DNA from: Thermodesulfobacteriota bacterium
Lineage (GTDB): Bacteria > Desulfobacterota > Desulfobacteria > Desulfobacterales > JAUWMJ01
Direction: 5' to 3'
Length of the DNA: 54,040 nucleotides
NCBI GenBank assembly: GCA_034189135.1
Contig: JAXHVO010000007.1
Span: 1 to 54,040 of the forward strand
The position numbers and the translations under genes are program-made. The notes under the pieces were generated by a model. That model did not search any database, was not told the origin of the DNA, and worked only from the letters and a program-made list of their open reading frames with translations. Position 1 is the first letter of the stretch, and every line of letters starts with the position of its first letter. This document shows positions 1 through 54,040 of this stretch, piece by piece.

Positions 1-120
1 TCCGGTTGGGTGACAGCCCTTACCGGATGGGTTTTGAACCCATTAGACTCCTTCAGCGAATTTCAAATGTGGCTCTTTCGCCACCTATTCCAACGCTCCA
101 GACTTCGCCTGGCGCTACGA
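1..120. other. Hairpin-rich left edge, possibly the end of a structured RNA or repeat
   Basis: Three consecutive hairpins can be drawn: 1-27 (TCCGGT pairs with ACCGGA), 27-43 (ATGGG pairs with CCCAT around a 7-base loop) and about 75-92 (GTGGC pairs with GCCAC). A fourth, near 98-117, has CCAG/CTGG arms. The middle one resembles a tRNA anticodon arm, but no acceptor or D stem fits. The window edge cuts the element, so it is left unnamed. Confidence 0.25.
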
Positions 121-157
121 TATTCAATATTCAAATAATAATTTGAGTTAATGGCAT

Positions 158-934
158 CTATTCCGCTATAATTATTGGCTCGTATCCATCATCGGTCATG
201 ATTTTTTCCTGTGCTCTTGCCTGTTCCAGAGTGGAAAATTTACCGACCCTGACCCTGTAATAAATTTCACTGCCGTTATCAAATTTGGCAATATGGGCAT
301 TTTTGTATTTTTGATCCAGTTTTATCTTAAGCTTCTCGGCATTTTGCCGGTCAATAAAGGCACCGAGCTGAAAGGTAAAATTTCCCGAATAATAATCCAC
401 CGGTTGGTACGATTTTTCGGTTTTGCTTTCAGTCTCCGGTTTTACTGCAGCTCCCAGGGCAACAATTTCTACTCTGGCTGTCCCCGGCCCGACAATTCCC
501 AGTTCATGCGCAGCTTTATAGGAAAGATCAATGATTCTCCCTCTGACAAAAGGCCCTCTGTCATTTATGCGCACATCGAGTTTTTTGCCATTGGAAAGGT
601 TGTGTACCCTGACATAGGTATCAAAAGGCAGGGTCTTGTGAGCCGCGGATATTTCAAACATATCATAAGTTTCACCATTTGCCGTCTTTCTGCCGTGAAA
701 CTTCTTGCCGTACCACGAAGCCAATCCGTGCTGGCGAAAGCCGTGTGAAGATTCAATGGGCTGATACCATTTCCCCAAAGCCTTATACGGTTTAGGCCGT
801 GCCGTATGTCCCGGTGAAGATTTTTCGTATGTCCCTGATGAAGGTTTTAGAACTGTACAGCCGCTTAAAAAAAATGCCAGGAAAATACCCGGCACAACAT
901 ATCTTGATAAAAAGACTTTTTTCTTTTTTTTCAA
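158..934 (-). CDS. rlpA: RlpA-family septal ring lytic transglycosylase, lipoprotein with SPOR domain
   Basis: RlpA proteins are outer-membrane lipoproteins that cleave denuded peptidoglycan at the septum. The 258-residue product begins with a Lys-rich segment and a hydrophobic stretch ending in the lipobox LSGC (Cys near residue 26). It is followed by a double-psi beta-barrel domain (residues about 68-160) with the family motifs GLASWYG, GRKTANGE and NDRGPF. The C-terminus (about 180-258) is a SPOR peptidoglycan-binding domain (FTFQLGAF, YYRVRVGKF). The start codon appears to be TTG, with AAAGGT eight bases upstream. The gene lies about 100 bp downstream of lon on the same strand and is probably transcribed separately or by readthrough. 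Family assignment is firm. Confidence 0.93.
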   Translation of the reverse strand: MKKKKKVFLSRYVVPGIFLAFFLSGCTVLKPSSGTYEKSSPGHTARPKPYKALGKWYQPIESSHGFRQHGLASWYGKKFHGRKTANGETYDMFEISAAHKTLPFDTYVRVHNLSNGKKLDVRINDRGPFVRGRIIDLSYKAAHELGIVGPGTARVEIVALGAAVKPETESKTEKSYQPVDYYSGNFTFQLGAFIDRQNAEKLKIKLDQKYKNAHIAKFDNGSEIYYRVRVGKFSTLEQARAQEKIMTDDGYEPIIIAE

Positions 935-1035
935 TTTTATTACCTTTGCCGCTTGATGTACAATACCGGATCTCGATACTCATAGTTCGCTTTTTTGTCC
1001 AGTATCTAACTTCAACTATTAGATTTTTTAACTTT

Positions 1036-3420
1036 TTACGAGGCTTTCTTATTTGTGGTCTTATGCTGATTTTTGTTATCAAAAGCGATCTGCAAAACAT
1101 CCATCATCTTTTCTACAAAATGGAACTCGATCTCCTTTTGAACCTTTTTCGGAATGTCTTCCAAGTCCTTTTGGTTCCATTGAGGCAGAATAATCGTTTT
1201 TATCCCACCGCGATGGGCCGCAAGAACCTTTTCCTTTATACCTCCCACCGGAAGCACCTGACCTCTTAAGGTGATTTCACCGGTCATGGCAAGGTTTTTT
1301 CTGATGGCTTTTTTAGTCAGCAGAGAGGCCAAAGCGGTCAGCATGGTCACCCCCGCAGAAGGACCGTCTTTGGGAATCGCCCCTGCAGGCACATGAATAT
1401 GAATATCCATATTTTCGAAGAAATTATCATCAATGCCTAAAGAAGCCGTATTGGAGCGTATAAAGCTCAAAGCCGCATTGGCGGATTCTTTCATCACATC
1501 ACCAAGATGACCGGTTAAGGTAAGTCCCTTTTTTCCCTTCATAGACGTGGCTTCAATAAATAAAAGCTCTCCGCCGGCCTGGGTCCAGGCCATTCCCATG
1601 GCCACACCGGGAGTTGAAGTCCTGACTTTTGTTTCCGGCATCACTCTCACCGGACCAAGATATTTGTGAACATTGCCAACCTTGATCGACAATGACTTTA
1701 CCGTGCCTTCAGCGATGCTGCTGGCAACGCCGCGGCAGATAGAAGCAATTTCTCTTTCCAGGTTTCTTAAACCGGCTTCACGCGTATATCCTGTGATGAT
1801 TCGTTTAACCGCACCATTGGTAAAAGAAATCTGTCCGGATTTCAAGCCATGGGCCCGTCTCTGGCGAGGTATAAGGTAACGGTTTGCAATTTTTAATTTC
1901 TCATCTTCAGTGTATCCTACCAACTGAAGTACTTCCATTCTGTCTCTTAAGGCAGGGGGAATGGTATCAAGAATATTTGCAGTGGTGATAAACATCACTT
2001 TGGATAAATCAAAGGGAACATCCAGATAGTGATCGGAAAAAGAAAAGTTTTGTTCAGGGTCCAGCACTTCGAGCAGCGCTGATGAAGGGTCCCCGCGAAA
2101 ATCGCTGCCCACCTTATCTATTTCGTCCAGCATGAATACCGGATTGTTAGATCCAGCCCTTCTGATTCCCTGGATAATGCGACCCGGAAGCGCCCCGACA
2201 TAGGTACGCCTGTGGCCTCTGATCTCTGCCTCGTCTCTTACACCCCCCAGTGAAATACGAAAAAATTTACGCCCTAAAGCACGGGCAATGGAACGACCCA
2301 GGGATGTCTTGCCGGTGCCCGGAGGGCCGGCAAAACATAAAATGGGTCCTTTTGAATCCGGTTTCAGCTTTCTGACAGCCAGATATTCTATGATACGTTT
2401 TTTTGGTTTTTCCAGACCGTAATGATCTTCGTCAAGGATTTTTCTTGCTTCTTTTATATTCAAATTGTCCGTTGTACTGTCGTGCCAGGGAAGCGATGTG
2501 ATCCAATCAAGGTATGTGGAAGCTACCGTATATTCTGCCGAAGACGGATGCATACGGGAAAGGCGGTTCAGTTCACGCTCAGCTTCTTTTTTTGCTTCCT
2601 CGGGCAGGTCTTTTTCTTCAATTTTTGCTTTATAATCTTCGGTTTCAACAGTTGCCTCATCCTTTTCGCCGAGTTCTTCTTTAATTGCTTTCAGTTGCTG
2701 CCGAAGATAATACTCTCTTTGCGTTTTATCCATATCCCCTTTGACCTGAGATTGGATCTTACTTCCCAGCTCAAGGATGTCTATCTGGTGGTTGGCCAGC
2801 CGGGTCACTTGCTTTAACCTTTTTTTCGCATCAATAATTTCCAGTACCTTCTGTTTTTCCTCAGGAGAAGAATTAACGGTGGATGCAACCATATCGGCCA
2901 GTATGCCTGGTTCCTGTATTGACCTGGACATCTCTCCAATCTCTTCGGGCAAACCTGGGGAAAGTTTGACGATTTTATTGAACAGGCCGACAAGGTTGGA
3001 CATCAGGGCTTCAATCTCTTTGTCTTTTTTTACTTTGTCCTCCAGATTTTCGACCCTAGCCATAGAGTAAGGTTTTCCCTTTTCAAAAGACATCACTTTG
3101 AATCTGCTTAATCCCTGAACCAGCATGTGGGTCTTGTTCTCTTCGCTTTTCGCCATTTTAAGAATCAATGCGCTTGTACCCACTTCTGCTAAATCTTCTT
3201 CAGGTTTCACAGGCTCGTTTGTCTTTTTGTTAGAAAAAAGAAGGCCGATAATTCTATTTTTAGCCATAGCTTCATCGATGAGTTGAATCGATTCGTTTTG
3301 CAAAACCACAAGGGGCAAAACCATTTTAGGAAAAAGAACCGTATCAAAAAGAGGGAGTATGGGAATACTTTGGGGAATATCTTCGGTGCGAATATCGATT
3401 GATGAATTCTGCTGGGTCAT
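1036..3420 (-). CDS. lon: ATP-dependent protease Lon (La)
   Basis: Lon is a homohexameric cytoplasmic AAA+ serine protease that degrades misfolded and regulatory proteins. The 794-residue length is typical of LonA. The N-terminal substrate-recognition domain spans about residues 18-210 and is followed by a coiled linker. The AAA+ module has Walker A GPPGTGKT (365-372) and Walker B FMLDEID (429-435). The C-terminal protease domain has the catalytic serine in PKDGPSAG (Ser688) and the catalytic lysine in GGIKEK (Lys729). A GGAGG ribosome site precedes the ATG. Only 18 bp separate it from the upstream Hsp20 gene on the same strand, so the two very likely form a stress operon. Nothing is missing. 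Confidence 0.98.
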
Positions 3421-3438
3421 GTTGCCTCCAAAAACAAT

Positions 3439-3891
3439 CTATCCGTCTGATATAGGTATTTTGTGGGTCACATCCACAGGCAGTTTTGACAGTCTGATTT
3501 TGAGAAAACCATTGGAGTATGATGAAGTAACAAGTTCCGTATCTATCGGTGTCGGGAGAAACAGGATTCGTTCAAACTTTCCATACTGAATCTCAGCCAG
3601 CCGGTAGGTTGCATTTTTTACCAGTGGTACTTCGTGGCGTTCTCCGTAAATTCTAACAGCCTTGCTGCTGATTTCCACTTCCAGATTTTCTTTGTCCACC
3701 CCGGCAATTTCTGCTTGAATAATTATTTCTTGCGGAGTTTCATGAATATCCATATGGGGGCTCCAGGACCGTTCGGATGAGGTAAACATCGGACTCACCG
3801 GTCGCGGTCTGAACATCTCTTCAAAAGTTTTATCTAATTTTGAGGATAATTGATCAAAATCGTTGCCGAATCGTATTTTAATATAATCCAT
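3439..3891 (-). CDS. Hsp20/alpha-crystallin small heat-shock protein, first copy
   Basis: Small heat-shock proteins are ATP-independent holdases that keep unfolding proteins soluble. The alpha-crystallin domain occupies about residues 45-145 of a 150-residue protein, with the conserved start SPHMDIHETPQEIII and the C-terminal beta-strand region GFLKIRLSK. The start at 3891 is preferred because AGGAG lies six bases upstream; the upstream TTG at 3906 has no such site. The gene is co-directional with lon and 18 bp ahead of it, which suggests holdase and protease are made together. It is divergent from a second Hsp20 gene across a spacer of about 150 bp. The N-terminus lacks any signal peptide, so the protein is cytoplasmic. 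Confidence 0.93.
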   Translation of the reverse strand: MDYIKIRFGNDFDQLSSKLDKTFEEMFRPRPVSPMFTSSERSWSPHMDIHETPQEIIIQAEIAGVDKENLEVEISSKAVRIYGERHEVPLVKNATYRLAEIQYGKFERILFLPTPIDTELVTSSYSNGFLKIRLSKLPVDVTHKIPISDG

Positions 3892-3946
3892 TTTCAGCTC
3901 CTGCAAATTAGGTGCTTTCGTTTTCTTATTTGAGCAATTTTAATAA

Positions 3947-3975
3947 AAAATAACACCGAAATATGTATTTGTAAA
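3947..3975 (-). promoter_or_regulatory. Predicted promoter of the hsp20-lon operon
   Basis: On the minus strand a TTTACA -35 box (3970-3975) lies 17 bases from a TATTTT -10 box (3947-3952), about 55 bp before the Hsp20 start codon. This is a housekeeping-type match. No clear heat-shock sigma-32 box or CIRCE repeat was seen. Confidence 0.45.
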
Positions 3976-3984
3976 GGGAGTATA

Positions 3985-4037
3985 TTGACAAGCTGTGGGT
4001 GGTGATTAAATTTCATTTTAACGAACATAACAGGAGG
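3985..4037 (+). promoter_or_regulatory. Predicted promoter and ribosome site of the second hsp20
   Basis: A perfect TTGACA (3985-3990) is followed after 16 bases by TAAATT (4007-4012). A strong AGGAGG ribosome site (4032-4037) sits seven bases before the ATG at 4045. It runs back-to-back with the minus-strand promoter, so the two chaperone genes share a regulatory spacer. Confidence 0.5.
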
Positions 4038-4044
4038 TACAATC

Positions 4045-4494
4045 ATGACTATCGTAAAATGGGACCCTTTTAGGAATGTAGCGGCGTTGCAGGACCGTAT
4101 CAACCGGATATTTGATGAATCCTTTTCCCGCACCGCTGATTTAAACGACGATATAAGTATGGGCGTCTGGAAACCTTCGGTGGATATTTACGAAACAGAT
4201 GAAGCGATCATTTTAGTAGCAGAGCTTCCGGGAATCAAAAAGGAAGACGTTTCCGTTGAAATAAAAGACAATTTACTCACCCTGAAGGGAGAACGAATAG
4301 AAGATAAAGAGGTCGATGAAGAATGTTACTTTCGCAAAGAAAGATGTTTCGGAACGTTCAGCAGGACATTTAATCTTCAGCACCGCGTTCAACCTGATAA
4401 AATCAAGGCAAAGTTTAAAGACGGCATCCTTAAAGTGGAAGTTCCCAAACCTGAAGAAGAAAAACCCAAACAGATTACGGTAAATATTGAATGA
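4045..4494 (+). CDS. Hsp20/alpha-crystallin small heat-shock protein, second copy
   Basis: This 149-residue holdase starts MTIVKWDPFRN, the N-terminus typical of the bacterial class A Hsp20 group. An alpha-crystallin domain covers about residues 40-140, with PSVDIYETDEAIIL, the AELPGI motif and the C-terminal GILKVEVPKPE. The tail EEEKPKQITVNIE carries an I/V-x-I/V-type element that in this family docks neighbouring dimers during oligomer assembly. It is divergently transcribed from the other Hsp20 gene and is clearly a different subtype. The pair may form mixed oligomers; that is inference. Directly downstream is a palindromic repeat region, and no partner gene follows on this strand. Confidence 0.95.
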   Translation: MTIVKWDPFRNVAALQDRINRIFDESFSRTADLNDDISMGVWKPSVDIYETDEAIILVAELPGIKKEDVSVEIKDNLLTLKGERIEDKEVDEECYFRKERCFGTFSRTFNLQHRVQPDKIKAKFKDGILKVEVPKPEEEKPKQITVNIE

Positions 4495-4944
4495 TTCATT
4501 GAGACCCTTGGGAAACGCCATATTACCAAAGGTCTAAACTCCTCAGAGATTCCTCGGTATTACCCGAAGCTGGACAAAAGGCTATGAACGTCGAACATCG
4601 AACGCCCAACGTCGAATTTTAAATAAGGTGTCCTACCAATTTATAAACCGGCGAAGCGACTTCATCCGCGCTAAGGCGTGGTTTAACCTTCGATGTTCGC
4701 CGTTCAAAAAAAGCTTTGCTCAGCCCTTCCATATTCTCTTATTAGAAATATTCATTTCCCTATCATCACCCCATTACAGAATAGTAATAAGTAGTGGATT
4801 CTTTCCCCAAGAGTTGGTATGGCATCAAGATCCCGACTTTCAAGTGAAATGCTTTACAATGTTTTTCTTTCTCTTATTGATGCTATCGAGTATGTTTGTC
4901 TATATCAACCACTAAAGCCTTTTAGCGCCTTTGGGACATAAACA
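4495..4944. repeat. Intergenic region with an inverted-repeat (REP/MITE-like) element
   Basis: No convincing gene lies here. Near-matching inverted arms occur at 4586-4604 (GAACGTCGAACATCGAACG) and 4687-4705 (its near reverse complement), bracketing about 120 bp. The same GAACATCGAA-type vocabulary recurs in the palindromic element at 39934-40048. An ORF at 4628-4915 lacks a ribosome site and overlaps the repeat, so it is not called. Confidence 0.55.
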
Positions 4945-6090
4945 ATGAGTGAAAAACACCAGCGTTCATTAAAATACCTGATCGCCTCACAATACTTTTT
5001 GTATTTTGGTGTGCTGGGGATTTTTTTGCCCTATTTTAATCTATACTGCTATCACATCGGCTTTACCGGTTTTCAAATAGGAGCCCTTTCTGCCCTGAGA
5101 TCGGTGACCCTGGTTTTATTTTCCCTGGCCTGGGGAGTTCTGGCAGACCGTTTCCAAATCAGAAGACCCATATACATATTGTGCAATATTGCCAGCGCTC
5201 TGATCTGGATTTTTTATCTTTTTAGCGAAAACTTCTGGGTAATGCTTTTCATTACCGCTTTTTATGGCATGTTCTATGCCCCGATCATATCCTTTCTGGA
5301 AGCCTTTTCCATGGACGTTCTCGGCAAAGAAAAGAAAAATTATGGAAGTCTGAGAATGTGGGGATCCATCAGTTTTATCATAGTCGTCATTTCACTGGGG
5401 AAAATCATCGATTTTTTCTCTGTCCGCTTAATACTTGTATTGATTCTGGCCGGTTCCCTGTTACAGGCATCCATTTCCGTTAAAATACCAAATATCAAAA
5501 TTGCCAAAAAAGACCTTCTTTCACCGGATACAAAATCGCTGTTAAACACTCGGGTAATTATTTTTTTGTTTTGTGCCTTTTTAATGCTGGTCAGCCATGG
5601 GACCTACTACGGTTTCTTTTCCATACATCTGGAAAATCTGGGATACAGCAATACCTTCATAGGAATAACCTGGGCCCTGGCTTCAACAGCCGAAATAGTT
5701 GTAATGATTCAATCAGATAGAATATTTAAGGTCTTTTCACCTGAAAAAGTGCTTACTTTTTCATTTATAGTCGCCGCACTGAGATGGTGTATTCTCTTTT
5801 TTGCCACCTCCGAAACAATCATCCTTTTGTCACAGGTTTTACATGCGGTCACCTATGGCGCATTTCATATGGCAAGTATCCTTTACATCGATTCGCTGTC
5901 ACCGGATAAAAACAAGACTTTGGGACAGGCAGTAAATAATGCCGCCACCTATGGACTCGGATTAATGGTTGGATTTTTCCTCAGCGGCTGGCTGTATGAA
6001 AATATGGATACGTCTTTTTTGTTCATCATCAGCAGCCTGATTGCCATGGCGGGAGGCATAATATTCCAGGCTTTTCGGGGTGCTGAGTGA
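4945..6090 (+). CDS. Major facilitator superfamily transporter (HcaT/LacY-like group)
   Basis: This is an inner-membrane secondary transporter of 381 residues with about twelve predicted membrane helices, typical of the compact MFS_1-like (phenylpropionate permease, nucleoside permease) group. The loop between helices 2 and 3 carries the MFS motif A variant WGVLADRFQIRRP (near residues 65-77). The second half has a matching set of helices ending in a long hydrophobic tail. The substrate cannot be read from the sequence. The ribosome site is weak. The gene stands alone, convergent with the cyclase gene at 6347-8263. A decayed fragment of a paralogue lies at 22570-22695, which shows the family was once duplicated here. 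Confidence 0.85.
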   Translation: MSEKHQRSLKYLIASQYFLYFGVLGIFLPYFNLYCYHIGFTGFQIGALSALRSVTLVLFSLAWGVLADRFQIRRPIYILCNIASALIWIFYLFSENFWVMLFITAFYGMFYAPIISFLEAFSMDVLGKEKKNYGSLRMWGSISFIIVVISLGKIIDFFSVRLILVLILAGSLLQASISVKIPNIKIAKKDLLSPDTKSLLNTRVIIFLFCAFLMLVSHGTYYGFFSIHLENLGYSNTFIGITWALASTAEIVVMIQSDRIFKVFSPEKVLTFSFIVAALRWCILFFATSETIILLSQVLHAVTYGAFHMASILYIDSLSPDKNKTLGQAVNNAATYGLGLMVGFFLSGWLYENMDTSFLFIISSLIAMAGGIIFQAFRGAE

Positions 6091-6188
6091 TCTGATCGGG
6101 ATAGGGCTCTAATAATATGGCGGGATATGAAGTTACGGGAAAAGGTTGAATTCTGCCAATCTACCTTCCCAAGACTTAATTCGGTCGC

Positions 6189-6261
6189 AGCTGCCTACCT
6201 GACATTTAAACCACAACCTCAATTGAAATCTTCAGTATCAATGTATATAGCGGTAGCAAAG
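6189..6261. repeat. Dispersed repeat, copy A (downstream of a cyclase gene)
   Basis: This stretch closely matches 16502-16569, sharing the core AAACCACAACCTCAATTGA and the end GCGGTAGCAAA. Both copies lie just beyond the 3' end of a cyclase-TPR gene, in the same orientation relative to it. It could be a shared terminator/UTR or a repeat carried along with gene duplication. Confidence 0.7.
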
Positions 6262-6346
6262 GTTTCGGAAATTGTGTGATAGTTGGAGTAATCGCAAGTT
6301 TTAGAATTGCAAAGAAGTCTGTTATATATGGGACTTAGACAGCGCA

Positions 6347-8263
6347 TTATTGTGAAGATGGATGCCCTGAAATTCTTAAACTATGCATATCTTGATGTTC
6401 TCGCTCTATAATCTCCGGTTTGTAAAGTGTGTTGTGTCGGTCCAAATCCCAAGTCCAGCCAGTTGCTATTTCTAAGAACTTCGCAAAATCTTCTTGAGCC
6501 TCACTCTCTCTGCCGAGTTTGACTTTCGCGCGAGACGATCCCCAGTAGCCCCAACGCTCCATCATTTTAGATCCTGTTTTGTGACTCTGGTCGATTAGTT
6601 TCCTTGCTACGGCCAATGACTCCTCATAACGCTCCACCCAATAGTATGCATTCATCAGGGTTCCAAAGTAAAACAGCGGTGTATGCGGTTGAAGCCGAAT
6701 TGCTTTTTCACACATAGGGACAGCTTCTTCAAAATGTCCTGTCCGATACAGAACCTCGCCAAAAATTATATGTCCTGACGCCCTGTTTGGACCTAATGCT
6801 ATAGATTTTTCCCCTTCCTCTACTGCTTTGTCGTATTGTTTTTGAAGCAAGTATAAATATGCCAATAAATCATGGATAAGAGGCTGATTTTCATCCATTG
6901 TTACAGATTTATTTGCCAGTACAGCAGCTCGCTTGAAAGAATCTCTTCTTGAATTAGTGTAACCAAACCGTGCATCGTTTAAATGGGTCCATGCCAGCGC
7001 CGTTACAGCGCCTGCGAACTCAGGGTCTTTTCCTAAAGCTTTCTTGAATAATTCCCGTGCTTTGATCAAACCTTCTTTTGAAAATAATCGAGAATATCCT
7101 AATCCTTTGCTCAAATAACGCCATGCATCCAAATTGTCAGTGCTTCGCATCCGAACCTGTTCCCCTAAGGTCAACTCCACCTGGAGCTCAGTGATTATTT
7201 CTAAAGTGATTTCATCAAGTAGATTAAATAAGTCATTAAGCTCCCGATCGTAACGCTCTGACCAAATATGTCGACCTGTTAAAGCGTCAATGAGCTGAGC
7301 TGTTATTCTGATCCTCTCTTCTGATATCAAAACACTGCCTTCCAATACATATCTAACTCCCAACTCTTCGCTGACCTGTTGAACTTTCACCGGTTTTCCT
7401 TTGTAGGTGAATGATGAATTCCGGGCGATAACAAACATATTATCTAAGGAAGAGAGAGCTGTTATGATGTTCTCACTGATGTTATCAGCAATATAATCTT
7501 GATCCGAATCTCCGCTCATATTATCAAACGGAAGTACTGCAATGGAAGGTTTATCAGGTAATGGATATGCCATCTTTTCCACTGATGCTGGTTCTACAGA
7601 AGGGTGCTTAATATAAAACTGCCAGATTCCCATAGCAACGATAATCACAACTACTACTGCTGCTGAAAGGTTAATTTTACGCCATCTTCGTCCTAAAGCT
7701 TCTTTCGCCTGAACGACTCTATGGGCCGCTGCCCCCGGATAGGACAGCACTTTGTATACTCGTATCGGCCTCGTAATATTTTTGACCTGATGCTCTCCAA
7801 GATTTTCATATTCTAATCCCAGCTTGTTTTCCACCTGATCATAAGCCCTGCCGGAAATGCATATGCCTCCTGCTTCAGATAAAGACTCTACCCGGGCTGC
7901 TATATTGATACCATCTCCGTAAATTCGACCGTCTTCTTCGATCACATCACCGAGGTTGACACCGATGCGAAATTGCATTTTGCGTTCATCAGGCAACTCT
8001 GCATTCCATTCTGCAAGGTCTCGCTGGATTTCAACCGCACAGTTTACCGCATCCACCACGCTGGTGAACTCGGTAAGAATATTATCCCCTGGAGTATCTA
8101 CAACACGGCCGCGGAATTGTTGAACCAGGTCTGCTATTGCGGTGCGGTAAGAGGTAATGGTGCGGACAGTGGCTTCCTCATCATCATCCATGAGGCGGCT
8201 GTAACCCTCAACGTCAGCGCTGAGGATGGCTGAGAGTTTACGTTTAAAACCTTCTTGAGCCAT
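6347..8263 (-). CDS. Membrane-anchored class III adenylate/guanylate cyclase with TPR domain
   Basis: The product probably converts ATP to cAMP in the cytoplasm, with activity tuned by its periplasmic part. A CHD-type cyclase domain covers residues 8-172: metal-binding Asp17 in SADVEGYSRLM, Asp60 in TPGDN, then YGDGINIAARVE. A single membrane helix follows at about 198-218. Next is a SIAVLPFDNMSGD domain (about 236-350) of the type found in many Rhizobiales and Deltaproteobacteria cyclases, then tetratricopeptide repeats to the C-terminus (about 380-620). A very strong GAGGAGGGGG ribosome site precedes the ATG. The architecture differs from the two giant cyclases in this window, so it is not their recent copy. 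No cAMP effector is encoded nearby, and ligand and nucleotide specificity are unknown. Confidence 0.93.
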   Translation of the reverse strand: MAQEGFKRKLSAILSADVEGYSRLMDDDEEATVRTITSYRTAIADLVQQFRGRVVDTPGDNILTEFTSVVDAVNCAVEIQRDLAEWNAELPDERKMQFRIGVNLGDVIEEDGRIYGDGINIAARVESLSEAGGICISGRAYDQVENKLGLEYENLGEHQVKNITRPIRVYKVLSYPGAAAHRVVQAKEALGRRWRKINLSAAVVVVIIVAMGIWQFYIKHPSVEPASVEKMAYPLPDKPSIAVLPFDNMSGDSDQDYIADNISENIITALSSLDNMFVIARNSSFTYKGKPVKVQQVSEELGVRYVLEGSVLISEERIRITAQLIDALTGRHIWSERYDRELNDLFNLLDEITLEIITELQVELTLGEQVRMRSTDNLDAWRYLSKGLGYSRLFSKEGLIKARELFKKALGKDPEFAGAVTALAWTHLNDARFGYTNSRRDSFKRAAVLANKSVTMDENQPLIHDLLAYLYLLQKQYDKAVEEGEKSIALGPNRASGHIIFGEVLYRTGHFEEAVPMCEKAIRLQPHTPLFYFGTLMNAYYWVERYEESLAVARKLIDQSHKTGSKMMERWGYWGSSRAKVKLGRESEAQEDFAKFLEIATGWTWDLDRHNTLYKPEIIEREHQDMHSLRISGHPSSQ

Positions 8264-8665
8264 AATTCACCCCCTCCTCTTGTTAGGGTTTTAAACAGGG
8301 GAACTCAGTTTGTGAATGATTCAAAGGAGCGAAAAATAAGATGAGAAATCGGATTTGATTCTGTAAATGGAAGCCCGCTTCGGGTCAGATAGAATAGGAA
8401 AATCAAAACAACCTTAAATAAACTTATATGCATTTCGATGGATTCTGTCAAGTATAATAGACAGATAGGCAGGTGGTGATTTATTGAAAGATCCCCAACT
8501 ATCATCTAAATAGTGATATCAACTTATCCGAAGATATCATAAAAATTTTTAAGCTTCAAAAAACTGTTATTTGTAGAAAATATTTAAGGTAGACAATCGA
8601 GGAAAACGCCTAAATTACTCTATTAAATCTAATTGGGAAGATTTATATATTTTTGGGGAATATTA
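8264..8665. other. A+T-rich spacer with no recognised gene
   Basis: About 400 bp upstream of the cyclase-TPR gene. It must hold that gene's promoter, but no convincing -35/-10 pair, operator or structured RNA stood out. A 66-codon ORF at 8305-8505 has no ribosome site and an unremarkable composition. Confidence 0.5.
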
Positions 8666-10069
8666 TTATTTATATCTTACGATGATTTTATGTATCTGAA
8701 AATCATCATAATTATTTTTTTCCCATCTAAATCCAGCTATTATTTTAATCTCATTGTATCCTTTTTTCACAATATGCTTATCTACCCCTATTGTTATCTT
8801 ATCAATTTCAGATTTGTATTTCATTCCTGAAATATAGTTATTGAGAATAGCTATTTCATAATCGTTAACAACCAATTTGGTTTTATAATATCCTCTAAAA
8901 AATTGTTCATGCTTTTTTGGCACCAAATCCGATACCCAAACCGTAATAAAAACGTCAGATAGATTGGTATCGGTAATATTAAATCTGCCTTCGAATACTG
9001 TACCTTGCGGCTTTGGATTTTCAAATCTACTAATTTTGTTGTCGCCCATATGATAGGTATGATTCAACAGATTTATAGTTGTGAAATCCCTTTCTTCTTC
9101 TGATCGTTCATTTTGAGCTTGTGGTGTAGCACTTTTTGCGGATTTTGGGATATAAGCTAAAGATCGCTTTTCTTTCTCCAACCGAATCTTTTGTGGTTTC
9201 GTTAAAAACAGGTCCTCCACGATCTGTTTAGCAACACTCTTAATACATCGATTAAATTCTTCTCTGAATGGCTTGGCATTGTTGTCTGCCCAGTCAACGA
9301 ACTCATCATCATCGCCCCTGATTTTCCAAATGTGTTCATAAACTACCTCACCATCTGCTGCTCGAATCAATTCGATTCTACAAGACACAACAAAGCGAAG
9401 AGATGGATCTATACCTGAAGTTGTCCGGGTAGCAAGGCCAATCTCTGAAATATCTACCCAAACAACTGTATCAACACCTCTATCTGCAAAAGAACTATAA
9501 TTGGGTTTGTGTCTAATGTCATCAAATTCAACATTTCCTAAAACGACAAAATTGTATGGAGTTTTTTCTTTAGCGATTCTCAGAAATTGGTACTGTATTG
9601 TTTGGTTAATATTAAGTTCACTAAAAGCTTTCCTGATCAATGCCTCCGCTTCTTTCACTTCTGATTCAGATTCTGTTGATAATGTACCTGCGATGCAGCC
9701 AATGGGGGTGCTGATAATCGCATAAATAGGGATAAAAACCATAAATGCAAACATACCAAGTCCCAAAGCAAGTGCTTCATCGAAGCTTACCGGTGGTGGC
9801 AGCCCACTTCCACTATGTTCCTCCTTCAGGAATTCGCCAAGCCATCCAACCGCGATCTTCGCCCCTCTTTTGCACCCTTCTCACCATCGCGTCACAGGCT
9901 TCGAGAAATATAAATGCGCATAGTGGCTTGACGTACACACACCTATGGTCCCAATATTTTCGCTGGCTTCTTTAGATAAAGGCGGCAGATGGTGAGCGCA
10001 TCCAAGATTGATAATCAGTATACTGATCAGAAAACAGAGGATTCTTTTTTTATGGCATGAATTTTTCAT
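8666..10069 (-). pseudogene. Lipoprotein gene of unknown function interrupted by one in-frame TGA
   Basis: Translation from the ATG at 10069 (GGAGG eight bases upstream) gives a lipoprotein signal peptide with the lipobox INLGC and then SENIGTIGV. It stops at TGA 9881-9883 after 62 codons. The same reading frame continues open on the far side for about 400 codons to 8666, without a good new start (only TTG at 9766, no ribosome site). The continuation begins EGCKRGAKIAVGWLGEF, has a hydrophobic segment (FAFMVFIPIYAIISTPIGCIAG) and then a soluble domain with VVWVDISEIGL. A Trp TGG to TGA change is the simplest cause. Selenocysteine recoding is possible but no good SECIS hairpin was seen. I do not recognise the function; the protein would be envelope-anchored. 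Confidence 0.75.
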
Positions 10070-10467
10070 AGGCCTAGCCTCCAATTGGTTTTGGTTGGGG
10101 CATGTGTTTGAATACGGATCTAACATTATATCGCGGCAGGTAGTTCTGTTTAACTTAAGGAAAATGAACTTCAGGTGAGAAAAATATATTTAAAATATAT
10201 GACCAATATTTCCATATATGGTTGCTGTACTCCAGTTATAATTTCCCATATTCCATTTGCATGAAGAAATTGCTTTCTAATCCCGGCCCAATAATGTGCA
10301 CTTTATCATTTAAAAACTGGCAACAAATTTTAAAAAATAATACCCGTAAAAACAATAACAGCAGGGGCGAAATCTGCAATGTTTGCCGAGTATCTTTAAT
10401 TTATTGAAAGGAGAATGATATAAAGCGAATTACACGCATTACAGAATACTCCACGGGATTTCGCATA
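10070..10467. repeat. Spacer with a fragment of the dispersed intergenic repeat
   Basis: No gene is supported. The stretch at about 10148-10205 (TTAAGG, then CTTCAGGTGAGAA, then an A+T-rich run) resembles 13430-13500 inside the repeat block downstream, suggesting a short diverged copy. The rest is A+T-rich without clear structure. Confidence 0.5.
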
Positions 10468-11274
10468 CTACAGTGCGGAAGCAGGGCCCCCAAAAAAAAC
10501 AACCACAAAAAGAATAAGAGCAAGTGCTAGATCGGCAATATTTGCTAATGGAACAAGAGCATAACCAGCTTTTGTGCTTGTATCCTTATAACCGCCTATT
10601 ATGCCTATAGCGTGAACGCCCGAATCGGGATACTTATCAAGGCAATAAGTAAGGAATATCTTTTCAGACTTTAAACCCTCGTGAACAATATTTATCGTAT
10701 ATAAGGTATCGTTGGATATTATAAATTTATTACATTTCTTTAATATGGCAGAGATATCTTCTTTGTTTTTCGGTAATCCATCATAAAGCCTTTCCCATTC
10801 ATCAATTTGGACATATAATTTTTCAATGCGGATTTTTGATTCAGAGGGGGTATTCGTCTCTTCAATTTCGACACATTCCTTAGAAGGTTTTTTAACCGGA
10901 AACCAATATATTGGAAGATACGGGTCAGTAGAATTTATGTCTTTTTGTAAATCCTTTTTCTCCGGTTTTGTTTTTCCCGACGCAAAAGAATTAAATGGAA
11001 GAGAAACCAAATAATGTTGTTCCTTACAATCATCCGACTCGCAGGATAGCTTAACGCATATTTTGATATTGCCATCTTCACGAACAGCAGTAGGATGTAC
11101 ATCTACTATTTTTCTATAAGTTATAGGCACGGATGCTAATTTTAATGCATACTTTTTCGCTATGCCAGTGATACCTTCCTTGTCAATGACAGCTCCGTTG
11201 TCAGTAACACATCCGAATAAATTTAAAAGAAAAATGAAAGTAAGGCATATATGCAATAATTTTCTTAAGCCCAT
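10468..11274 (-). CDS. Predicted lipoprotein of unknown function with C-terminal hydrophobic segment
   Basis: I do not recognise this 268-residue protein. It opens with a classical lipoprotein signal: a basic start, a hydrophobic stretch and the lipobox NLFGC (Cys near residue 22), so it should be anchored in the outer or inner membrane. The body has several cysteines (CVKLSCESDDC) and a possible coiled-coil-prone stretch near residues 145-175. It ends with a long hydrophobic helix (about residues 243-262, ALALILFVVVFFGG), unusual for a lipoprotein and suggesting a second membrane contact. GAGGTG sits five bases before the ATG. It shares the strand with the interrupted lipoprotein gene and the exported protein gene at 11406-12707, but the gaps argue against a tight operon. 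Confidence 0.65.
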   Translation of the reverse strand: MGLRKLLHICLTFIFLLNLFGCVTDNGAVIDKEGITGIAKKYALKLASVPITYRKIVDVHPTAVREDGNIKICVKLSCESDDCKEQHYLVSLPFNSFASGKTKPEKKDLQKDINSTDPYLPIYWFPVKKPSKECVEIEETNTPSESKIRIEKLYVQIDEWERLYDGLPKNKEDISAILKKCNKFIISNDTLYTINIVHEGLKSEKIFLTYCLDKYPDSGVHAIGIIGGYKDTSTKAGYALVPLANIADLALALILFVVVFFGGPASAL

Positions 11275-11405
11275 ACCGCACCTCTTTTTCTCGAAAAGTC
11301 AGATGTATTTCCGGTTGCTATTTAGGTTCCAACAGAACAAACACCCGCCGATGATTGCCATACCTCAAAATAGAGTCGGCGGGTTGCCCAGCTTTTTCCT
11401 CTTTT

Positions 11406-12707
11406 TTACTGTTTAATCCTAACGTCTGCAGTCAGCAGGCATGATGGGTAGCCATTAGCATCACGGAGGCAATGTTCTTCTTCCGGGCGATAAATTTTCC
11501 ATGGCAATGTTCTGTCATCCATGTAAAAAATATGTTTTAAGATTCCCTCTGGACCCGCGTCTATAGTAAAGGTGCTCACCGTCGGCATATCCGGGAGCCC
11601 GTCCGGTCCTGGCAAATCTTTCATAATACCATCTGACCAAACAACTTTTTTCTCACCATCCACTGTTATTGTAAAGGGTATTCTTTCGTGGGGTATCTCC
11701 ACGCCATTACCGCTACAGGAGCCGTCAGTGGAAGCATAACTGAATACTTGCCTTAGACCCGAAGACCCTGTAAATGTCCATACTCCCATTGTATCGGTCG
11801 TAGTTGGGCCTCCCCCCGCCCCGGGTCCGTAACAACAACCCCAGGCCCCGTTCATCGGCGCTGTTCCCGTTGCGCTCAGCATCTCAAGTGAAGGCTCTGA
11901 GGTTTTAAAGTAACTGCTTGATCTGGACATTCCGCCAGGATTTGTTCCATCTGCATTGCAGGTTTCCGATGGTATCAATATCGGCCAGCCCATACCGTAA
12001 AGACGAGTTTCGATACGTGCTATTCTTCCAAGCATATTTTGTTCGGCATAACTATATTCAGCAAAGCCACCAACAATCTGCATGATATCGTTGGTCATTA
12101 TATTTCCGTCTTCATCAAAAAGTTTAAGGCGATATTGATCACCATTTGTTATCGGAGCAATAATATCAATAATTCCGGTATTAGGATCACCCATATGCCA
12201 ACTTACTTCAGGTTCAACTGGAATCGGTGGAATCTGGTCAAGCATTTCTTGGGTAATTGTGAAAGTTGCCGTATACCGGTGGAACTTATGCTGAACGATA
12301 ATGCGCCAGTCACCTAACAAATTATAATGTTGCCCGAGCCACAGGGTAAATTCGCCGGACGGAGTGCCTACAAAAGTATATAAAATGGGTTCGGTTAGTA
12401 TGTGACTGGAGCCGGTTGTTTTATTACGAAAAATGACCCGCCGGACGTTATTAGCTAATTCATCTCGCTCTGCTTCGGTAGGAAAAAATCCGAGCCATAG
12501 CGAAAATGCTATACCACCATTTGGGTAGGATTTGTTATAGTAATCGGAATCATACATTCTTTGATCGAACCTGACCTCAAAATATCCAGAATCACCGAAA
12601 GGAAAATCACACAAGGATTTCCCAAAGGAGTGGCCAAATGCTCCAACCATGCTTGGCATTGCCAAAGCAACTGCCAATGCTGTGACTACAAACAATCGCT
12701 TAATCAT
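11406..12707 (-). CDS. Exported protein of unknown function (433 residues)
   Basis: The family is not recognised. A clear Sec signal peptide is present (MIKRLFVVTALAVALAMP, cleavage probably after MVGA), so the protein is secreted or periplasmic. The mature part is rich in Trp, Tyr and Gly and looks like successive beta-sandwich domains: one around residues 40-160 with WLGFF and LWLGQHYNLLGDWRI, a second around 165-250, and a Gly/Cys segment NGAWGCCYGPGAGGG near 285-300. A paired GCC/CSG cysteine pattern suggests disulfides. An ideal GGAGG ribosome site lies before the ATG. It is followed on the same strand by the lipoprotein at 10468-11274. It could be a surface or matrix protein; that is a guess. 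Confidence 0.65.
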   Translation of the reverse strand: MIKRLFVVTALAVALAMPSMVGAFGHSFGKSLCDFPFGDSGYFEVRFDQRMYDSDYYNKSYPNGGIAFSLWLGFFPTEAERDELANNVRRVIFRNKTTGSSHILTEPILYTFVGTPSGEFTLWLGQHYNLLGDWRIIVQHKFHRYTATFTITQEMLDQIPPIPVEPEVSWHMGDPNTGIIDIIAPITNGDQYRLKLFDEDGNIMTNDIMQIVGGFAEYSYAEQNMLGRIARIETRLYGMGWPILIPSETCNADGTNPGGMSRSSSYFKTSEPSLEMLSATGTAPMNGAWGCCYGPGAGGGPTTTDTMGVWTFTGSSGLRQVFSYASTDGSCSGNGVEIPHERIPFTITVDGEKKVVWSDGIMKDLPGPDGLPDMPTVSTFTIDAGPEGILKHIFYMDDRTLPWKIYRPEEEHCLRDANGYPSCLLTADVRIKQ

Positions 12708-12741
12708 GATATACCTCCTTTTTTAAATCAGATTGAAAAGA

Positions 12742-13570
12742 GTAGGTAAGAAATGAAATTCTTAGCTCCTAACAGAGCATCAATGCCCTGTTGGAGCAAG
12801 GCTGGCACATTTTTAGTGGGTTCTCCATATTAATCTTCACCTATATTGATAGAGCTGAGTCGATTACAATTCTAAACTGGGGAATTAAATCAGCCACAAG
12901 TTGGCCGCTATTTAGTCTAATAGATAGCAACTGTCATACCAAATAATGGCTCCATGATTTTTGGTGCAATGTTAACGCTAATCTTACTTCTTTTAAGAAG
13001 CCAAAATATTTGAAATAATTTACTGTTTTTTTTAGTAGATATTCTCTAAACTGGGAGAACTTGCATATGAGGATAAATTTCTAAATTTTGAATTTTAGAT
13101 GCAGTTTGTTTGAAGGGATACCAGTAAAAAGAAGCAACAAAAGTTGACGCAATCAATGTCATTTTAAAGAATAGATAACTATTTCAAATAGTTAGTTAAT
13201 GGTGAAAAAGGTTGACAAAGCAATAAGGGTTGCACCCTCTAAGTGAGATGAAATCAATGTAGATATCACAGCAATTATAGGAACTTGGTATACACATTTT
13301 GTGGAATTTCACCATTTTAATCTTTATCTAAATCGATAGATTAAATTTGAGAAAAACCAATATCTTTCAGATAGAGGAGCTTTTAGAAGTTTAACGTTGG
13401 TTCATTGATAGGTAGAAATAACCAAAAATAGTTAAGGAAAAGTAATTGTGAGCTTTTGATTGAGCTTCAGGTGAGAACAATATTAAAGTTTAGATAATAT
13501 GGAACATCGTGTAATGTCAAGAAAATTTGGGCTGGTGATTGAGAATATCCCATAAAAACCGGGCGTTAAA
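12742..13570. repeat. Block of two degenerate copies of a dispersed intergenic repeat
   Basis: The segment 12742-12860 (GTAGGTAAG, then GAGCAAGG, then TTCTCCATATTAATCTT) matches the reverse complement of 53810-53922. The segment 13288-13570 (TAATCTTTATCTAAAT, then GATAGATTAAATTTGAGAAA, ending at TATCCCATAAAAAC) matches the reverse complement of 53581-53860. Both cover the shared CTTTACCTAAATTGATAG core, so these are two truncated tandem copies. A further stretch near 12920 (TAGATAGCAACT) matches 53317-53333. No ORF of coding character was found in the 929-bp gap between genes. Confidence 0.75.
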
Positions 13571-13636
13571 ATTCCTGAGTTATCTTACCAAATTCTTTAT
13601 ATATCACGCGATGTCAATGCCTTAGATTTATTTCTC

Positions 13637-13993
13637 CTATATATTCGACTTCTTTTTCGGCCATTTTTTAATGATATCTATTATGTTTCGAACAAAAACA
13701 CACTCACAGCGAACGGTGCATTTATCTAATTGATCTTGATATAGACAATATTCCGGACAATCATTGCTACCTGTGGCGCGTTCTTTGAATATTGGACCTT
13801 CATACAACCCATTAAAATATCTTACAGGTAAAGCAAGGGTTGCACCACAAGAGTGGTTGAAAAGGAAAGTTCCAGCCAACAGGTCATCAAAGTTTACTTT
13901 GTACCCGACGATTTCTAAGCTCGAATCTTGCAAAAAATCATCACGATCAAACCATTTATGGCCACACGGCAAACATTCTTTGAAAACTTGCAT
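13637..13993 (-). CDS. Conserved Cys-rich small protein of unknown function
   Basis: The 118-residue product has an N-terminal CLPCGH motif (residues 8-13), a central LEIVGYKVNFDDLLAGTFLFNHSCGATLALPV segment (reported in parts) and a C-terminal cluster in which cysteines recur at DCPEYC, DKC and RCEC. Eight or more cysteines with two Cys-x-x-Cys/Cys-x-x-x-Cys groupings suggest zinc or iron-sulfur binding. I believe I have seen similar proteins in Deltaproteobacteria, but the family has no function known to me. No signal peptide or membrane helix is present. The ribosome site is weak. It sits downstream of the SHMT-like gene on the same strand with a gap of about 220 bp. Confidence 0.65.
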   Translation of the reverse strand: MQVFKECLPCGHKWFDRDDFLQDSSLEIVGYKVNFDDLLAGTFLFNHSCGATLALPVRYFNGLYEGPIFKERATGSNDCPEYCLYQDQLDKCTVRCECVFVRNIIDIIKKWPKKKSNI

Positions 13994-14022
13994 TGATTGC
14001 TTTCGTTGCCCCTACAATGTTT

Positions 14023-14041
14023 TTAAGTAAGTCTTACTTAA
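14023..14041. promoter_or_regulatory. Perfect short palindrome upstream of the Cys-rich gene
   Basis: TTAAGTAAG, one base, then CTTACTTAA forms a 9+9 palindrome about 30 bp before the start codon of the minus-strand Cys-rich gene. A half-site CTTACTTAA recurs near 14119-14127. It could be an operator; no promoter boxes were fixed around it. Confidence 0.35.
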
Positions 14042-14211
14042 CAAGCTGCTTAAACTTTGAATTTGTTGCCAATACCACAGTTTTACAAAAAATTGTAATA
14101 TGAGATTGATAAACTGCTTACTTAAAAAGATCAAAGCGGTATACTTCCTTTCCCACCACCTTGATGCCAATTTTTTTCATTACCAAAGTTAATGGCGAAC
14201 CCCTGTAAGTA

Positions 14212-15483
14212 TTAATCATATATAGGATATTTGTTACACAAAAGGGAAACCTGCTCGCTTATTGTATCTATTTTTTGTTTCTGCACATCGCCGGGTTTAT
14301 GCACACAATTAAATAGCTCGGCAATCCATTCTCCAATCATTTGGAAGTGCCTGGTTTCAAATCCTCTGGTCGTTCCAGCACTGCTGCCTAAACGCAGCCC
14401 AATCCATTTCGACGGATTGGGCGAGTCAAATGGAATCGGGTTCTTATTTGAGGTGATATTTACTTGCTCCAGGATGTCCTGTGCCTGCTGACCGCTAATT
14501 TTTTTGTTCGACAAATCCAATAACACCAGATGGGTGTCGGTCCCATCAGCTATTATTTTAACTCCTTTCTTCTTAAGGGTTTCCGCTAAAATACGAGCAT
14601 TTTCTCTTACCTTCCTTCCGTATGTCTTGAAATCCGGTTGAAGCGCTTCTCCTAAACAAACCGCTTTTGCGGCAATCACCTGAAGATGGATGCTGCCCTG
14701 GACGCCGGGAAAAACCGATGATTGCAGTTTGTTAAACAGCTCCTTTTTATTGGAAAGGATGAGGCCCCCGCGTGCACCACGCATGGTTTTAGTGGTAGTC
14801 AGGGTAACCACATCTGCGAAAGGAACCGGTGTTGGATGAACCTTGGCGGCAACCAGACCGGCAAAATGCGCCATATCGACCAGCAAAAAAGCATCGACTC
14901 GATCTGCTATATGGCTCATTCGTTCAAAGTCAATTTCTCTTGGATAGGCCGAACCCCCTGAGATGAGAAGCTTAGGTTTTACTTCAAGGGCAGTCTCCTC
15001 CACCTTATCATAGTCTATCAGACCGGTTTCTTTACTGACATGGTAATGAAAGGGTTTATAGATACGTCCCGATTGGTTGGCTTTGGCCCCGTGGCTGAGG
15101 TGGCCACCTGCAGCTAAGTCTAAACTTAAAATTCGATCGCCCGGCTGCAAAAGTGCATATAGTACGGCCTGATTTGCCTGTGAGCCGGAGTGGGGTTGTG
15201 CATTGACGTAGTCGCAACCAAATAGTTCACTGGCCCGTTCAATGGCCGCCTGTTCCACGATATCGGCATATTTCGCTCCGCCGTGAAATCGATTTCCCGG
15301 GTATCCCTCAACCGTTTTATTGGTGATCTCTGATCCTAAGGCTTCCAAAACTGCATGGCTCACCGTGTTTTCCGAGGCAATCATTTCGATCTGGTTCTGC
15401 TGACGATGTTTTTCGCCTTTCAAAGCTTCATGGATAAATGGATCCATACGTTTGAGGTTCATATTAATGGCATTTGTACCCAT
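14212..15483 (-). CDS. Serine hydroxymethyltransferase-like PLP enzyme with altered active site
   Basis: The fold is that of GlyA, which interconverts serine and glycine with tetrahydrofolate in the cytoplasm; 423 residues is the usual length. The PLP lysine is Lys232, and HSGSQAN, GGHLSHG, VDMAHFAGL (Asp203, His206) and Arg364 in GLRLGSS are present. Several canonical residues are replaced. The His before the lysine (TTHK in E. coli) is Thr231, the YAEGYPG tyrosine is Thr57, and the RYYGG pair is Phe66-His67. AHGGH has become AAGGH. In E. coli these correspond to Tyr55, Tyr65 and His228, all studied catalytic or cofactor-contact residues. The enzyme is therefore probably an SHMT paralogue with changed substrate or folate use. 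AAGGAGAG precedes the ATG. Confidence 0.88.
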   Translation of the reverse strand: MGTNAINMNLKRMDPFIHEALKGEKHRQQNQIEMIASENTVSHAVLEALGSEITNKTVEGYPGNRFHGGAKYADIVEQAAIERASELFGCDYVNAQPHSGSQANQAVLYALLQPGDRILSLDLAAGGHLSHGAKANQSGRIYKPFHYHVSKETGLIDYDKVEETALEVKPKLLISGGSAYPREIDFERMSHIADRVDAFLLVDMAHFAGLVAAKVHPTPVPFADVVTLTTTKTMRGARGGLILSNKKELFNKLQSSVFPGVQGSIHLQVIAAKAVCLGEALQPDFKTYGRKVRENARILAETLKKKGVKIIADGTDTHLVLLDLSNKKISGQQAQDILEQVNITSNKNPIPFDSPNPSKWIGLRLGSSAGTTRGFETRHFQMIGEWIAELFNCVHKPGDVQKQKIDTISEQVSLLCNKYPIYD

Positions 15484-16114
15484 TTACACTCTCCTTGACT
15501 TAAGCTATTTTACTTAAAGTACAACTTGCCATTGCCGTAACATTAAGTCAATTACAGATATTTAATACTTGGCTTTCAAAGAATAGGTTTTGGATACTAT
15601 TTCTGATTATCAGGTATTCGGCCATCAATAATTCTCGATAAAATTTTAACAAAACCGGAGTCAAGAAAAGCGAACAGCTCTCAACCGCATCCACCGCAAA
15701 GCTTTATACCTTGGATGTTTTCAAATTGGTATTTCGAGCATTTGATTTGTTTTTCCTCATTCGTTTACTATAAAAATGGGAAAATATGGCCCTTTCAGAG
15801 CAGTGAATAACGATAATATTGATGATTGAAAGCCGGAAATCATTTTCACAAAATCGGTCAAGTGCGCCGTCTGCAATCAATGAGGGGCCCTCGGCACTGC
15901 AAAAAAGCTGACGAGGACCCTCCACCCACTTTTGGCAAAAAGTATAAAAGACTCTGCGTTTTATTTTTTTCAAATAGTCAGCGTAATCCGAGGAGGTTAA
16001 GGGTGGAAATTGGATTCTGGAATCCTTTGTAATGTTTCCCCTATTTAAATCATCCCTAGTTCAGCACCGAACCGGAAATTCCGATGTTTATACTTCTGCC
16101 AGGGACTTTATCGG

Positions 16115-16170
16115 CAAAATTAGGTTATAACCTAATTTTGTCTTGACAATATTGGGTTATAACCTAATAA
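16115..16170 (+). promoter_or_regulatory. Orphan promoter with two palindromic operators (TA-type)
   Basis: A perfect 26-nt palindrome (16115-16140, core TTAGGTTATAACCTAA) is followed by a near-perfect second one (16150-16169, TATTGGGTTATAACCTAATA). The second lies inside the spacer of a strong promoter: TTGACA at 16143-16148, 16 bases, TAATAA at 16165-16170. Palindrome centres are 32 bp apart, about three helical turns. The design matches autoregulated toxin-antitoxin operons such as the HipB operators at 29419-29626, but no intact gene follows. Confidence 0.75.
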
Positions 16171-16501
16171 AATGTTCAAAACATGCTCAAAATCCCGGCT
16201 GTTCAACTTGTTAACAAAGGTGATACCTGTAAGGTTGTTTCCAACGGTGAGTTGAAAATAATGATAATCAGCGCGGATCACTGGTTGTCATTACTTCCGT
16301 GACAATGACTTGACGATTTAGTTCGACTTGTGCAGTTATAACAGTTGTCTTACATGTGTCTCGTTTTAAATGAAGAGACTGTCTGGGTGTATAAGCCCGC
16401 CTTCAGAACAAGGATGCGAGCTTTTCATCGCTTAAAACGGAATGAAAAACAATATAAATGGAAAAACGGTGAAATTCCTGGCCGGAAAATAAACTGGTAG
16501 A

Positions 16502-16569
16502 AGCTGCTTGCCTGATATTGAAACCACAACCTCAATTGAGATCTTAATTATCAACATCGGTAGCAAAAA
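16502..16569. repeat. Dispersed repeat, copy B (downstream of a giant cyclase gene)
   Basis: Matches 6189-6261 with few substitutions and one small gap (shared AAACCACAACCTCAATTGA). As with copy A, it sits within about 100 bp beyond the stop codon of a minus-strand cyclase-TPR gene. Confidence 0.7.
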
Positions 16570-16633
16570 GCGTAATATTGTCGTTATCGTCTATAACACA
16601 AGATGTTGAGGATGGAATTTTGAATGGTTTTTT

Positions 16634-19600
16634 TTAAAACGCGGCCAGTTCCTTTTCATACTTTTCCACCCACCCCTCAGCACCGCACTCTTTGAAAATT
16701 TCAATTGCTGTAGAGAGTTGTTTTCTGGCTTTCGAAGTGTCGCCTTTTCGTTTGAAAAATTTGGCATACAGCACCCGGCTCTTTGCTAAATGCCACATCA
16801 TGTGATTTTGTTCAGCCGTTTGGATGGCTCTTCTAATCCAGTTATCCGTTTCACGAAAATGGTGCTTATCACTATTCAATAGAATTTGTGCAATGAATCT
16901 TGTTTTCCATACTTTGGGATATTTATAAGTACCTTCAGCCATATACCTGTTTAGGACTTCCATATCGATATGCTTATCACCTGTCATCAGTGCTGCCTTT
17001 TCAACGCCGATTTTGTTTACGGCCATCCAGGAAGGGAAGGCATTGCCTTGTTCCAGCAGTTGCACGGCTACCTGATAATGGTGCCTGGATTGTTGATATT
17101 CACCAACTTCAAAATAGACCTCAGCCAAAAACCATCGTGCTACTGCACTCCACATGGATAAGTTGAGCTTTTCACACAAGGCAACTCCCTTTAATAAAGC
17201 TTTTATGGCTCCCTTGAGCCAACCCTTTCCATAATATGAAAATCCGAGGCTGGGATATGCAAAGGCTTTGGAATATGAATCACCGCTTTCTTCGGCATTT
17301 CGAATGGCGTCCTTTGCAACCAGGTACGCCTTATACATATTTCCAAGGGAGGTAAGCAGAAAGAGGCTTTCGTAACTTCTTACCCTGGCAATGCCCCAAA
17401 GATCGTTTGCCGCCTTACAAATATCGAGAGCCTGTTTGAAATTTCGCGAAGCCTTCTCAAATTCACAATTCAAACAACAAACGAAAGCCAGGCGCCAGTT
17501 TGCGATCAATAAAGAGTTGGTGTCATTAATTCGACCGGCTATCTTCACGGCATCTTCAAAATGTTTACACCCGTTGAAGTAATCCTCTTGGACCAATATC
17601 GCATAATTCCCTTTAATGGTGAGTATTGCGGGCAATTTTTCTTCATAATTCATCTGGTGGGCCAATTCAACGATCGGGTCAATCGCTTCTTTCGATTCCT
17701 CATAGTAGAGCATCTGTACAAAGTACAGACCGAGTATGGTTCTGGCATCAATGATCTCTTTTTGCCGTAGATCGGTGATGGGCAATTTCTCAAGATAGGT
17801 GACCCTTTTTTTGCAGTACTCGATCGCATCACCAATTGATGCGGTCTTTTCAGCCTTCTGGGCTGCTTGCATCGAATAGTAAGCGGCCTTGTCGTAATTC
17901 TCGGCCACCGCATAATGCCCGGCCAAATGTCCATAATGCTGCTCCAGATTCGGTTCATAAAGATCTTCAATAGCAAATGCGGTCTGCTGGTGAAGCTTTT
18001 TTTTTCGCTTGTTCAGTATGGATTCGTACACCGCATCGCGGGTCAACGCATGTTTGAAGATGTAGGTGGATTGCGGAAAGATGCCCCTTTCATAAATCAG
18101 TTCCAGATCCTTCAAAACCGACATATGGGACAGAAGATCACGTTCAAGCAGACCGGTCACCCGTCTGATCAGCTCATAATTGAACTCCCGCTCGATGACC
18201 GCACCGGTTTGAAGCACTTTTCTGGCCTCATTGGGCAAAGAGTCCACCCGGGCCATAATGATATCCTTGATGGTGGGAGGCACGGCCATTTTATCCAGGT
18301 CTTTCACCAAATGATAACGGCCGTTTTTGATCTCCATCATCTTTATTTCATAGAGAGCCTTGATAAACTCCTCAATGAAAAGAGGGATCCCTTCGGTCTG
18401 CTCGAGGATCAACTGTTCCAGATCCTGAGCAAATTCTTCTGTTTGCAGGATATGGGTGACCATGGCGCGGCTGTCCCGCTGTGAAAAACGATTCAGGTTC
18501 AGCTGGGTGTGATACGATTTTCCGCCCCACTTCGGCACGAACTCCAGCCGGTAGGTGAAGATAAGCAAGACTCGTGCCCCGGGTATGCTGTCCAGCAGAT
18601 GCTTTAAAACCTCCTCGGAACTCTGATCGATCCAATGCAGATCTTCGATAGCCATGACAATATGCCGTTTTTCCGCACCCCTGAGCACGATCGCCTTCAG
18701 AACTTCAGTAATCCTCTCCTTCTTTGCCTCAGGGCTTATGGGGAGTTTCTCAATACCGCTGTCTTTGACTGACAAAAGTTCTAAAAAATAGGGGAGGATA
18801 GACATTTCATCCATCCCCAACACCTCCAGGCCCTTTTTAACCTTTTCCCTGATCTTTTCATCACTCTCTCCGTCCTGAATATGAAAGTTGCCTTTCAGGA
18901 TGTCTATGATGGGATGATATGCCATGCCTCTTCCATAGGAAAGACACTTACCCTCAAGGAAGGTGATGTTTTCGTTGGTCACCGCTTTTCTGAACTCATA
19001 TAAAAGCCTCGATTTGCCCACACCGGCTTCAGCCGCAATGGAGAATGCCCGACCCCTGCCTTTCTTGGACATTTCGAAGCCATCCAGCATGATATCAATT
19101 TCGGGCTTTCTGGCCACAAGGGGTGTCAGGCCTCGTTCAGCGGTGACCTCAAACCTTGTTCTTCTGGAGCTGGGGGCGATTACCCGGTAGATTTTGAGAG
19201 GCTGTGTTTTGCCTTTAACTTCCTTTTCTCCCAGGCCCTCAAAGCGGAAGAATCCTTCGGTAAGCTTGAATGTCTCATCGGTCACGTAGCTGGTTCCCGG
19301 CTCTGCCAATCCTTCCATCCTGGAGGCTAAATTTACCGTATCACCAACTGCCTTAAACTCAACACGGAGGTCATTGCCCAGGGTGCCTACCACCACCGGA
19401 CCGGTGTGAATACCGATCCGCATCTTGAGTTGTGTGATGCCTGGTTTCTCCTGCTTGAGTTTGTCGCTGAATTTGGACATCTCCCGGTGAATGGCTATGG
19501 CGGACCGGATGGCCCGCTGAGGTGCGTCCTCCAAAGCGATGGGGGCGCCAAACAGGGCCATAATGCCGTCACCGGTCATCTCATTGACCGTGCCCTCGTA

Positions 19601-20002
19601 ATTGTGGACCTTATGGATGAGGATCTCATAGACCTGATCCATGATGTCGTAAGCCTCTTCAGAACCGAGGTGCTCCACCAGGCCGGTGAACCCCTCCATA
19701 TCGGAGAACATCACCGTGACCTGCTTGCGTTCGCCTTCGATTTTATTCCGTTGGGACAGGATTTTCTCTGTAAGGCCCTTGGGAAGATAGCGCTGAATTT
19801 TGTCTATCTTTTCGTCAAAGGAGAGATCTTTGGGGGTCGATTCAGAAGGAACAGTTAGGTTAAAGCCGCATCCACCGCAGAATTTGTGTGAAGGGGAATT
19901 ACTGTAACCGCACTCCGGGCAAATTTTTTCTAATTTGCCTCCACATTCTACACAAAAATTCACACCGGCAGAATTCTCAAACTGGCACTTGGGACATTTC
20001 AT
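16634..20002 (-). CDS. Giant signalling protein: zinc ribbons, class III cyclase, AAA ATPase, TPR
   Basis: The 1122-residue cytoplasmic protein starts with two zinc ribbons (CPKC/CVEC at residues 3-20, CPEC/CGGC at 28-45). A class III cyclase domain follows (about 92-275) with metal-binding Asp101 (FSDMEGFTGLVEHLG) and Asp145 (NEMTGDGIMALFG), and the transition-state loop DTVNLASRME. Next is an AAA16-type ATPase with P-loop AEAGVGKS (324-331) and Walker-B-like VMAIEDLHWID near 460. The C-terminal half (about 690-1122) is tetratricopeptide helices. This order resembles soluble mammalian adenylyl cyclase and many bacterial cyclase-ATPase proteins. Substrate and stimulus are unknown. GGAGG lies nine bases before the ATG. 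It is a close paralogue of 35250-38621, conserved along its full length. Confidence 0.93.
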   Translation of the reverse strand: MKCPKCQFENSAGVNFCVECGGKLEKICPECGYSNSPSHKFCGGCGFNLTVPSESTPKDLSFDEKIDKIQRYLPKGLTEKILSQRNKIEGERKQVTVMFSDMEGFTGLVEHLGSEEAYDIMDQVYEILIHKVHNYEGTVNEMTGDGIMALFGAPIALEDAPQRAIRSAIAIHREMSKFSDKLKQEKPGITQLKMRIGIHTGPVVVGTLGNDLRVEFKAVGDTVNLASRMEGLAEPGTSYVTDETFKLTEGFFRFEGLGEKEVKGKTQPLKIYRVIAPSSRRTRFEVTAERGLTPLVARKPEIDIMLDGFEMSKKGRGRAFSIAAEAGVGKSRLLYEFRKAVTNENITFLEGKCLSYGRGMAYHPIIDILKGNFHIQDGESDEKIREKVKKGLEVLGMDEMSILPYFLELLSVKDSGIEKLPISPEAKKERITEVLKAIVLRGAEKRHIVMAIEDLHWIDQSSEEVLKHLLDSIPGARVLLIFTYRLEFVPKWGGKSYHTQLNLNRFSQRDSRAMVTHILQTEEFAQDLEQLILEQTEGIPLFIEEFIKALYEIKMMEIKNGRYHLVKDLDKMAVPPTIKDIIMARVDSLPNEARKVLQTGAVIEREFNYELIRRVTGLLERDLLSHMSVLKDLELIYERGIFPQSTYIFKHALTRDAVYESILNKRKKKLHQQTAFAIEDLYEPNLEQHYGHLAGHYAVAENYDKAAYYSMQAAQKAEKTASIGDAIEYCKKRVTYLEKLPITDLRQKEIIDARTILGLYFVQMLYYEESKEAIDPIVELAHQMNYEEKLPAILTIKGNYAILVQEDYFNGCKHFEDAVKIAGRINDTNSLLIANWRLAFVCCLNCEFEKASRNFKQALDICKAANDLWGIARVRSYESLFLLTSLGNMYKAYLVAKDAIRNAEESGDSYSKAFAYPSLGFSYYGKGWLKGAIKALLKGVALCEKLNLSMWSAVARWFLAEVYFEVGEYQQSRHHYQVAVQLLEQGNAFPSWMAVNKIGVEKAALMTGDKHIDMEVLNRYMAEGTYKYPKVWKTRFIAQILLNSDKHHFRETDNWIRRAIQTAEQNHMMWHLAKSRVLYAKFFKRKGDTSKARKQLSTAIEIFKECGAEGWVEKYEKELAAF

Positions 20003-20496
20003 GTTGGATGTCCTCCATTTTTTTAGGCAATTTGAATGATCTGATCAGAATCTGTTTCAGAAGGAAAAGTTCGTACAAGTGAGAAACAAAATAACCACTG
20101 AAGCTTAGATTGATAGGGAGCTGAGAAAGTGTATCGTCAGCAAAGAGAAGCAGCTCTTGCCAGCTGTAAGAGGAGATTTAAATAGAACCGATAAATTTAA
20201 TAATTGAAAGTGGGATTCAAGTCAAGAAATTATAACCCTAATTGAGCAAAACTCGAGGATACCACAGATTCCCCCGATAACGTGATCTTCGTTTCACTAC
20301 GAAAGGCGTCGGGGGAGAAGCCCCAGTAAACTTCTGCGAGCCCTTACAAAACATATGCTGTCTTACGGTTTCCCCCAACCATTTATATCTAAATGGTGAC
20401 ATTAAAGATATGAATATTTAAAGGCGGTTGTGATGCCAATGGTAAATAGCTTCAATGATGGGCTTCTTTTTTTTATTTTTGGATATAGATTACCCA
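20003..20496. other. Upstream region of the giant cyclase with a two-part hairpin
   Basis: No gene is present in this 494-bp spacer. A compound hairpin at 20271-20315 pairs CCCCCG with CGGGGG on the outside and CTTCGT with ACGAAG inside. It lies about 270 bp upstream of the cyclase start and downstream of the histidine kinase stop, so it may be a transcription barrier or a leader structure. There is no U-tract on either strand. Confidence 0.4.
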
Positions 20497-22314
20497 TTAC
20501 TCTTGCTCCCCTGGCAGTATAAAAGAAAAGGTCGCCCCTTTACCCAGGCCTTCACTCTCCACCCAGATCCTGCCGCCATGCAGTTCAACCAGCCTTTTGG
20601 TCATGGACAATCCCAATCCGGTCCCCTGGAAATGACGGCTGGTAGAGTCCTCAACCTGTTCAAAAGGTTTGAATATGCGCGCCAGATCCTCGCCATCAAT
20701 ACCGATGCCGGTATCCCTGACACTGATTTGAATAGCCTGCTTGCCTCTTTGAATATGATTGTGCCTATCGTCATCACCGGGCAAGCGTTTTCCGGTTATG
20801 GTTATGCGCCCGTGATCCGGTGTAAATTTGACCGCGTTGGAAAGAAGGTTGTATATAATCTGTTTGAGTTTACGTTCGTCAGCGATAAAGATTTCAGGAA
20901 GTTGATCGATCTTAAGGTCAATCGTGATCCCCCGTTTTACCACCTTATCATGCACCACGGTCAGGCTGTCCTTGAGTAAAGGCTTTATTTCCAATGCAAC
21001 CGGATTCAATGTTATTTTCCCGGCTTCGACCTTAGACAGATCCAGTATATCATTGATCAGGGCCAGCAAGTGTCGGCTGCTCAACAGAACATCGTTAAGA
21101 TAGTCCGACTGCAACTCAGTCAACGCGCCACATTTTTCATCCGCAATGAGCTCGCTGAACCCAATGATGTGATTCAACGGTGTCCGTAATTCGTGGCTCA
21201 TATTGGCCAGGAAAGCGCTTTTGGCTCTGCTGGCTTCCTCAGCGTCTCTTTTGGCCATGCGCAATTCCAATTCAACGCGTTTTTTTTGCGAAATATCCCT
21301 GGCAATGATTACCATACCGGAAAGCATCTGCTCCTTTCCCATCAAAACAGAGCTTGAGAGGCTGACCGGAATCTGTTTCCCGCCACTATCCTTGAACTCG
21401 AAATCACTGTTTTTCATCACCTTTTGTTGTATCAATCGATTGATTGTAGGCTTTGAAGCGGCGGGCATAATCAATTCAATGGGTTGACCGACAATTGCCT
21501 CTTCCTCATAGCCCAGGAGATCGCATGCAGATTGATTAACACCTACAATCTGACCTGTTTCATCCGTTAGGATAAGCGTGTCGGCCATGGTCGAAATGAT
21601 GTTTCCGGCTGCCGTGGCCGGTGTTATGACTAAAAAATTGTATTTTACAATGACATATACGATGCCGACGGCCCAGATAAGGGCCATATTGTGCGCCAGA
21701 TCGGGGATTGGAACAGATGCAATTCGCGGGGCAAAAATGTTGGTGGCATAGCCCACTACGAAAGCCAAAAGGGTGCTGACGCCGAGAATTTGAGCTTGTT
21801 TTTTCTTTATGGGATGGTCCGTTTTCCGACTGTAAACCAATATCATTGTTACCGCGGCAGCAATGGTTGCAAAAATATAAACCAATAAAACAAGGGTCAT
21901 CCAGGTTTTATGCCACTGCAGCCCCCATCCATAGGATCGTCTGATATACTGTAAAAGACCACCGTCAACCCATTGCACGCAGATGGCCACGACAGGTACT
22001 GCGAACATAACGGGATATATCCACACTTTTCGCAAAACCTCTTTTTTCTCGGACACGATAAAGGCAAACCAAAGCAGAAATGAGCTGAAGGTCCATGCGC
22101 CGATGATGGTGACTTTCATGAAACGATAGGCTTCCTCTGCCGTCGCATGGGGGTTGTGTGCAAATGTTTTTCCGATGCACCAGAGAAGAAAACAGATGAA
22201 CACGACCGCACATATCCGATTGAGGGGATGCCGGTGGTTTTTAACCAGAATGAACGCCGCCAGATATCCATAGGTGATGGCACTGAAAAAATGCAATAAT
22301 GATAGATAGGACAT
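20497..22314 (-). CDS. Membrane histidine kinase: 7TM sensor, PAS, HisKA, HATPase
   Basis: The sensor kinase autophosphorylates on His374 (SHELRTPLNHIIGFSELI) in response to a membrane or ligand signal. The N-terminus carries about seven hydrophobic helices (residues 1-225), matching the histidine-kinase N-terminal 7TM module. A PAS domain follows (about 240-345, ILTDETGQIVGVNQSACDLLGY), then HisKA and a HATPase with NAVKF, DTGIGI and GTGLGLS motifs near the C-terminus. Start 22314 is preferred because GGAG lies nine bases upstream and the protein then begins directly with helix 1. A GTG at 22419 would add 35 polar residues. No receiver domain or response regulator is adjacent, so this is an orphan kinase; its partner lies elsewhere. 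Confidence 0.92.
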   Translation of the reverse strand: MSYLSLLHFFSAITYGYLAAFILVKNHRHPLNRICAVVFICFLLWCIGKTFAHNPHATAEEAYRFMKVTIIGAWTFSSFLLWFAFIVSEKKEVLRKVWIYPVMFAVPVVAICVQWVDGGLLQYIRRSYGWGLQWHKTWMTLVLLVYIFATIAAAVTMILVYSRKTDHPIKKKQAQILGVSTLLAFVVGYATNIFAPRIASVPIPDLAHNMALIWAVGIVYVIVKYNFLVITPATAAGNIISTMADTLILTDETGQIVGVNQSACDLLGYEEEAIVGQPIELIMPAASKPTINRLIQQKVMKNSDFEFKDSGGKQIPVSLSSSVLMGKEQMLSGMVIIARDISQKKRVELELRMAKRDAEEASRAKSAFLANMSHELRTPLNHIIGFSELIADEKCGALTELQSDYLNDVLLSSRHLLALINDILDLSKVEAGKITLNPVALEIKPLLKDSLTVVHDKVVKRGITIDLKIDQLPEIFIADERKLKQIIYNLLSNAVKFTPDHGRITITGKRLPGDDDRHNHIQRGKQAIQISVRDTGIGIDGEDLARIFKPFEQVEDSTSRHFQGTGLGLSMTKRLVELHGGRIWVESEGLGKGATFSFILPGEQE

Positions 22315-22569
22315 GCTTGGAAACTCCGGCTTATTATATGAAATGCCAGCGTATTTTTCTCTCCTATGTATATCGGATGATTCCAGTAAAACTTTAGAAT
22401 AAATTATGGTTTCCCACACCTTTCAATTTTGCCTTGGAGAAGGAATCTCAATCTTATTCCCACTCAATATTCCAGCAAAATTTAATGCGGCCTTAAAAAA
22501 TTCATAATGCTCTGGCCACTAGTACGCTTGGAAAATGAGGATAATTGCATTCGCGATTTCCCAAGCCCA

Positions 22570-22695
22570 CTTGGATCAGATAGTAAATGATGCAACAGAT
22601 TATAGACTTGGATTAATGGTTGGGTTTTGCTTAGCGGCTATCTGGATAAAAATAAGGATATGTTTTTTTTATTCATTATAGAACAACTAATGCTT
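22570..22695 (+). pseudogene. Decayed fragment of an MFS transporter gene
   Basis: Nucleotides 22570-22695 align with 5917-6045, the last quarter of the MFS gene. They share GTAAAT-ATG-C at the start and then GGATTAATGGTTGG, AGCGGCT and a T-rich TTTATTCAT stretch. The translation reads RLGLMVGF, shifts frame after that, and continues LLSGYLDKNKDMFFLFII, mirroring GLGLMVGFFLSGWLYENMDTSFLFII. It lacks a start, has at least one frameshift and stops soon after. It is a relic of a duplicated transporter gene. Confidence 0.8.
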
Positions 22696-22781
22696 CTCCG
22701 CGCGAATATTTGAAAAATAGACCACGCTCTCTTTACCTGTCTCGTCCAATGGATTAAAATGCTTTTTATAAAAATGAAGCT

Positions 22782-22900
22782 CCCCGCCGCAAGCGGACGG
22801 GGTATCAAAATGGATAAAAACAAATTTAGATGATGGTGGGAAACGTAGTTTCCCCCCACACCCCCCTTCCGCATGTTTGCCCCACCGCAAGCGGATGGGG
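22782..22900. repeat. Pair of GC-rich palindromic (REP-like) hairpins
   Basis: Two near-identical hairpin units lie 98 bp apart: 22782-22802 (CCCCGCCGCAAGCGGACGGGG) and 22880-22900 (CCCCACCGCAAGCGGATGGGG), each followed by TATxAAAA. The paired changes G/C to A/T keep the stem intact, a compensatory substitution. Their place between converging remnants and the acyltransferase gene suits a REP-type or transcription-barrier role. Confidence 0.65.
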
Positions 22901-22945
22901 TATTAAAAACCTTAATCAATTGAATGCAGCTGCTGCCTTCAATAA

Positions 22946-22978
22946 GCGGCCTTCGGCCTTGGGTTTTTTTCTTAAGTG
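22946..22978 (+). terminator. Possible intrinsic terminator
   Basis: GCGGCC, TTC, GGCCTT followed by GGG and a run of seven T reads as a short hairpin with a U-tract on the plus strand. It would stop transcription entering the 3' end of the minus-strand acyltransferase gene at 23000. The stem is short, so confidence is low. Confidence 0.35.
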
Positions 22979-22999
22979 AAGCAACATTAAGCAAAGCGC

Positions 23000-23719
23000 C
23001 TAATCCCCTTTTTGGGGAAAAAACAGATACCTCAGCCAGTTAAAAAATGTATTTTTTTCCAGCATCGCCTTTTCCCATAAATTGGACTCTTTAAAAAGCT
23101 TTTCCGGCTCGGAAAACCACCTGGCCCGGGTGGTAAATTTTTCCTCTGAATCGAGATGTTTGACCACTTTGGCGGGATTTCCCGCAGCAATGACATTGGC
23201 GGGTATTGGGTTTACTACCACAGCACCGGCACCGATAATGCTGTTTTCCCCAATGGTCACTCCCTTGCAGATGATGGTACTGTCCCCAATCCAGACATTT
23301 TTTTCTATGTTCACAGGGTCTGTTTTTCCCGGAGCAATCCGGTTGTAGATATCATGCCAATCCGAGTCGGTAATATAAACATTGCTGGCAATCATGCAGC
23401 TGTCATCAATAAATATCCCGGCAGCCGATCCAATGCGCACTCCCGGACAGATCATACAAAAATTGCCGATCTTGATGATGCCTTCACCCTTATGATGGGG
23501 CCAGATGGAGAGCCTTATTTTACTGTCGGACGAGGCAATCACCGTGGCATAATCGCCGATTTCAATGGGAGAACCAAAGATCTCCACATTCCAGGGACGC
23601 ATAAAGGTAAAATATCTGCCCAGGGATTCAAAATGCGGGCGAAGGAATCGATTGGTATAAAATTTTTCAAATTTAAGGTAGGCTTTTTTTACAAAGTAGG
23701 GTCGGTGGTCTCTATTCAA
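23000..23719 (-). CDS. Left-handed beta-helix acyltransferase (hexapeptide repeat family)
   Basis: Members transfer acyl groups from CoA or ACP to sugars or other acceptors and act as trimers in the cytoplasm. The 239-residue protein has hexapeptide repeats in two tracts: residues about 50-125 (IEIGDYATVIAS, IKIGNFCMICPGVRIGSAAG) and 133-190 (VNIEKNVWIGDSTIICKGVTIGENSIIGAGAVVVNPIP). It ends with the typical AAGNPAKVVKHL. His121 in SDWHDIY region is a candidate catalytic base. The start is TTG with AAGGGGA eight bases upstream. The gene begins 12 bp after the terpene-cyclase-like gene, so the two form an operon. The pairing suggests the acyl acceptor is a product or envelope glycan handled by that neighbour; this is inference. 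Confidence 0.88.
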   Translation of the reverse strand: MNRDHRPYFVKKAYLKFEKFYTNRFLRPHFESLGRYFTFMRPWNVEIFGSPIEIGDYATVIASSDSKIRLSIWPHHKGEGIIKIGNFCMICPGVRIGSAAGIFIDDSCMIASNVYITDSDWHDIYNRIAPGKTDPVNIEKNVWIGDSTIICKGVTIGENSIIGAGAVVVNPIPANVIAAGNPAKVVKHLDSEEKFTTRARWFSEPEKLFKESNLWEKAMLEKNTFFNWLRYLFFPQKGD

Positions 23720-23731
23720 GGTATATTCCCC

Positions 23732-24772
23732 TTATAAAGATAAACCGCAAGACTCCCAAAACCGGTGGGAAAAAAGACGGCCGGCAGGGGTCAGATCGTA
23801 AATGGCATCGGCGGCCATCAACACCGCTGCATTGGTCCAGGTGAGCTTATCATCGGGCCATAAGGTAATATCCGGAACGGTGTATCCGCACCAAAATGAT
23901 CCATCATCAAACTTTTTATCACTTATCCAGGAAAAAACGATTTCAGCCAGGGTAAAATTCCCCATGGCCGATAAGGCCAGGGAAAGTTCAGCAGTTTCCG
24001 CCATGGTGATCCAGGGCTCGTCATTAACGCATTTCGCTCCATGGCCTTCTACCACATATTTTTTCCAGTATTGGCCAATTCTCTTTTTGGCCCGCTGGCC
24101 GGTAAGCGCACCGGAAAGTATCGGATAGAACCAGTACATGGAAAAACGGGACTTTGTCATATTAAAGTGGTATTGTTTGTGTCTGATTGCGTTCCCCAGC
24201 TTCGCCAGTCCTTCTTCCCATTGAGGCTTTGAATATCCAAGCTGCTTTGCGATAGCCAGTGCGCATTTTATACTCATATAGATGGAACTGGATCCGGTGA
24301 GCAGTGCCATGGGATCTGTTTTCCCTTCAGGGCTGATGGCCCAGTGGATCTCGCCGCCCGGAGACTGAAGACTCAAAGCAAATGCAATGGCCTGATCGAC
24401 TGTGTTCCACATTTTTTTAAGGAAACGCTTGTCATTGGTGATTAAAAAATAGTGAAGCACACCTACCGAAATGTATGAAGACATATTCGCATCACGGGTT
24501 TTATCTTCGGGGACTCCGTTTCTGTAGGTGGCATACCAGCTACCATCTCGAAGCTGTTCTTTAACCATCCAGTCAAATGCACGCCTCGCTTCATCAACAT
24601 AACCGCCGATGCTCAGCCCCATGGCAGCTTCGATATGGTCCCATGGATCTGTTTTTTTCCCCTCGCACCAGGGGATCTCTCCGCTCTCTCTCTGAGCATT
24701 TATAATCAGTCCTGCAATCGAATTAATGTCAAGGGCAAGATCACTCCTGCTTCTGGATGTAGTCAGTTGCAT
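23732..24772 (-). CDS. Prenyltransferase/terpene cyclase-like alpha-alpha barrel protein
   Basis: The 346-residue protein is built of repeated helix hairpins with QxxDGSW-like turns: LRDGSWYATY (about residue 76), SPGGEIHW and FDDGSFWCGY. These are typical of the alpha/alpha-toroid proteins (squalene cyclase, prenyltransferase and six-hairpin glycosidase relatives). The squalene-cyclase catalytic DxDD motif is not present, so cyclase chemistry cannot be claimed. A GEIPWCEGKKTDPWDHIEAAMG segment (quoted in part) lies near the N-terminus and could bind substrate. Start 24772 is preferred because AAAGGTG precedes it; a second ATG lies 18 bp upstream. It is translationally close to the downstream acyltransferase. 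Proteins of this kind often sit beside glycosyltransferases; a role in polysaccharide or lipid modification is a guess. Confidence 0.7.
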   Translation of the reverse strand: MQLTTSRSRSDLALDINSIAGLIINAQRESGEIPWCEGKKTDPWDHIEAAMGLSIGGYVDEARRAFDWMVKEQLRDGSWYATYRNGVPEDKTRDANMSSYISVGVLHYFLITNDKRFLKKMWNTVDQAIAFALSLQSPGGEIHWAISPEGKTDPMALLTGSSSIYMSIKCALAIAKQLGYSKPQWEEGLAKLGNAIRHKQYHFNMTKSRFSMYWFYPILSGALTGQRAKKRIGQYWKKYVVEGHGAKCVNDEPWITMAETAELSLALSAMGNFTLAEIVFSWISDKKFDDGSFWCGYTVPDITLWPDDKLTWTNAAVLMAADAIYDLTPAGRLFSHRFWESCGLSL

Positions 24773-24944
24773 AGATACCACACCTTTCATTTAAAACCAA
24801 AATCAGACTATCTATCACCAAGTCACCAAGAAAAATGGCTCTGCTTAATTTTCGCATTTTGTTTTATCCGGATTAAAAACTGCAGATAGATATAGTGGAA
24901 TCGAAATTCATGCAAGAAAAATTTACCTAATCGAGCATCAAGCA

Positions 24945-25661
24945 TTACTCATGATCAAATATATATCCGACCGATCTTAAGCTTCTAAAGAAGACGGGTT
25001 TTTTGGGATGATCTTCAAAATATTTTCGAAAACGCACCATAAAATTATCCACCGTTCTGGTCGTTGTTTTTCCCGTATATCCCCATCCTATTTCCAAAAG
25101 CTTGTCTCGCGAAAGGGGTTTCCCACGGTTGGCAATAAAAAGCTTCAGCAGTTTGGTTTCCTGGTCTGTCAGGATAATCTTTCCACTTTTGCAATCGGCA
25201 ACTGAGGTAACAAAATCGATGTGGTTTCCACCAAACGAATATGTCTGGGGCATCAAAGAAACGTCCGTCTCCCTGCGGTAAATGTCGACCCGGGTTAACA
25301 GACGTTCCACCCGAAGTAAAAACTCCTCCAGGTTAAAAGGTTTTGCGAGGTAATCATCCACGCCATAAGAAAATCCTTTAATCTTATCGTCCGGCGTGCC
25401 TTTGGCTGAAAGAATTAAAATTGGGATCCGCTCATCTTTAAGGCGAATATTCCTCAGCACGGAAAGTCCATCAATACCGGGCAGCATAATATCGAGTATA
25501 ATGAGATCCGGCCGGCTTTCCTTCCATTTCTGCAGACCGGATACCCCATCTTTGGCTATTGAAACATCGTATCCCTGAAGCGAAAGATTTAATTTTAAAC
25601 CCTCTGCAATATGCTTTTCATCTTCAATAACAAGAATGTGTTTTTTTTGGCTCTTTTCCAT
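24945..25661 (-). CDS. OmpR/PhoB-family response regulator
   Basis: This 238-residue transcription factor has an N-terminal receiver domain (residues 8-120) and a C-terminal winged-helix DNA-binding domain (about 140-236). Phosphoryl acceptor Asp57 lies in LIILDIMLPG, with acidic pocket EDE at 13-15 and the conserved Lys in YLAKPF. The effector domain shows LTDQETKLLKLF, GKPLSRDKLLEIGWGY and RTVDNFMVRFRKYF, followed by the RSVGYIF wing. It lies 144 bp downstream of the histidine kinase gene on the same strand, and the two clearly make a pair. Members bind tandem direct repeats with 10-11 bp spacing, matching the TTGTAAAAC repeats at 26887-26906 upstream of the kinase gene. Confidence 0.95.
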   Translation of the reverse strand: MEKSQKKHILVIEDEKHIAEGLKLNLSLQGYDVSIAKDGVSGLQKWKESRPDLIILDIMLPGIDGLSVLRNIRLKDERIPILILSAKGTPDDKIKGFSYGVDDYLAKPFNLEEFLLRVERLLTRVDIYRRETDVSLMPQTYSFGGNHIDFVTSVADCKSGKIILTDQETKLLKLFIANRGKPLSRDKLLEIGWGYTGKTTTRTVDNFMVRFRKYFEDHPKKPVFFRSLRSVGYIFDHE

Positions 25662-25805
25662 AATTTCACATGGTTTTGTATGCCCGGAACATTAACGTTT
25701 TGGGCCATAAAGGGTATGATAATCGATGCTGACAACTCACCTTAAGTCAGAACCCGGTATTGAGTAACGAGTGTTCCCCATCAAGCATTACGTATTCGGC
25801 ATCAA

Positions 25806-26750
25806 CTAACCAGGCAAAATTAAGCTAAAAACCGAACCCTGCCCTTTTCCTTTGCTCTCGGCAACCACTTTTCCCTTATGAATACGGGCTATATTTTGTA
25901 CCACGTGAAGCCCAAGTCCGCTGCCCCTGGCCGACATCACATCCGTCCTGCCCACCTGGTAAAATTTTTTAAAAATCTTTTTTATTTTGCCTTTTTCAAG
26001 TCCGATGCCATTGTCTTTAAAATGAATCAGTAGGCTTTTGTTGTGTTGTTCAAAAGTAATATCAACTCTGGGAACCTTTGATTCGTTGTACTTGATCGCA
26101 TTGGTAAGCAAATTCATCAAAAGCATTTCAAATAAAGGCGGATTTATGCCGTATAATATCGGACTCGGAGGGTGATGTATCTTTATTTCGCAGTTTTGAA
26201 AAAGATGGTCGTTGTTTTTATAAAAGCGCTCAAAGACCTCAGCCAGATCAGACACGATTAACTGCTTTTTATAACTCTTGCTTTCAATCCTGGCAAGGTT
26301 TAAAATCCGACTTATATGGTCCGATAGCCTGCTCACGTCCGTAATCATGTACTGTATGTATTTTAGCTGGTCATTTCGAGATAGCTCATGTTTGGAAAAA
26401 GTTTGCAGGAAAAGCTTCAATGATGTAACCGGAGTTTTCAACTCGTGAGTAAAACTGTTGATAAAATTATGCTGCAATCGATAAAGCTGCAATGTTTTTT
26501 GGTTATACACAAAGATGGTAAATATTCCCAGCAGGATTATTCCCACCAGAATAGAAAGAACCATGATCACAATCCATGTCTGTGGTTCTAATACCTGACT
26601 GGAATCCAGGTTGAATTTATAAACAACCGATTTGAGTCCTGCAGAAACCTCAACATACCAGTATATATACAAAAACAGAGAGGTTCCCAGGGCCACGATT
26701 GATAACACAAAAATGAAGACTGGATGGAAAAACCATTTGGTTCGATTCAT
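25806..26750 (-). CDS. Short sensor histidine kinase of the OmpR-type pair
   Basis: The 314-residue kinase has two membrane helices (about 10-32 and 59-81) around a small periplasmic loop of only about 27 residues, so it probably senses membrane state or works with a partner rather than binding a ligand itself. HisKA has the phosphorylated His102 in SFTHELKTPVTSLK. The HATPase domain shows NLLTNAIKYN, DNGIGLE and GSGLGLHVVQ. There is no HAMP domain between the second helix and HisKA, as in ResE-like short kinases. The gene precedes the response regulator and is divergent from the nitronate monooxygenase gene. The shared spacer holds the candidate regulator sites. Confidence 0.93.
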   Translation of the reverse strand: MNRTKWFFHPVFIFVLSIVALGTSLFLYIYWYVEVSAGLKSVVYKFNLDSSQVLEPQTWIVIMVLSILVGIILLGIFTIFVYNQKTLQLYRLQHNFINSFTHELKTPVTSLKLFLQTFSKHELSRNDQLKYIQYMITDVSRLSDHISRILNLARIESKSYKKQLIVSDLAEVFERFYKNNDHLFQNCEIKIHHPPSPILYGINPPLFEMLLMNLLTNAIKYNESKVPRVDITFEQHNKSLLIHFKDNGIGLEKGKIKKIFKKFYQVGRTDVMSARGSGLGLHVVQNIARIHKGKVVAESKGKGQGSVFSLILPG

Positions 26751-27125
26751 AATCGAACTATAACAAACTGGTCAAATTTAACAACCATTTATGTAATCTT
26801 CAGCAGTTGTTCAACAGAACATCTACTGACGGGTGGATAAAGTCTGGGTCTTTATCTTGCCGTTATCGTTCCGGAGCCAAATTTAATTGTAAAACTTTTG
26901 TAAAACCAAAGTTCAATCATGTACTTTACATCACTTCTGCATTATGATTTACATTTTAAATAAAGTTGCCCTGCTGATCATACAGCGTAAACAAATATAT
27001 ATTACATTTTACTTAAGTTTGATGTAAAATAGCCGATTGAAGACTTGTGAAGCCAAGTTCGACTTTTTACAAATTTCTTACAGATTAAACATAAGCCCTT
27101 TCACTAAAATTTTGGAAACCATTAT
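26751..27125. promoter_or_regulatory. Divergent regulatory region with phased TGTAAA/TTTACA repeats
   Basis: TTGTAAAAC occurs twice with an 11-bp period (26887-26906). TTTACAT follows at about 26925-26931 and 26949-26955, then TTACATTTTAC near 27002-27012 and GATGTAAAAT at 27021-27030. Direct repeats with one helical-turn period are the usual binding pattern of OmpR-family regulators, so this is a plausible site for the adjacent regulator, controlling its own kinase gene and the monooxygenase gene. No riboswitch was recognised. Confidence 0.5.
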
Positions 27126-28229
27126 ATGAAACTACCTGTACTAAAAATAGGCGATATAGAAGCTAACGTACCGATTATTCAAGGTGGCATGTCGGTGGGA
27201 ATTTCTCTTTCCGGCCTTGCCTCGGCAGTGGCCAATGAAGGTGCGATCGGCGTCATCGGGACCGCACTAATAGGCATGCGAGAACCTGATTATAACTCAA
27301 ATTACCTTGAAGCCAATATCAGAGGGATGAAAAAGGAAATCAGGAAAGCCAGGCAAATGAGTGATGGTATCATCGGGGTGAATATCATGGTGGTGTTGAC
27401 CAATTATGCGGATACCGTGCGTACTGCCATTGAGGAACGGGTTGATATCATATTCGCAGGCGCCGGACTTCCCCTTGATATGCCGGGGTATCTTAAACAA
27501 GATTCTGTCACCAAACTTGTCCCTATTGTATCTTCAGGTAGAGCGGCCCGACTGTTATGTAAAAAGTGGCTGGCAAAATATGACTACCTGCCGGATGCTT
27601 TTGTAGTAGAAGGCCCCAAAGCCGGCGGGCATATCGGCTTTAAACCCGAACAGATTGATGATGTGGCGTTTTCCCTTGAGAATATCGTGCCTGAAGTGAT
27701 TGGTGCGGTTAAACCCTTTGAAGACGAACAGGGTAAAAAGATTCCGGTAATTGCGGCCGGTGGGATTTATACCCCTGATGATATCGAAAAATTTATAAAG
27801 ATGGGAGCCGCCGGTGTCCAATTGGGAACACGTTTTGTTGCCACCCACGAATGTGATGCAGACGATCGATTCAAGCAGGCATATATTGAGTCCAAAGAAG
27901 AAGATATGGCAATTATTCAAAGCCCTGTGGGCCTTCCCGGCAGAGCGGTGAAAAACCAATTTCTCGATGACGTCTCCCAGGGCAAGAAAAAACCGTTTAA
28001 ATGCACCTATCACTGCATTAAAACATGCGATTATCATAAAAGCCCCTATTGTATCGCATTTGCCTTGCTAAATGCCCAGCGAGGCAATATGAAACACGGC
28101 TATGCATTTGCCGGAAAAAATGCCTACCGCATAAACAAAATCGTTTCAGTCAAAGAGTTGATTGCCTCCCTGCTAAAAGGCCATGAACTCTCTGCAATTC
28201 ACCCACCCCTGTTAAAAAAAGTGGGATAA
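27126..28229 (+). CDS. Nitronate monooxygenase / FabK-like FMN enzyme with Cys cluster
   Basis: These TIM-barrel flavoenzymes oxidise alkyl nitronates or, in the FabK branch, reduce enoyl-ACP. The 367-residue product has the N-terminal PIIQGGMSVGIS, the phosphate-binding IPVIAAGGIYTPDDI (about residues 209-223) and GVQLGTRFVATHEC (about 235-248), and EGPKAGGHIG with the usual active-site His. The C-terminal part carries CTYHC, KTC and PYC within 20 residues (near 297-313), an unusual cluster suggesting a metal or iron-sulfur centre. This longer, Cys-containing form is common in anaerobes by my recollection. The ribosome site is weak. Its promoter spacer is shared with the two-component genes. 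The physiological substrate is unknown. Confidence 0.85.
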   Translation: MKLPVLKIGDIEANVPIIQGGMSVGISLSGLASAVANEGAIGVIGTALIGMREPDYNSNYLEANIRGMKKEIRKARQMSDGIIGVNIMVVLTNYADTVRTAIEERVDIIFAGAGLPLDMPGYLKQDSVTKLVPIVSSGRAARLLCKKWLAKYDYLPDAFVVEGPKAGGHIGFKPEQIDDVAFSLENIVPEVIGAVKPFEDEQGKKIPVIAAGGIYTPDDIEKFIKMGAAGVQLGTRFVATHECDADDRFKQAYIESKEEDMAIIQSPVGLPGRAVKNQFLDDVSQGKKKPFKCTYHCIKTCDYHKSPYCIAFALLNAQRGNMKHGYAFAGKNAYRINKIVSVKELIASLLKGHELSAIHPPLLKKVG

Positions 28230-28573
28230 TTTTATTTAAAATTTCTGCCAATCAAATATGTTTATTCCGTCAAAAGGGTGTGCCCCTTTTCACTTATCGG
28301 TGAAACTTTTTCTCTGGTTATAATATTTGTTGCATGAAAGTTGCAAAAAAGCTGCAAATTAGATAAAATAACAAAAAACGGTCTGGATGTCCCTTTGCCG
28401 GGCAGGGGGACCACAACGCCCGGTGGAAGATTTCATTTAAAAATTTGCCGAACGGAATCTGGATTTGGACTTATGAACCGGGTCGGATTTCAACGTGGCA
28501 AAAATCTTCACCATTACAGGTGCAAGCCCGATAACAACCAATAAATCCATACTCATTATCGCCTGTTGGTAAT
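28230..28573. other. Spacer with a candidate pseudoknot RNA
   Basis: No gene is supported. On the plus strand GTCCC (28389-28393) can pair with GGGAC (28407-28411) and CCGGGC (28398-28403) with GCCCGG (28418-28423). The order A-B-A'-B' is that of an H-type pseudoknot. It lies about 150 nt before the DUF3108 gene. A 67-codon ORF through it has no ribosome site. Confidence 0.35.
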
Positions 28574-29389
28574 ATGAAAAACATACTTTCAAAACTCAGA
28601 TTTTTTTTATTAAATGGGTTAAGATCCTTTTTCCCGTGGGTCATTATATTCTTCATTACTTTTTCCTTTTTCCCGTGTCATGCAACAACCAACTCAGCCG
28701 ATTTTCCTTTTAGCCCGGGCGAGAAGCTGACCTTTAATTTAAAATGGTGCTTTATTCCGGCCGGTGAAGCAGTGCTTGAAGTACTGCCCATGGAAAATAT
28801 TAGCGGTATCTGGGCCTATCATTTTGCTTTAACGGTGAAAACCAATCCTTTTTTCGATGCGATCTATAAAGTTCGGGACAAAATCGATTCCTATGCCGAC
28901 ATTGATATGACCCGCTCAATTTTATATAAAAAAAGCCAGGCCGGTAGGAAGCACCAACGAGATGTCGTGGTCAATTTCAACTGGGATAAAAATGAAGCTC
29001 AATATTCAAACTTCGGCAGAAAACGAAATCCTGTTTCACTTTTGCCCGGCTCATTTGACCCCTTATCTATATTTTATTATTCACGCATGTGCGATTTCAA
29101 TAATCAAATTATCCTTCAACGACCGGTAACCGATGGCAAAAAATGTGTGATCGGAACAGGGGAAGTCATTAAAAGAGAAACCATCAAATTAAAAACAGGA
29201 AAATATGATACCTACCTTTTGCAGCCCGAGCTAAAAGATCTGTCCGGTGTATTTAGAAAAAGCGAAAATGCCACCATTAAAATATGGTTAACGGCTGATA
29301 AACGAAAAATTCCGGTACGGATAAAAAGTAACATCGTGATTGGAAGCTTTGTCGGTGAACTTGTTCCCCCTGAAGATGTTGCCAAATAA
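28574..29389 (+). CDS. DUF3108 family exported protein
   Basis: The 271-residue protein has a signal peptide (hydrophobic stretch about 22-38, predicted cleavage after CHA) followed by the DUF3108 core. That core begins PFSPGEKLTFNLKW and includes AGEAVLEV, a TNPFFDAIYKVRDKIDSY segment (quoted in part) and a C-terminal IWLTADKRKIPVRIKSNIVIGSF. The family is made of periplasmic or outer-membrane-facing proteins with no established activity. In Deltaproteobacteria such proteins are often annotated simply as DUF3108. The downstream HipBST module is separate, with its own promoter. The gene has a weak ribosome site. I am confident of the family and have no evidence for a function. Confidence 0.85.
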   Translation: MKNILSKLRFFLLNGLRSFFPWVIIFFITFSFFPCHATTNSADFPFSPGEKLTFNLKWCFIPAGEAVLEVLPMENISGIWAYHFALTVKTNPFFDAIYKVRDKIDSYADIDMTRSILYKKSQAGRKHQRDVVVNFNWDKNEAQYSNFGRKRNPVSLLPGSFDPLSIFYYSRMCDFNNQIILQRPVTDGKKCVIGTGEVIKRETIKLKTGKYDTYLLQPELKDLSGVFRKSENATIKIWLTADKRKIPVRIKSNIVIGSFVGELVPPEDVAK

Positions 29390-29418
29390 GATAGTCGTCT
29401 TTACAGCCTGCTCTTTTT

Positions 29419-29626
29419 TACCGTTATAACGGTATTTTAATACCCTTCTTTGTATTCAAGACCTGCCGGATCAATTAAAACCTATATAATTGCCGTTATA
29501 ACGGCAATCAAAATAAAACATAATTTGACTTGACAAAATGCCGCAATAGCGGCAATAATAACCGATAAAATCGATTTCTATAAGAAAATTCGGGAATATT
29601 ACTAATAATTACCACTATGACGGCAA
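29419..29626 (+). promoter_or_regulatory. HipBST promoter with four palindromic operators
   Basis: Palindromes occur at 29419-29434 (TACCGTTATAACGGTA, perfect), 29489-29508 (ATTGCCGTTATAACGGCAAT, perfect) and 29539-29554 (TGCCGC..GCGGCA). A degenerate one at 29609-29626 includes the hipB start codon. The third lies between TTGACA (29530-29535) and an AATAAT -10 box (29554-29559). Centres are about 72, 48 and 71 bp apart. Multiple HipB dimers binding here would block transcription and translation initiation. Confidence 0.8.
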
Positions 29627-29877
29627 AAATAGATCATAATAATTTTAAACGTGTGGGCCGAATGATACTTTTTCACCGGAAAAAAGCCGATCTGTCACGA
29701 ATTGATCTGGCCATGGTTGCTGGAGTCGGAAAAACCGTCATCTACGACATTGAACACGGCAAAGATACAGTTCGTATTAAAACCCTGATAAAAATCCTAA
29801 ATGCGCTAAATATTACTATGTTTTTTGACAGCCCCATTATGAATCGTTTCATGGAAACCAAAGATGAAAAAAGCTGA
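29617..29877 (+). CDS. hipB: HipB-like antitoxin/repressor of a HipBST module
   Basis: The 86-residue protein is a Cro/C1-type helix-turn-helix factor: residues about 15-68 read GRMILFHRKKADLSRIDLAMVAG and then VGKTVIYDIEHGKDTVRI (parts quoted), followed by a short beta-strand region typical of HipB (ALNITMFF). In such modules it represses its own operon by binding the upstream palindromes and helps position the toxin complex. The next gene overlaps it by 14 bp, so translation is coupled. The start codon lies within a degenerate fourth operator, giving tight autorepression. In tripartite systems HipB alone may not neutralise the toxin, the small HipS doing so; that is known for E. coli and inferred here. 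Confidence 0.87.
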   Translation: MTAKIDHNNFKRVGRMILFHRKKADLSRIDLAMVAGVGKTVIYDIEHGKDTVRIKTLIKILNALNITMFFDSPIMNRFMETKDEKS

Positions 29878-30175
29878 AGTATTTGTTAATAACCGACGAT
29901 CCGGTATCCTGGAAGAAATTACGCCGGGTAAGAAGTATCAATTCATATACAACAAGGGATATTCAGGCCATCCGATTTCTCTGACCATGCCGATAGCAGA
30001 TACGCCATACATCTATGATCGATTTCCCCCTTTTTTCGAGGGCCTGTTACCGGAAGGATATAATCTTGATGCGCTTTTAAGGGTTTATAAAATTGACCGA
30101 AACGATCTTTTCCGCCAGCTTGTAGTTGTGGGAATGGACATGGTCGGTGCTGTGACGGTGAGAGAAATTAAATGA
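29864..30175 (+). CDS. hipS: HipS-like small protein (HipA N-subdomain)
   Basis: The 103-residue protein corresponds to the N-terminal subdomain 1 of HipA: KAEVFVNNRRSGILEEITPG, FIYNKGYSGHPISLTMP and the conserved FPPFFEGLLPEG (about residues 61-72). In ordinary HipA this piece is fused to the kinase; here it is a separate gene. In the E. coli HipBST system this small protein is the antitoxin that docks on the kinase. It overlaps hipB by 14 bp and hipT by 4 bp (ATGA), which fixes the operon order hipB-hipS-hipT. No frameshift signature is seen at the junction, so the split is a true gene structure. Confidence 0.88.
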   Translation: MKKAEVFVNNRRSGILEEITPGKKYQFIYNKGYSGHPISLTMPIADTPYIYDRFPPFFEGLLPEGYNLDALLRVYKIDRNDLFRQLVVVGMDMVGAVTVREIK

Positions 30176-31110
30176 ATACATGTCCGATCACCTATCAATC
30201 CTGTGAAGGCAAGTATTCCATTCAAGGTCTCAAGCGGTTATCCCCAAGATTGTATGATTTGAAAGATTTTCCCTATACTGCCGGGGAACAAATACATGAA
30301 GCCGCTGTCCGATCAACCAAAATATCTATTCAGGGAATCCAGCCGAAACTTAGTGCCATACTCAATGTCAGCCGGCAACGATTTAAAATTGTCGATATAG
30401 GTGGCCGCTATATCCTGAAACCGCAGAACCCGCAATTTCCACTGCTTCCTGAAAATGAAGATCTGTCCATGCGTTTAGCCGGTCTTGCCGGTGTTGATGT
30501 TCCCCTGCATGGCCTGTTATATTCCAAAGACGGCTCCTTTACTTACTTTATAAAGCGGTTCGACCGAATCGGTCGGAATAAAAAGGTTGCCGTTGAAGAT
30601 TTTTCACAACTTCTTGGTTTGTCCCGTGATACCAAATATGATGCTTCCATGGAAAAAGTAGCCACCGTTATAGAAAAATACTGCACATTTCCCGCCATAG
30701 AAAAAATAAAACTGTTTAGACTTACACTGGTTAATTATCTTATTGGCAACGAAGATATGCACCTGAAAAATTTTTCCTTGATCACGCAAGATGGTAAAAT
30801 TGAACTTTCTCCGGCATATGATATTATCAATACAACCATTGCCCTATCCAACCCTCAGGAAGAAATTGCTTTACCCGTGATGGGTAAAAAACGAAAACTT
30901 GACCGCTCCAACCTAATCGATTATTACGGCAAAGATCGATTGAAATTAACCGATAAGGCCATCAAAACAGTACTCGATAAAATTGAATCGGTTTTTGAGT
31001 TATGGACGCATTTGATCGTAAACAGCTTTTTAAACTCTGAACTAAAGGACAACTATTCAAAACTGCTGGAGGATAGAAAATCTTCCGTTTGGCTGCAGAC
31101 AAATAAGTGA
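30172..31110 (+). CDS. hipT: HipT-like serine/threonine kinase toxin (HipA C-domain)
   Basis: The 312-residue HipA-type kinase lacks the N-subdomain supplied by hipS. It shows the Gly-rich loop STKISIQGIQPKL (residues 48-60), the ATP-lysine segment YILKPQ, the catalytic loop GNEDMHLKNFSLI (Asp195, Asn200) and the metal-binding Asp217 in SPAYDI. HipA/HipT kinases phosphorylate aminoacyl-tRNA synthetases (GltX for HipA, TrpS for E. coli HipT) and so stop translation. E. coli HipT is regulated by two autophosphorylated serines in its loop; here the corresponding positions read Lys50 and Ser52, so at most one is conserved. The target in this organism cannot be read from sequence. Length and motifs indicate an active enzyme. 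Confidence 0.88.
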   Translation: MNTCPITYQSCEGKYSIQGLKRLSPRLYDLKDFPYTAGEQIHEAAVRSTKISIQGIQPKLSAILNVSRQRFKIVDIGGRYILKPQNPQFPLLPENEDLSMRLAGLAGVDVPLHGLLYSKDGSFTYFIKRFDRIGRNKKVAVEDFSQLLGLSRDTKYDASMEKVATVIEKYCTFPAIEKIKLFRLTLVNYLIGNEDMHLKNFSLITQDGKIELSPAYDIINTTIALSNPQEEIALPVMGKKRKLDRSNLIDYYGKDRLKLTDKAIKTVLDKIESVFELWTHLIVNSFLNSELKDNYSKLLEDRKSSVWLQTNK

Positions 31111-31198
31111 AAAATCCGATTCTCTCTATTTTAAAGAAAGATCATTTGAAAACTAAGGTAACTTCTTTTTTCTAATCCACAAAAAAGACAGGTAATTT

Positions 31199-32728
31199 AT
31201 GCAGGATATACTTTTGGGTTTTGATAATATGACCATTGAAGATCTGGTTGCCATCGCCAGAGATGGAGCCGGTGTTCAGTTGACCAAAGGATCGGAACAA
31301 CGGATTGTCAACACGCGGAAATTAATCGAAAAGCTGGTGGAAGAAGAAAAGCCAATTTATGGCGTCACCACTGGATTTGGCGCTTTAAGTGATGTGACCA
31401 TACCTAAAAAGGACGCCGGGCAGCTGCAGAATAATATTCTCATGAGCCATGCAGCGGGAGTTGGCCGCCCGCTGGAAGAAGAGATTGTTCGAGCGATCAT
31501 GGCCCTGAGGATAAAGGACCTGGCAAGGGGCCATTCAGGCATTCGTCTCGAGACCGTACTACAGCTTATCAGGATTTTAAACGCAGGCATTTGCCCCGTC
31601 GTACCGGAAAAGGGATCTGTTGGGGCAAGTGGGGACCTGGTGCCCATGGCTCATCTTTCCCTTGTTCTGCTTGGAATGGGAGAAGCTTTCTACCAAGGCA
31701 ACCGGCTGTCAGGAAAAGAAGCTTTGAAAAAATGCGGTATGGATTTGATCCGTTTGAACGCAGCCGAAGGTCTCGCCCTGGTAAATGGTACCCAGGTGAT
31801 GACTGCGATTGCCGGACTTGCGGTGTATGACTCCCTGAGACTTTCAAAAATGATCGACATCGCGGCGGCCATGAGTCTGGAAGTTCTCATGGGAAGCAAA
31901 ACAGAATTTGACCCAAGAATTCATCAACTGCGACCACACCCGGGACAGGCTGTGGCGGCGGACAACATGGACAGGATCACCCTAAACAGCGAGATCATTA
32001 CTTCTCATAAAGACTGCCGCCGCATTCAGGATGCATATACGCTCAGGTGTTCTCCACAGGTGCATGGGGCGAGTAAGGATGTTATCGCATATGCATTGAA
32101 TGCGGTAACGGTAGAAATGAATTCTTCCACCGGCAATCCGCTTATTTTCCCGGAGACCCGAGAGTTTCTCCTGGGTGGAAATTTTCACGGGCAGCCGGTT
32201 GCTTTGGCCATGGACTTTCTATGCATGGCTGTCTCTGAACTGGCAAATATTTCGGAAAGACGTGTCGAACGCCTGGTTAATCCCAAGCTAAGCGGACTTC
32301 CGGCCTTTCTTGTCAGTGATGGGGGGCTGAATTCAGGATTCATGCTTGCACAGTACACGGCGGCGTCCCTCGTTTCGGAAAACAAAGTTCTTAGCCATCC
32401 GGCATGTGTGGACTCTATTCCAACTTCAGCCAACAAGGAAGATCATGTATCCATGGGAACCATTTCTGCGCGTAAATGCCGGGAAATTATTAAAAATACG
32501 GAAAATGTGATTGCCATTGAGCTTTTATGCGGCGCCCAGGCCATGGACCTTTTCACCAACATGAAACCCGGAGAAGGGACTATGGCGGCATACAACGTTA
32601 TACGTGGACCTGTTTCCCATCTGGACAGCGATCGCGTACTGTCAAAGGATATCGAAGCTGTAAAAGGCCTGATGCGAAGCGGAAAGATTTTGCAAGCTGT
32701 CGAACAAAAAGTCGGAGCACTTAAATAA
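31199..32728 (+). CDS. hutH: Histidine ammonia-lyase
   Basis: The enzyme converts L-histidine to urocanate and ammonia, the first step of histidine breakdown, in the cytoplasm. The 509-residue product matches the normal family length. The MIO cofactor forms from Ala143-Ser144-Gly145 in GASGDLVPMAHLSL, and the catalytic tyrosine lies in YGVTTGFG (Tyr54). The selectivity pair after LM is SH (83-84), as in histidine lyases; phenylalanine and tyrosine lyases usually have other residues there. GNFHGQP and the C-terminal EGTMAAYN region are also present. No hutU, hutI or hutG lies nearby, so the rest of the pathway must be elsewhere, or urocanate is an end product. It starts 88 bp after hipT and is not part of that module. 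Confidence 0.92.
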   Translation: MQDILLGFDNMTIEDLVAIARDGAGVQLTKGSEQRIVNTRKLIEKLVEEEKPIYGVTTGFGALSDVTIPKKDAGQLQNNILMSHAAGVGRPLEEEIVRAIMALRIKDLARGHSGIRLETVLQLIRILNAGICPVVPEKGSVGASGDLVPMAHLSLVLLGMGEAFYQGNRLSGKEALKKCGMDLIRLNAAEGLALVNGTQVMTAIAGLAVYDSLRLSKMIDIAAAMSLEVLMGSKTEFDPRIHQLRPHPGQAVAADNMDRITLNSEIITSHKDCRRIQDAYTLRCSPQVHGASKDVIAYALNAVTVEMNSSTGNPLIFPETREFLLGGNFHGQPVALAMDFLCMAVSELANISERRVERLVNPKLSGLPAFLVSDGGLNSGFMLAQYTAASLVSENKVLSHPACVDSIPTSANKEDHVSMGTISARKCREIIKNTENVIAIELLCGAQAMDLFTNMKPGEGTMAAYNVIRGPVSHLDSDRVLSKDIEAVKGLMRSGKILQAVEQKVGALK

Positions 32729-32851
32729 TTCATTAGGTCGCATTCGGATGATCAGATTGAACGGCAGGTCTTTATTTTAAAACACTATTGAGCTGACTTG
32801 ATACGGTTTTAACTCAAACTATCTCAATGCGATAAAAGAAACCAAATATTT

Positions 32852-33238
32852 TTATATAAATTTTACTTTTTTTGTTGATGATTTTACCACAAAAATGCGT
32901 TCGTTATTCCCCTTAAGGTCGGCAGGGATTATGAAGAAACCATGCCTGTCCGGCGAGTAGGAGAGGGTATATCCGATGACGACTTCGCTATCGGAAAACT
33001 CAACTTTAATTTTTCGCCCCCCTCCTGCGATTTCATCATCATATAAATCTTTGCGGGATCCATCTCCCTCACTTTCTTTAACAAAAAATACCGCCTTTAA
33101 CTGTTCTATATCAATATTTTCCACCTCACCGCTTAACGTTGTTAAATGGAACCTTGTTTTATTGGGAAAAAAGTCGCTGGTATTTCCTTTCATGATGTTG
33201 CCGCCCTTAAATTGTATTACAACTTTGTTTTGTGGCAT
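32852..33238 (-). CDS. Small conserved protein of unknown function (DUF6982-like)
   Basis: The 128-residue cytoplasmic protein begins MPQNKVVIQFKGGNIMKG, followed by TSDFFPNKTRFHL and a second half with VEFSDSEVVIGYTLSYSPDRHGFFIIP (part quoted). The predicted fold is all-beta with two repeated FxxxxxxxGxT units, like small beta-barrel domains. I associate the FFPNK-RFHL motif with an uncharacterised delta-proteobacterial family, without a function. Start 33238 is chosen for the AGGAGG ribosome site six bases upstream; an in-frame codon nine residues further up lacks one. It stands alone, convergent with hutH. It may be an accessory domain protein related to PilZ-type systems, but that is speculative. 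Confidence 0.6.
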   Translation of the reverse strand: MPQNKVVIQFKGGNIMKGNTSDFFPNKTRFHLTTLSGEVENIDIEQLKAVFFVKESEGDGSRKDLYDDEIAGGGRKIKVEFSDSEVVIGYTLSYSPDRHGFFIIPADLKGNNERIFVVKSSTKKVKFI

Positions 33239-33457
33239 AAAGTCCTCCTCTAAAAAGTCAGGCATTTATTTGAGCGTTATGCGACTATCTTTTTAAAAAG
33301 ACAGTTGATTTATTCCGTTTATTATAAATCAACCATAAGCGGAATAGCTATAAAATACAAGCAGATTTTAGCCCGTTTGTAAGATGAACCTATTGACAAA
33401 AATTTTAGGATTTCACCAGGTAACCTGTTTGTTTTAATTTGGCATCCTTTTCTCAGG

Positions 33458-33486
33458 TTGACATGAAAACTCTTTTAAAGATAGAT
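33458..33486 (+). promoter_or_regulatory. Predicted promoter ahead of the PEBP-sppA pair
   Basis: TTGACA (33458-33463) lies 17 bases before ATAGAT (33481-33486), about 130 bp upstream of the PEBP start. The rest of the 33239-33617 spacer is A+T-rich and shows no other feature. The perfect -35 box gives moderate support. Confidence 0.4.
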
Positions 33487-33617
33487 AAATATAAAACAGA
33501 AACCTTTTTGATAAAAAGGGAAAATTTTGCTAATAAAATTATCTGCCTGTTATGGACCTTTTCTTTAATTTTTTATTGATTGATGCATACTTTCCAGAAA
33601 CATAAGGAGGTGCAATC

Positions 33618-34070
33618 ATGGAACTAAAAAGCTCAGCATTTAATGACGGCGACATGATACCCGGTAAGTACACCTGTGATAGTGAAGATATCTCGCCGCC
33701 TCTGGAATGGAAATCATTGCCTGAAAACACCCAATCCATCGCCCTTATCTCCGATGACCCGGACGCCCCTGTGGGAACGTGGGTTCATTGGGTGTATTAT
33801 GACATACCGCCGGATACAAAGGGTTTACCGGAAAATATAACCCCGCAGGAAAACCCGGACATCGGCGGTAAACAGGGAATGAATGATTTTCGCCGAATCG
33901 GTTATGGAGGCCCATGCCCGCCCGGTGGCACCCACAGGTATTACTTCAAGATTTACGCCCTGGATACTTTGCTAAACCTTCCTGCCGGTGCCGACAAGAG
34001 GCAACTTTTGAAGGCAATGGAAGGGCATATCATCGACCAGGCACAGCTTATGGGGAAATACAAAAGATAG
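33618..34070 (+). CDS. YbhB/YbcL-family PEBP (Raf kinase inhibitor-like) protein
   Basis: Bacterial PEBP proteins bind small anions or phospholipid-like ligands; their physiological role is unsettled. The 150-residue product is the normal size and lacks a signal peptide, so it is cytoplasmic. The ligand-site motifs are visible: SPPLEWKSLP, SIALISDDPDAP, the WVHWVYYDIP strand, and GYGGPCPPGGTHRYYFKIYALD (parts quoted). An excellent AAGGAGGTG ribosome site precedes the ATG. It is followed after 12 bp by the sppA-like gene on the same strand, so the two are probably co-transcribed. The functional connection between a PEBP and a signal-peptide peptidase is unknown. Confidence 0.93.
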   Translation: MELKSSAFNDGDMIPGKYTCDSEDISPPLEWKSLPENTQSIALISDDPDAPVGTWVHWVYYDIPPDTKGLPENITPQENPDIGGKQGMNDFRRIGYGGPCPPGGTHRYYFKIYALDTLLNLPAGADKRQLLKAMEGHIIDQAQLMGKYKR

Positions 34071-34082
34071 AAAGGTGATTAT

Positions 34083-35054
34083 ATGCGAACCTACCCTTTA
34101 ATCATTTCAGCGCTCCTTGTTCTTTTTTTCAGCGGTTGTGCATCCCCCAGGATCACCCTTTTTTCCGACGACACCGTACCACTTCAGGAATTTACCCTTC
34201 AGGGTAAGGGGAAGGATAAGATACTTGTTATTCCCATAAAAGGAGAAATATCGGGCAGCACCAGCAAAGGATTTATTTTTACAAAACCGAGCATGATCCA
34301 GGAGATCATCGCCCAGCTTAAGCTGGCTGAAAAAGACCGGAAAATCAAAGCAGTTATTTTAAAGATCGACTCTCCGGGTGGGACGGTTACCGCAAGTGAC
34401 ATTCTTTATCATGAAATTGCTGCTTTTAAAAATCGTACCGGCATAAAACTGGTGGTCGCCATGATGGATGTGGCTGCATCAGGCGGATATTACATTGCCC
34501 TGCCTGCCGATTTTATTCTGGCACATCCGACCAGCATCACCGGCTCAATCGGCGTTATCTTTATGCAGCCAAAAGTAAACCGCCTTATGGAAAAAATCGG
34601 TGTCGGCCTGGACATAAATAAATCCGGTAAAAACAAGGATATGGGTTCACCCTTTCGCCATACCACTCATGAGGAACGACAAATTTTTCAGGACCTGACG
34701 GATGAACTGGGAAAACGTTTTTTAAATCTTGTCTCCACACACCGAAAACTGGATAAAAATCAACTGGCAAAAATCTCAACCGCCCGAATATATCTTGCCC
34801 CCAAAGCACTTGAACTCGGTTTGATTGACCAGATCGGGTACCTTGAGGATGCGATAAAAAAGACCTGTAAACTGGCGAAACTCCCTCAAGATGCCAGGGT
34901 TGTTATATATCGCCGCACACAATACCCCAATGACAACCTGTATAATACCGCAGTTGACCGGCAGGGCGGACAGGGTTTGTCCCTCATTGATTTAAACCTT
35001 CCCCAATCAACCCGTCCCTTGAATACAGGGTTTTACTATCTGTGGATGCCATAA
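34083..35054 (+). CDS. sppA: SppA-type signal peptide peptidase, lipoprotein form
   Basis: SppA removes leftover signal peptides from the inner membrane. This 323-residue protein is the short, single-domain form. Its N-terminus has a lipoprotein signal with lipobox FFSGC (Cys19), so it may be anchored by lipid rather than a helix. The catalytic serine is Ser133 in DVAASGGYYIALP, and the general-base lysine lies in the KSGKNKDMGSP segment (about 180-190). The SPGGTVTASD strand and HPTSITGSIGVI complete the family signature. It lies 12 bp after the PEBP gene. A strong hairpin at 35060-35099 follows its stop codon and probably ends the operon. Confidence 0.92.
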   Translation: MRTYPLIISALLVLFFSGCASPRITLFSDDTVPLQEFTLQGKGKDKILVIPIKGEISGSTSKGFIFTKPSMIQEIIAQLKLAEKDRKIKAVILKIDSPGGTVTASDILYHEIAAFKNRTGIKLVVAMMDVAASGGYYIALPADFILAHPTSITGSIGVIFMQPKVNRLMEKIGVGLDINKSGKNKDMGSPFRHTTHEERQIFQDLTDELGKRFLNLVSTHRKLDKNQLAKISTARIYLAPKALELGLIDQIGYLEDAIKKTCKLAKLPQDARVVIYRRTQYPNDNLYNTAVDRQGGQGLSLIDLNLPQSTRPLNTGFYYLWMP

Positions 35055-35059
35055 TTAAG

Positions 35060-35099
35060 ATGGTTTTGTAAAAAGAAAAAATCGCTTTTACAAAACCAT
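35060..35099 (+). terminator. Hairpin terminator after sppA
   Basis: A 14-bp perfect stem (ATGGTTTTGTAAAA pairing with TTTTACAAAACCAT) surrounds a 12-base A-rich loop. It lies five bases past the sppA stop codon. The T-tract after the stem is interrupted, so termination may be partly Rho-assisted. Confidence 0.65.
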
Positions 35100-35249
35100 T
35101 TAAATTGTAGTTTTTAAGAGCCTGATATGACCTATGCCTTTTCAGCCTAATATTTAAAACTTAAAATCTTAAACCTGATAAATCCGACGTTAATAAAACT
35201 GTTTGAAAAGTTTATAATGCTGTTGCAGAAAATACATTATGTCTATTCT

Positions 35250-38200
35250 TTATATAAATGTTTCCAATTGCTTTTCATATTTTTCCACCCAACCATCGGC
35301 TCCGCACGCCGTAAAGGTTTCAACTGCCATTTCCAGGTATTGTCGTTCTTTTTGATGCTCTCCACATTTATTCAGAAAATTCGAATACAGGATATAATCT
35401 TTTGCCAGATGCCATCGCATGCCATTTCGTTCATCGGCGATAATAGCCCTCTTTATCCATTTGCGGGCTTCAGGACGATGTTCAGCATTCCCATATAACA
35501 AAATTTCCCCGATGGTGTTTGCCATCCAACCTTCAAAAATCTTTATGCGACTATTCTCATATTTATGCGTTAACTCATCGATTGTACTGTCATACTGCCC
35601 CATATAAACCTCGGTCCGTGTCAACAATAACAATCCCATATGTATCCATGATGGAATTTTTATGCTAGCTCTAACCATGGAAATCATTTCTAAAAAATAT
35701 TTGCGTGAGTTTTCGAACTCCCTCGTTTCAAAAAAGATTAAACCCAGATAAAGAGACGCGTATGCCGCCCAAGCGTAGTTCGATCTCTTTCGACAGATCT
35801 CGACACCTTCTAAAAGACGGGGTATTGCCTCATCCAACAAGCCTTGATAAAAACAGACGACACCAAAGCCGGAATCAGCCATTCCGATCGTAACCAGTTC
35901 ATTGCTTTGTTGGGCTGCTTCAACTGCCTCTAAAATAGATTCTCTGGCTTTCTGTAATTTGCCCTCGAAACAGTACGTGTGTGCACCGATCCAACTTTTA
36001 GTGGTTGCAATCAGACCTGGTCTCTTGACGGATTCCATGAGTGCAATACATCTGTTGTGAGAAAAAAGCGATTCATCGAACTGACACTGCCAGGCTGAAG
36101 TCAAGCCGATAAAGTAACCGGCTATCCAAAAGAATACATGATTGGATAGTCTCTCGGACAACGCCATCGCTTTCTTCATGGTCGCCAGTCCCTTTAGATA
36201 ATCTTCCTCCACCCATAAGACATATGCACCTACTGCAGTATAAATGGCCGGTAGCATTTTTTCATAATTCATTGTTTCAGCCAGTTCAACGATGGGGCTC
36301 ACGGCTTCCATCGCTTGTGATGGTTGTCCTAAATACAAATGGTAGCCTGCCAGTGCCGCACGGACATCAATGATCTTCTTCGATACAGCGTCGGTTTTTG
36401 GCATCCGCTCAAGGCAAAAGATAACGCTTTTCGAATGGTCGATGGCTTCTTTGTATGAAATCGATCGGACGGCTCTTTTTGCCGCCAGCTTAGCGTATTC
36501 TGCACCCTTTTCGTAAAGACCGCCGGCGATAAAGTGATCCACCAGCAAACCGTAATGTTCCTCTATGTTCTTCTCGTATATCTGTTCGATGGCTAGGCCG
36601 ATTTTGGCATGTAAAGTTCTTTGTTTCTCCGGCAAGATGGCGTTGTACAATACTTCGCGGGTTAGAGCATGCTTAAACACATAAGTGGTATCCGGAAAGA
36701 TGCCACGTTCATAGACAAGTTCCACATCTTTTAACAGGGACAAATTAACCAGCAGCTCACGTTCAGGCAAACCGGTGACCTGTTTAATCAATCCGTAGCT
36801 GAACTCTCTTTCAATTACAGCGCCGTTTCGAAGCACCCCCCGGGCTTCTTCAGGTAATGCATCCACCCGTGCCATAATCACATCCTGAATCGTAGAAGGG
36901 ACCGCGACCGCATCCAACTCTTTTACCAAACGGTAGCGCCCTCTGTCTCTGGTGATAATTTTAAGTTCTTTAAGAGACTGCAAATATTCTTCAATAAAAA
37001 ACGGAACCCCTTCGGCCCGTTGTAGCAGAAGATCGACCAGCGAGGGATCAATGGCATCTGTGGCCAGGATGCTTTTTATCATGTTCAGGATTTGTCGGTT
37101 GGTGAGCCGCAGCAGGTTGATCTGGTTGACGTAGGATTTTCCAGACAAATTGGCAACACCTTCTGGTCGATAGGTCAATATGAGAAGTACACGATGACCG
37201 GAAATGCTGCTGATCAGATCCTTGATCATCTCTTCCGAGCTTTTATCCATCCAGTGCAAATCCTCGATCGCCAGCACCAGCGGCCTTATGGCGGATCCTT
37301 TTAAAACGAGAAGCTTGACAGCTTCAAAAATACGATCTTTCTTTGTTTCAGGGCTCAGGGGGATATCATCAATGCCGCTATCCTTTACAGACAAGACCTC
37401 AAGAAGATATGGCAGCGTCAGGTTCTCATCAGCCTCATAGGCTTTCAGACCTGCTTTCACCTTTTTCCTGGCCGCTTCACTTGACTCATCATCTGTAATG
37501 GCAAATTCGGATTTGAGAATATCAGCCACCGGGTGATAGGGAAGCGTTCTGCTGTATGAAAAGCAGCGTCCCTCGAAAAAGGTGGCATCTTCATTGAGAA
37601 TAAGCTTTCTAAACTCATAAAGCAGCCGGGATTTACCCATGCCTGCCTCAGCAACCATCAGTACAGTTTGGCCGCTTCCCTCCCTGGCACGATCAAAGCT
37701 GTCCATCAAAAGCTCTAACTCACGCCCTCTGCCGATAAAGGGCGTCAAACCGCTCTCGGCGTTGACATCGAATCGTGTTCTTCTCATGCTGGGCGATACC
37801 ACACGGTACACGGCCACCGGCTGATTCTTGCCTTTGACTGTTCTCTGCCCCTGGGATTCAAAGCGGAACAAGCCTTCGGTTAATTTAAAGGTATTCTCAG
37901 AGGTATAGGTTGTACCAGGTGCTGCCAGACTTTCTATTCTGGAAGCCAGATTAACCGTATCGCCGACCGCTTTAAACTCCATGTGAAGATCATTTCCCAA
38001 GGTTCCTACGACCACAGAACCTGTATGAATTCCAATTCGCATTCTCAATGGACTGATCGTTTTTTTCTCGTTTTTCAAAGTTTCATCGAATTTCGCCATT
38101 TCTCGATGAATAGCCAGGGAAGAACGAATCGCTCGTTGAGGCGCATCCTCCAATGCAATGGGGGCACCAAAAAAGGCTAATATTCCATCACCCGTCATTT

Positions 38201-38621
38201 CATTTACAGTTCCCCCATAGTCATGAACCTTATGAATAAGTATTTCATAGACCTTGTCCATGATAACATAGGCATCTTCCGGGCCGAGTTTTTCAGAAAG
38301 CCTAGTAAAACCTTCCATATCACAGAACATCACGGTGACCTGCTTGCGCTCACCTTCAATTCTGTCTCTTTGAGCCAAAATCTTTTCGGTTAAACCTTTG
38401 GGAAGATATTTTTGGATTTTGTCTAATTTCTCATCAAAGGAAAGATCTTTAGGAAGAGGTTCTGAAGATATGGTGAGATTGTGGCCGCACTCACCACAGA
38501 ATTTAAAACCTGGTGAATTGCTGAACCCGCATTTAGAGCAAATTGTTTCTAACTTATTGCCACATTCAACACAGAATTTCATACCTTCCGGGTTATCAAA
38601 CTGACACTTTGGGCATTGCAT
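35250..38621 (-). CDS. Giant zinc-ribbon/class III cyclase/ATPase/TPR protein, paralogue
   Basis: The 1123-residue protein is the full-length paralogue of 16634-20002, with the same order of parts: two zinc ribbons (CPKC/CVEC and CSKC/CGEC, residues 3-45), a cyclase domain with FCDMEGFTRLSEKLG and NEMTGDGILAFFG, an ATPase with AEAGMGKS and LAIEDLHWMD, then TPR helices. Near-identity is greatest in the cyclase domain, while the TPR half has diverged, suggesting the two copies answer to different signals. A GGAGG ribosome site precedes the ATG. It is not flanked by the AAACCACAACCTC repeat that follows the other copy. The catalytic Asp residues are intact, so it should be enzymatically active. 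Nucleotide specificity is unknown. Confidence 0.93.
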   Translation of the reverse strand: MQCPKCQFDNPEGMKFCVECGNKLETICSKCGFSNSPGFKFCGECGHNLTISSEPLPKDLSFDEKLDKIQKYLPKGLTEKILAQRDRIEGERKQVTVMFCDMEGFTRLSEKLGPEDAYVIMDKVYEILIHKVHDYGGTVNEMTGDGILAFFGAPIALEDAPQRAIRSSLAIHREMAKFDETLKNEKKTISPLRMRIGIHTGSVVVGTLGNDLHMEFKAVGDTVNLASRIESLAAPGTTYTSENTFKLTEGLFRFESQGQRTVKGKNQPVAVYRVVSPSMRRTRFDVNAESGLTPFIGRGRELELLMDSFDRAREGSGQTVLMVAEAGMGKSRLLYEFRKLILNEDATFFEGRCFSYSRTLPYHPVADILKSEFAITDDESSEAARKKVKAGLKAYEADENLTLPYLLEVLSVKDSGIDDIPLSPETKKDRIFEAVKLLVLKGSAIRPLVLAIEDLHWMDKSSEEMIKDLISSISGHRVLLILTYRPEGVANLSGKSYVNQINLLRLTNRQILNMIKSILATDAIDPSLVDLLLQRAEGVPFFIEEYLQSLKELKIITRDRGRYRLVKELDAVAVPSTIQDVIMARVDALPEEARGVLRNGAVIEREFSYGLIKQVTGLPERELLVNLSLLKDVELVYERGIFPDTTYVFKHALTREVLYNAILPEKQRTLHAKIGLAIEQIYEKNIEEHYGLLVDHFIAGGLYEKGAEYAKLAAKRAVRSISYKEAIDHSKSVIFCLERMPKTDAVSKKIIDVRAALAGYHLYLGQPSQAMEAVSPIVELAETMNYEKMLPAIYTAVGAYVLWVEEDYLKGLATMKKAMALSERLSNHVFFWIAGYFIGLTSAWQCQFDESLFSHNRCIALMESVKRPGLIATTKSWIGAHTYCFEGKLQKARESILEAVEAAQQSNELVTIGMADSGFGVVCFYQGLLDEAIPRLLEGVEICRKRSNYAWAAYASLYLGLIFFETREFENSRKYFLEMISMVRASIKIPSWIHMGLLLLTRTEVYMGQYDSTIDELTHKYENSRIKIFEGWMANTIGEILLYGNAEHRPEARKWIKRAIIADERNGMRWHLAKDYILYSNFLNKCGEHQKERQYLEMAVETFTACGADGWVEKYEKQLETFI

Positions 38622-39238
38622 TTTTTGCCCTCCACCAATGGTTAAGCAGTTTGAATGATTTTGAAGAAATATAAGCCGGTAAAAATTAAAATATCCTAAT
38701 TATGGCTTTATGTCAAATCTGGCAGTTACCCGATATACTCTGTCTGGAAAGAAAAATGGATTTTGTAGTTATGCTATATCAAAACCAATCATCATTTTGT
38801 TGCGTTTTAATTGAAATTTCCCATAAGAATTGGGTTTTAAAAAAACGGTGCAAAAATGTTACATCTCAAGAAATTGCCAGGCTTACCCTGGGAATATCGG
38901 TGGGATTATTGGTTTATAGTTGATTATAGGTGATACAAAAAAATCGTATGTCACGCAAAGTCCGCCCAGCCATTCATATAGTGCGGCATCATATTAAGCC
39001 AGGCGGCACCTGCACATTGCCGGGCAGTTAAAGATAAAATCTTCAACTGCCCGGCAAGCAATCATTTTATTTGCAACTCATTTTTTTTATGCTGCTTTTT
39101 CTCACACCAAGCTTGCCTTGTCAAGTTGGCTGTATCGCCTTCTTGACACCTTGACTTCATTTTACTATACAGTTTTAACCGATTGCCGTAAAATGAAATC
39201 ATTATAGCTGTGAAACCCATTGCCCCAAGGAAAAAGCG
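38622..39238. other. Spacer upstream of MlaC and the giant cyclase, with strong hairpin
   Basis: No gene is supported; a 73-codon ORF at 38702-38923 has no ribosome site. A hairpin with a 13-bp perfect stem (TTGCCGGGCAGTT, 39017-39029, with 39045-39057) is present without a U-tract. The cyclase promoter on the minus strand was not located. Confidence 0.5.
39143..39171 (+). promoter_or_regulatory. Predicted strong promoter of the mlaC gene
   Basis: TTGACA (39143-39148) is followed after exactly 17 bases by TATACA (39166-39171), close to the consensus. The start codon of the MlaC gene is at 39239, giving a leader of about 60 nt. An AAGGA ribosome site lies eight bases before the ATG. Confidence 0.6.
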
Positions 39239-39820
39239 ATGAAAAACCTTATATATACTGTTTTGTTTATTTTGATTTTCAGCCAGGTGGCTGTTGCCGA
39301 CGATAAAAAGGAGGCTGAGAAAGCATTAAAAGACAAGCTGGAATCAGTCATTGTTGTGCTGGAAAAAAAGGATATGGATCAGCAGGTGAAAAAAAAGGAA
39401 ATTGTTGAAATTGTAACCCCCATTTTCAACTTTTCATTAATGTCCAAGCTGACTCTGGGTAAAAAACACTGGCCGAGCCTGACCAAAGATCAGCAAGGAA
39501 AATTTACCGAACTTTTTACCCAACGCCTGAAAGATTCATACCTTGACAAAATGCTGCTGTATACCGACGAAAAGATCGAGTATGAGGCACCTGTTCAAGC
39601 CGGAAAAAAAGTACAAATTCCAACCATACTGACATCAAAAGACAATAAAATATCAATGCGTTACAAACTTTATAAATCAAAGCAAAGCTGGAAGATTTAC
39701 GATATTGAAATCCAGGGTGTCAGCCTCATATCCACCTACCGGTCTCAGTTTGACGAAATCCTGAGAAAAAAAACGGTGGATGACCTTCTTGTAAAACTGG
39801 AAAAGCCCGAAAAGAAATAA
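39239..39820 (+). CDS. mlaC: MlaC/Ttg2D-family periplasmic phospholipid-binding protein
   Basis: MlaC shuttles phospholipids across the periplasm between outer- and inner-membrane machines. The 193-residue protein has a Sec signal peptide (MKNLIYTVLFILIFSQVAVA, cleavage after AVADD region) and the family fold: a helical start, FNFSLMSKLTLGKKHWPSL, FTELFTQRLKDSYLDKM and the strand-rich half with MRYKLYKSKQSWKIYDIEIQGVSLISTYRSQF (parts quoted). No mlaD, E or F is nearby. Instead an RND/MMPL exporter follows on the same strand, a pairing I recall in delta-proteobacteria, where MlaC-like proteins are thought to work with RND pumps. A repeat insertion now separates the two by 389 bp, so co-transcription is uncertain. 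Confidence 0.9.
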   Translation: MKNLIYTVLFILIFSQVAVADDKKEAEKALKDKLESVIVVLEKKDMDQQVKKKEIVEIVTPIFNFSLMSKLTLGKKHWPSLTKDQQGKFTELFTQRLKDSYLDKMLLYTDEKIEYEAPVQAGKKVQIPTILTSKDNKISMRYKLYKSKQSWKIYDIEIQGVSLISTYRSQFDEILRKKTVDDLLVKLEKPEKK

Positions 39821-39883
39821 AGAGAAATACATAGCTCATAGTAAAAAGCTGCTATATACCACTTTGCGGCACCGTAACCGAAA

Positions 39884-40135
39884 ATAACTTGTCTGTCGTA
39901 TCAAGGGGTTATGATTTAGTTGTTTGAATGTAAAATATCGAACAAGAAATTTCGAATGATGAAGGGTGGAATCGCTACGCTCTACCTGGCAAATATTAAA
40001 AATGATAGAATACCTTACTTCGACATTCAATATTCCTTGTTCGATATTCTGCAGTTCAAAACAAACTTGGAAGCTTGTTTTTTATCGATAATAACTTATC
40101 AATCATATCTATGGGTTATGATTTAGTTGTTTGAA
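39884..40135. mobile_element. Palindromic element between diverged 45-bp direct repeats
   Basis: Direct repeats of about 45 bp flank the segment, sharing the identical 23-nt stretch that begins GGGTTATGATTTAG and ends TTTGAA (39906-39928 and 40113-40135). Between them, near-inverted arms at 39934-39963 (AATATCGAACAAG..) and 40019-40048 form a long hairpin. This suggests an old non-autonomous insertion or a local duplication. It lies in the gap between mlaC and the RND gene. Confidence 0.65.
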
Positions 40136-40209
40136 AGATATGCCCTACGGAACCGCAGGCCAAACAGGATTTAAACATTTAACTATGAGTTGTCAGTTAA
40201 TAAATTACA

Positions 40210-42753
40210 GTGTCATTTATTCAAATGATTAAATTTCATTCCATACCCACATGGTTTTTCGATAAACTCATTCTTGAATATCCCAAACTGGTCATTATCT
40301 GTTTTCTTGTTATGACCTCTTTCCTCGGCTACAAAACAAAGGATTTCAAGCTCGATGCTTCAGCGGAAACCCTGATGTTGGAAGACGATGAAGACCTTCG
40401 TTATTCGCGCCTGATCAATTCACGCTATGGTGAAAACGACTTTTTATTTGTGACCTATACGCCTGAAGATGACCTGTTCTCGGAAAAATCCCTGGCAAAG
40501 CTTAAACAGCTTAGAAACGAATTACGGAAGCTAAAATCGGTATCCTCTGTGGTGTCCATACTCGATGTCCCCCTGCTGGAAAGCCCGCCGGTGCCGATCA
40601 AGGAGCTGGCCACCAGTGTCCAGACATTGGAATCACCCACGGTTGATAAAAAACTGGCCAAAATCGAGCTCAGCCAAAGTCCCATTTACCAAAATTCGCT
40701 TATCAGCCCGGATCTTAAAACAGCCAACCTCCAGGTTAACTTTCCCATTGATGAAACCTGGCGCGATTTGTTGACTCGCCGCAATCGGCTTCGGGGAAAA
40801 CAGGCCAACGGTCCACTGTCAGATACCGAGAAGGCTGAATTGGAAAAAGCCTCCCGGCAGTTTCAAGCCCACCGGGACCTGATGAGAGAAAGCCGGCATA
40901 AGGATATTGCCGAAATCCGCGCAATCATGGTTAAATACCGTCAGGACGCCAGGCTTTTCCTGGGGGGCGTGAGCATGATTGCAGATGATATGGTTAGTTT
41001 TATCAAAAATGATCTTAAGATATTCGGTATCGGGGTGTTCTTTTTTTTGATTGTCACTCTAAGTATTATTTTCCGAAAATTGCGCTGGGTCATGTTGCCC
41101 ATGCTCTGCTGTGGTTTTTCCGCCATTTCGATGATCGGACTCCTGGGCCTGTTCGACTGGGAAGTGACGGTAATATCCTCTAATTTTATATCGCTGCAGC
41201 TCATTATTACCATGGCGGTAACAATTCATCTCATCGTGCGTTACCGGGAACTTTCACAAAAGAACCCTGATGCCGACCAGCGAAAGCTTGTGCTGGATAC
41301 TGTCCGTTTGAAGCTAAAGCCCTGCCTTTATGCCGGGCTGACCACCATTGCCGGCTTTGGTTCACTTTTGCTGTGCAATATCCTGCCGGTCATCACTTTT
41401 GGCTGGATGATGATTGCCGGTATTACCGTCTCTTTATTTGTCACCTTTATGCTTTTTCCTGCCTCGGTCATGCTGCTGGACAAAGAAAAAGTCAAACCCA
41501 AATCGGATGTAAAATTCTCGCTCACTTCGATTCTGGCAAAATTTACCGAAGGGCACGGCTCTCTGATTATGGTAATCAGCGTGATTGCCTTTGTGATCAG
41601 CGCCATGGGAATTGCAAAACTGGTGGTGGAAAACAGCTTTATCGATTATTTTAAGCATACCACCGAAATCTACCAGGGCATGAAGGTCATTGATCAAAAA
41701 CTCGGCGGCACCACCCCACTGGATGTGATTGTGGAAATTGAAAAGCCTAAAACCGATTTGACGCCGGATGCTTCCCCAGCCCCATCAAAAAAAGAGACGG
41801 CAAATACCGATGAATTTGCCGAATTCGACGAATTCGATAAAGCCGTAGACGATGATAAGTACTGGTTTACTTCTGAAAAGATGGACCAGGTGAAGAAAAT
41901 TCATGATTATCTTGACGATCTTCCGGAAACCGGTAAGGTCATGTCCCTGGGAACGATGATGCAGATTGCCGAAAAGCTGAACAACGGTAAGCCTCTGGAC
42001 AATTTTACACTGGCATTGCTGTATAGTGAGCTGCCTGAGGAATTTAAAAATATCGTGCTTAAGCCTTATGTGTCGGTGGAGAATGACCAGGTTCGTTTCT
42101 CAATCCGCATCATTGACTCAGAAAAATCTTTAAAACGAAACGAGCTGTTAAAGCGGATATATCATGATCTGACCGGCAAACTTGAATTAAAAAAAGAAAA
42201 TGTTCATTTAACCGGAATGATGGTGCTGTATAACAACATGCTGCAAAGCCTGTTTGATTCTCAGATCCTGACCCTGGGAATAACCGTGCTGGCGCTGATG
42301 GGTATGTTTTTGATCCTGTTCAGATCAATCAAAATAGCGTTGATCGCCATTTTCCCCAACCTGCTTTCCATTGGCGTGGTGCTGGGGTTTATGGGCTGGC
42401 TGAAGATTCCCCTTGACATGATGACCATTACCATTGCGGCGATAAGTGTCGGCATTGCGGTGGATGATACCATTCACTATATCCACCGGTTCAAACAGGA
42501 GTTTAAGCTCGATCAAAATTACCTGAAAGCGGTTCACCGCTCTCACGGAAGCATCGGCTACGCCATGTACTACACGTCACTGACGATCATTATCGGATTT
42601 TCCATTCTGGTTCTGTCTAATTTTATCCCCAGTATTTATTTCGGTCTGCTTACAGGGCTTGCCATGCTCATTGCCCTGATTGCCGCCCTGACCCTGCTTC
42701 CACAACTGATCGTCCTTATAAAACCCTTTGGCCCGGAACCGATAGAAGAATAG
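40210..42753 (+). CDS. RND/MMPL-family exporter (HpnN-like)
   Basis: The 847-residue inner-membrane protein belongs to the RND superfamily that moves lipids or hydrophobic molecules out of the inner membrane. It shows two halves, each with one isolated helix, a large periplasmic loop and a cluster of five helices (clusters at about residues 262-425 and 700-840). Each cluster has the typical polar helix (first LIITMAVTIHLIVRYREL, second ISVGIAVDDTIHYIHRFKQ). A charged insert rich in Asp/Glu at about 515-545 lies in the second loop. The start is GTG at 40210 or ATG at 40225; neither has a clear ribosome site, perhaps because the repeat element altered the upstream sequence. Partnership with MlaC is inferred. 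Confidence 0.9.
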   Translation: MSFIQMIKFHSIPTWFFDKLILEYPKLVIICFLVMTSFLGYKTKDFKLDASAETLMLEDDEDLRYSRLINSRYGENDFLFVTYTPEDDLFSEKSLAKLKQLRNELRKLKSVSSVVSILDVPLLESPPVPIKELATSVQTLESPTVDKKLAKIELSQSPIYQNSLISPDLKTANLQVNFPIDETWRDLLTRRNRLRGKQANGPLSDTEKAELEKASRQFQAHRDLMRESRHKDIAEIRAIMVKYRQDARLFLGGVSMIADDMVSFIKNDLKIFGIGVFFFLIVTLSIIFRKLRWVMLPMLCCGFSAISMIGLLGLFDWEVTVISSNFISLQLIITMAVTIHLIVRYRELSQKNPDADQRKLVLDTVRLKLKPCLYAGLTTIAGFGSLLLCNILPVITFGWMMIAGITVSLFVTFMLFPASVMLLDKEKVKPKSDVKFSLTSILAKFTEGHGSLIMVISVIAFVISAMGIAKLVVENSFIDYFKHTTEIYQGMKVIDQKLGGTTPLDVIVEIEKPKTDLTPDASPAPSKKETANTDEFAEFDEFDKAVDDDKYWFTSEKMDQVKKIHDYLDDLPETGKVMSLGTMMQIAEKLNNGKPLDNFTLALLYSELPEEFKNIVLKPYVSVENDQVRFSIRIIDSEKSLKRNELLKRIYHDLTGKLELKKENVHLTGMMVLYNNMLQSLFDSQILTLGITVLALMGMFLILFRSIKIALIAIFPNLLSIGVVLGFMGWLKIPLDMMTITIAAISVGIAVDDTIHYIHRFKQEFKLDQNYLKAVHRSHGSIGYAMYYTSLTIIIGFSILVLSNFIPSIYFGLLTGLAMLIALIAALTLLPQLIVLIKPFGPEPIEE

Positions 42754-42779
42754 GGTCTCTTTAATACAGGCAACAAAAT

Positions 42780-42910
42780 CTGATGGCGCCGTAAGACGTC
42801 TTATATCCAAGGCGTAGCGGTTTTTCAGGGACGAGACTATACATATCGTATGTCGAGTTCCTGAAAAATCGCTACAACGCAGTAGATGAGATGTTTTACG
42901 GCGCCATCAG
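42780..42910. repeat. 131-bp palindromic element between convergent genes
   Basis: The element starts CTGATGGCGCCGTAA and ends with the reverse complement TTACGGCGCCATCAG. Imperfect inner arms continue for about 50 bp on each side (GCGGTTTTTCAGG opposite CCTGAAAAATCGC). It lies just after the RND gene and covers the stop codon of purH (42907-42909). The long hairpin could end transcription from both sides. Repeats of this type are abundant in related genomes by recollection. Confidence 0.75.
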
Positions 42911-44157
42911 TGTTTGAAACTTCTCTGCCCGGTATACACCATGGTAACGCCGGCTTCGTTACATGCTTCGATGGACTGGTAGTCGTTTCCTGAACCTCCC
43001 GGCTGGATGACTGAGGTAACGCCCTCTTTTATTCCCACATCCACGCCGTCCCGGAAAGGAAAGAATGCATCGCTGACCATGGCCGCCCCGATCAAGCCGC
43101 CCTTTTCTTGGGCCACCTTTGAATCGATGTCTTCCTTTTTTTCTTTATCTGTCAATTCGTTATAGGGAATGGCATGCATTTCAAAGCAGTAACGATCCGC
43201 AAGCTTTCGGTATGCTTTGTCCCGGGCAATCTCGGCGACCCCTACCCTGTCCTGCTCTCCTGTTCCTATTCCAACAGTTACCTGGTCTTTGACATAAATA
43301 ACGGAGTTTGACGTAATTCCCGACTCAACCAGCCAGCCGAAAATTAAATCATCATATTCCTGCTGGGTGGGCTCCCTTTCAATTGTATATGTTTTGCCCT
43401 TATATTCACACTCGGCAAGGCTCAAGTCGCCTTTATCCCTGGCCTTGGGAACAAATGACCACTGGGCAATCACCCCACCGTCTATTAGGCTTTTAAATTC
43501 CACGCACCTTTGGCCCACAAAGTTTTGCAGCCTGTTTATATTGTCAATCCGAACAATTCTTAAGTTTTTCTTCCTGGCAAAAATATCCATCACGCCTTCT
43601 TCAAAATCAGGCGCTACCACCACTTCAGCATACTGCTTGGAAATTTCTTCCGCCGTTTCCCGGTCAACCGGCCTGTTAAGGGCGATACATCCGCCGAATG
43701 CGGCTATTCTGTCCGCCATATTGGCCTTGGCATAGGCCTCAGCCAAAGAATCCGACCTGGCTACCCCGCAGGGGTTGTTGTGCTTAACAATAACCACTGT
43801 GGGTCGGTCCACAAAATACCTGAGGATGTTCAGGGCATTATCGGCATCGGTTAAATTGGTTTTGCCGGGATGTTTGCCGGATTGCAGCAACTCAATATCT
43901 GAAGCCAGAAACCGGCCCGGTTGAATGGTTTCAGTCTGGCCCAAAACCAGGTTGCCGTTTACCAGCCTGAAAAGGGCCGCTTCCTGGCCCGGATTTTCGC
44001 CGTATCTCAGTCCCTTGTTTATGTTATCTACGGTCCAGACCACTTTTTCGTAAAAAAGTGTCTGCCGGTGATCGCCGTCAATAAAGCTTACTTCCATATT
44101 TGGTGGAAAGTGGTCATCCATAATGGTTTTGTACATTTTTTTCAGATCTTCAGCCAT
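42907..44157 (-). CDS. purH: Stand-alone AICAR transformylase (PurH C-terminal domain)
   Basis: The enzyme formylates AICAR with 10-formyl-tetrahydrofolate in the ninth step of purine synthesis, in the cytoplasm. In most bacteria it is fused to IMP cyclohydrolase; this 416-residue protein contains only the transformylase half. The substrate-binding RYGENPGQ (51-58), catalytic KHNNPCG (Lys125, His126), AFGGCIALNRPVD and the C-terminal DAFFPFRDGVD with IQPGGS are present. No MGS-like cyclohydrolase sequence lies in the window, so that step is encoded elsewhere. AAGGAG precedes the ATG. The stop codon falls within the palindromic element at 42780-42910, so the last codons and the repeat share sequence. 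Confidence 0.93.
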   Translation of the reverse strand: MAEDLKKMYKTIMDDHFPPNMEVSFIDGDHRQTLFYEKVVWTVDNINKGLRYGENPGQEAALFRLVNGNLVLGQTETIQPGRFLASDIELLQSGKHPGKTNLTDADNALNILRYFVDRPTVVIVKHNNPCGVARSDSLAEAYAKANMADRIAAFGGCIALNRPVDRETAEEISKQYAEVVVAPDFEEGVMDIFARKKNLRIVRIDNINRLQNFVGQRCVEFKSLIDGGVIAQWSFVPKARDKGDLSLAECEYKGKTYTIEREPTQQEYDDLIFGWLVESGITSNSVIYVKDQVTVGIGTGEQDRVGVAEIARDKAYRKLADRYCFEMHAIPYNELTDKEKKEDIDSKVAQEKGGLIGAAMVSDAFFPFRDGVDVGIKEGVTSVIQPGGSGNDYQSIEACNEAGVTMVYTGQRSFKH

Positions 44158-44328
44158 TTTTTTCTCCTTGTTTTTTATTCATTGGGATAACATTCCGCTA
44201 CGATGTGCCGGACATACGGAGCCGGCAATAACATCAACGGCTTGATCAGATAATATCTTCCCCGGGAATGAATTTCAGGCCAGTAACCGGCAAAACAAGT
44301 TGTCCAACACCCATTTCTCCAAGCGCTG

Positions 44329-44646
44329 CTAACGCCCGTGTTCGGATTCTTTTATTTCATCTTCCGCTTCGTCTTCTGCTTTTTCCAGTGCAACAATTTG
44401 CCTGGCACGCCTCTTCCTGGCGATCACATATGAAATGCTGATTGCCAGCAATACCATCATAGGCAGAAACAGTTCCACCATAGCCAGGCGCCCTTCGGCT
44501 TTGGCAGGTGCAACAGATTCAAGTTTCTGCTGCACCTCTTCTTTTCCACCCGATCGACTATGGAGTGTCAAAGCTGCCGCACCCAGGTATATCACTACAA
44601 AAACAACTGCCAGGACACAAAGTCGTTTTTCCATCTTACTCAACAT
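44329..44646 (-). CDS. Small two-helix membrane protein of unknown function
   Basis: The 105-residue protein has a first hydrophobic helix at about residues 10-28 (LAVVFVVIYLGAAALTL), a short polar loop and a second helix at about 56-76 (LFLPMMVLLAISISYVIA). It ends with a basic then strongly acidic tail (KRRARQIVALEKAEDEAEDE). The positive residues after the second helix suggest both ends are cytoplasmic or the C-terminus is inside. It starts 28 bp after the stop codon of the ankyrin protein gene on the same strand, so the two form a pair. The start at 44646 has GGGAG seven bases upstream. The family is not recognised. Confidence 0.6.
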   Translation of the reverse strand: MLSKMEKRLCVLAVVFVVIYLGAAALTLHSRSGGKEEVQQKLESVAPAKAEGRLAMVELFLPMMVLLAISISYVIARKRRARQIVALEKAEDEAEDEIKESEHGR

Positions 44647-44674
44647 CTTTGACTCCCATCAGAGGATAATCAGA

Positions 44675-46669
44675 TTATTTGGCGCCTCTGGATCTTAACA
44701 ACTTAATGACGGCCTGGCGCTCCTTTTTCTGGGCCGGTTTTTCGGGCCGGCGGGGTTTGGTTAGGGCTGAGCTTAAGGCTGTTTGACCATCCGTACTCCT
44801 TGCGTTCACATTTGCCCCCTGGTCCAGGAAGAACCGGAGCGGTTCAAGCCAGCCTTTTTTAGCGTAATACATGATCACGGTGGTTTTTTTCTTGCTGGAA
44901 TAAGAATCAGGGCTGGCCCCTTTTGCAAACAGAAGCTTCAGCAACTTTTTGGCTTCGGGTTTCAGTTTGCGCTTTTTGGTCTTGAAAGCAAGCTTCCAGA
45001 TGGGTGTTTTATCATCAATGGAAATACCCGCATTCACCAGGACAGGAACCATCTTTGTCCAGTGCTTACTGTTGCTCATGCCAACAGATAGGGCGTTATC
45101 TCCCCGTTGGGTCCGGTAATTTAGATTTGCACCCCGGGAGATAAGCATTTTTACCATGTCGGGAGTGCCTATATTGGAGGCCTGCATAAGGATCGTCTTG
45201 CCGTAGAGTATGGAGTCTATATTCATGCCCCTGTCAAGTTCAACCTCCACTGCGGCAATGTCATTGGCATTAATGGCCTTATTGATTATTCTGGCCTCTT
45301 CCCGGGAAAGTTTCAGGCCGGAAGGTTTGCCACGTGAGGTTTTAGAAACAGATTTACCGGCCGGCCTCGAGGATTTTGTACGAACAATTTTACGGGCTTT
45401 TTTGGTTACGGCCGCTTTTTTCGGGGCCGGTTGTTCGATCCTGACTTTAACCCCGCCCTTTTTGGCAACTTTGAAATCAACAGTCTTAATACCTTTATCC
45501 ATGGGGTATTCCCAGGTCTTGGTCTGCCCGTTTTTCAGCACCACCACAGCCTGGTCTATCTTGTCCTTGTAGTTGTTGTCTTTGTAAAAGCTAACCTTCA
45601 CTTTGGACTCAGAGGCGTCCTGGCTGTCACCGGCAATCTTAAGGCGCAATGGCCGCCCGGATTTCAAAAAAACTCCCTTTACTGAATCTCTGATACCGGT
45701 TAGGATAAAAAAAGATTGTATTTTATCTTTGGCAAAGGAAGATTCTTCAACCATGATTTCAGCAATGATTTTGCCTTTATTGACTTTTACCGAAACCTCA
45801 TCGGCCCTGTTTTGCATCCCCAAAAGGGGTTTAATTCTACGTCCTTTTCCCTTCAGGGAATAGGTTTTTTTGATGTCCATTTTTACCGGCCGGTTCTTTC
45901 TAAAGGCGGAGATAGTAAAAACAGACTCTTCTTTAGTCAGGTTGTATATTTTGAACCGAACCGATCTTTTAGAATCGACCTTGACCCTGATTTCGCCACC
46001 CGGACCGATACGCCTGGCCCAGGGAGCACTGCCCTTGACCGAACCGGTAGTTACATTCAGAGCTGCTTCCTCGCGTTCCCGCTTCTTTCTGGGGTCTTCC
46101 TTTTTGGCGTATCCGGCCGGAACCCTTAGCAGGGCATTGTCCACCGCACCTTCTTTGATGTTTTTCAACTGGAGAAAAGACTTCTTTTTATCGGGTAGGG
46201 TTATTTTAAGCACAAAGCCAAGCTTGATGGACTTCCACACGGTCATCAATTCCTTGCCCTGGGACTCATATTTCATCTTTTTACATTTAAAACCGCTGAC
46301 TATCTCGTCACCGAGAAGTACTTTTTTATGCTTCTGCTCCATGTATCTGGCACTTTGCAAAGGATCGTTCATCAAACTCACCATGCCCTGGCTGGGGGTT
46401 TCCATATAGTTCTTTTCAGCAGGATCGACAACGATTGTCAGGTTGGCCTTCTGGTCAACAATAATAAACATCCGCCGTTTTTTATTATCCTGTTGTTCCA
46501 GACGATACTTTTCACCCTTAACAAATATCTTGCCGGTCAAATCCGTGCCGTGAAGTCTCTGGTTGACGTCTGCGCTAAACTCAACAGCCGAGGCCGAAGC
46601 GAACCAAAAGAAAATAGCGATAAATACAACCAATCCTGCAAACCGTTTGGGAAAACTTTTCCTGAGCAT
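44675..46669 (-). CDS. Exported protein with DUF4412-like domain and ankyrin repeats
   Basis: The 664-residue protein has a signal peptide (FAGLVVFIAIFFWFASASA, cleavage near residue 29). A beta-rich N-terminal domain follows with FSADVNQRLHGTDLTGKIFVKGEKY (part quoted) and a conserved EQKHKKVLLGDEIVSGFKCKKMKY stretch (part quoted), resembling DUF4412 proteins of lipoprotein-carrier type fold. A middle part (about 190-400) resembles immunoglobulin-like or sugar-binding strands. A basic Lys/Arg linker follows at about 410-470. The C-terminal third has ankyrin repeats (LISRGANLNYRTQRGDNALS, FLDQGANVNARSTDGQTALS). AGGAGG fixes the start at 46669. Exported ankyrin proteins usually bind partners; the small membrane protein behind it is the obvious candidate. 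Function is unknown. Confidence 0.75.
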   Translation of the reverse strand: MLRKSFPKRFAGLVVFIAIFFWFASASAVEFSADVNQRLHGTDLTGKIFVKGEKYRLEQQDNKKRRMFIIVDQKANLTIVVDPAEKNYMETPSQGMVSLMNDPLQSARYMEQKHKKVLLGDEIVSGFKCKKMKYESQGKELMTVWKSIKLGFVLKITLPDKKKSFLQLKNIKEGAVDNALLRVPAGYAKKEDPRKKREREEAALNVTTGSVKGSAPWARRIGPGGEIRVKVDSKRSVRFKIYNLTKEESVFTISAFRKNRPVKMDIKKTYSLKGKGRRIKPLLGMQNRADEVSVKVNKGKIIAEIMVEESSFAKDKIQSFFILTGIRDSVKGVFLKSGRPLRLKIAGDSQDASESKVKVSFYKDNNYKDKIDQAVVVLKNGQTKTWEYPMDKGIKTVDFKVAKKGGVKVRIEQPAPKKAAVTKKARKIVRTKSSRPAGKSVSKTSRGKPSGLKLSREEARIINKAINANDIAAVEVELDRGMNIDSILYGKTILMQASNIGTPDMVKMLISRGANLNYRTQRGDNALSVGMSNSKHWTKMVPVLVNAGISIDDKTPIWKLAFKTKKRKLKPEAKKLLKLLFAKGASPDSYSSKKKTTVIMYYAKKGWLEPLRFFLDQGANVNARSTDGQTALSSALTKPRRPEKPAQKKERQAVIKLLRSRGAK

Positions 46670-47314
46670 GTCTACCTCCTTTGAGCACTTTGAAAGTGAT
46701 TTCGATAACAACTTGTTTTTAAACAGAAAATTTAAATGTGTTTGAACTTCAATTTCACTGTGACATGCAAATGATGCCGATAACGGTTAAAATTTATATC
46801 GGATGGCAGGGCAATTTGTCAACTCATACGACAGATAAATGCGGCACCTGAAATCTGTATGAAAATTGATGGAAAACTGTTTTTTATAATATTTCCCATA
46901 AATTTTCATGCCCAACCGGGCATAACGCTTCATGAAACCTAAGGTTCGACCGGGGAATCGCCTATTGGCCCGTTACCAGACTTAACATATGAGATCGGTA
47001 ACTTACACGCCCCCTATCTTCTCAGCTAAACCCATACAGACAGAGACGATCAACGCCGCCGTGGGATTCTGGCCCCTGGGGCTGGCTCAAATCTAATCTC
47101 AGTCCGCCTCAGGCGGACCGTACCTTCATTTCTACATAAGATTGTTATGTCTGGTAACGGGCCAATAGGCGATTCCCCGGCCGAACCGAACTAAGACTGA
47201 TAAAAAAATGTTTGTTTCTAATGAATATGTTCCCTCAACTTCTTTCCCTGGGAAACTTCAAAGTAAACCGATCAGCACAACTTTTGACATTGTAAATACT
47301 TCTTCCCATTCAAG
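46670..47314. other. 645-bp intergenic region dominated by a MITE
   Basis: Between the ankyrin protein gene and the DUF169 gene nothing but the MITE at 46943-47187 and a short A+T-rich promoter-like stretch before the ankyrin gene is seen. No ORF of coding character was found. Confidence 0.5.
46943..47187. mobile_element. 245-bp MITE-like element with 44-bp terminal inverted repeats
   Basis: The left end (46943-46990) begins GGTTCGACCGGGGAATCGCC, and the right end (47140-47187), read in reverse complement, begins GGTTCGGCCGGGGAATCGCC. About 42 of the first 44 positions agree. The interior contains no ORF but has a hairpin GTCCGCCT/AGGCGGAC at 47102-47118. No clear target duplication was seen. 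Size, paired ends and lack of coding sequence fit a non-autonomous transposable element. Confidence 0.85.
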
Positions 47315-48151
47315 CTAAAGTTTTTCCCTCCAAGCTTTTTTACTTCGAACGATCTTTTTTTGAACCGTGGCCCATGTTTTGGTGGTTAGAAAAGACTCTC
47401 CAAAGCGTTTAACCATCTGTTGGAACATAGTGTAGGGAACCGTGAACGAAAGCTCATCGGTTTTGAAATACTTCCTGGCGGACGGATCCCAGCCGCCAAC
47501 CACCGCTTTGTTTTCGCCGCGGGCCAGATAATGCAATGGCCAGACAGCGAGGCTGCCGCATCCGGCGCTCCACGGAGAAGCCACCACTTCAGGATCATTG
47601 GTGACAAAGGTAGCAAGCTGGTGAAGACCGCAAAGGGATTCCGGTCTGGAGAAAAACATGACCAGTTCGGGTTCCTGGTAGTCTGCAAAAAGACTTAACG
47701 GTTTTATCACACAATATTTTCCGGGCGCAGATCTTGGATCTACATATTCAAACATGCGTCTCAGTTCATCCGGTGAATCACAGTAAAGTTCACCTTCCAT
47801 CCGGCCGGGTATCCCGGTGGAAACATAATGGATGATGGTTTCGTTTTGAGGCTTCATGAATCCGAGCCAAAACGCACAACCCGGACAACCAAATTGCCGG
47901 GAGCTGAAATAAGCCGACGTTTTCTTCTTTCGGGCCCGCCAGATATGTCCAATGGCGCAGGAAAAGTTACTGAACATGGCCTGCCAATCAATTTCGTTTT
48001 TTTGTTCTTTTTCACGGGTGGGGAGGTCCATTGGCTTCGGGGAAAAACCTTTGACCGGCTTTTCATCCGTATAAAAAAGCCCCATCGGTTCTTCATCAAG
48101 GCCCAGGATTTCAAGAAAATCGGGTAGCGATTTTAGTATATGGGTGTCCAT
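47315..48151 (-). CDS. DUF169 family protein
   Basis: DUF169 proteins are found mostly in anaerobes and archaea; no activity is established. The 278-residue product starts MDTHILKSLPDFLEILGLDEEP (part quoted), matching the family N-terminus. It has several cysteines, notably FSCAIGHIW, QFGCPGCAFWLGF and SAGCGSLAVWPL, a C-x-x-C and Gly-rich pattern that could bind iron or a cofactor. There is no signal peptide or membrane helix. Start 48151 is chosen for the AGGAGGG ribosome site six bases upstream; an ORF extends 18 codons further up without one. The gene is alone on this strand between two palindromic elements. Confidence 0.8.
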   Translation of the reverse strand: MDTHILKSLPDFLEILGLDEEPMGLFYTDEKPVKGFSPKPMDLPTREKEQKNEIDWQAMFSNFSCAIGHIWRARKKKTSAYFSSRQFGCPGCAFWLGFMKPQNETIIHYVSTGIPGRMEGELYCDSPDELRRMFEYVDPRSAPGKYCVIKPLSLFADYQEPELVMFFSRPESLCGLHQLATFVTNDPEVVASPWSAGCGSLAVWPLHYLARGENKAVVGGWDPSARKYFKTDELSFTVPYTMFQQMVKRFGESFLTTKTWATVQKKIVRSKKAWREKL

Positions 48152-48190
48152 TTTACCCTCCTGAATATCTATTAAAACTTGATAGTTAAA

Positions 48191-48336
48191 TTGAGGCCTT
48201 TGCAAAACGGCACTTTTTGTCCGATTTCTGTGTCAGACTCAAATTTCAATCCTAAAAATATTCAATATATTCCTGTGGTTGAAATTTTCGCCTTTCTTGA
48301 ACTCGAATAAAAATTACAATTTTTCAAAGGTCTCAA
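48191..48336. repeat. 146-bp palindromic repeat upstream of the DUF169 gene
   Basis: The ends are inverted: TTGAGGCCTTTGCAAAA at the left, and TTGAGACCTTTGAAAAATTG when the right end is read in reverse complement. A second inverted pair (AAATTTCAA with TTGAAATTT) lies in the middle. It is non-coding and sits 40 bp before the DUF169 start codon, where it may reshape or supply the promoter. Confidence 0.65.
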
Positions 48337-48443
48337 ATTTTTTGATATAGGCAATTTTTACTGCTAAGAGCGAACTGTTGAACTCTGCCAGCACCGAAGG
48401 GGAGCCAGCGATGTAGGCCGTCGGGAGGACCTGTTCTGTAAAA

Positions 48444-48710
48444 CTATTCATAATGGGTCCACATACGAATAATTTTTACAATTTTTTCTTCGTTGATGAT
48501 CTGATAGACTATCCGATGCTGAATATTTATTCGACGCGAATATGCACCTGCTAAATCACCTAATAATTTTTCAAAAGGAGGTGGAGCTTGATATGGGTTT
48601 TCACGAAGAATATTTATTAATGTTTCAGCTTTTTGCTTTAGACCGGAAGCGGATATTTTTTTTGCATCTTTTTGAGCTTGTTTTGTAAAAACAACTCGCC
48701 AGTTCACCAC
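48444..48710 (-). CDS. yoeB: YoeB/RelE-type mRNA interferase toxin
   Basis: The 88-residue toxin belongs to the Txe/YoeB family, which cleaves mRNA on the ribosome. It shows WRVVFTKQAQKDAKKIS at the start, the core PPFEKLLGDLAGAYSRRINIQHRIVYQI (part quoted) and the C-terminal MWTHYE, with catalytic-type Glu, Arg and His/Tyr residues near positions 46, 59-65 and 85-87. Its GTG start overlaps the antitoxin stop by 7 bp, fixing the antitoxin-first operon order. All expected active-site positions appear intact. The module is downstream of a palindromic repeat region and may be mobile. Confidence 0.93.
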   Translation of the reverse strand: MVNWRVVFTKQAQKDAKKISASGLKQKAETLINILRENPYQAPPPFEKLLGDLAGAYSRRINIQHRIVYQIINEEKIVKIIRMWTHYE

Positions 48711-48946
48711 TCAATTTCCTCTTTGCAATCCTCAATTGGAGTTAACAAACCATCCTGAATAGATTCTCGCATTCCTGGTAAATTTAGTAAATACATAGTT
48801 TCTTGAATGGCACGCCAGTCATTTTCCGAAATAAGAACTGCGTTTCCTCGTTTACCGGTGATTACGATTGGCTCGTGTGTCATTGACGTCTCATCTATAA
48901 GTCTGTATAATTTTGTCCTTGCTTCAGTTGCAGATAATGTTGGCAT
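48704..48946 (-). CDS. yefM: YefM/Phd-type antitoxin
   Basis: The 80-residue antitoxin has the Phd/YefM N-terminal DNA-binding fold: MPTLSATEARTKLYRLIDET, then PIVITGKRGNAVLISENDW, followed by a helical, disordered toxin-binding tail rich in Glu and Asp (about residues 52-80, LNLPGMRESIQDGLLTP). It binds YoeB through this tail and represses the operon through the N-terminal domain. GAGGTG lies about six bases before the ATG. The promoter at 48972-49000 has TACGTACGTA-type palindromes in its spacer that match the expected operator position. Confidence 0.93.
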   Translation of the reverse strand: MPTLSATEARTKLYRLIDETSMTHEPIVITGKRGNAVLISENDWRAIQETMYLLNLPGMRESIQDGLLTPIEDCKEEIEW

Positions 48947-48971
48947 GATACACCTCTATGGTTTTTCTGAT

Positions 48972-49000
48972 AATGTACGTCATTACGTACGTATTGTCAA
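48972..49000 (-). promoter_or_regulatory. YefM-YoeB promoter with operator palindrome
   Basis: On the minus strand TTGACA (48995-49000) is 17 bases from TACATT (48972-48977). The spacer carries TACGTACGTA and the overlapping GTACG..CGTAC palindromes. This resembles YefM/Phd operators, which overlap the promoter, so repression by the antitoxin is likely. Confidence 0.65.
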
Positions 49001-49480
49001 GCTTTTATTTCATCCAAAATGAGATATTGATTCGCTGAAAAAGAATTTCAGCTTTAAGAAAAGAGGAATCCATATAATATCTGTAAGTTACAATTTTGGA
49101 TCACGCATCTATTTTCTTGACTTGGATGAGTTTTTTTGTCTATAAAAAACCAGTCTCATTGATCAGGCGCCACACCTTGACCACGAACATACTATTCTCT
49201 TACCCAATTCTAAACTTGCTCTGATACTCCATTTAGCAGATCCTTGACTTTATAAAATAAAAAAAGGTCACCGGCTTTCAAACCATAAACCTCATTAGTT
49301 GGCAAAGAGAAGAAGCCAATAGGCTCGGCATTGATTTTGAAAAAAGAGCAGATGCTGCGAATGCGTTTACAAAATAGTTATAATACTGTTTAACCTGGCA
49401 GGCAATTTTACTTCCCGGATATAAGGCAAAAAATGCCGGGTTTTTACTCACTGTTAATTTTAACCGATCCATCACCTATT
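49001..49480. other. Spacer between the TA module and the amidohydrolase
   Basis: No gene is supported. A stretch at about 49265-49376 reads open on the plus strand with a coding-like product (ISWQREEANRLGIDFEKR) but has no start codon or ribosome site. It may be the remnant of a gene. The rest is A+T-rich. Confidence 0.4.
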
Positions 49481-51001
49481 ATGGATAAAACTGTATTGGA
49501 CAGAAGATCTTTCCTGAAGGCGTCCGCTCTGTTTGGATCTAAGTTCCTGCTAGGAGCAACAGGTCTTGCTTCACTGACCAACTGTGGTTCACGCTCCGAT
49601 TGGAGAAGTATTCAGTATCCCAAAATCCTCTTAGATAATTTTCGCCTCTTTAACGGATTGAATTACAGTCTTCAAAATGGTCAAATTGTTTTGATAGAAG
49701 GCGACAAAATTATTGGAATTGAAAGAAAAGGAGATCTGAATCAGTACAAAGGTTTCCGGCATTTTGATCTGAACGGTTGGACTTTGCTACCAGGCCTTAT
49801 CGACAACCATGTTCATATAACCTCCCCATTCACCACCACGGGCAACCTAAACGTTTTATTGCAAAAAGATGAACAATTTGAACTCAATTTCAAAAATTGT
49901 GTGATGAGCGGGGTCACCACCGTTCGTGACGTTGGTGGTTTTCCCGGAATGATTAGAAAATTCACCGAAAGAGCTGATAAAAATCAAATTCCCGGACCCA
50001 GGGTAATCAGTTCCCTGTCGATGATTGCAGCAAGAGAGGGAACGCAACTGGGATGGCCTATGTATGCCCCTTATATTGAAGATCCGACATTGAAACGAAT
50101 CATGGGCGGTAATTTTGCTGAACGGCCGACAACAGTGGAACAAATCAATGAGGTATGTGAAGAAATGGTGAGGCTGGGCGCCGTATGGTTGAAAACGCTT
50201 CACCAGGATCAAAGCTTTCATCACCAGGCGTGTAGACTGCCCAATCATACCGATGACGGGTATAAGGCCATACTAGAGAAAGGTAGAAAACACGGCATCA
50301 GATGTGCCATGCATGCGATGTTTGTCAGCGGATTTAACAAAGGTGTGGACCTTGGGTATCATACCCTTGAACATACACCCATGGATGCAATCATCACTGA
50401 CGGGTATGCCGACAGGTTCGCCAAAAATGATGCGGCCATTATACCCACCATCAGGATATTCGAAGATTTTCTTATAGCCAGAAAGCTGATGAAATTGATA
50501 GAGGCACGGGGCCAGGAATACCTTTCACCTGAAGCTCTTAAGCAAGTCACCGCGTCGCTTAAGAAAATTCTTGCCGTCGACCAAGGCGATTTGAGTGATG
50601 AGGACCGGCGCAGCCTGCGGGTGGACCCTTTGTATTTCAAAGACATGTTTCCCAATGTGATTAAGAATATCGCAAAACTCAAGAGCGCAGGGGCGAAGAT
50701 AGGTATAGGAACGGATAGCGGTTCTACCATCAGCTTGTTCGGTTTATTTAGCGACGAATTGAAATACATGGCCTCAGCCGGAATCTCCAATTTTGAAACC
50801 CTTCGAATGGCCACCGTTGAAAATGCCGACATTCTCAATATGCAGGATAGAATTGGAACCATTGAAAAAGGAAAATGGGCCGACCTCATCGCCATCGAAG
50901 GCGATCCGCTGGCAGACCTTGACTCGATGAATAATGTCCGCATGGTTATGAAAGGAGGGGCATTCATCAAAAGTGAGGGTATTGCCGGTTTAGGTGTTTG
51001 A
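49481..51001 (+). CDS. Tat-exported amidohydrolase (imidazolonepropionase-like)
   Basis: The 506-residue metal-dependent hydrolase starts with a twin-arginine signal DRRSFLKASALFG (residues 7-19) and ends its leader with a lipobox-like SLTNC, so it should be folded in the cytoplasm and exported, probably as a lipoprotein. The amidohydrolase core has the metal pair HVH in GLIDNHVHITSP, VTTVRDVGGFPG, the Lys-containing WLKTLH, AMHAM and LEHTPMD, and the metal Asp in GIGTDSGS. The C-terminal GTIEKGKWADLIAIEGDPLAD is the usual signature of periplasmic peptidase or imidazolonepropionase-like relatives. The start is placed at Met 49481 for the Tat signal; an in-frame ATG 16 codons earlier adds a non-signal extension. 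The substrate is unknown. Confidence 0.88.
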   Translation: MDKTVLDRRSFLKASALFGSKFLLGATGLASLTNCGSRSDWRSIQYPKILLDNFRLFNGLNYSLQNGQIVLIEGDKIIGIERKGDLNQYKGFRHFDLNGWTLLPGLIDNHVHITSPFTTTGNLNVLLQKDEQFELNFKNCVMSGVTTVRDVGGFPGMIRKFTERADKNQIPGPRVISSLSMIAAREGTQLGWPMYAPYIEDPTLKRIMGGNFAERPTTVEQINEVCEEMVRLGAVWLKTLHQDQSFHHQACRLPNHTDDGYKAILEKGRKHGIRCAMHAMFVSGFNKGVDLGYHTLEHTPMDAIITDGYADRFAKNDAAIIPTIRIFEDFLIARKLMKLIEARGQEYLSPEALKQVTASLKKILAVDQGDLSDEDRRSLRVDPLYFKDMFPNVIKNIAKLKSAGAKIGIGTDSGSTISLFGLFSDELKYMASAGISNFETLRMATVENADILNMQDRIGTIEKGKWADLIAIEGDPLADLDSMNNVRMVMKGGAFIKSEGIAGLGV

Positions 51002-51691
51002 GAAAGGCCATAATTGTCCCCTCACAATCGTTGCCGAACCCCTCGATTGCAATTGACAATACGTAAGAATTAATATAAATATATTAAAATTATTCCTGAT
51101 TTTGCTGTTCAAGCTGACCTGAACCGGTCCTCCAATTACAGAATCGAACCTGGCTTCTCGTCTGGTTTTTGTGCTCCTTCAGATATTACTGTTACTGAAT
51201 TCCTTTCTTTAACATCTTTGAAAAATGGAGATGTCGTTGTGTTAGAGGAATGCTTTAAGGGTAAAATGGTTGCTATCCGCAAGGATATCTTTCACCCGGC
51301 ACCCTGTATTCTGGTAACCAGGTAGTCAACAACAGCAAGGTGGCTCAAATGGAAACCTTTTCTAAAAATGAACGCCGAAGCGGTAAAGATAGGCGTTCAG
51401 GCAAAGATCGTAGACAGTACAGTAACCCCTATAATCACCAAGAAAGACGAATAGAGCAAGAACGAAGATTAATGCATTGCAGAAGATCTCAAATAATGTG
51501 TGACGGACATTTTCATTAATAGGCTCAGGTTAAATACGACCCTCCGTTACCCCATCTCCTTTAACGATACCATGTAGTGTATTTCAATTCGGTTTTTGAA
51601 ACATAAATTCAAAACCGAAGCGAACTATCCCAACTACTATAAAAGTATAGGTAATCAGATTATAGCTGTAAACAGGCGACCTTGGGAAATC
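51002..51691. other. 690-bp spacer with small ORFs of uncertain status
   Basis: An open stretch at about 51085-51325 encodes coding-like sequence (SLKNGDVVVLEECFKGKMV) without a proper start, suggesting a gene remnant. It is followed by a 56-codon ORF described separately. Nothing else recognisable was found, and the terminator of the amidohydrolase was not located. Confidence 0.45.
51349..51519 (+). CDS. Possible 56-residue Arg-rich small protein
   Basis: The ORF begins ATG at 51349, eight bases after an AAGG. Its product repeats the units RRSGKDRRSGKDRR and later ERRIEQERRLMHCRRSQ. Such RRSGxDRR repeats are, in my recollection, typical of short basic proteins or of leaders to PilZ-type domains in delta-proteobacteria. 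The repeats, the termination at TAA and the ribosome-site spacing favour a real gene. The small size and lack of family certainty argue against confidence. Any role, for example nucleic-acid binding through its arginines, is a guess. Confidence 0.45.
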   Translation: METFSKNERRSGKDRRSGKDRRQYSNPYNHQERRIEQERRLMHCRRSQIMCDGHFH

Positions 51692-52051
51692 CTAAAACAG
51701 CTTGCTGCCTATTTTTGCATTTACCGCCGGCGATACAAAGGTGGCTTCACCACTCTCCGCCTTGGGGTATTGAACTCCTAAAATAAGAACCTCGGATTTG
51801 ATAGGGCCCATTTGTCTGGGCTCAAAATTCAATACACCCAGCACAAGCCTGTCTTTCACTTCCTCAGGGGAGTGCATGGTAAAACGACCGTAGCTTATCC
51901 GGTTTCCAAATTTCCCGAAGTCTATGGTCATCTTATAGGTTGGCTTATGTGTTCTTGTTTCAAAACTAACGTCTATGACCCTACCCACCCGAATATCGAG
52001 TTTGTCGAATGTTTTTTCGAAAGATACAATTGGTTTTGTATGTTTTGCCAT
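51692..52051 (-). CDS. csaA: CsaA-like tRNA-binding-domain protein
   Basis: The 119-residue protein is a stand-alone OB-fold tRNA-binding domain of the CsaA/EMAP-II type. The motif FDKLDIRVGRVIDV (residues 15-28) is the hallmark, followed by YKMTIDFGKFG, a RLVLGVLNFEPRQMGP stretch and VLILGVQ with a C-terminal GSKLF tail. CsaA of Bacillus binds tRNA and acts as a dimeric export-related chaperone, so the family has a mixed record of roles. The length fits CsaA (about 110 residues). A GAAAGGAGC ribosome site precedes the ATG. No other translation or export gene is adjacent. Confidence 0.88.
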   Translation of the reverse strand: MAKHTKPIVSFEKTFDKLDIRVGRVIDVSFETRTHKPTYKMTIDFGKFGNRISYGRFTMHSPEEVKDRLVLGVLNFEPRQMGPIKSEVLILGVQYPKAESGEATFVSPAVNAKIGSKLF

Positions 52052-52558
52052 TTATAGCTCCTTTCTACAATCCGTCCAGCTATCTCCCAACGTATGTCAA
52101 CAGTTCTGAAATCTCAACTGCTGTGGAAATTAACCGCTTGGATAATGACACGTTGAGTATTTTTACAGATAAAATGTCTTTCATTTCTTTACAGCCACAC
52201 CAAACAATACCCAAGTCGATGTAGCAATAAAGGCGGCGATTGCTAAAGCGACTGCTGAATTGACAGCGCTGGGCAGACAGGCTGCTTGTCAGAGCAAAAG
52301 TTGGCAAATACCGACTTCCTGTACGTAAAATCCTGTCTTGACAGCAAAGAAGCCATACGGTATCTTGATTTCATTCATTTGTATTATAATGAAATCTTCC
52401 GTTTAGTTTTAACCCTCGCTACTTATTGATATTCAACCGATTGTAGTGCACAACCTTAACTTTTCCCTTACTTTTGATCCAAAAAGGGATGCTTTATCAT
52501 TTATCATATTTTTTTTAACCCTTGGAATGGCTAACACTTATTTCATAAGGAGGAAATC
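52052..52558. other. Spacer with a decayed ORF
   Basis: No intact gene. An open stretch at about 52170-52330 on the plus strand reads VDVAIKAAIAKATAELTALGRQ, of coding character, but lacks a start codon and ribosome site. It is probably a remnant. The last 100 bp before 52559 must carry the promoter of the beta-barrel gene; no clear boxes were fixed. Confidence 0.45.
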
Positions 52559-53149
52559 ATGAAAAAGCAAATTCTTATTTTATTGTGTGTATTTGTGCTC
52601 TCGGCCGCCTTATGTCCAGGCATCAGTTCTGCCAAAGGTCAAAAAAATGCTGTTAATGCAGGAGGATGGGGCATTTTAGGACTTGATCTGGATGCCTTTG
52701 TTCGAGCCGCTGAATTTGAAACACTATTGACCAATAACCTATCGATTCTCGGTCGTGTTTCTGCCCTTGATTATGAGTATGATGAAACTGGTTATGAAGA
52801 AGACGGTGAGGGAATCGGCCTGGGAGCAGGCGTTCGTTATTACTTTTCCGGTTCGGGCTTGGATGGATTCTATCTGGGCGGCTCTTTAGAATTCTGGGAC
52901 GTTGAATATGACTTCGAAGAATACAATTCTATTTTTGGCGAAGGTGACCTCAAGGCCGTAAATGTCAGCGCTGAAGCCGGTTACCGGTTTATGTTCAATA
53001 AAAATATGGGTATTGTCCCCAATGCCAGACTGGGAAATTTTTTCACTTTTGACGAAGACTGCACCCTCAATTCTGGTGTGCCTTGTAGTAATGATAGTGA
53101 GCTCGGAATTTACCTGGTTCTTGGCGTTCTTTTCACCTTTTCGTTCTAG
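52559..53149 (+). CDS. Outer-membrane beta-barrel protein
   Basis: The 196-residue protein has a Sec signal peptide (hydrophobic stretch about residues 4-20, cleavage after SSAKG region). Alternating short strands follow, with aromatic girdle patterns: GIGLGAGVRYYF, GFYLGGSLEFWDVEYDF, VSAEAGYRFMF. It ends in the typical C-terminal strand LVLGVLFTFSF with terminal Phe, the signal for outer-membrane insertion. Eight strands are likely. It resembles small OmpA/Opa-like or DUF3575-type barrels. The ribosome site AAGGAGG is ideal and spaced seven bases from the ATG. A hairpin at 53203-53228 lies 54 bp past the stop and may end transcription. A role in the envelope is inferred from the fold; the substrate, if any, is unknown. 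Confidence 0.82.
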   Translation: MKKQILILLCVFVLSAALCPGISSAKGQKNAVNAGGWGILGLDLDAFVRAAEFETLLTNNLSILGRVSALDYEYDETGYEEDGEGIGLGAGVRYYFSGSGLDGFYLGGSLEFWDVEYDFEEYNSIFGEGDLKAVNVSAEAGYRFMFNKNMGIVPNARLGNFFTFDEDCTLNSGVPCSNDSELGIYLVLGVLFTFSF

Positions 53150-53202
53150 CGATTATGGGGCATGAGAAAAAAGGGATAATGATATGTACACCTAACTGAA
53201 AA

Positions 53203-53228
53203 GGGGTTGGTATTTATCTCCCAACCCC
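53203..53228 (+). terminator. Possible terminator of the beta-barrel gene
   Basis: GGGGTTGG (53203-53210) pairs with CCAACCCC (53221-53228) around a ten-base loop, followed by AAAATATTTT. The stem is strong, but the T-run is mixed with A. Confidence 0.5.
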
Positions 53229-53309
53229 AAAATATTTTCATATGGTGTTATATGGTTATCACAAGAAGATAAGGGCTTCAAAATTTTGTGATTACCCCAA
53301 TCTGTACGT

Positions 53310-53922
53310 GACAAATTGATAGTTGCTATCTAACTGTTAATAAATAGGCATTTATCAATCAATAAAAAAAGAGTTCTCCTGTGGGTGGTATATAAAAAAT
53401 CAAATTCTTATTGTGGATCTTTTTCCATTGCGCTTTTTTCAATCTGCAATCGAGTTTAGCCTGTTCGCATTCAACCGGATCACCTTCCCAGGTAAGCAGT
53501 CAAGCCACAAACCGGTCACTATTTTAGTCGATCATCTTTACCCGATCTTGGCAGTTGAAAAGGACGCTTATCACATGTTTTAAATATGCCTGTTTTTATG
53601 GGATATCCTCAATCATCAGTCTGGTTTTTCTTGACACTAAATGCTGACCTATAATATCTAAATTTTAATATTGTGCTCATATAAAGCCCAATCTCGCTCC
53701 AATAATTGCTTTTGCTTAACCATTTTTGGCTCTTGCTACCTATCATTGAATTGATGCTCAACTTCTAAATACTCTACCCTATATAACATACTGGCTTTTC
53801 TCAAATTTAATCTATCAATTTAGGTAAAGATTAATATGGAGAATCCCCTCAAAATCTGCATGCCTTGCTCCTGGTAGGCTATAGATGCTCTATCAGGAAC
53901 TAAAAAATTCATCTCTTACCTA
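53310..53922. repeat. Inverted copy of the dispersed intergenic repeat, and ORF remnant
   Basis: The reverse complement of 53810-53922 matches 12742-12860, and that of 53581-53860 matches 13288-13570 (CTTTACCTAAATTGATAG core). The stretch 53317-53333 matches one near 12920. Between them, 53355-53583 holds an open frame on the plus strand (FNRITFPGKQSSHKPVTILV) with no start codon. No gene is called in the 891 bp between 53150 and the window end. Confidence 0.65.
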
Positions 53923-54040
53923 GTGTCCATCCACGGATATAACTATCCGTAATACATAAAAAAAGCGCATTTTGTAGTGGACTTTTTATTCTTTTTGCAG
54001 TATATGAAAAAGCGACAACAATTTGATATAACTACAAAAC

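Follow-up and report, generated by a model that had tools for sequence, protein, structure and literature searches.

The window, a stretch of 54,040 nucleotides, carries at 16115-16140 a perfect 26-nt palindrome, CAAAATTAGGTTATAACCTAATTTTG, the longest perfect palindrome found anywhere in it. A second copy, 91% identical (22-nt register), begins 32 bp further on. The palindrome and the 32-bp spacing had both been noted in the first-pass annotation and are confirmed; in 60 first-order Markov windows the longest palindrome averaged 16.0 nt and never exceeded 24 nt. TTGACA at 16143-16148 is followed, after a 16-nt spacer, by TAATAA at 16165-16170, a promoter missed by the consensus scanner because it requires the second hexamer to end in T. 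Hexamers and spacer are as first annotated, but the -10-like hexamer straddles a deletion junction; in close intact relatives the spacer is 17 nt long and the hexamer is TATATT. Alignment to intact cassettes defined two operator units on the forward strand: unit 1 (16113-16144, 32 bp, aligned from -66 onward), which comprises half-sites 1 and 2 and holds the perfect palindrome, and unit 2 (16145-16169), which goes with the -35 TTGACA and whose right arm is missing from the window.

The DNA at 16163-16302, on the same strand, is homologous to the 3′ end of a gene for an AAA_14-DUF4143 ATPase (about 45 codons and the stop), with one extra base near 16174 that disrupts the old reading frame. A predicted 39-aa ORF within it (16183-16302, forward strand) corresponds in frame to the ATPase C-terminus. 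This ORF had been described as resembling an antitoxin tail, and a Phd-like type II antitoxin was considered; both readings were given up, since the ORF matches the ATPase 3′ end in 24 loci and no Pfam or NCBIfam family up to E = 1. No intact forward-strand ORF of at least 60 aa, such as a neighbouring toxin gene, lies between it and 16634. An RNA element was also considered and rejected: the window gave no Rfam match at the gathering score, and in intact loci the arms sit 5′ of the predicted transcript start.

Stretches around the site (15781-15885, 16334-16443 and 16496-16554) recur as partial copies at other places in this genome or in the genus and resemble dispersed intergenic repeats. 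Two large ORFs, 16634-20002 and 35250-38621 (minus strand), are 1122 and 1123 aa long; they look paralogous to each other and by eye resemble zinc-ribbon, cyclase, ATPase and repeat proteins.

The remnant and its intact relatives

A DNA search with 16060-16640 in 146 relatives gave two informative genomes, one of the same genus (G002) and one of the same order (G038), as well as one short match each in G035 and G067. In both informative genomes, the counterparts of the operator and of the DNA beyond 16163 are separated by about 1.1 kb, and an intact ORF (404 or 406 aa) lies between them. The tail was compared at the 24 loci with a tail match, and its DNA identity to the 3′ end of the ATPase gene is 72-88% for the 17 close homologues among them and 60-74% for the other 7, which are more distant. 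The left homology stops at 16169 (-10 from the ATG) and the right homology begins at 16163 (about 138 bases before the end of the stop), so that a 7-bp overlap, CCTAATA, at the junction (16163-16169, forward strand) is common to both. Relative to the close intact relative L025, about 1.09 kb is missing between operator and tail. The remaining pieces are homologous to both ends of the intact cassette, with order and orientation kept. The AAA_14 and DUF4143 domains are absent and only the C-terminal tail is left; the window copy is therefore a relic and not a working member of PDC-S01, the candidate defence family of the intact genes. Very likely, in our view, an internal deletion in a single-gene cassette for an AAA_14-DUF4143 ATPase (PDC-S01) left the site as a scar. 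The earlier idea of a last trace of a lost toxin-antitoxin operon was right about a lost gene whose promoter and operator were kept, but the gene belongs to the ATPase family and not to a toxin-antitoxin system.

Homology shows that the promoter-operator of the cassette (two 32-bp units with four alternating half-sites) is still present but for its final arm, that ~1.09 kb of the ATPase gene has been lost, and that the last ~45 codons are left behind a one-base frameshift. Slippage between short direct repeats may have caused the loss, to judge from one relative: in L025 an 8-bp direct repeat, GCCTTATA, is found at both breakpoints, a length reached in 7 of 300 shuffles. In the other 11 of the 12 intact cassettes examined the breakpoint repeats are no longer than chance, and direct repeats were rejected as a general cause of the deletions.

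The palindrome core, TTAGGTTATAACCTAA, was searched for in the whole 4.6-Mb genome, as had been proposed. No third site with fewer than three mismatches was found, and the site is therefore not the operator of a regulon; the operator sequence model also matches the window site alone in this genome. The window element is probably inert, because the gene body is gone and no protein of the same operator type is encoded elsewhere in the genome. Expression of the 39-aa peptide is still conceivable, as its ORF retains a start codon close to the promoter.

The ATPase and its promoter-operator

The protein of the intact relatives has about 405 aa, with AAA_14 (PF13173) and DUF4143 (PF13635) domains (P0001, P0002). 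It matches the PADLOC single-gene phage-defence candidate PDC-S01 (E 6e-52), and this match was found for 25/25 aligned homologues. A sequence search for solved relatives of the ATPase gave none that was meaningful. In the AlphaFold2 model of the intact protein (pLDDT 88.8, pTM 0.90), residues 1-292 form an AAA domain and a winged helix and resemble 2qen (Z 14.5) and 2fna (Z 14.1). The C-terminal domain was folded separately because the structural alignments reach only residues ~1-290; alone, it gave a pLDDT of 93.5, with McrC and EcoT38I as the nearest Foldseek matches, all at E above 0.001. E332, D334, E348 and K350 are invariant in 25 sequences and, in our reading, are a putative PD-(D/E)XK site.

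The genome of the window encodes four other, more distant members of the family (26-41% identity). Upstream of one of these paralogues (74878-75963; L097, G000:C103), a long inverted repeat of ~24 nt per arm has TTGACA in its loop and the ATG directly after it; this would be a further palindromic promoter in the same genome, of a distinct type and likewise predicted to be leaderless. A foreign operator type, the GACTATTTTTCA type, was also seen within the family. Protein records on mobile replicons comprised two from plasmids (36-38%) and four from phages (23-28%), and the window DNA was found in no plasmid; spread on plasmids or phages was rejected on these grounds.

Relatives were collected by a scan of genome contigs (44, in records labelled with several phyla), and more came from a draw of 395 genomes of the phylum; handles apparently of one assembly (same contig numbers and lengths) were counted once. 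The operator analysis used the 65 loci with a usable start region, which are not all independent because some are orthologous copies. TTGAC was found 34 to 38 bases 5′ of the ATG in 51 of the 65 homologues, compared with 1 of 296 control placements further upstream. Among the 14 loci without TTGAC at this place, 12 are at 41% identity or less; the others are L029 (83%, with TTGATA) and L077 (start not resolved). The -10 sits 6 or 7 bases before the ATG in 43 of the 48 loci where it could be scored. From the promoter consensus, the transcript is predicted to start about at the ATG, which would make the mRNA leaderless.

The two 32-bp units contain four half-sites in alternating orientation. Arms of the same locus match each other better than swapped arms do (central arms, 6.75 versus 4.81 of 9 positions; 0/5000 permutations, 53 loci), and the outer right arm pair is weaker in the 15 loci below 50% identity (220/5000 permutations). 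Covariation is claimed for this wider set of 53 loci; the 15 closest operators show none above shuffling (80.6% of cells paired, shuffled 80.6%). Distance between operators correlates best with residues about 151-270 of the protein, the peak window being 166-195 (lid and winged helix). For residues 207-270, the partial r was 0.368 (0/2000 Mantel permutations); the loci are not independent, and the signal was weaker in a thinned set of 35 (partial r 0.201, 18/2000). The co-variation of the half-sites, together with a divergence that tracks the lid and winged-helix region, suggests autoregulation. On balance we favour a model in which the intact ATPase binds the half-sites via its winged-helix region and represses its own promoter, with the transcript starting about at the ATG.

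Cassette borders and recurrent scars

Among 15 close cassettes (103 pairs, with two same-site pairs left out), identity per base at the left border is 0.34 at -67, 0.87 at -66 and 1.0 at -65. At the right border, 65 pairs give 1.0 for the first base of the stop codon and 0.34 just past the stop, then 0.34-0.55 over five bases before a background near 0.25 is reached. The 50-base flanks are at 0.16-0.42 identity in 21 pairs whose third codon positions agree at 74-86%. A 22nd pair, L028/L031, has the right flank in common (0.90) and not the left (0.22), and the left side was therefore rearranged in one of the two. L040-L044, a second clade whose operator differs (taxon labels: Atribacteria, KSB1 or unnamed), show the same pattern, with third positions at 0.76-0.89 and flanks at 0.20-0.46 (10 pairs); labels of single contigs may be wrong, because the carriers are mostly metagenome bins. 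By pairwise BLAST, 94 of 153 pairs begin between -65 and -69, the remainder including more distant pairs with a shorter alignment and two that share more of their flanks. L025, L038 and L060 have a short stretch to the left of the operator in common, weakly present in the window too, although their neighbouring genes differ; the unit may thus extend further left in that subgroup.

Sharp borders within unrelated flanks, a hallmark of mobile elements, are found for the intact cassettes. In the window's genome, both flanks of the G002 copy lie 109 bp apart on contig C70 (G000:C70) with no cassette between them. This empty site could equally possibly reflect a loss in the window's lineage, and its exact insertion point is unreadable. 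The cassette flanks inspected by eye showed neither terminal repeats nor target-site duplications. There is no known transposase or recombinase, the sole cassette ORF being the ATPase, with AAA_14 and DUF4143 as its only Pfam domains above cut-off.

Applied to 389 genomes of the order, the operator sequence model detected 17 distinct sites, spread over 14 genomes: 10 at which the ORF or its beginning is present (a contig end truncates 3 of them), 6 without a gene body and 1 that was left unjudged (G676:C72). The operator is fused to a tail at five sites with four junctions. Counted from the ATG and from the stop, respectively, these lie at -10/-138 in the window, +1/-157 in G531, +5/-176 in G537 and -6/-121 in the two copies of G676. 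Left breakpoints near the ATG are partly expected because the search favours relics that have kept the operator; the clustering of the right breakpoints has no such explanation.

We tentatively propose that PDC-S01 genes, at least those of this subfamily, may be sharply bounded single-gene mobile elements. The four-half-site operator would be the left end and at the same time a portable leaderless promoter that needs no host-specific ribosome-binding site, the ATPase-nuclease would repress itself via the half-sites and take part in its own movement, and the operator-plus-tail pieces would be internal-deletion derivatives.

Such pieces might instead resemble MITEs, that is, non-autonomous derivatives with both ends of the mobile element, moved in trans by full-length copies. 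This is unlikely, in our view. Both ends were kept every time at the five sites and four junctions, and the G531 piece has the same borders as full cassettes; the window piece, however, is single-copy, and that of G537 lies beside the same upstream flank as the intact G038 copy, which argues that it arose in place. G676 has two near-identical copies of one operator-plus-tail piece (L180, G676:C8, about 760-1100 and 5350-5690), but these belong to a repeat of ~265 bp that takes in flanking sequence and may be an ordinary duplication, and G676 was rejected as clean proof of such an element.

There is little to recommend a second alternative, that operator and 39-aa peptide were kept for a function, as a leaderless mini-gene for a peptide that consists of the end of the nuclease domain and counteracts full-length ATPases. 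The ATG of the window ORF does lie 12 bases past the -10-like hexamer, and the ORF reads to the native stop, but the piece is frameshifted relative to the junction and the genome has no cognate full-length gene of this operator type. Similarly, G531 has an intact operator and behind it an ATG (L149, G531:C44; locus position 1357, minus strand) in frame with the last 52 codons, giving a 53-aa mini-ORF, but the pieces of G676 and G537, as we read them, have no such in-frame start.

Comparison with known systems

The window also contains a HipBST-like operon at 29419-31110, whose HipB-, HipS- and HipT-like genes (29617-31110) were confirmed by matches to HTH_3, HipA N-terminal and HipA C-terminal families; perfect palindromes, 16 and 20 nt long, precede the genes. 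Its operator (29419-29508) is like the site studied here in its GTTATAAC centre and in having palindromes in the promoter region, and unlike it in the neighbouring bases and in the gene family. The layout had been said to copy the HipBST operators; this applies to the shared 8-nt centre and not to the flanking bases, which are AGGTTATAACCT at 16115-16170 and CCGTTATAACGG at the HipBST operators. GTTATAAC occurs five times in the window, versus 0.48 expected: twice in the 16115-16170 region, once at 16335 (within one of the repeat-like stretches) and twice at the HipBST promoter. The 15 closest operators conserve gTT, the left portion of this centre. A toxin-antitoxin remnant, or a decoy that titrates the window's HipB, could draw on the common centre and on the presence of the hip genes, yet is highly implausible, since the tail is ATPase sequence, only the 8-nt centre is common, and GTTATAAC occurs in the operator region of 0/65 intact homologues. 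A HipB operator was rejected because the half-sites are not those of the HipBST operators, and a HipB regulon because there is no third core site with fewer than three mismatches in the genome.

The interest of the site lies in the family: the gene is very common and its function unproven, its borders are sharp, and its promoter is portable, probably self-regulated and predicted to be leaderless. A portable promoter-operator whose half-sites change with the presumed DNA-binding region, and borders sharp to the base, provide handles on the control and the spread of PDC-S01-type genes, which become testable in vitro. Conserved operator and borders also allow the scars of lost copies to be recognized, as in the window.

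PDC-S01 is listed as the fourth most common defence entry across prokaryotes, with validation pending for most such candidates (PMC12988326, as seen in part), and an excerpt of a second report names it the most frequent individual locus in rumen genomes (PMC13356809). In the sections accessible to us, the open-licence literature on PDC-S01 and DUF4143 holds no description of the operator and borders of the cassette: the accounts of PDC-S01 give neither a twin-palindrome leaderless promoter nor sharp borders, and DUF4143 appears in a table row on Thermus TT_P0211. Compared with a PDC-S01 gene, the window has the operator and the tail, without the ATPase body.

The archaeal STAND-type ATPases with a winged helix, PABY2304 (2qen) and SSO1545 (2fna), align structurally to residues 1-292 of the intact cassette protein at 13-15% identity; the cassette protein differs by an additional C-terminal nuclease-like domain. 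RptR, described in the available text of PMC12255303 as the autorepressor of a phage-defence island, offers a parallel: its gene lies in a defence locus, and it binds palindromic repeats in its own promoter. As described there, RptR is a separate small regulator with 6-bp sites, whereas here the presumed repressor would be the ATPase itself, with four longer half-sites.
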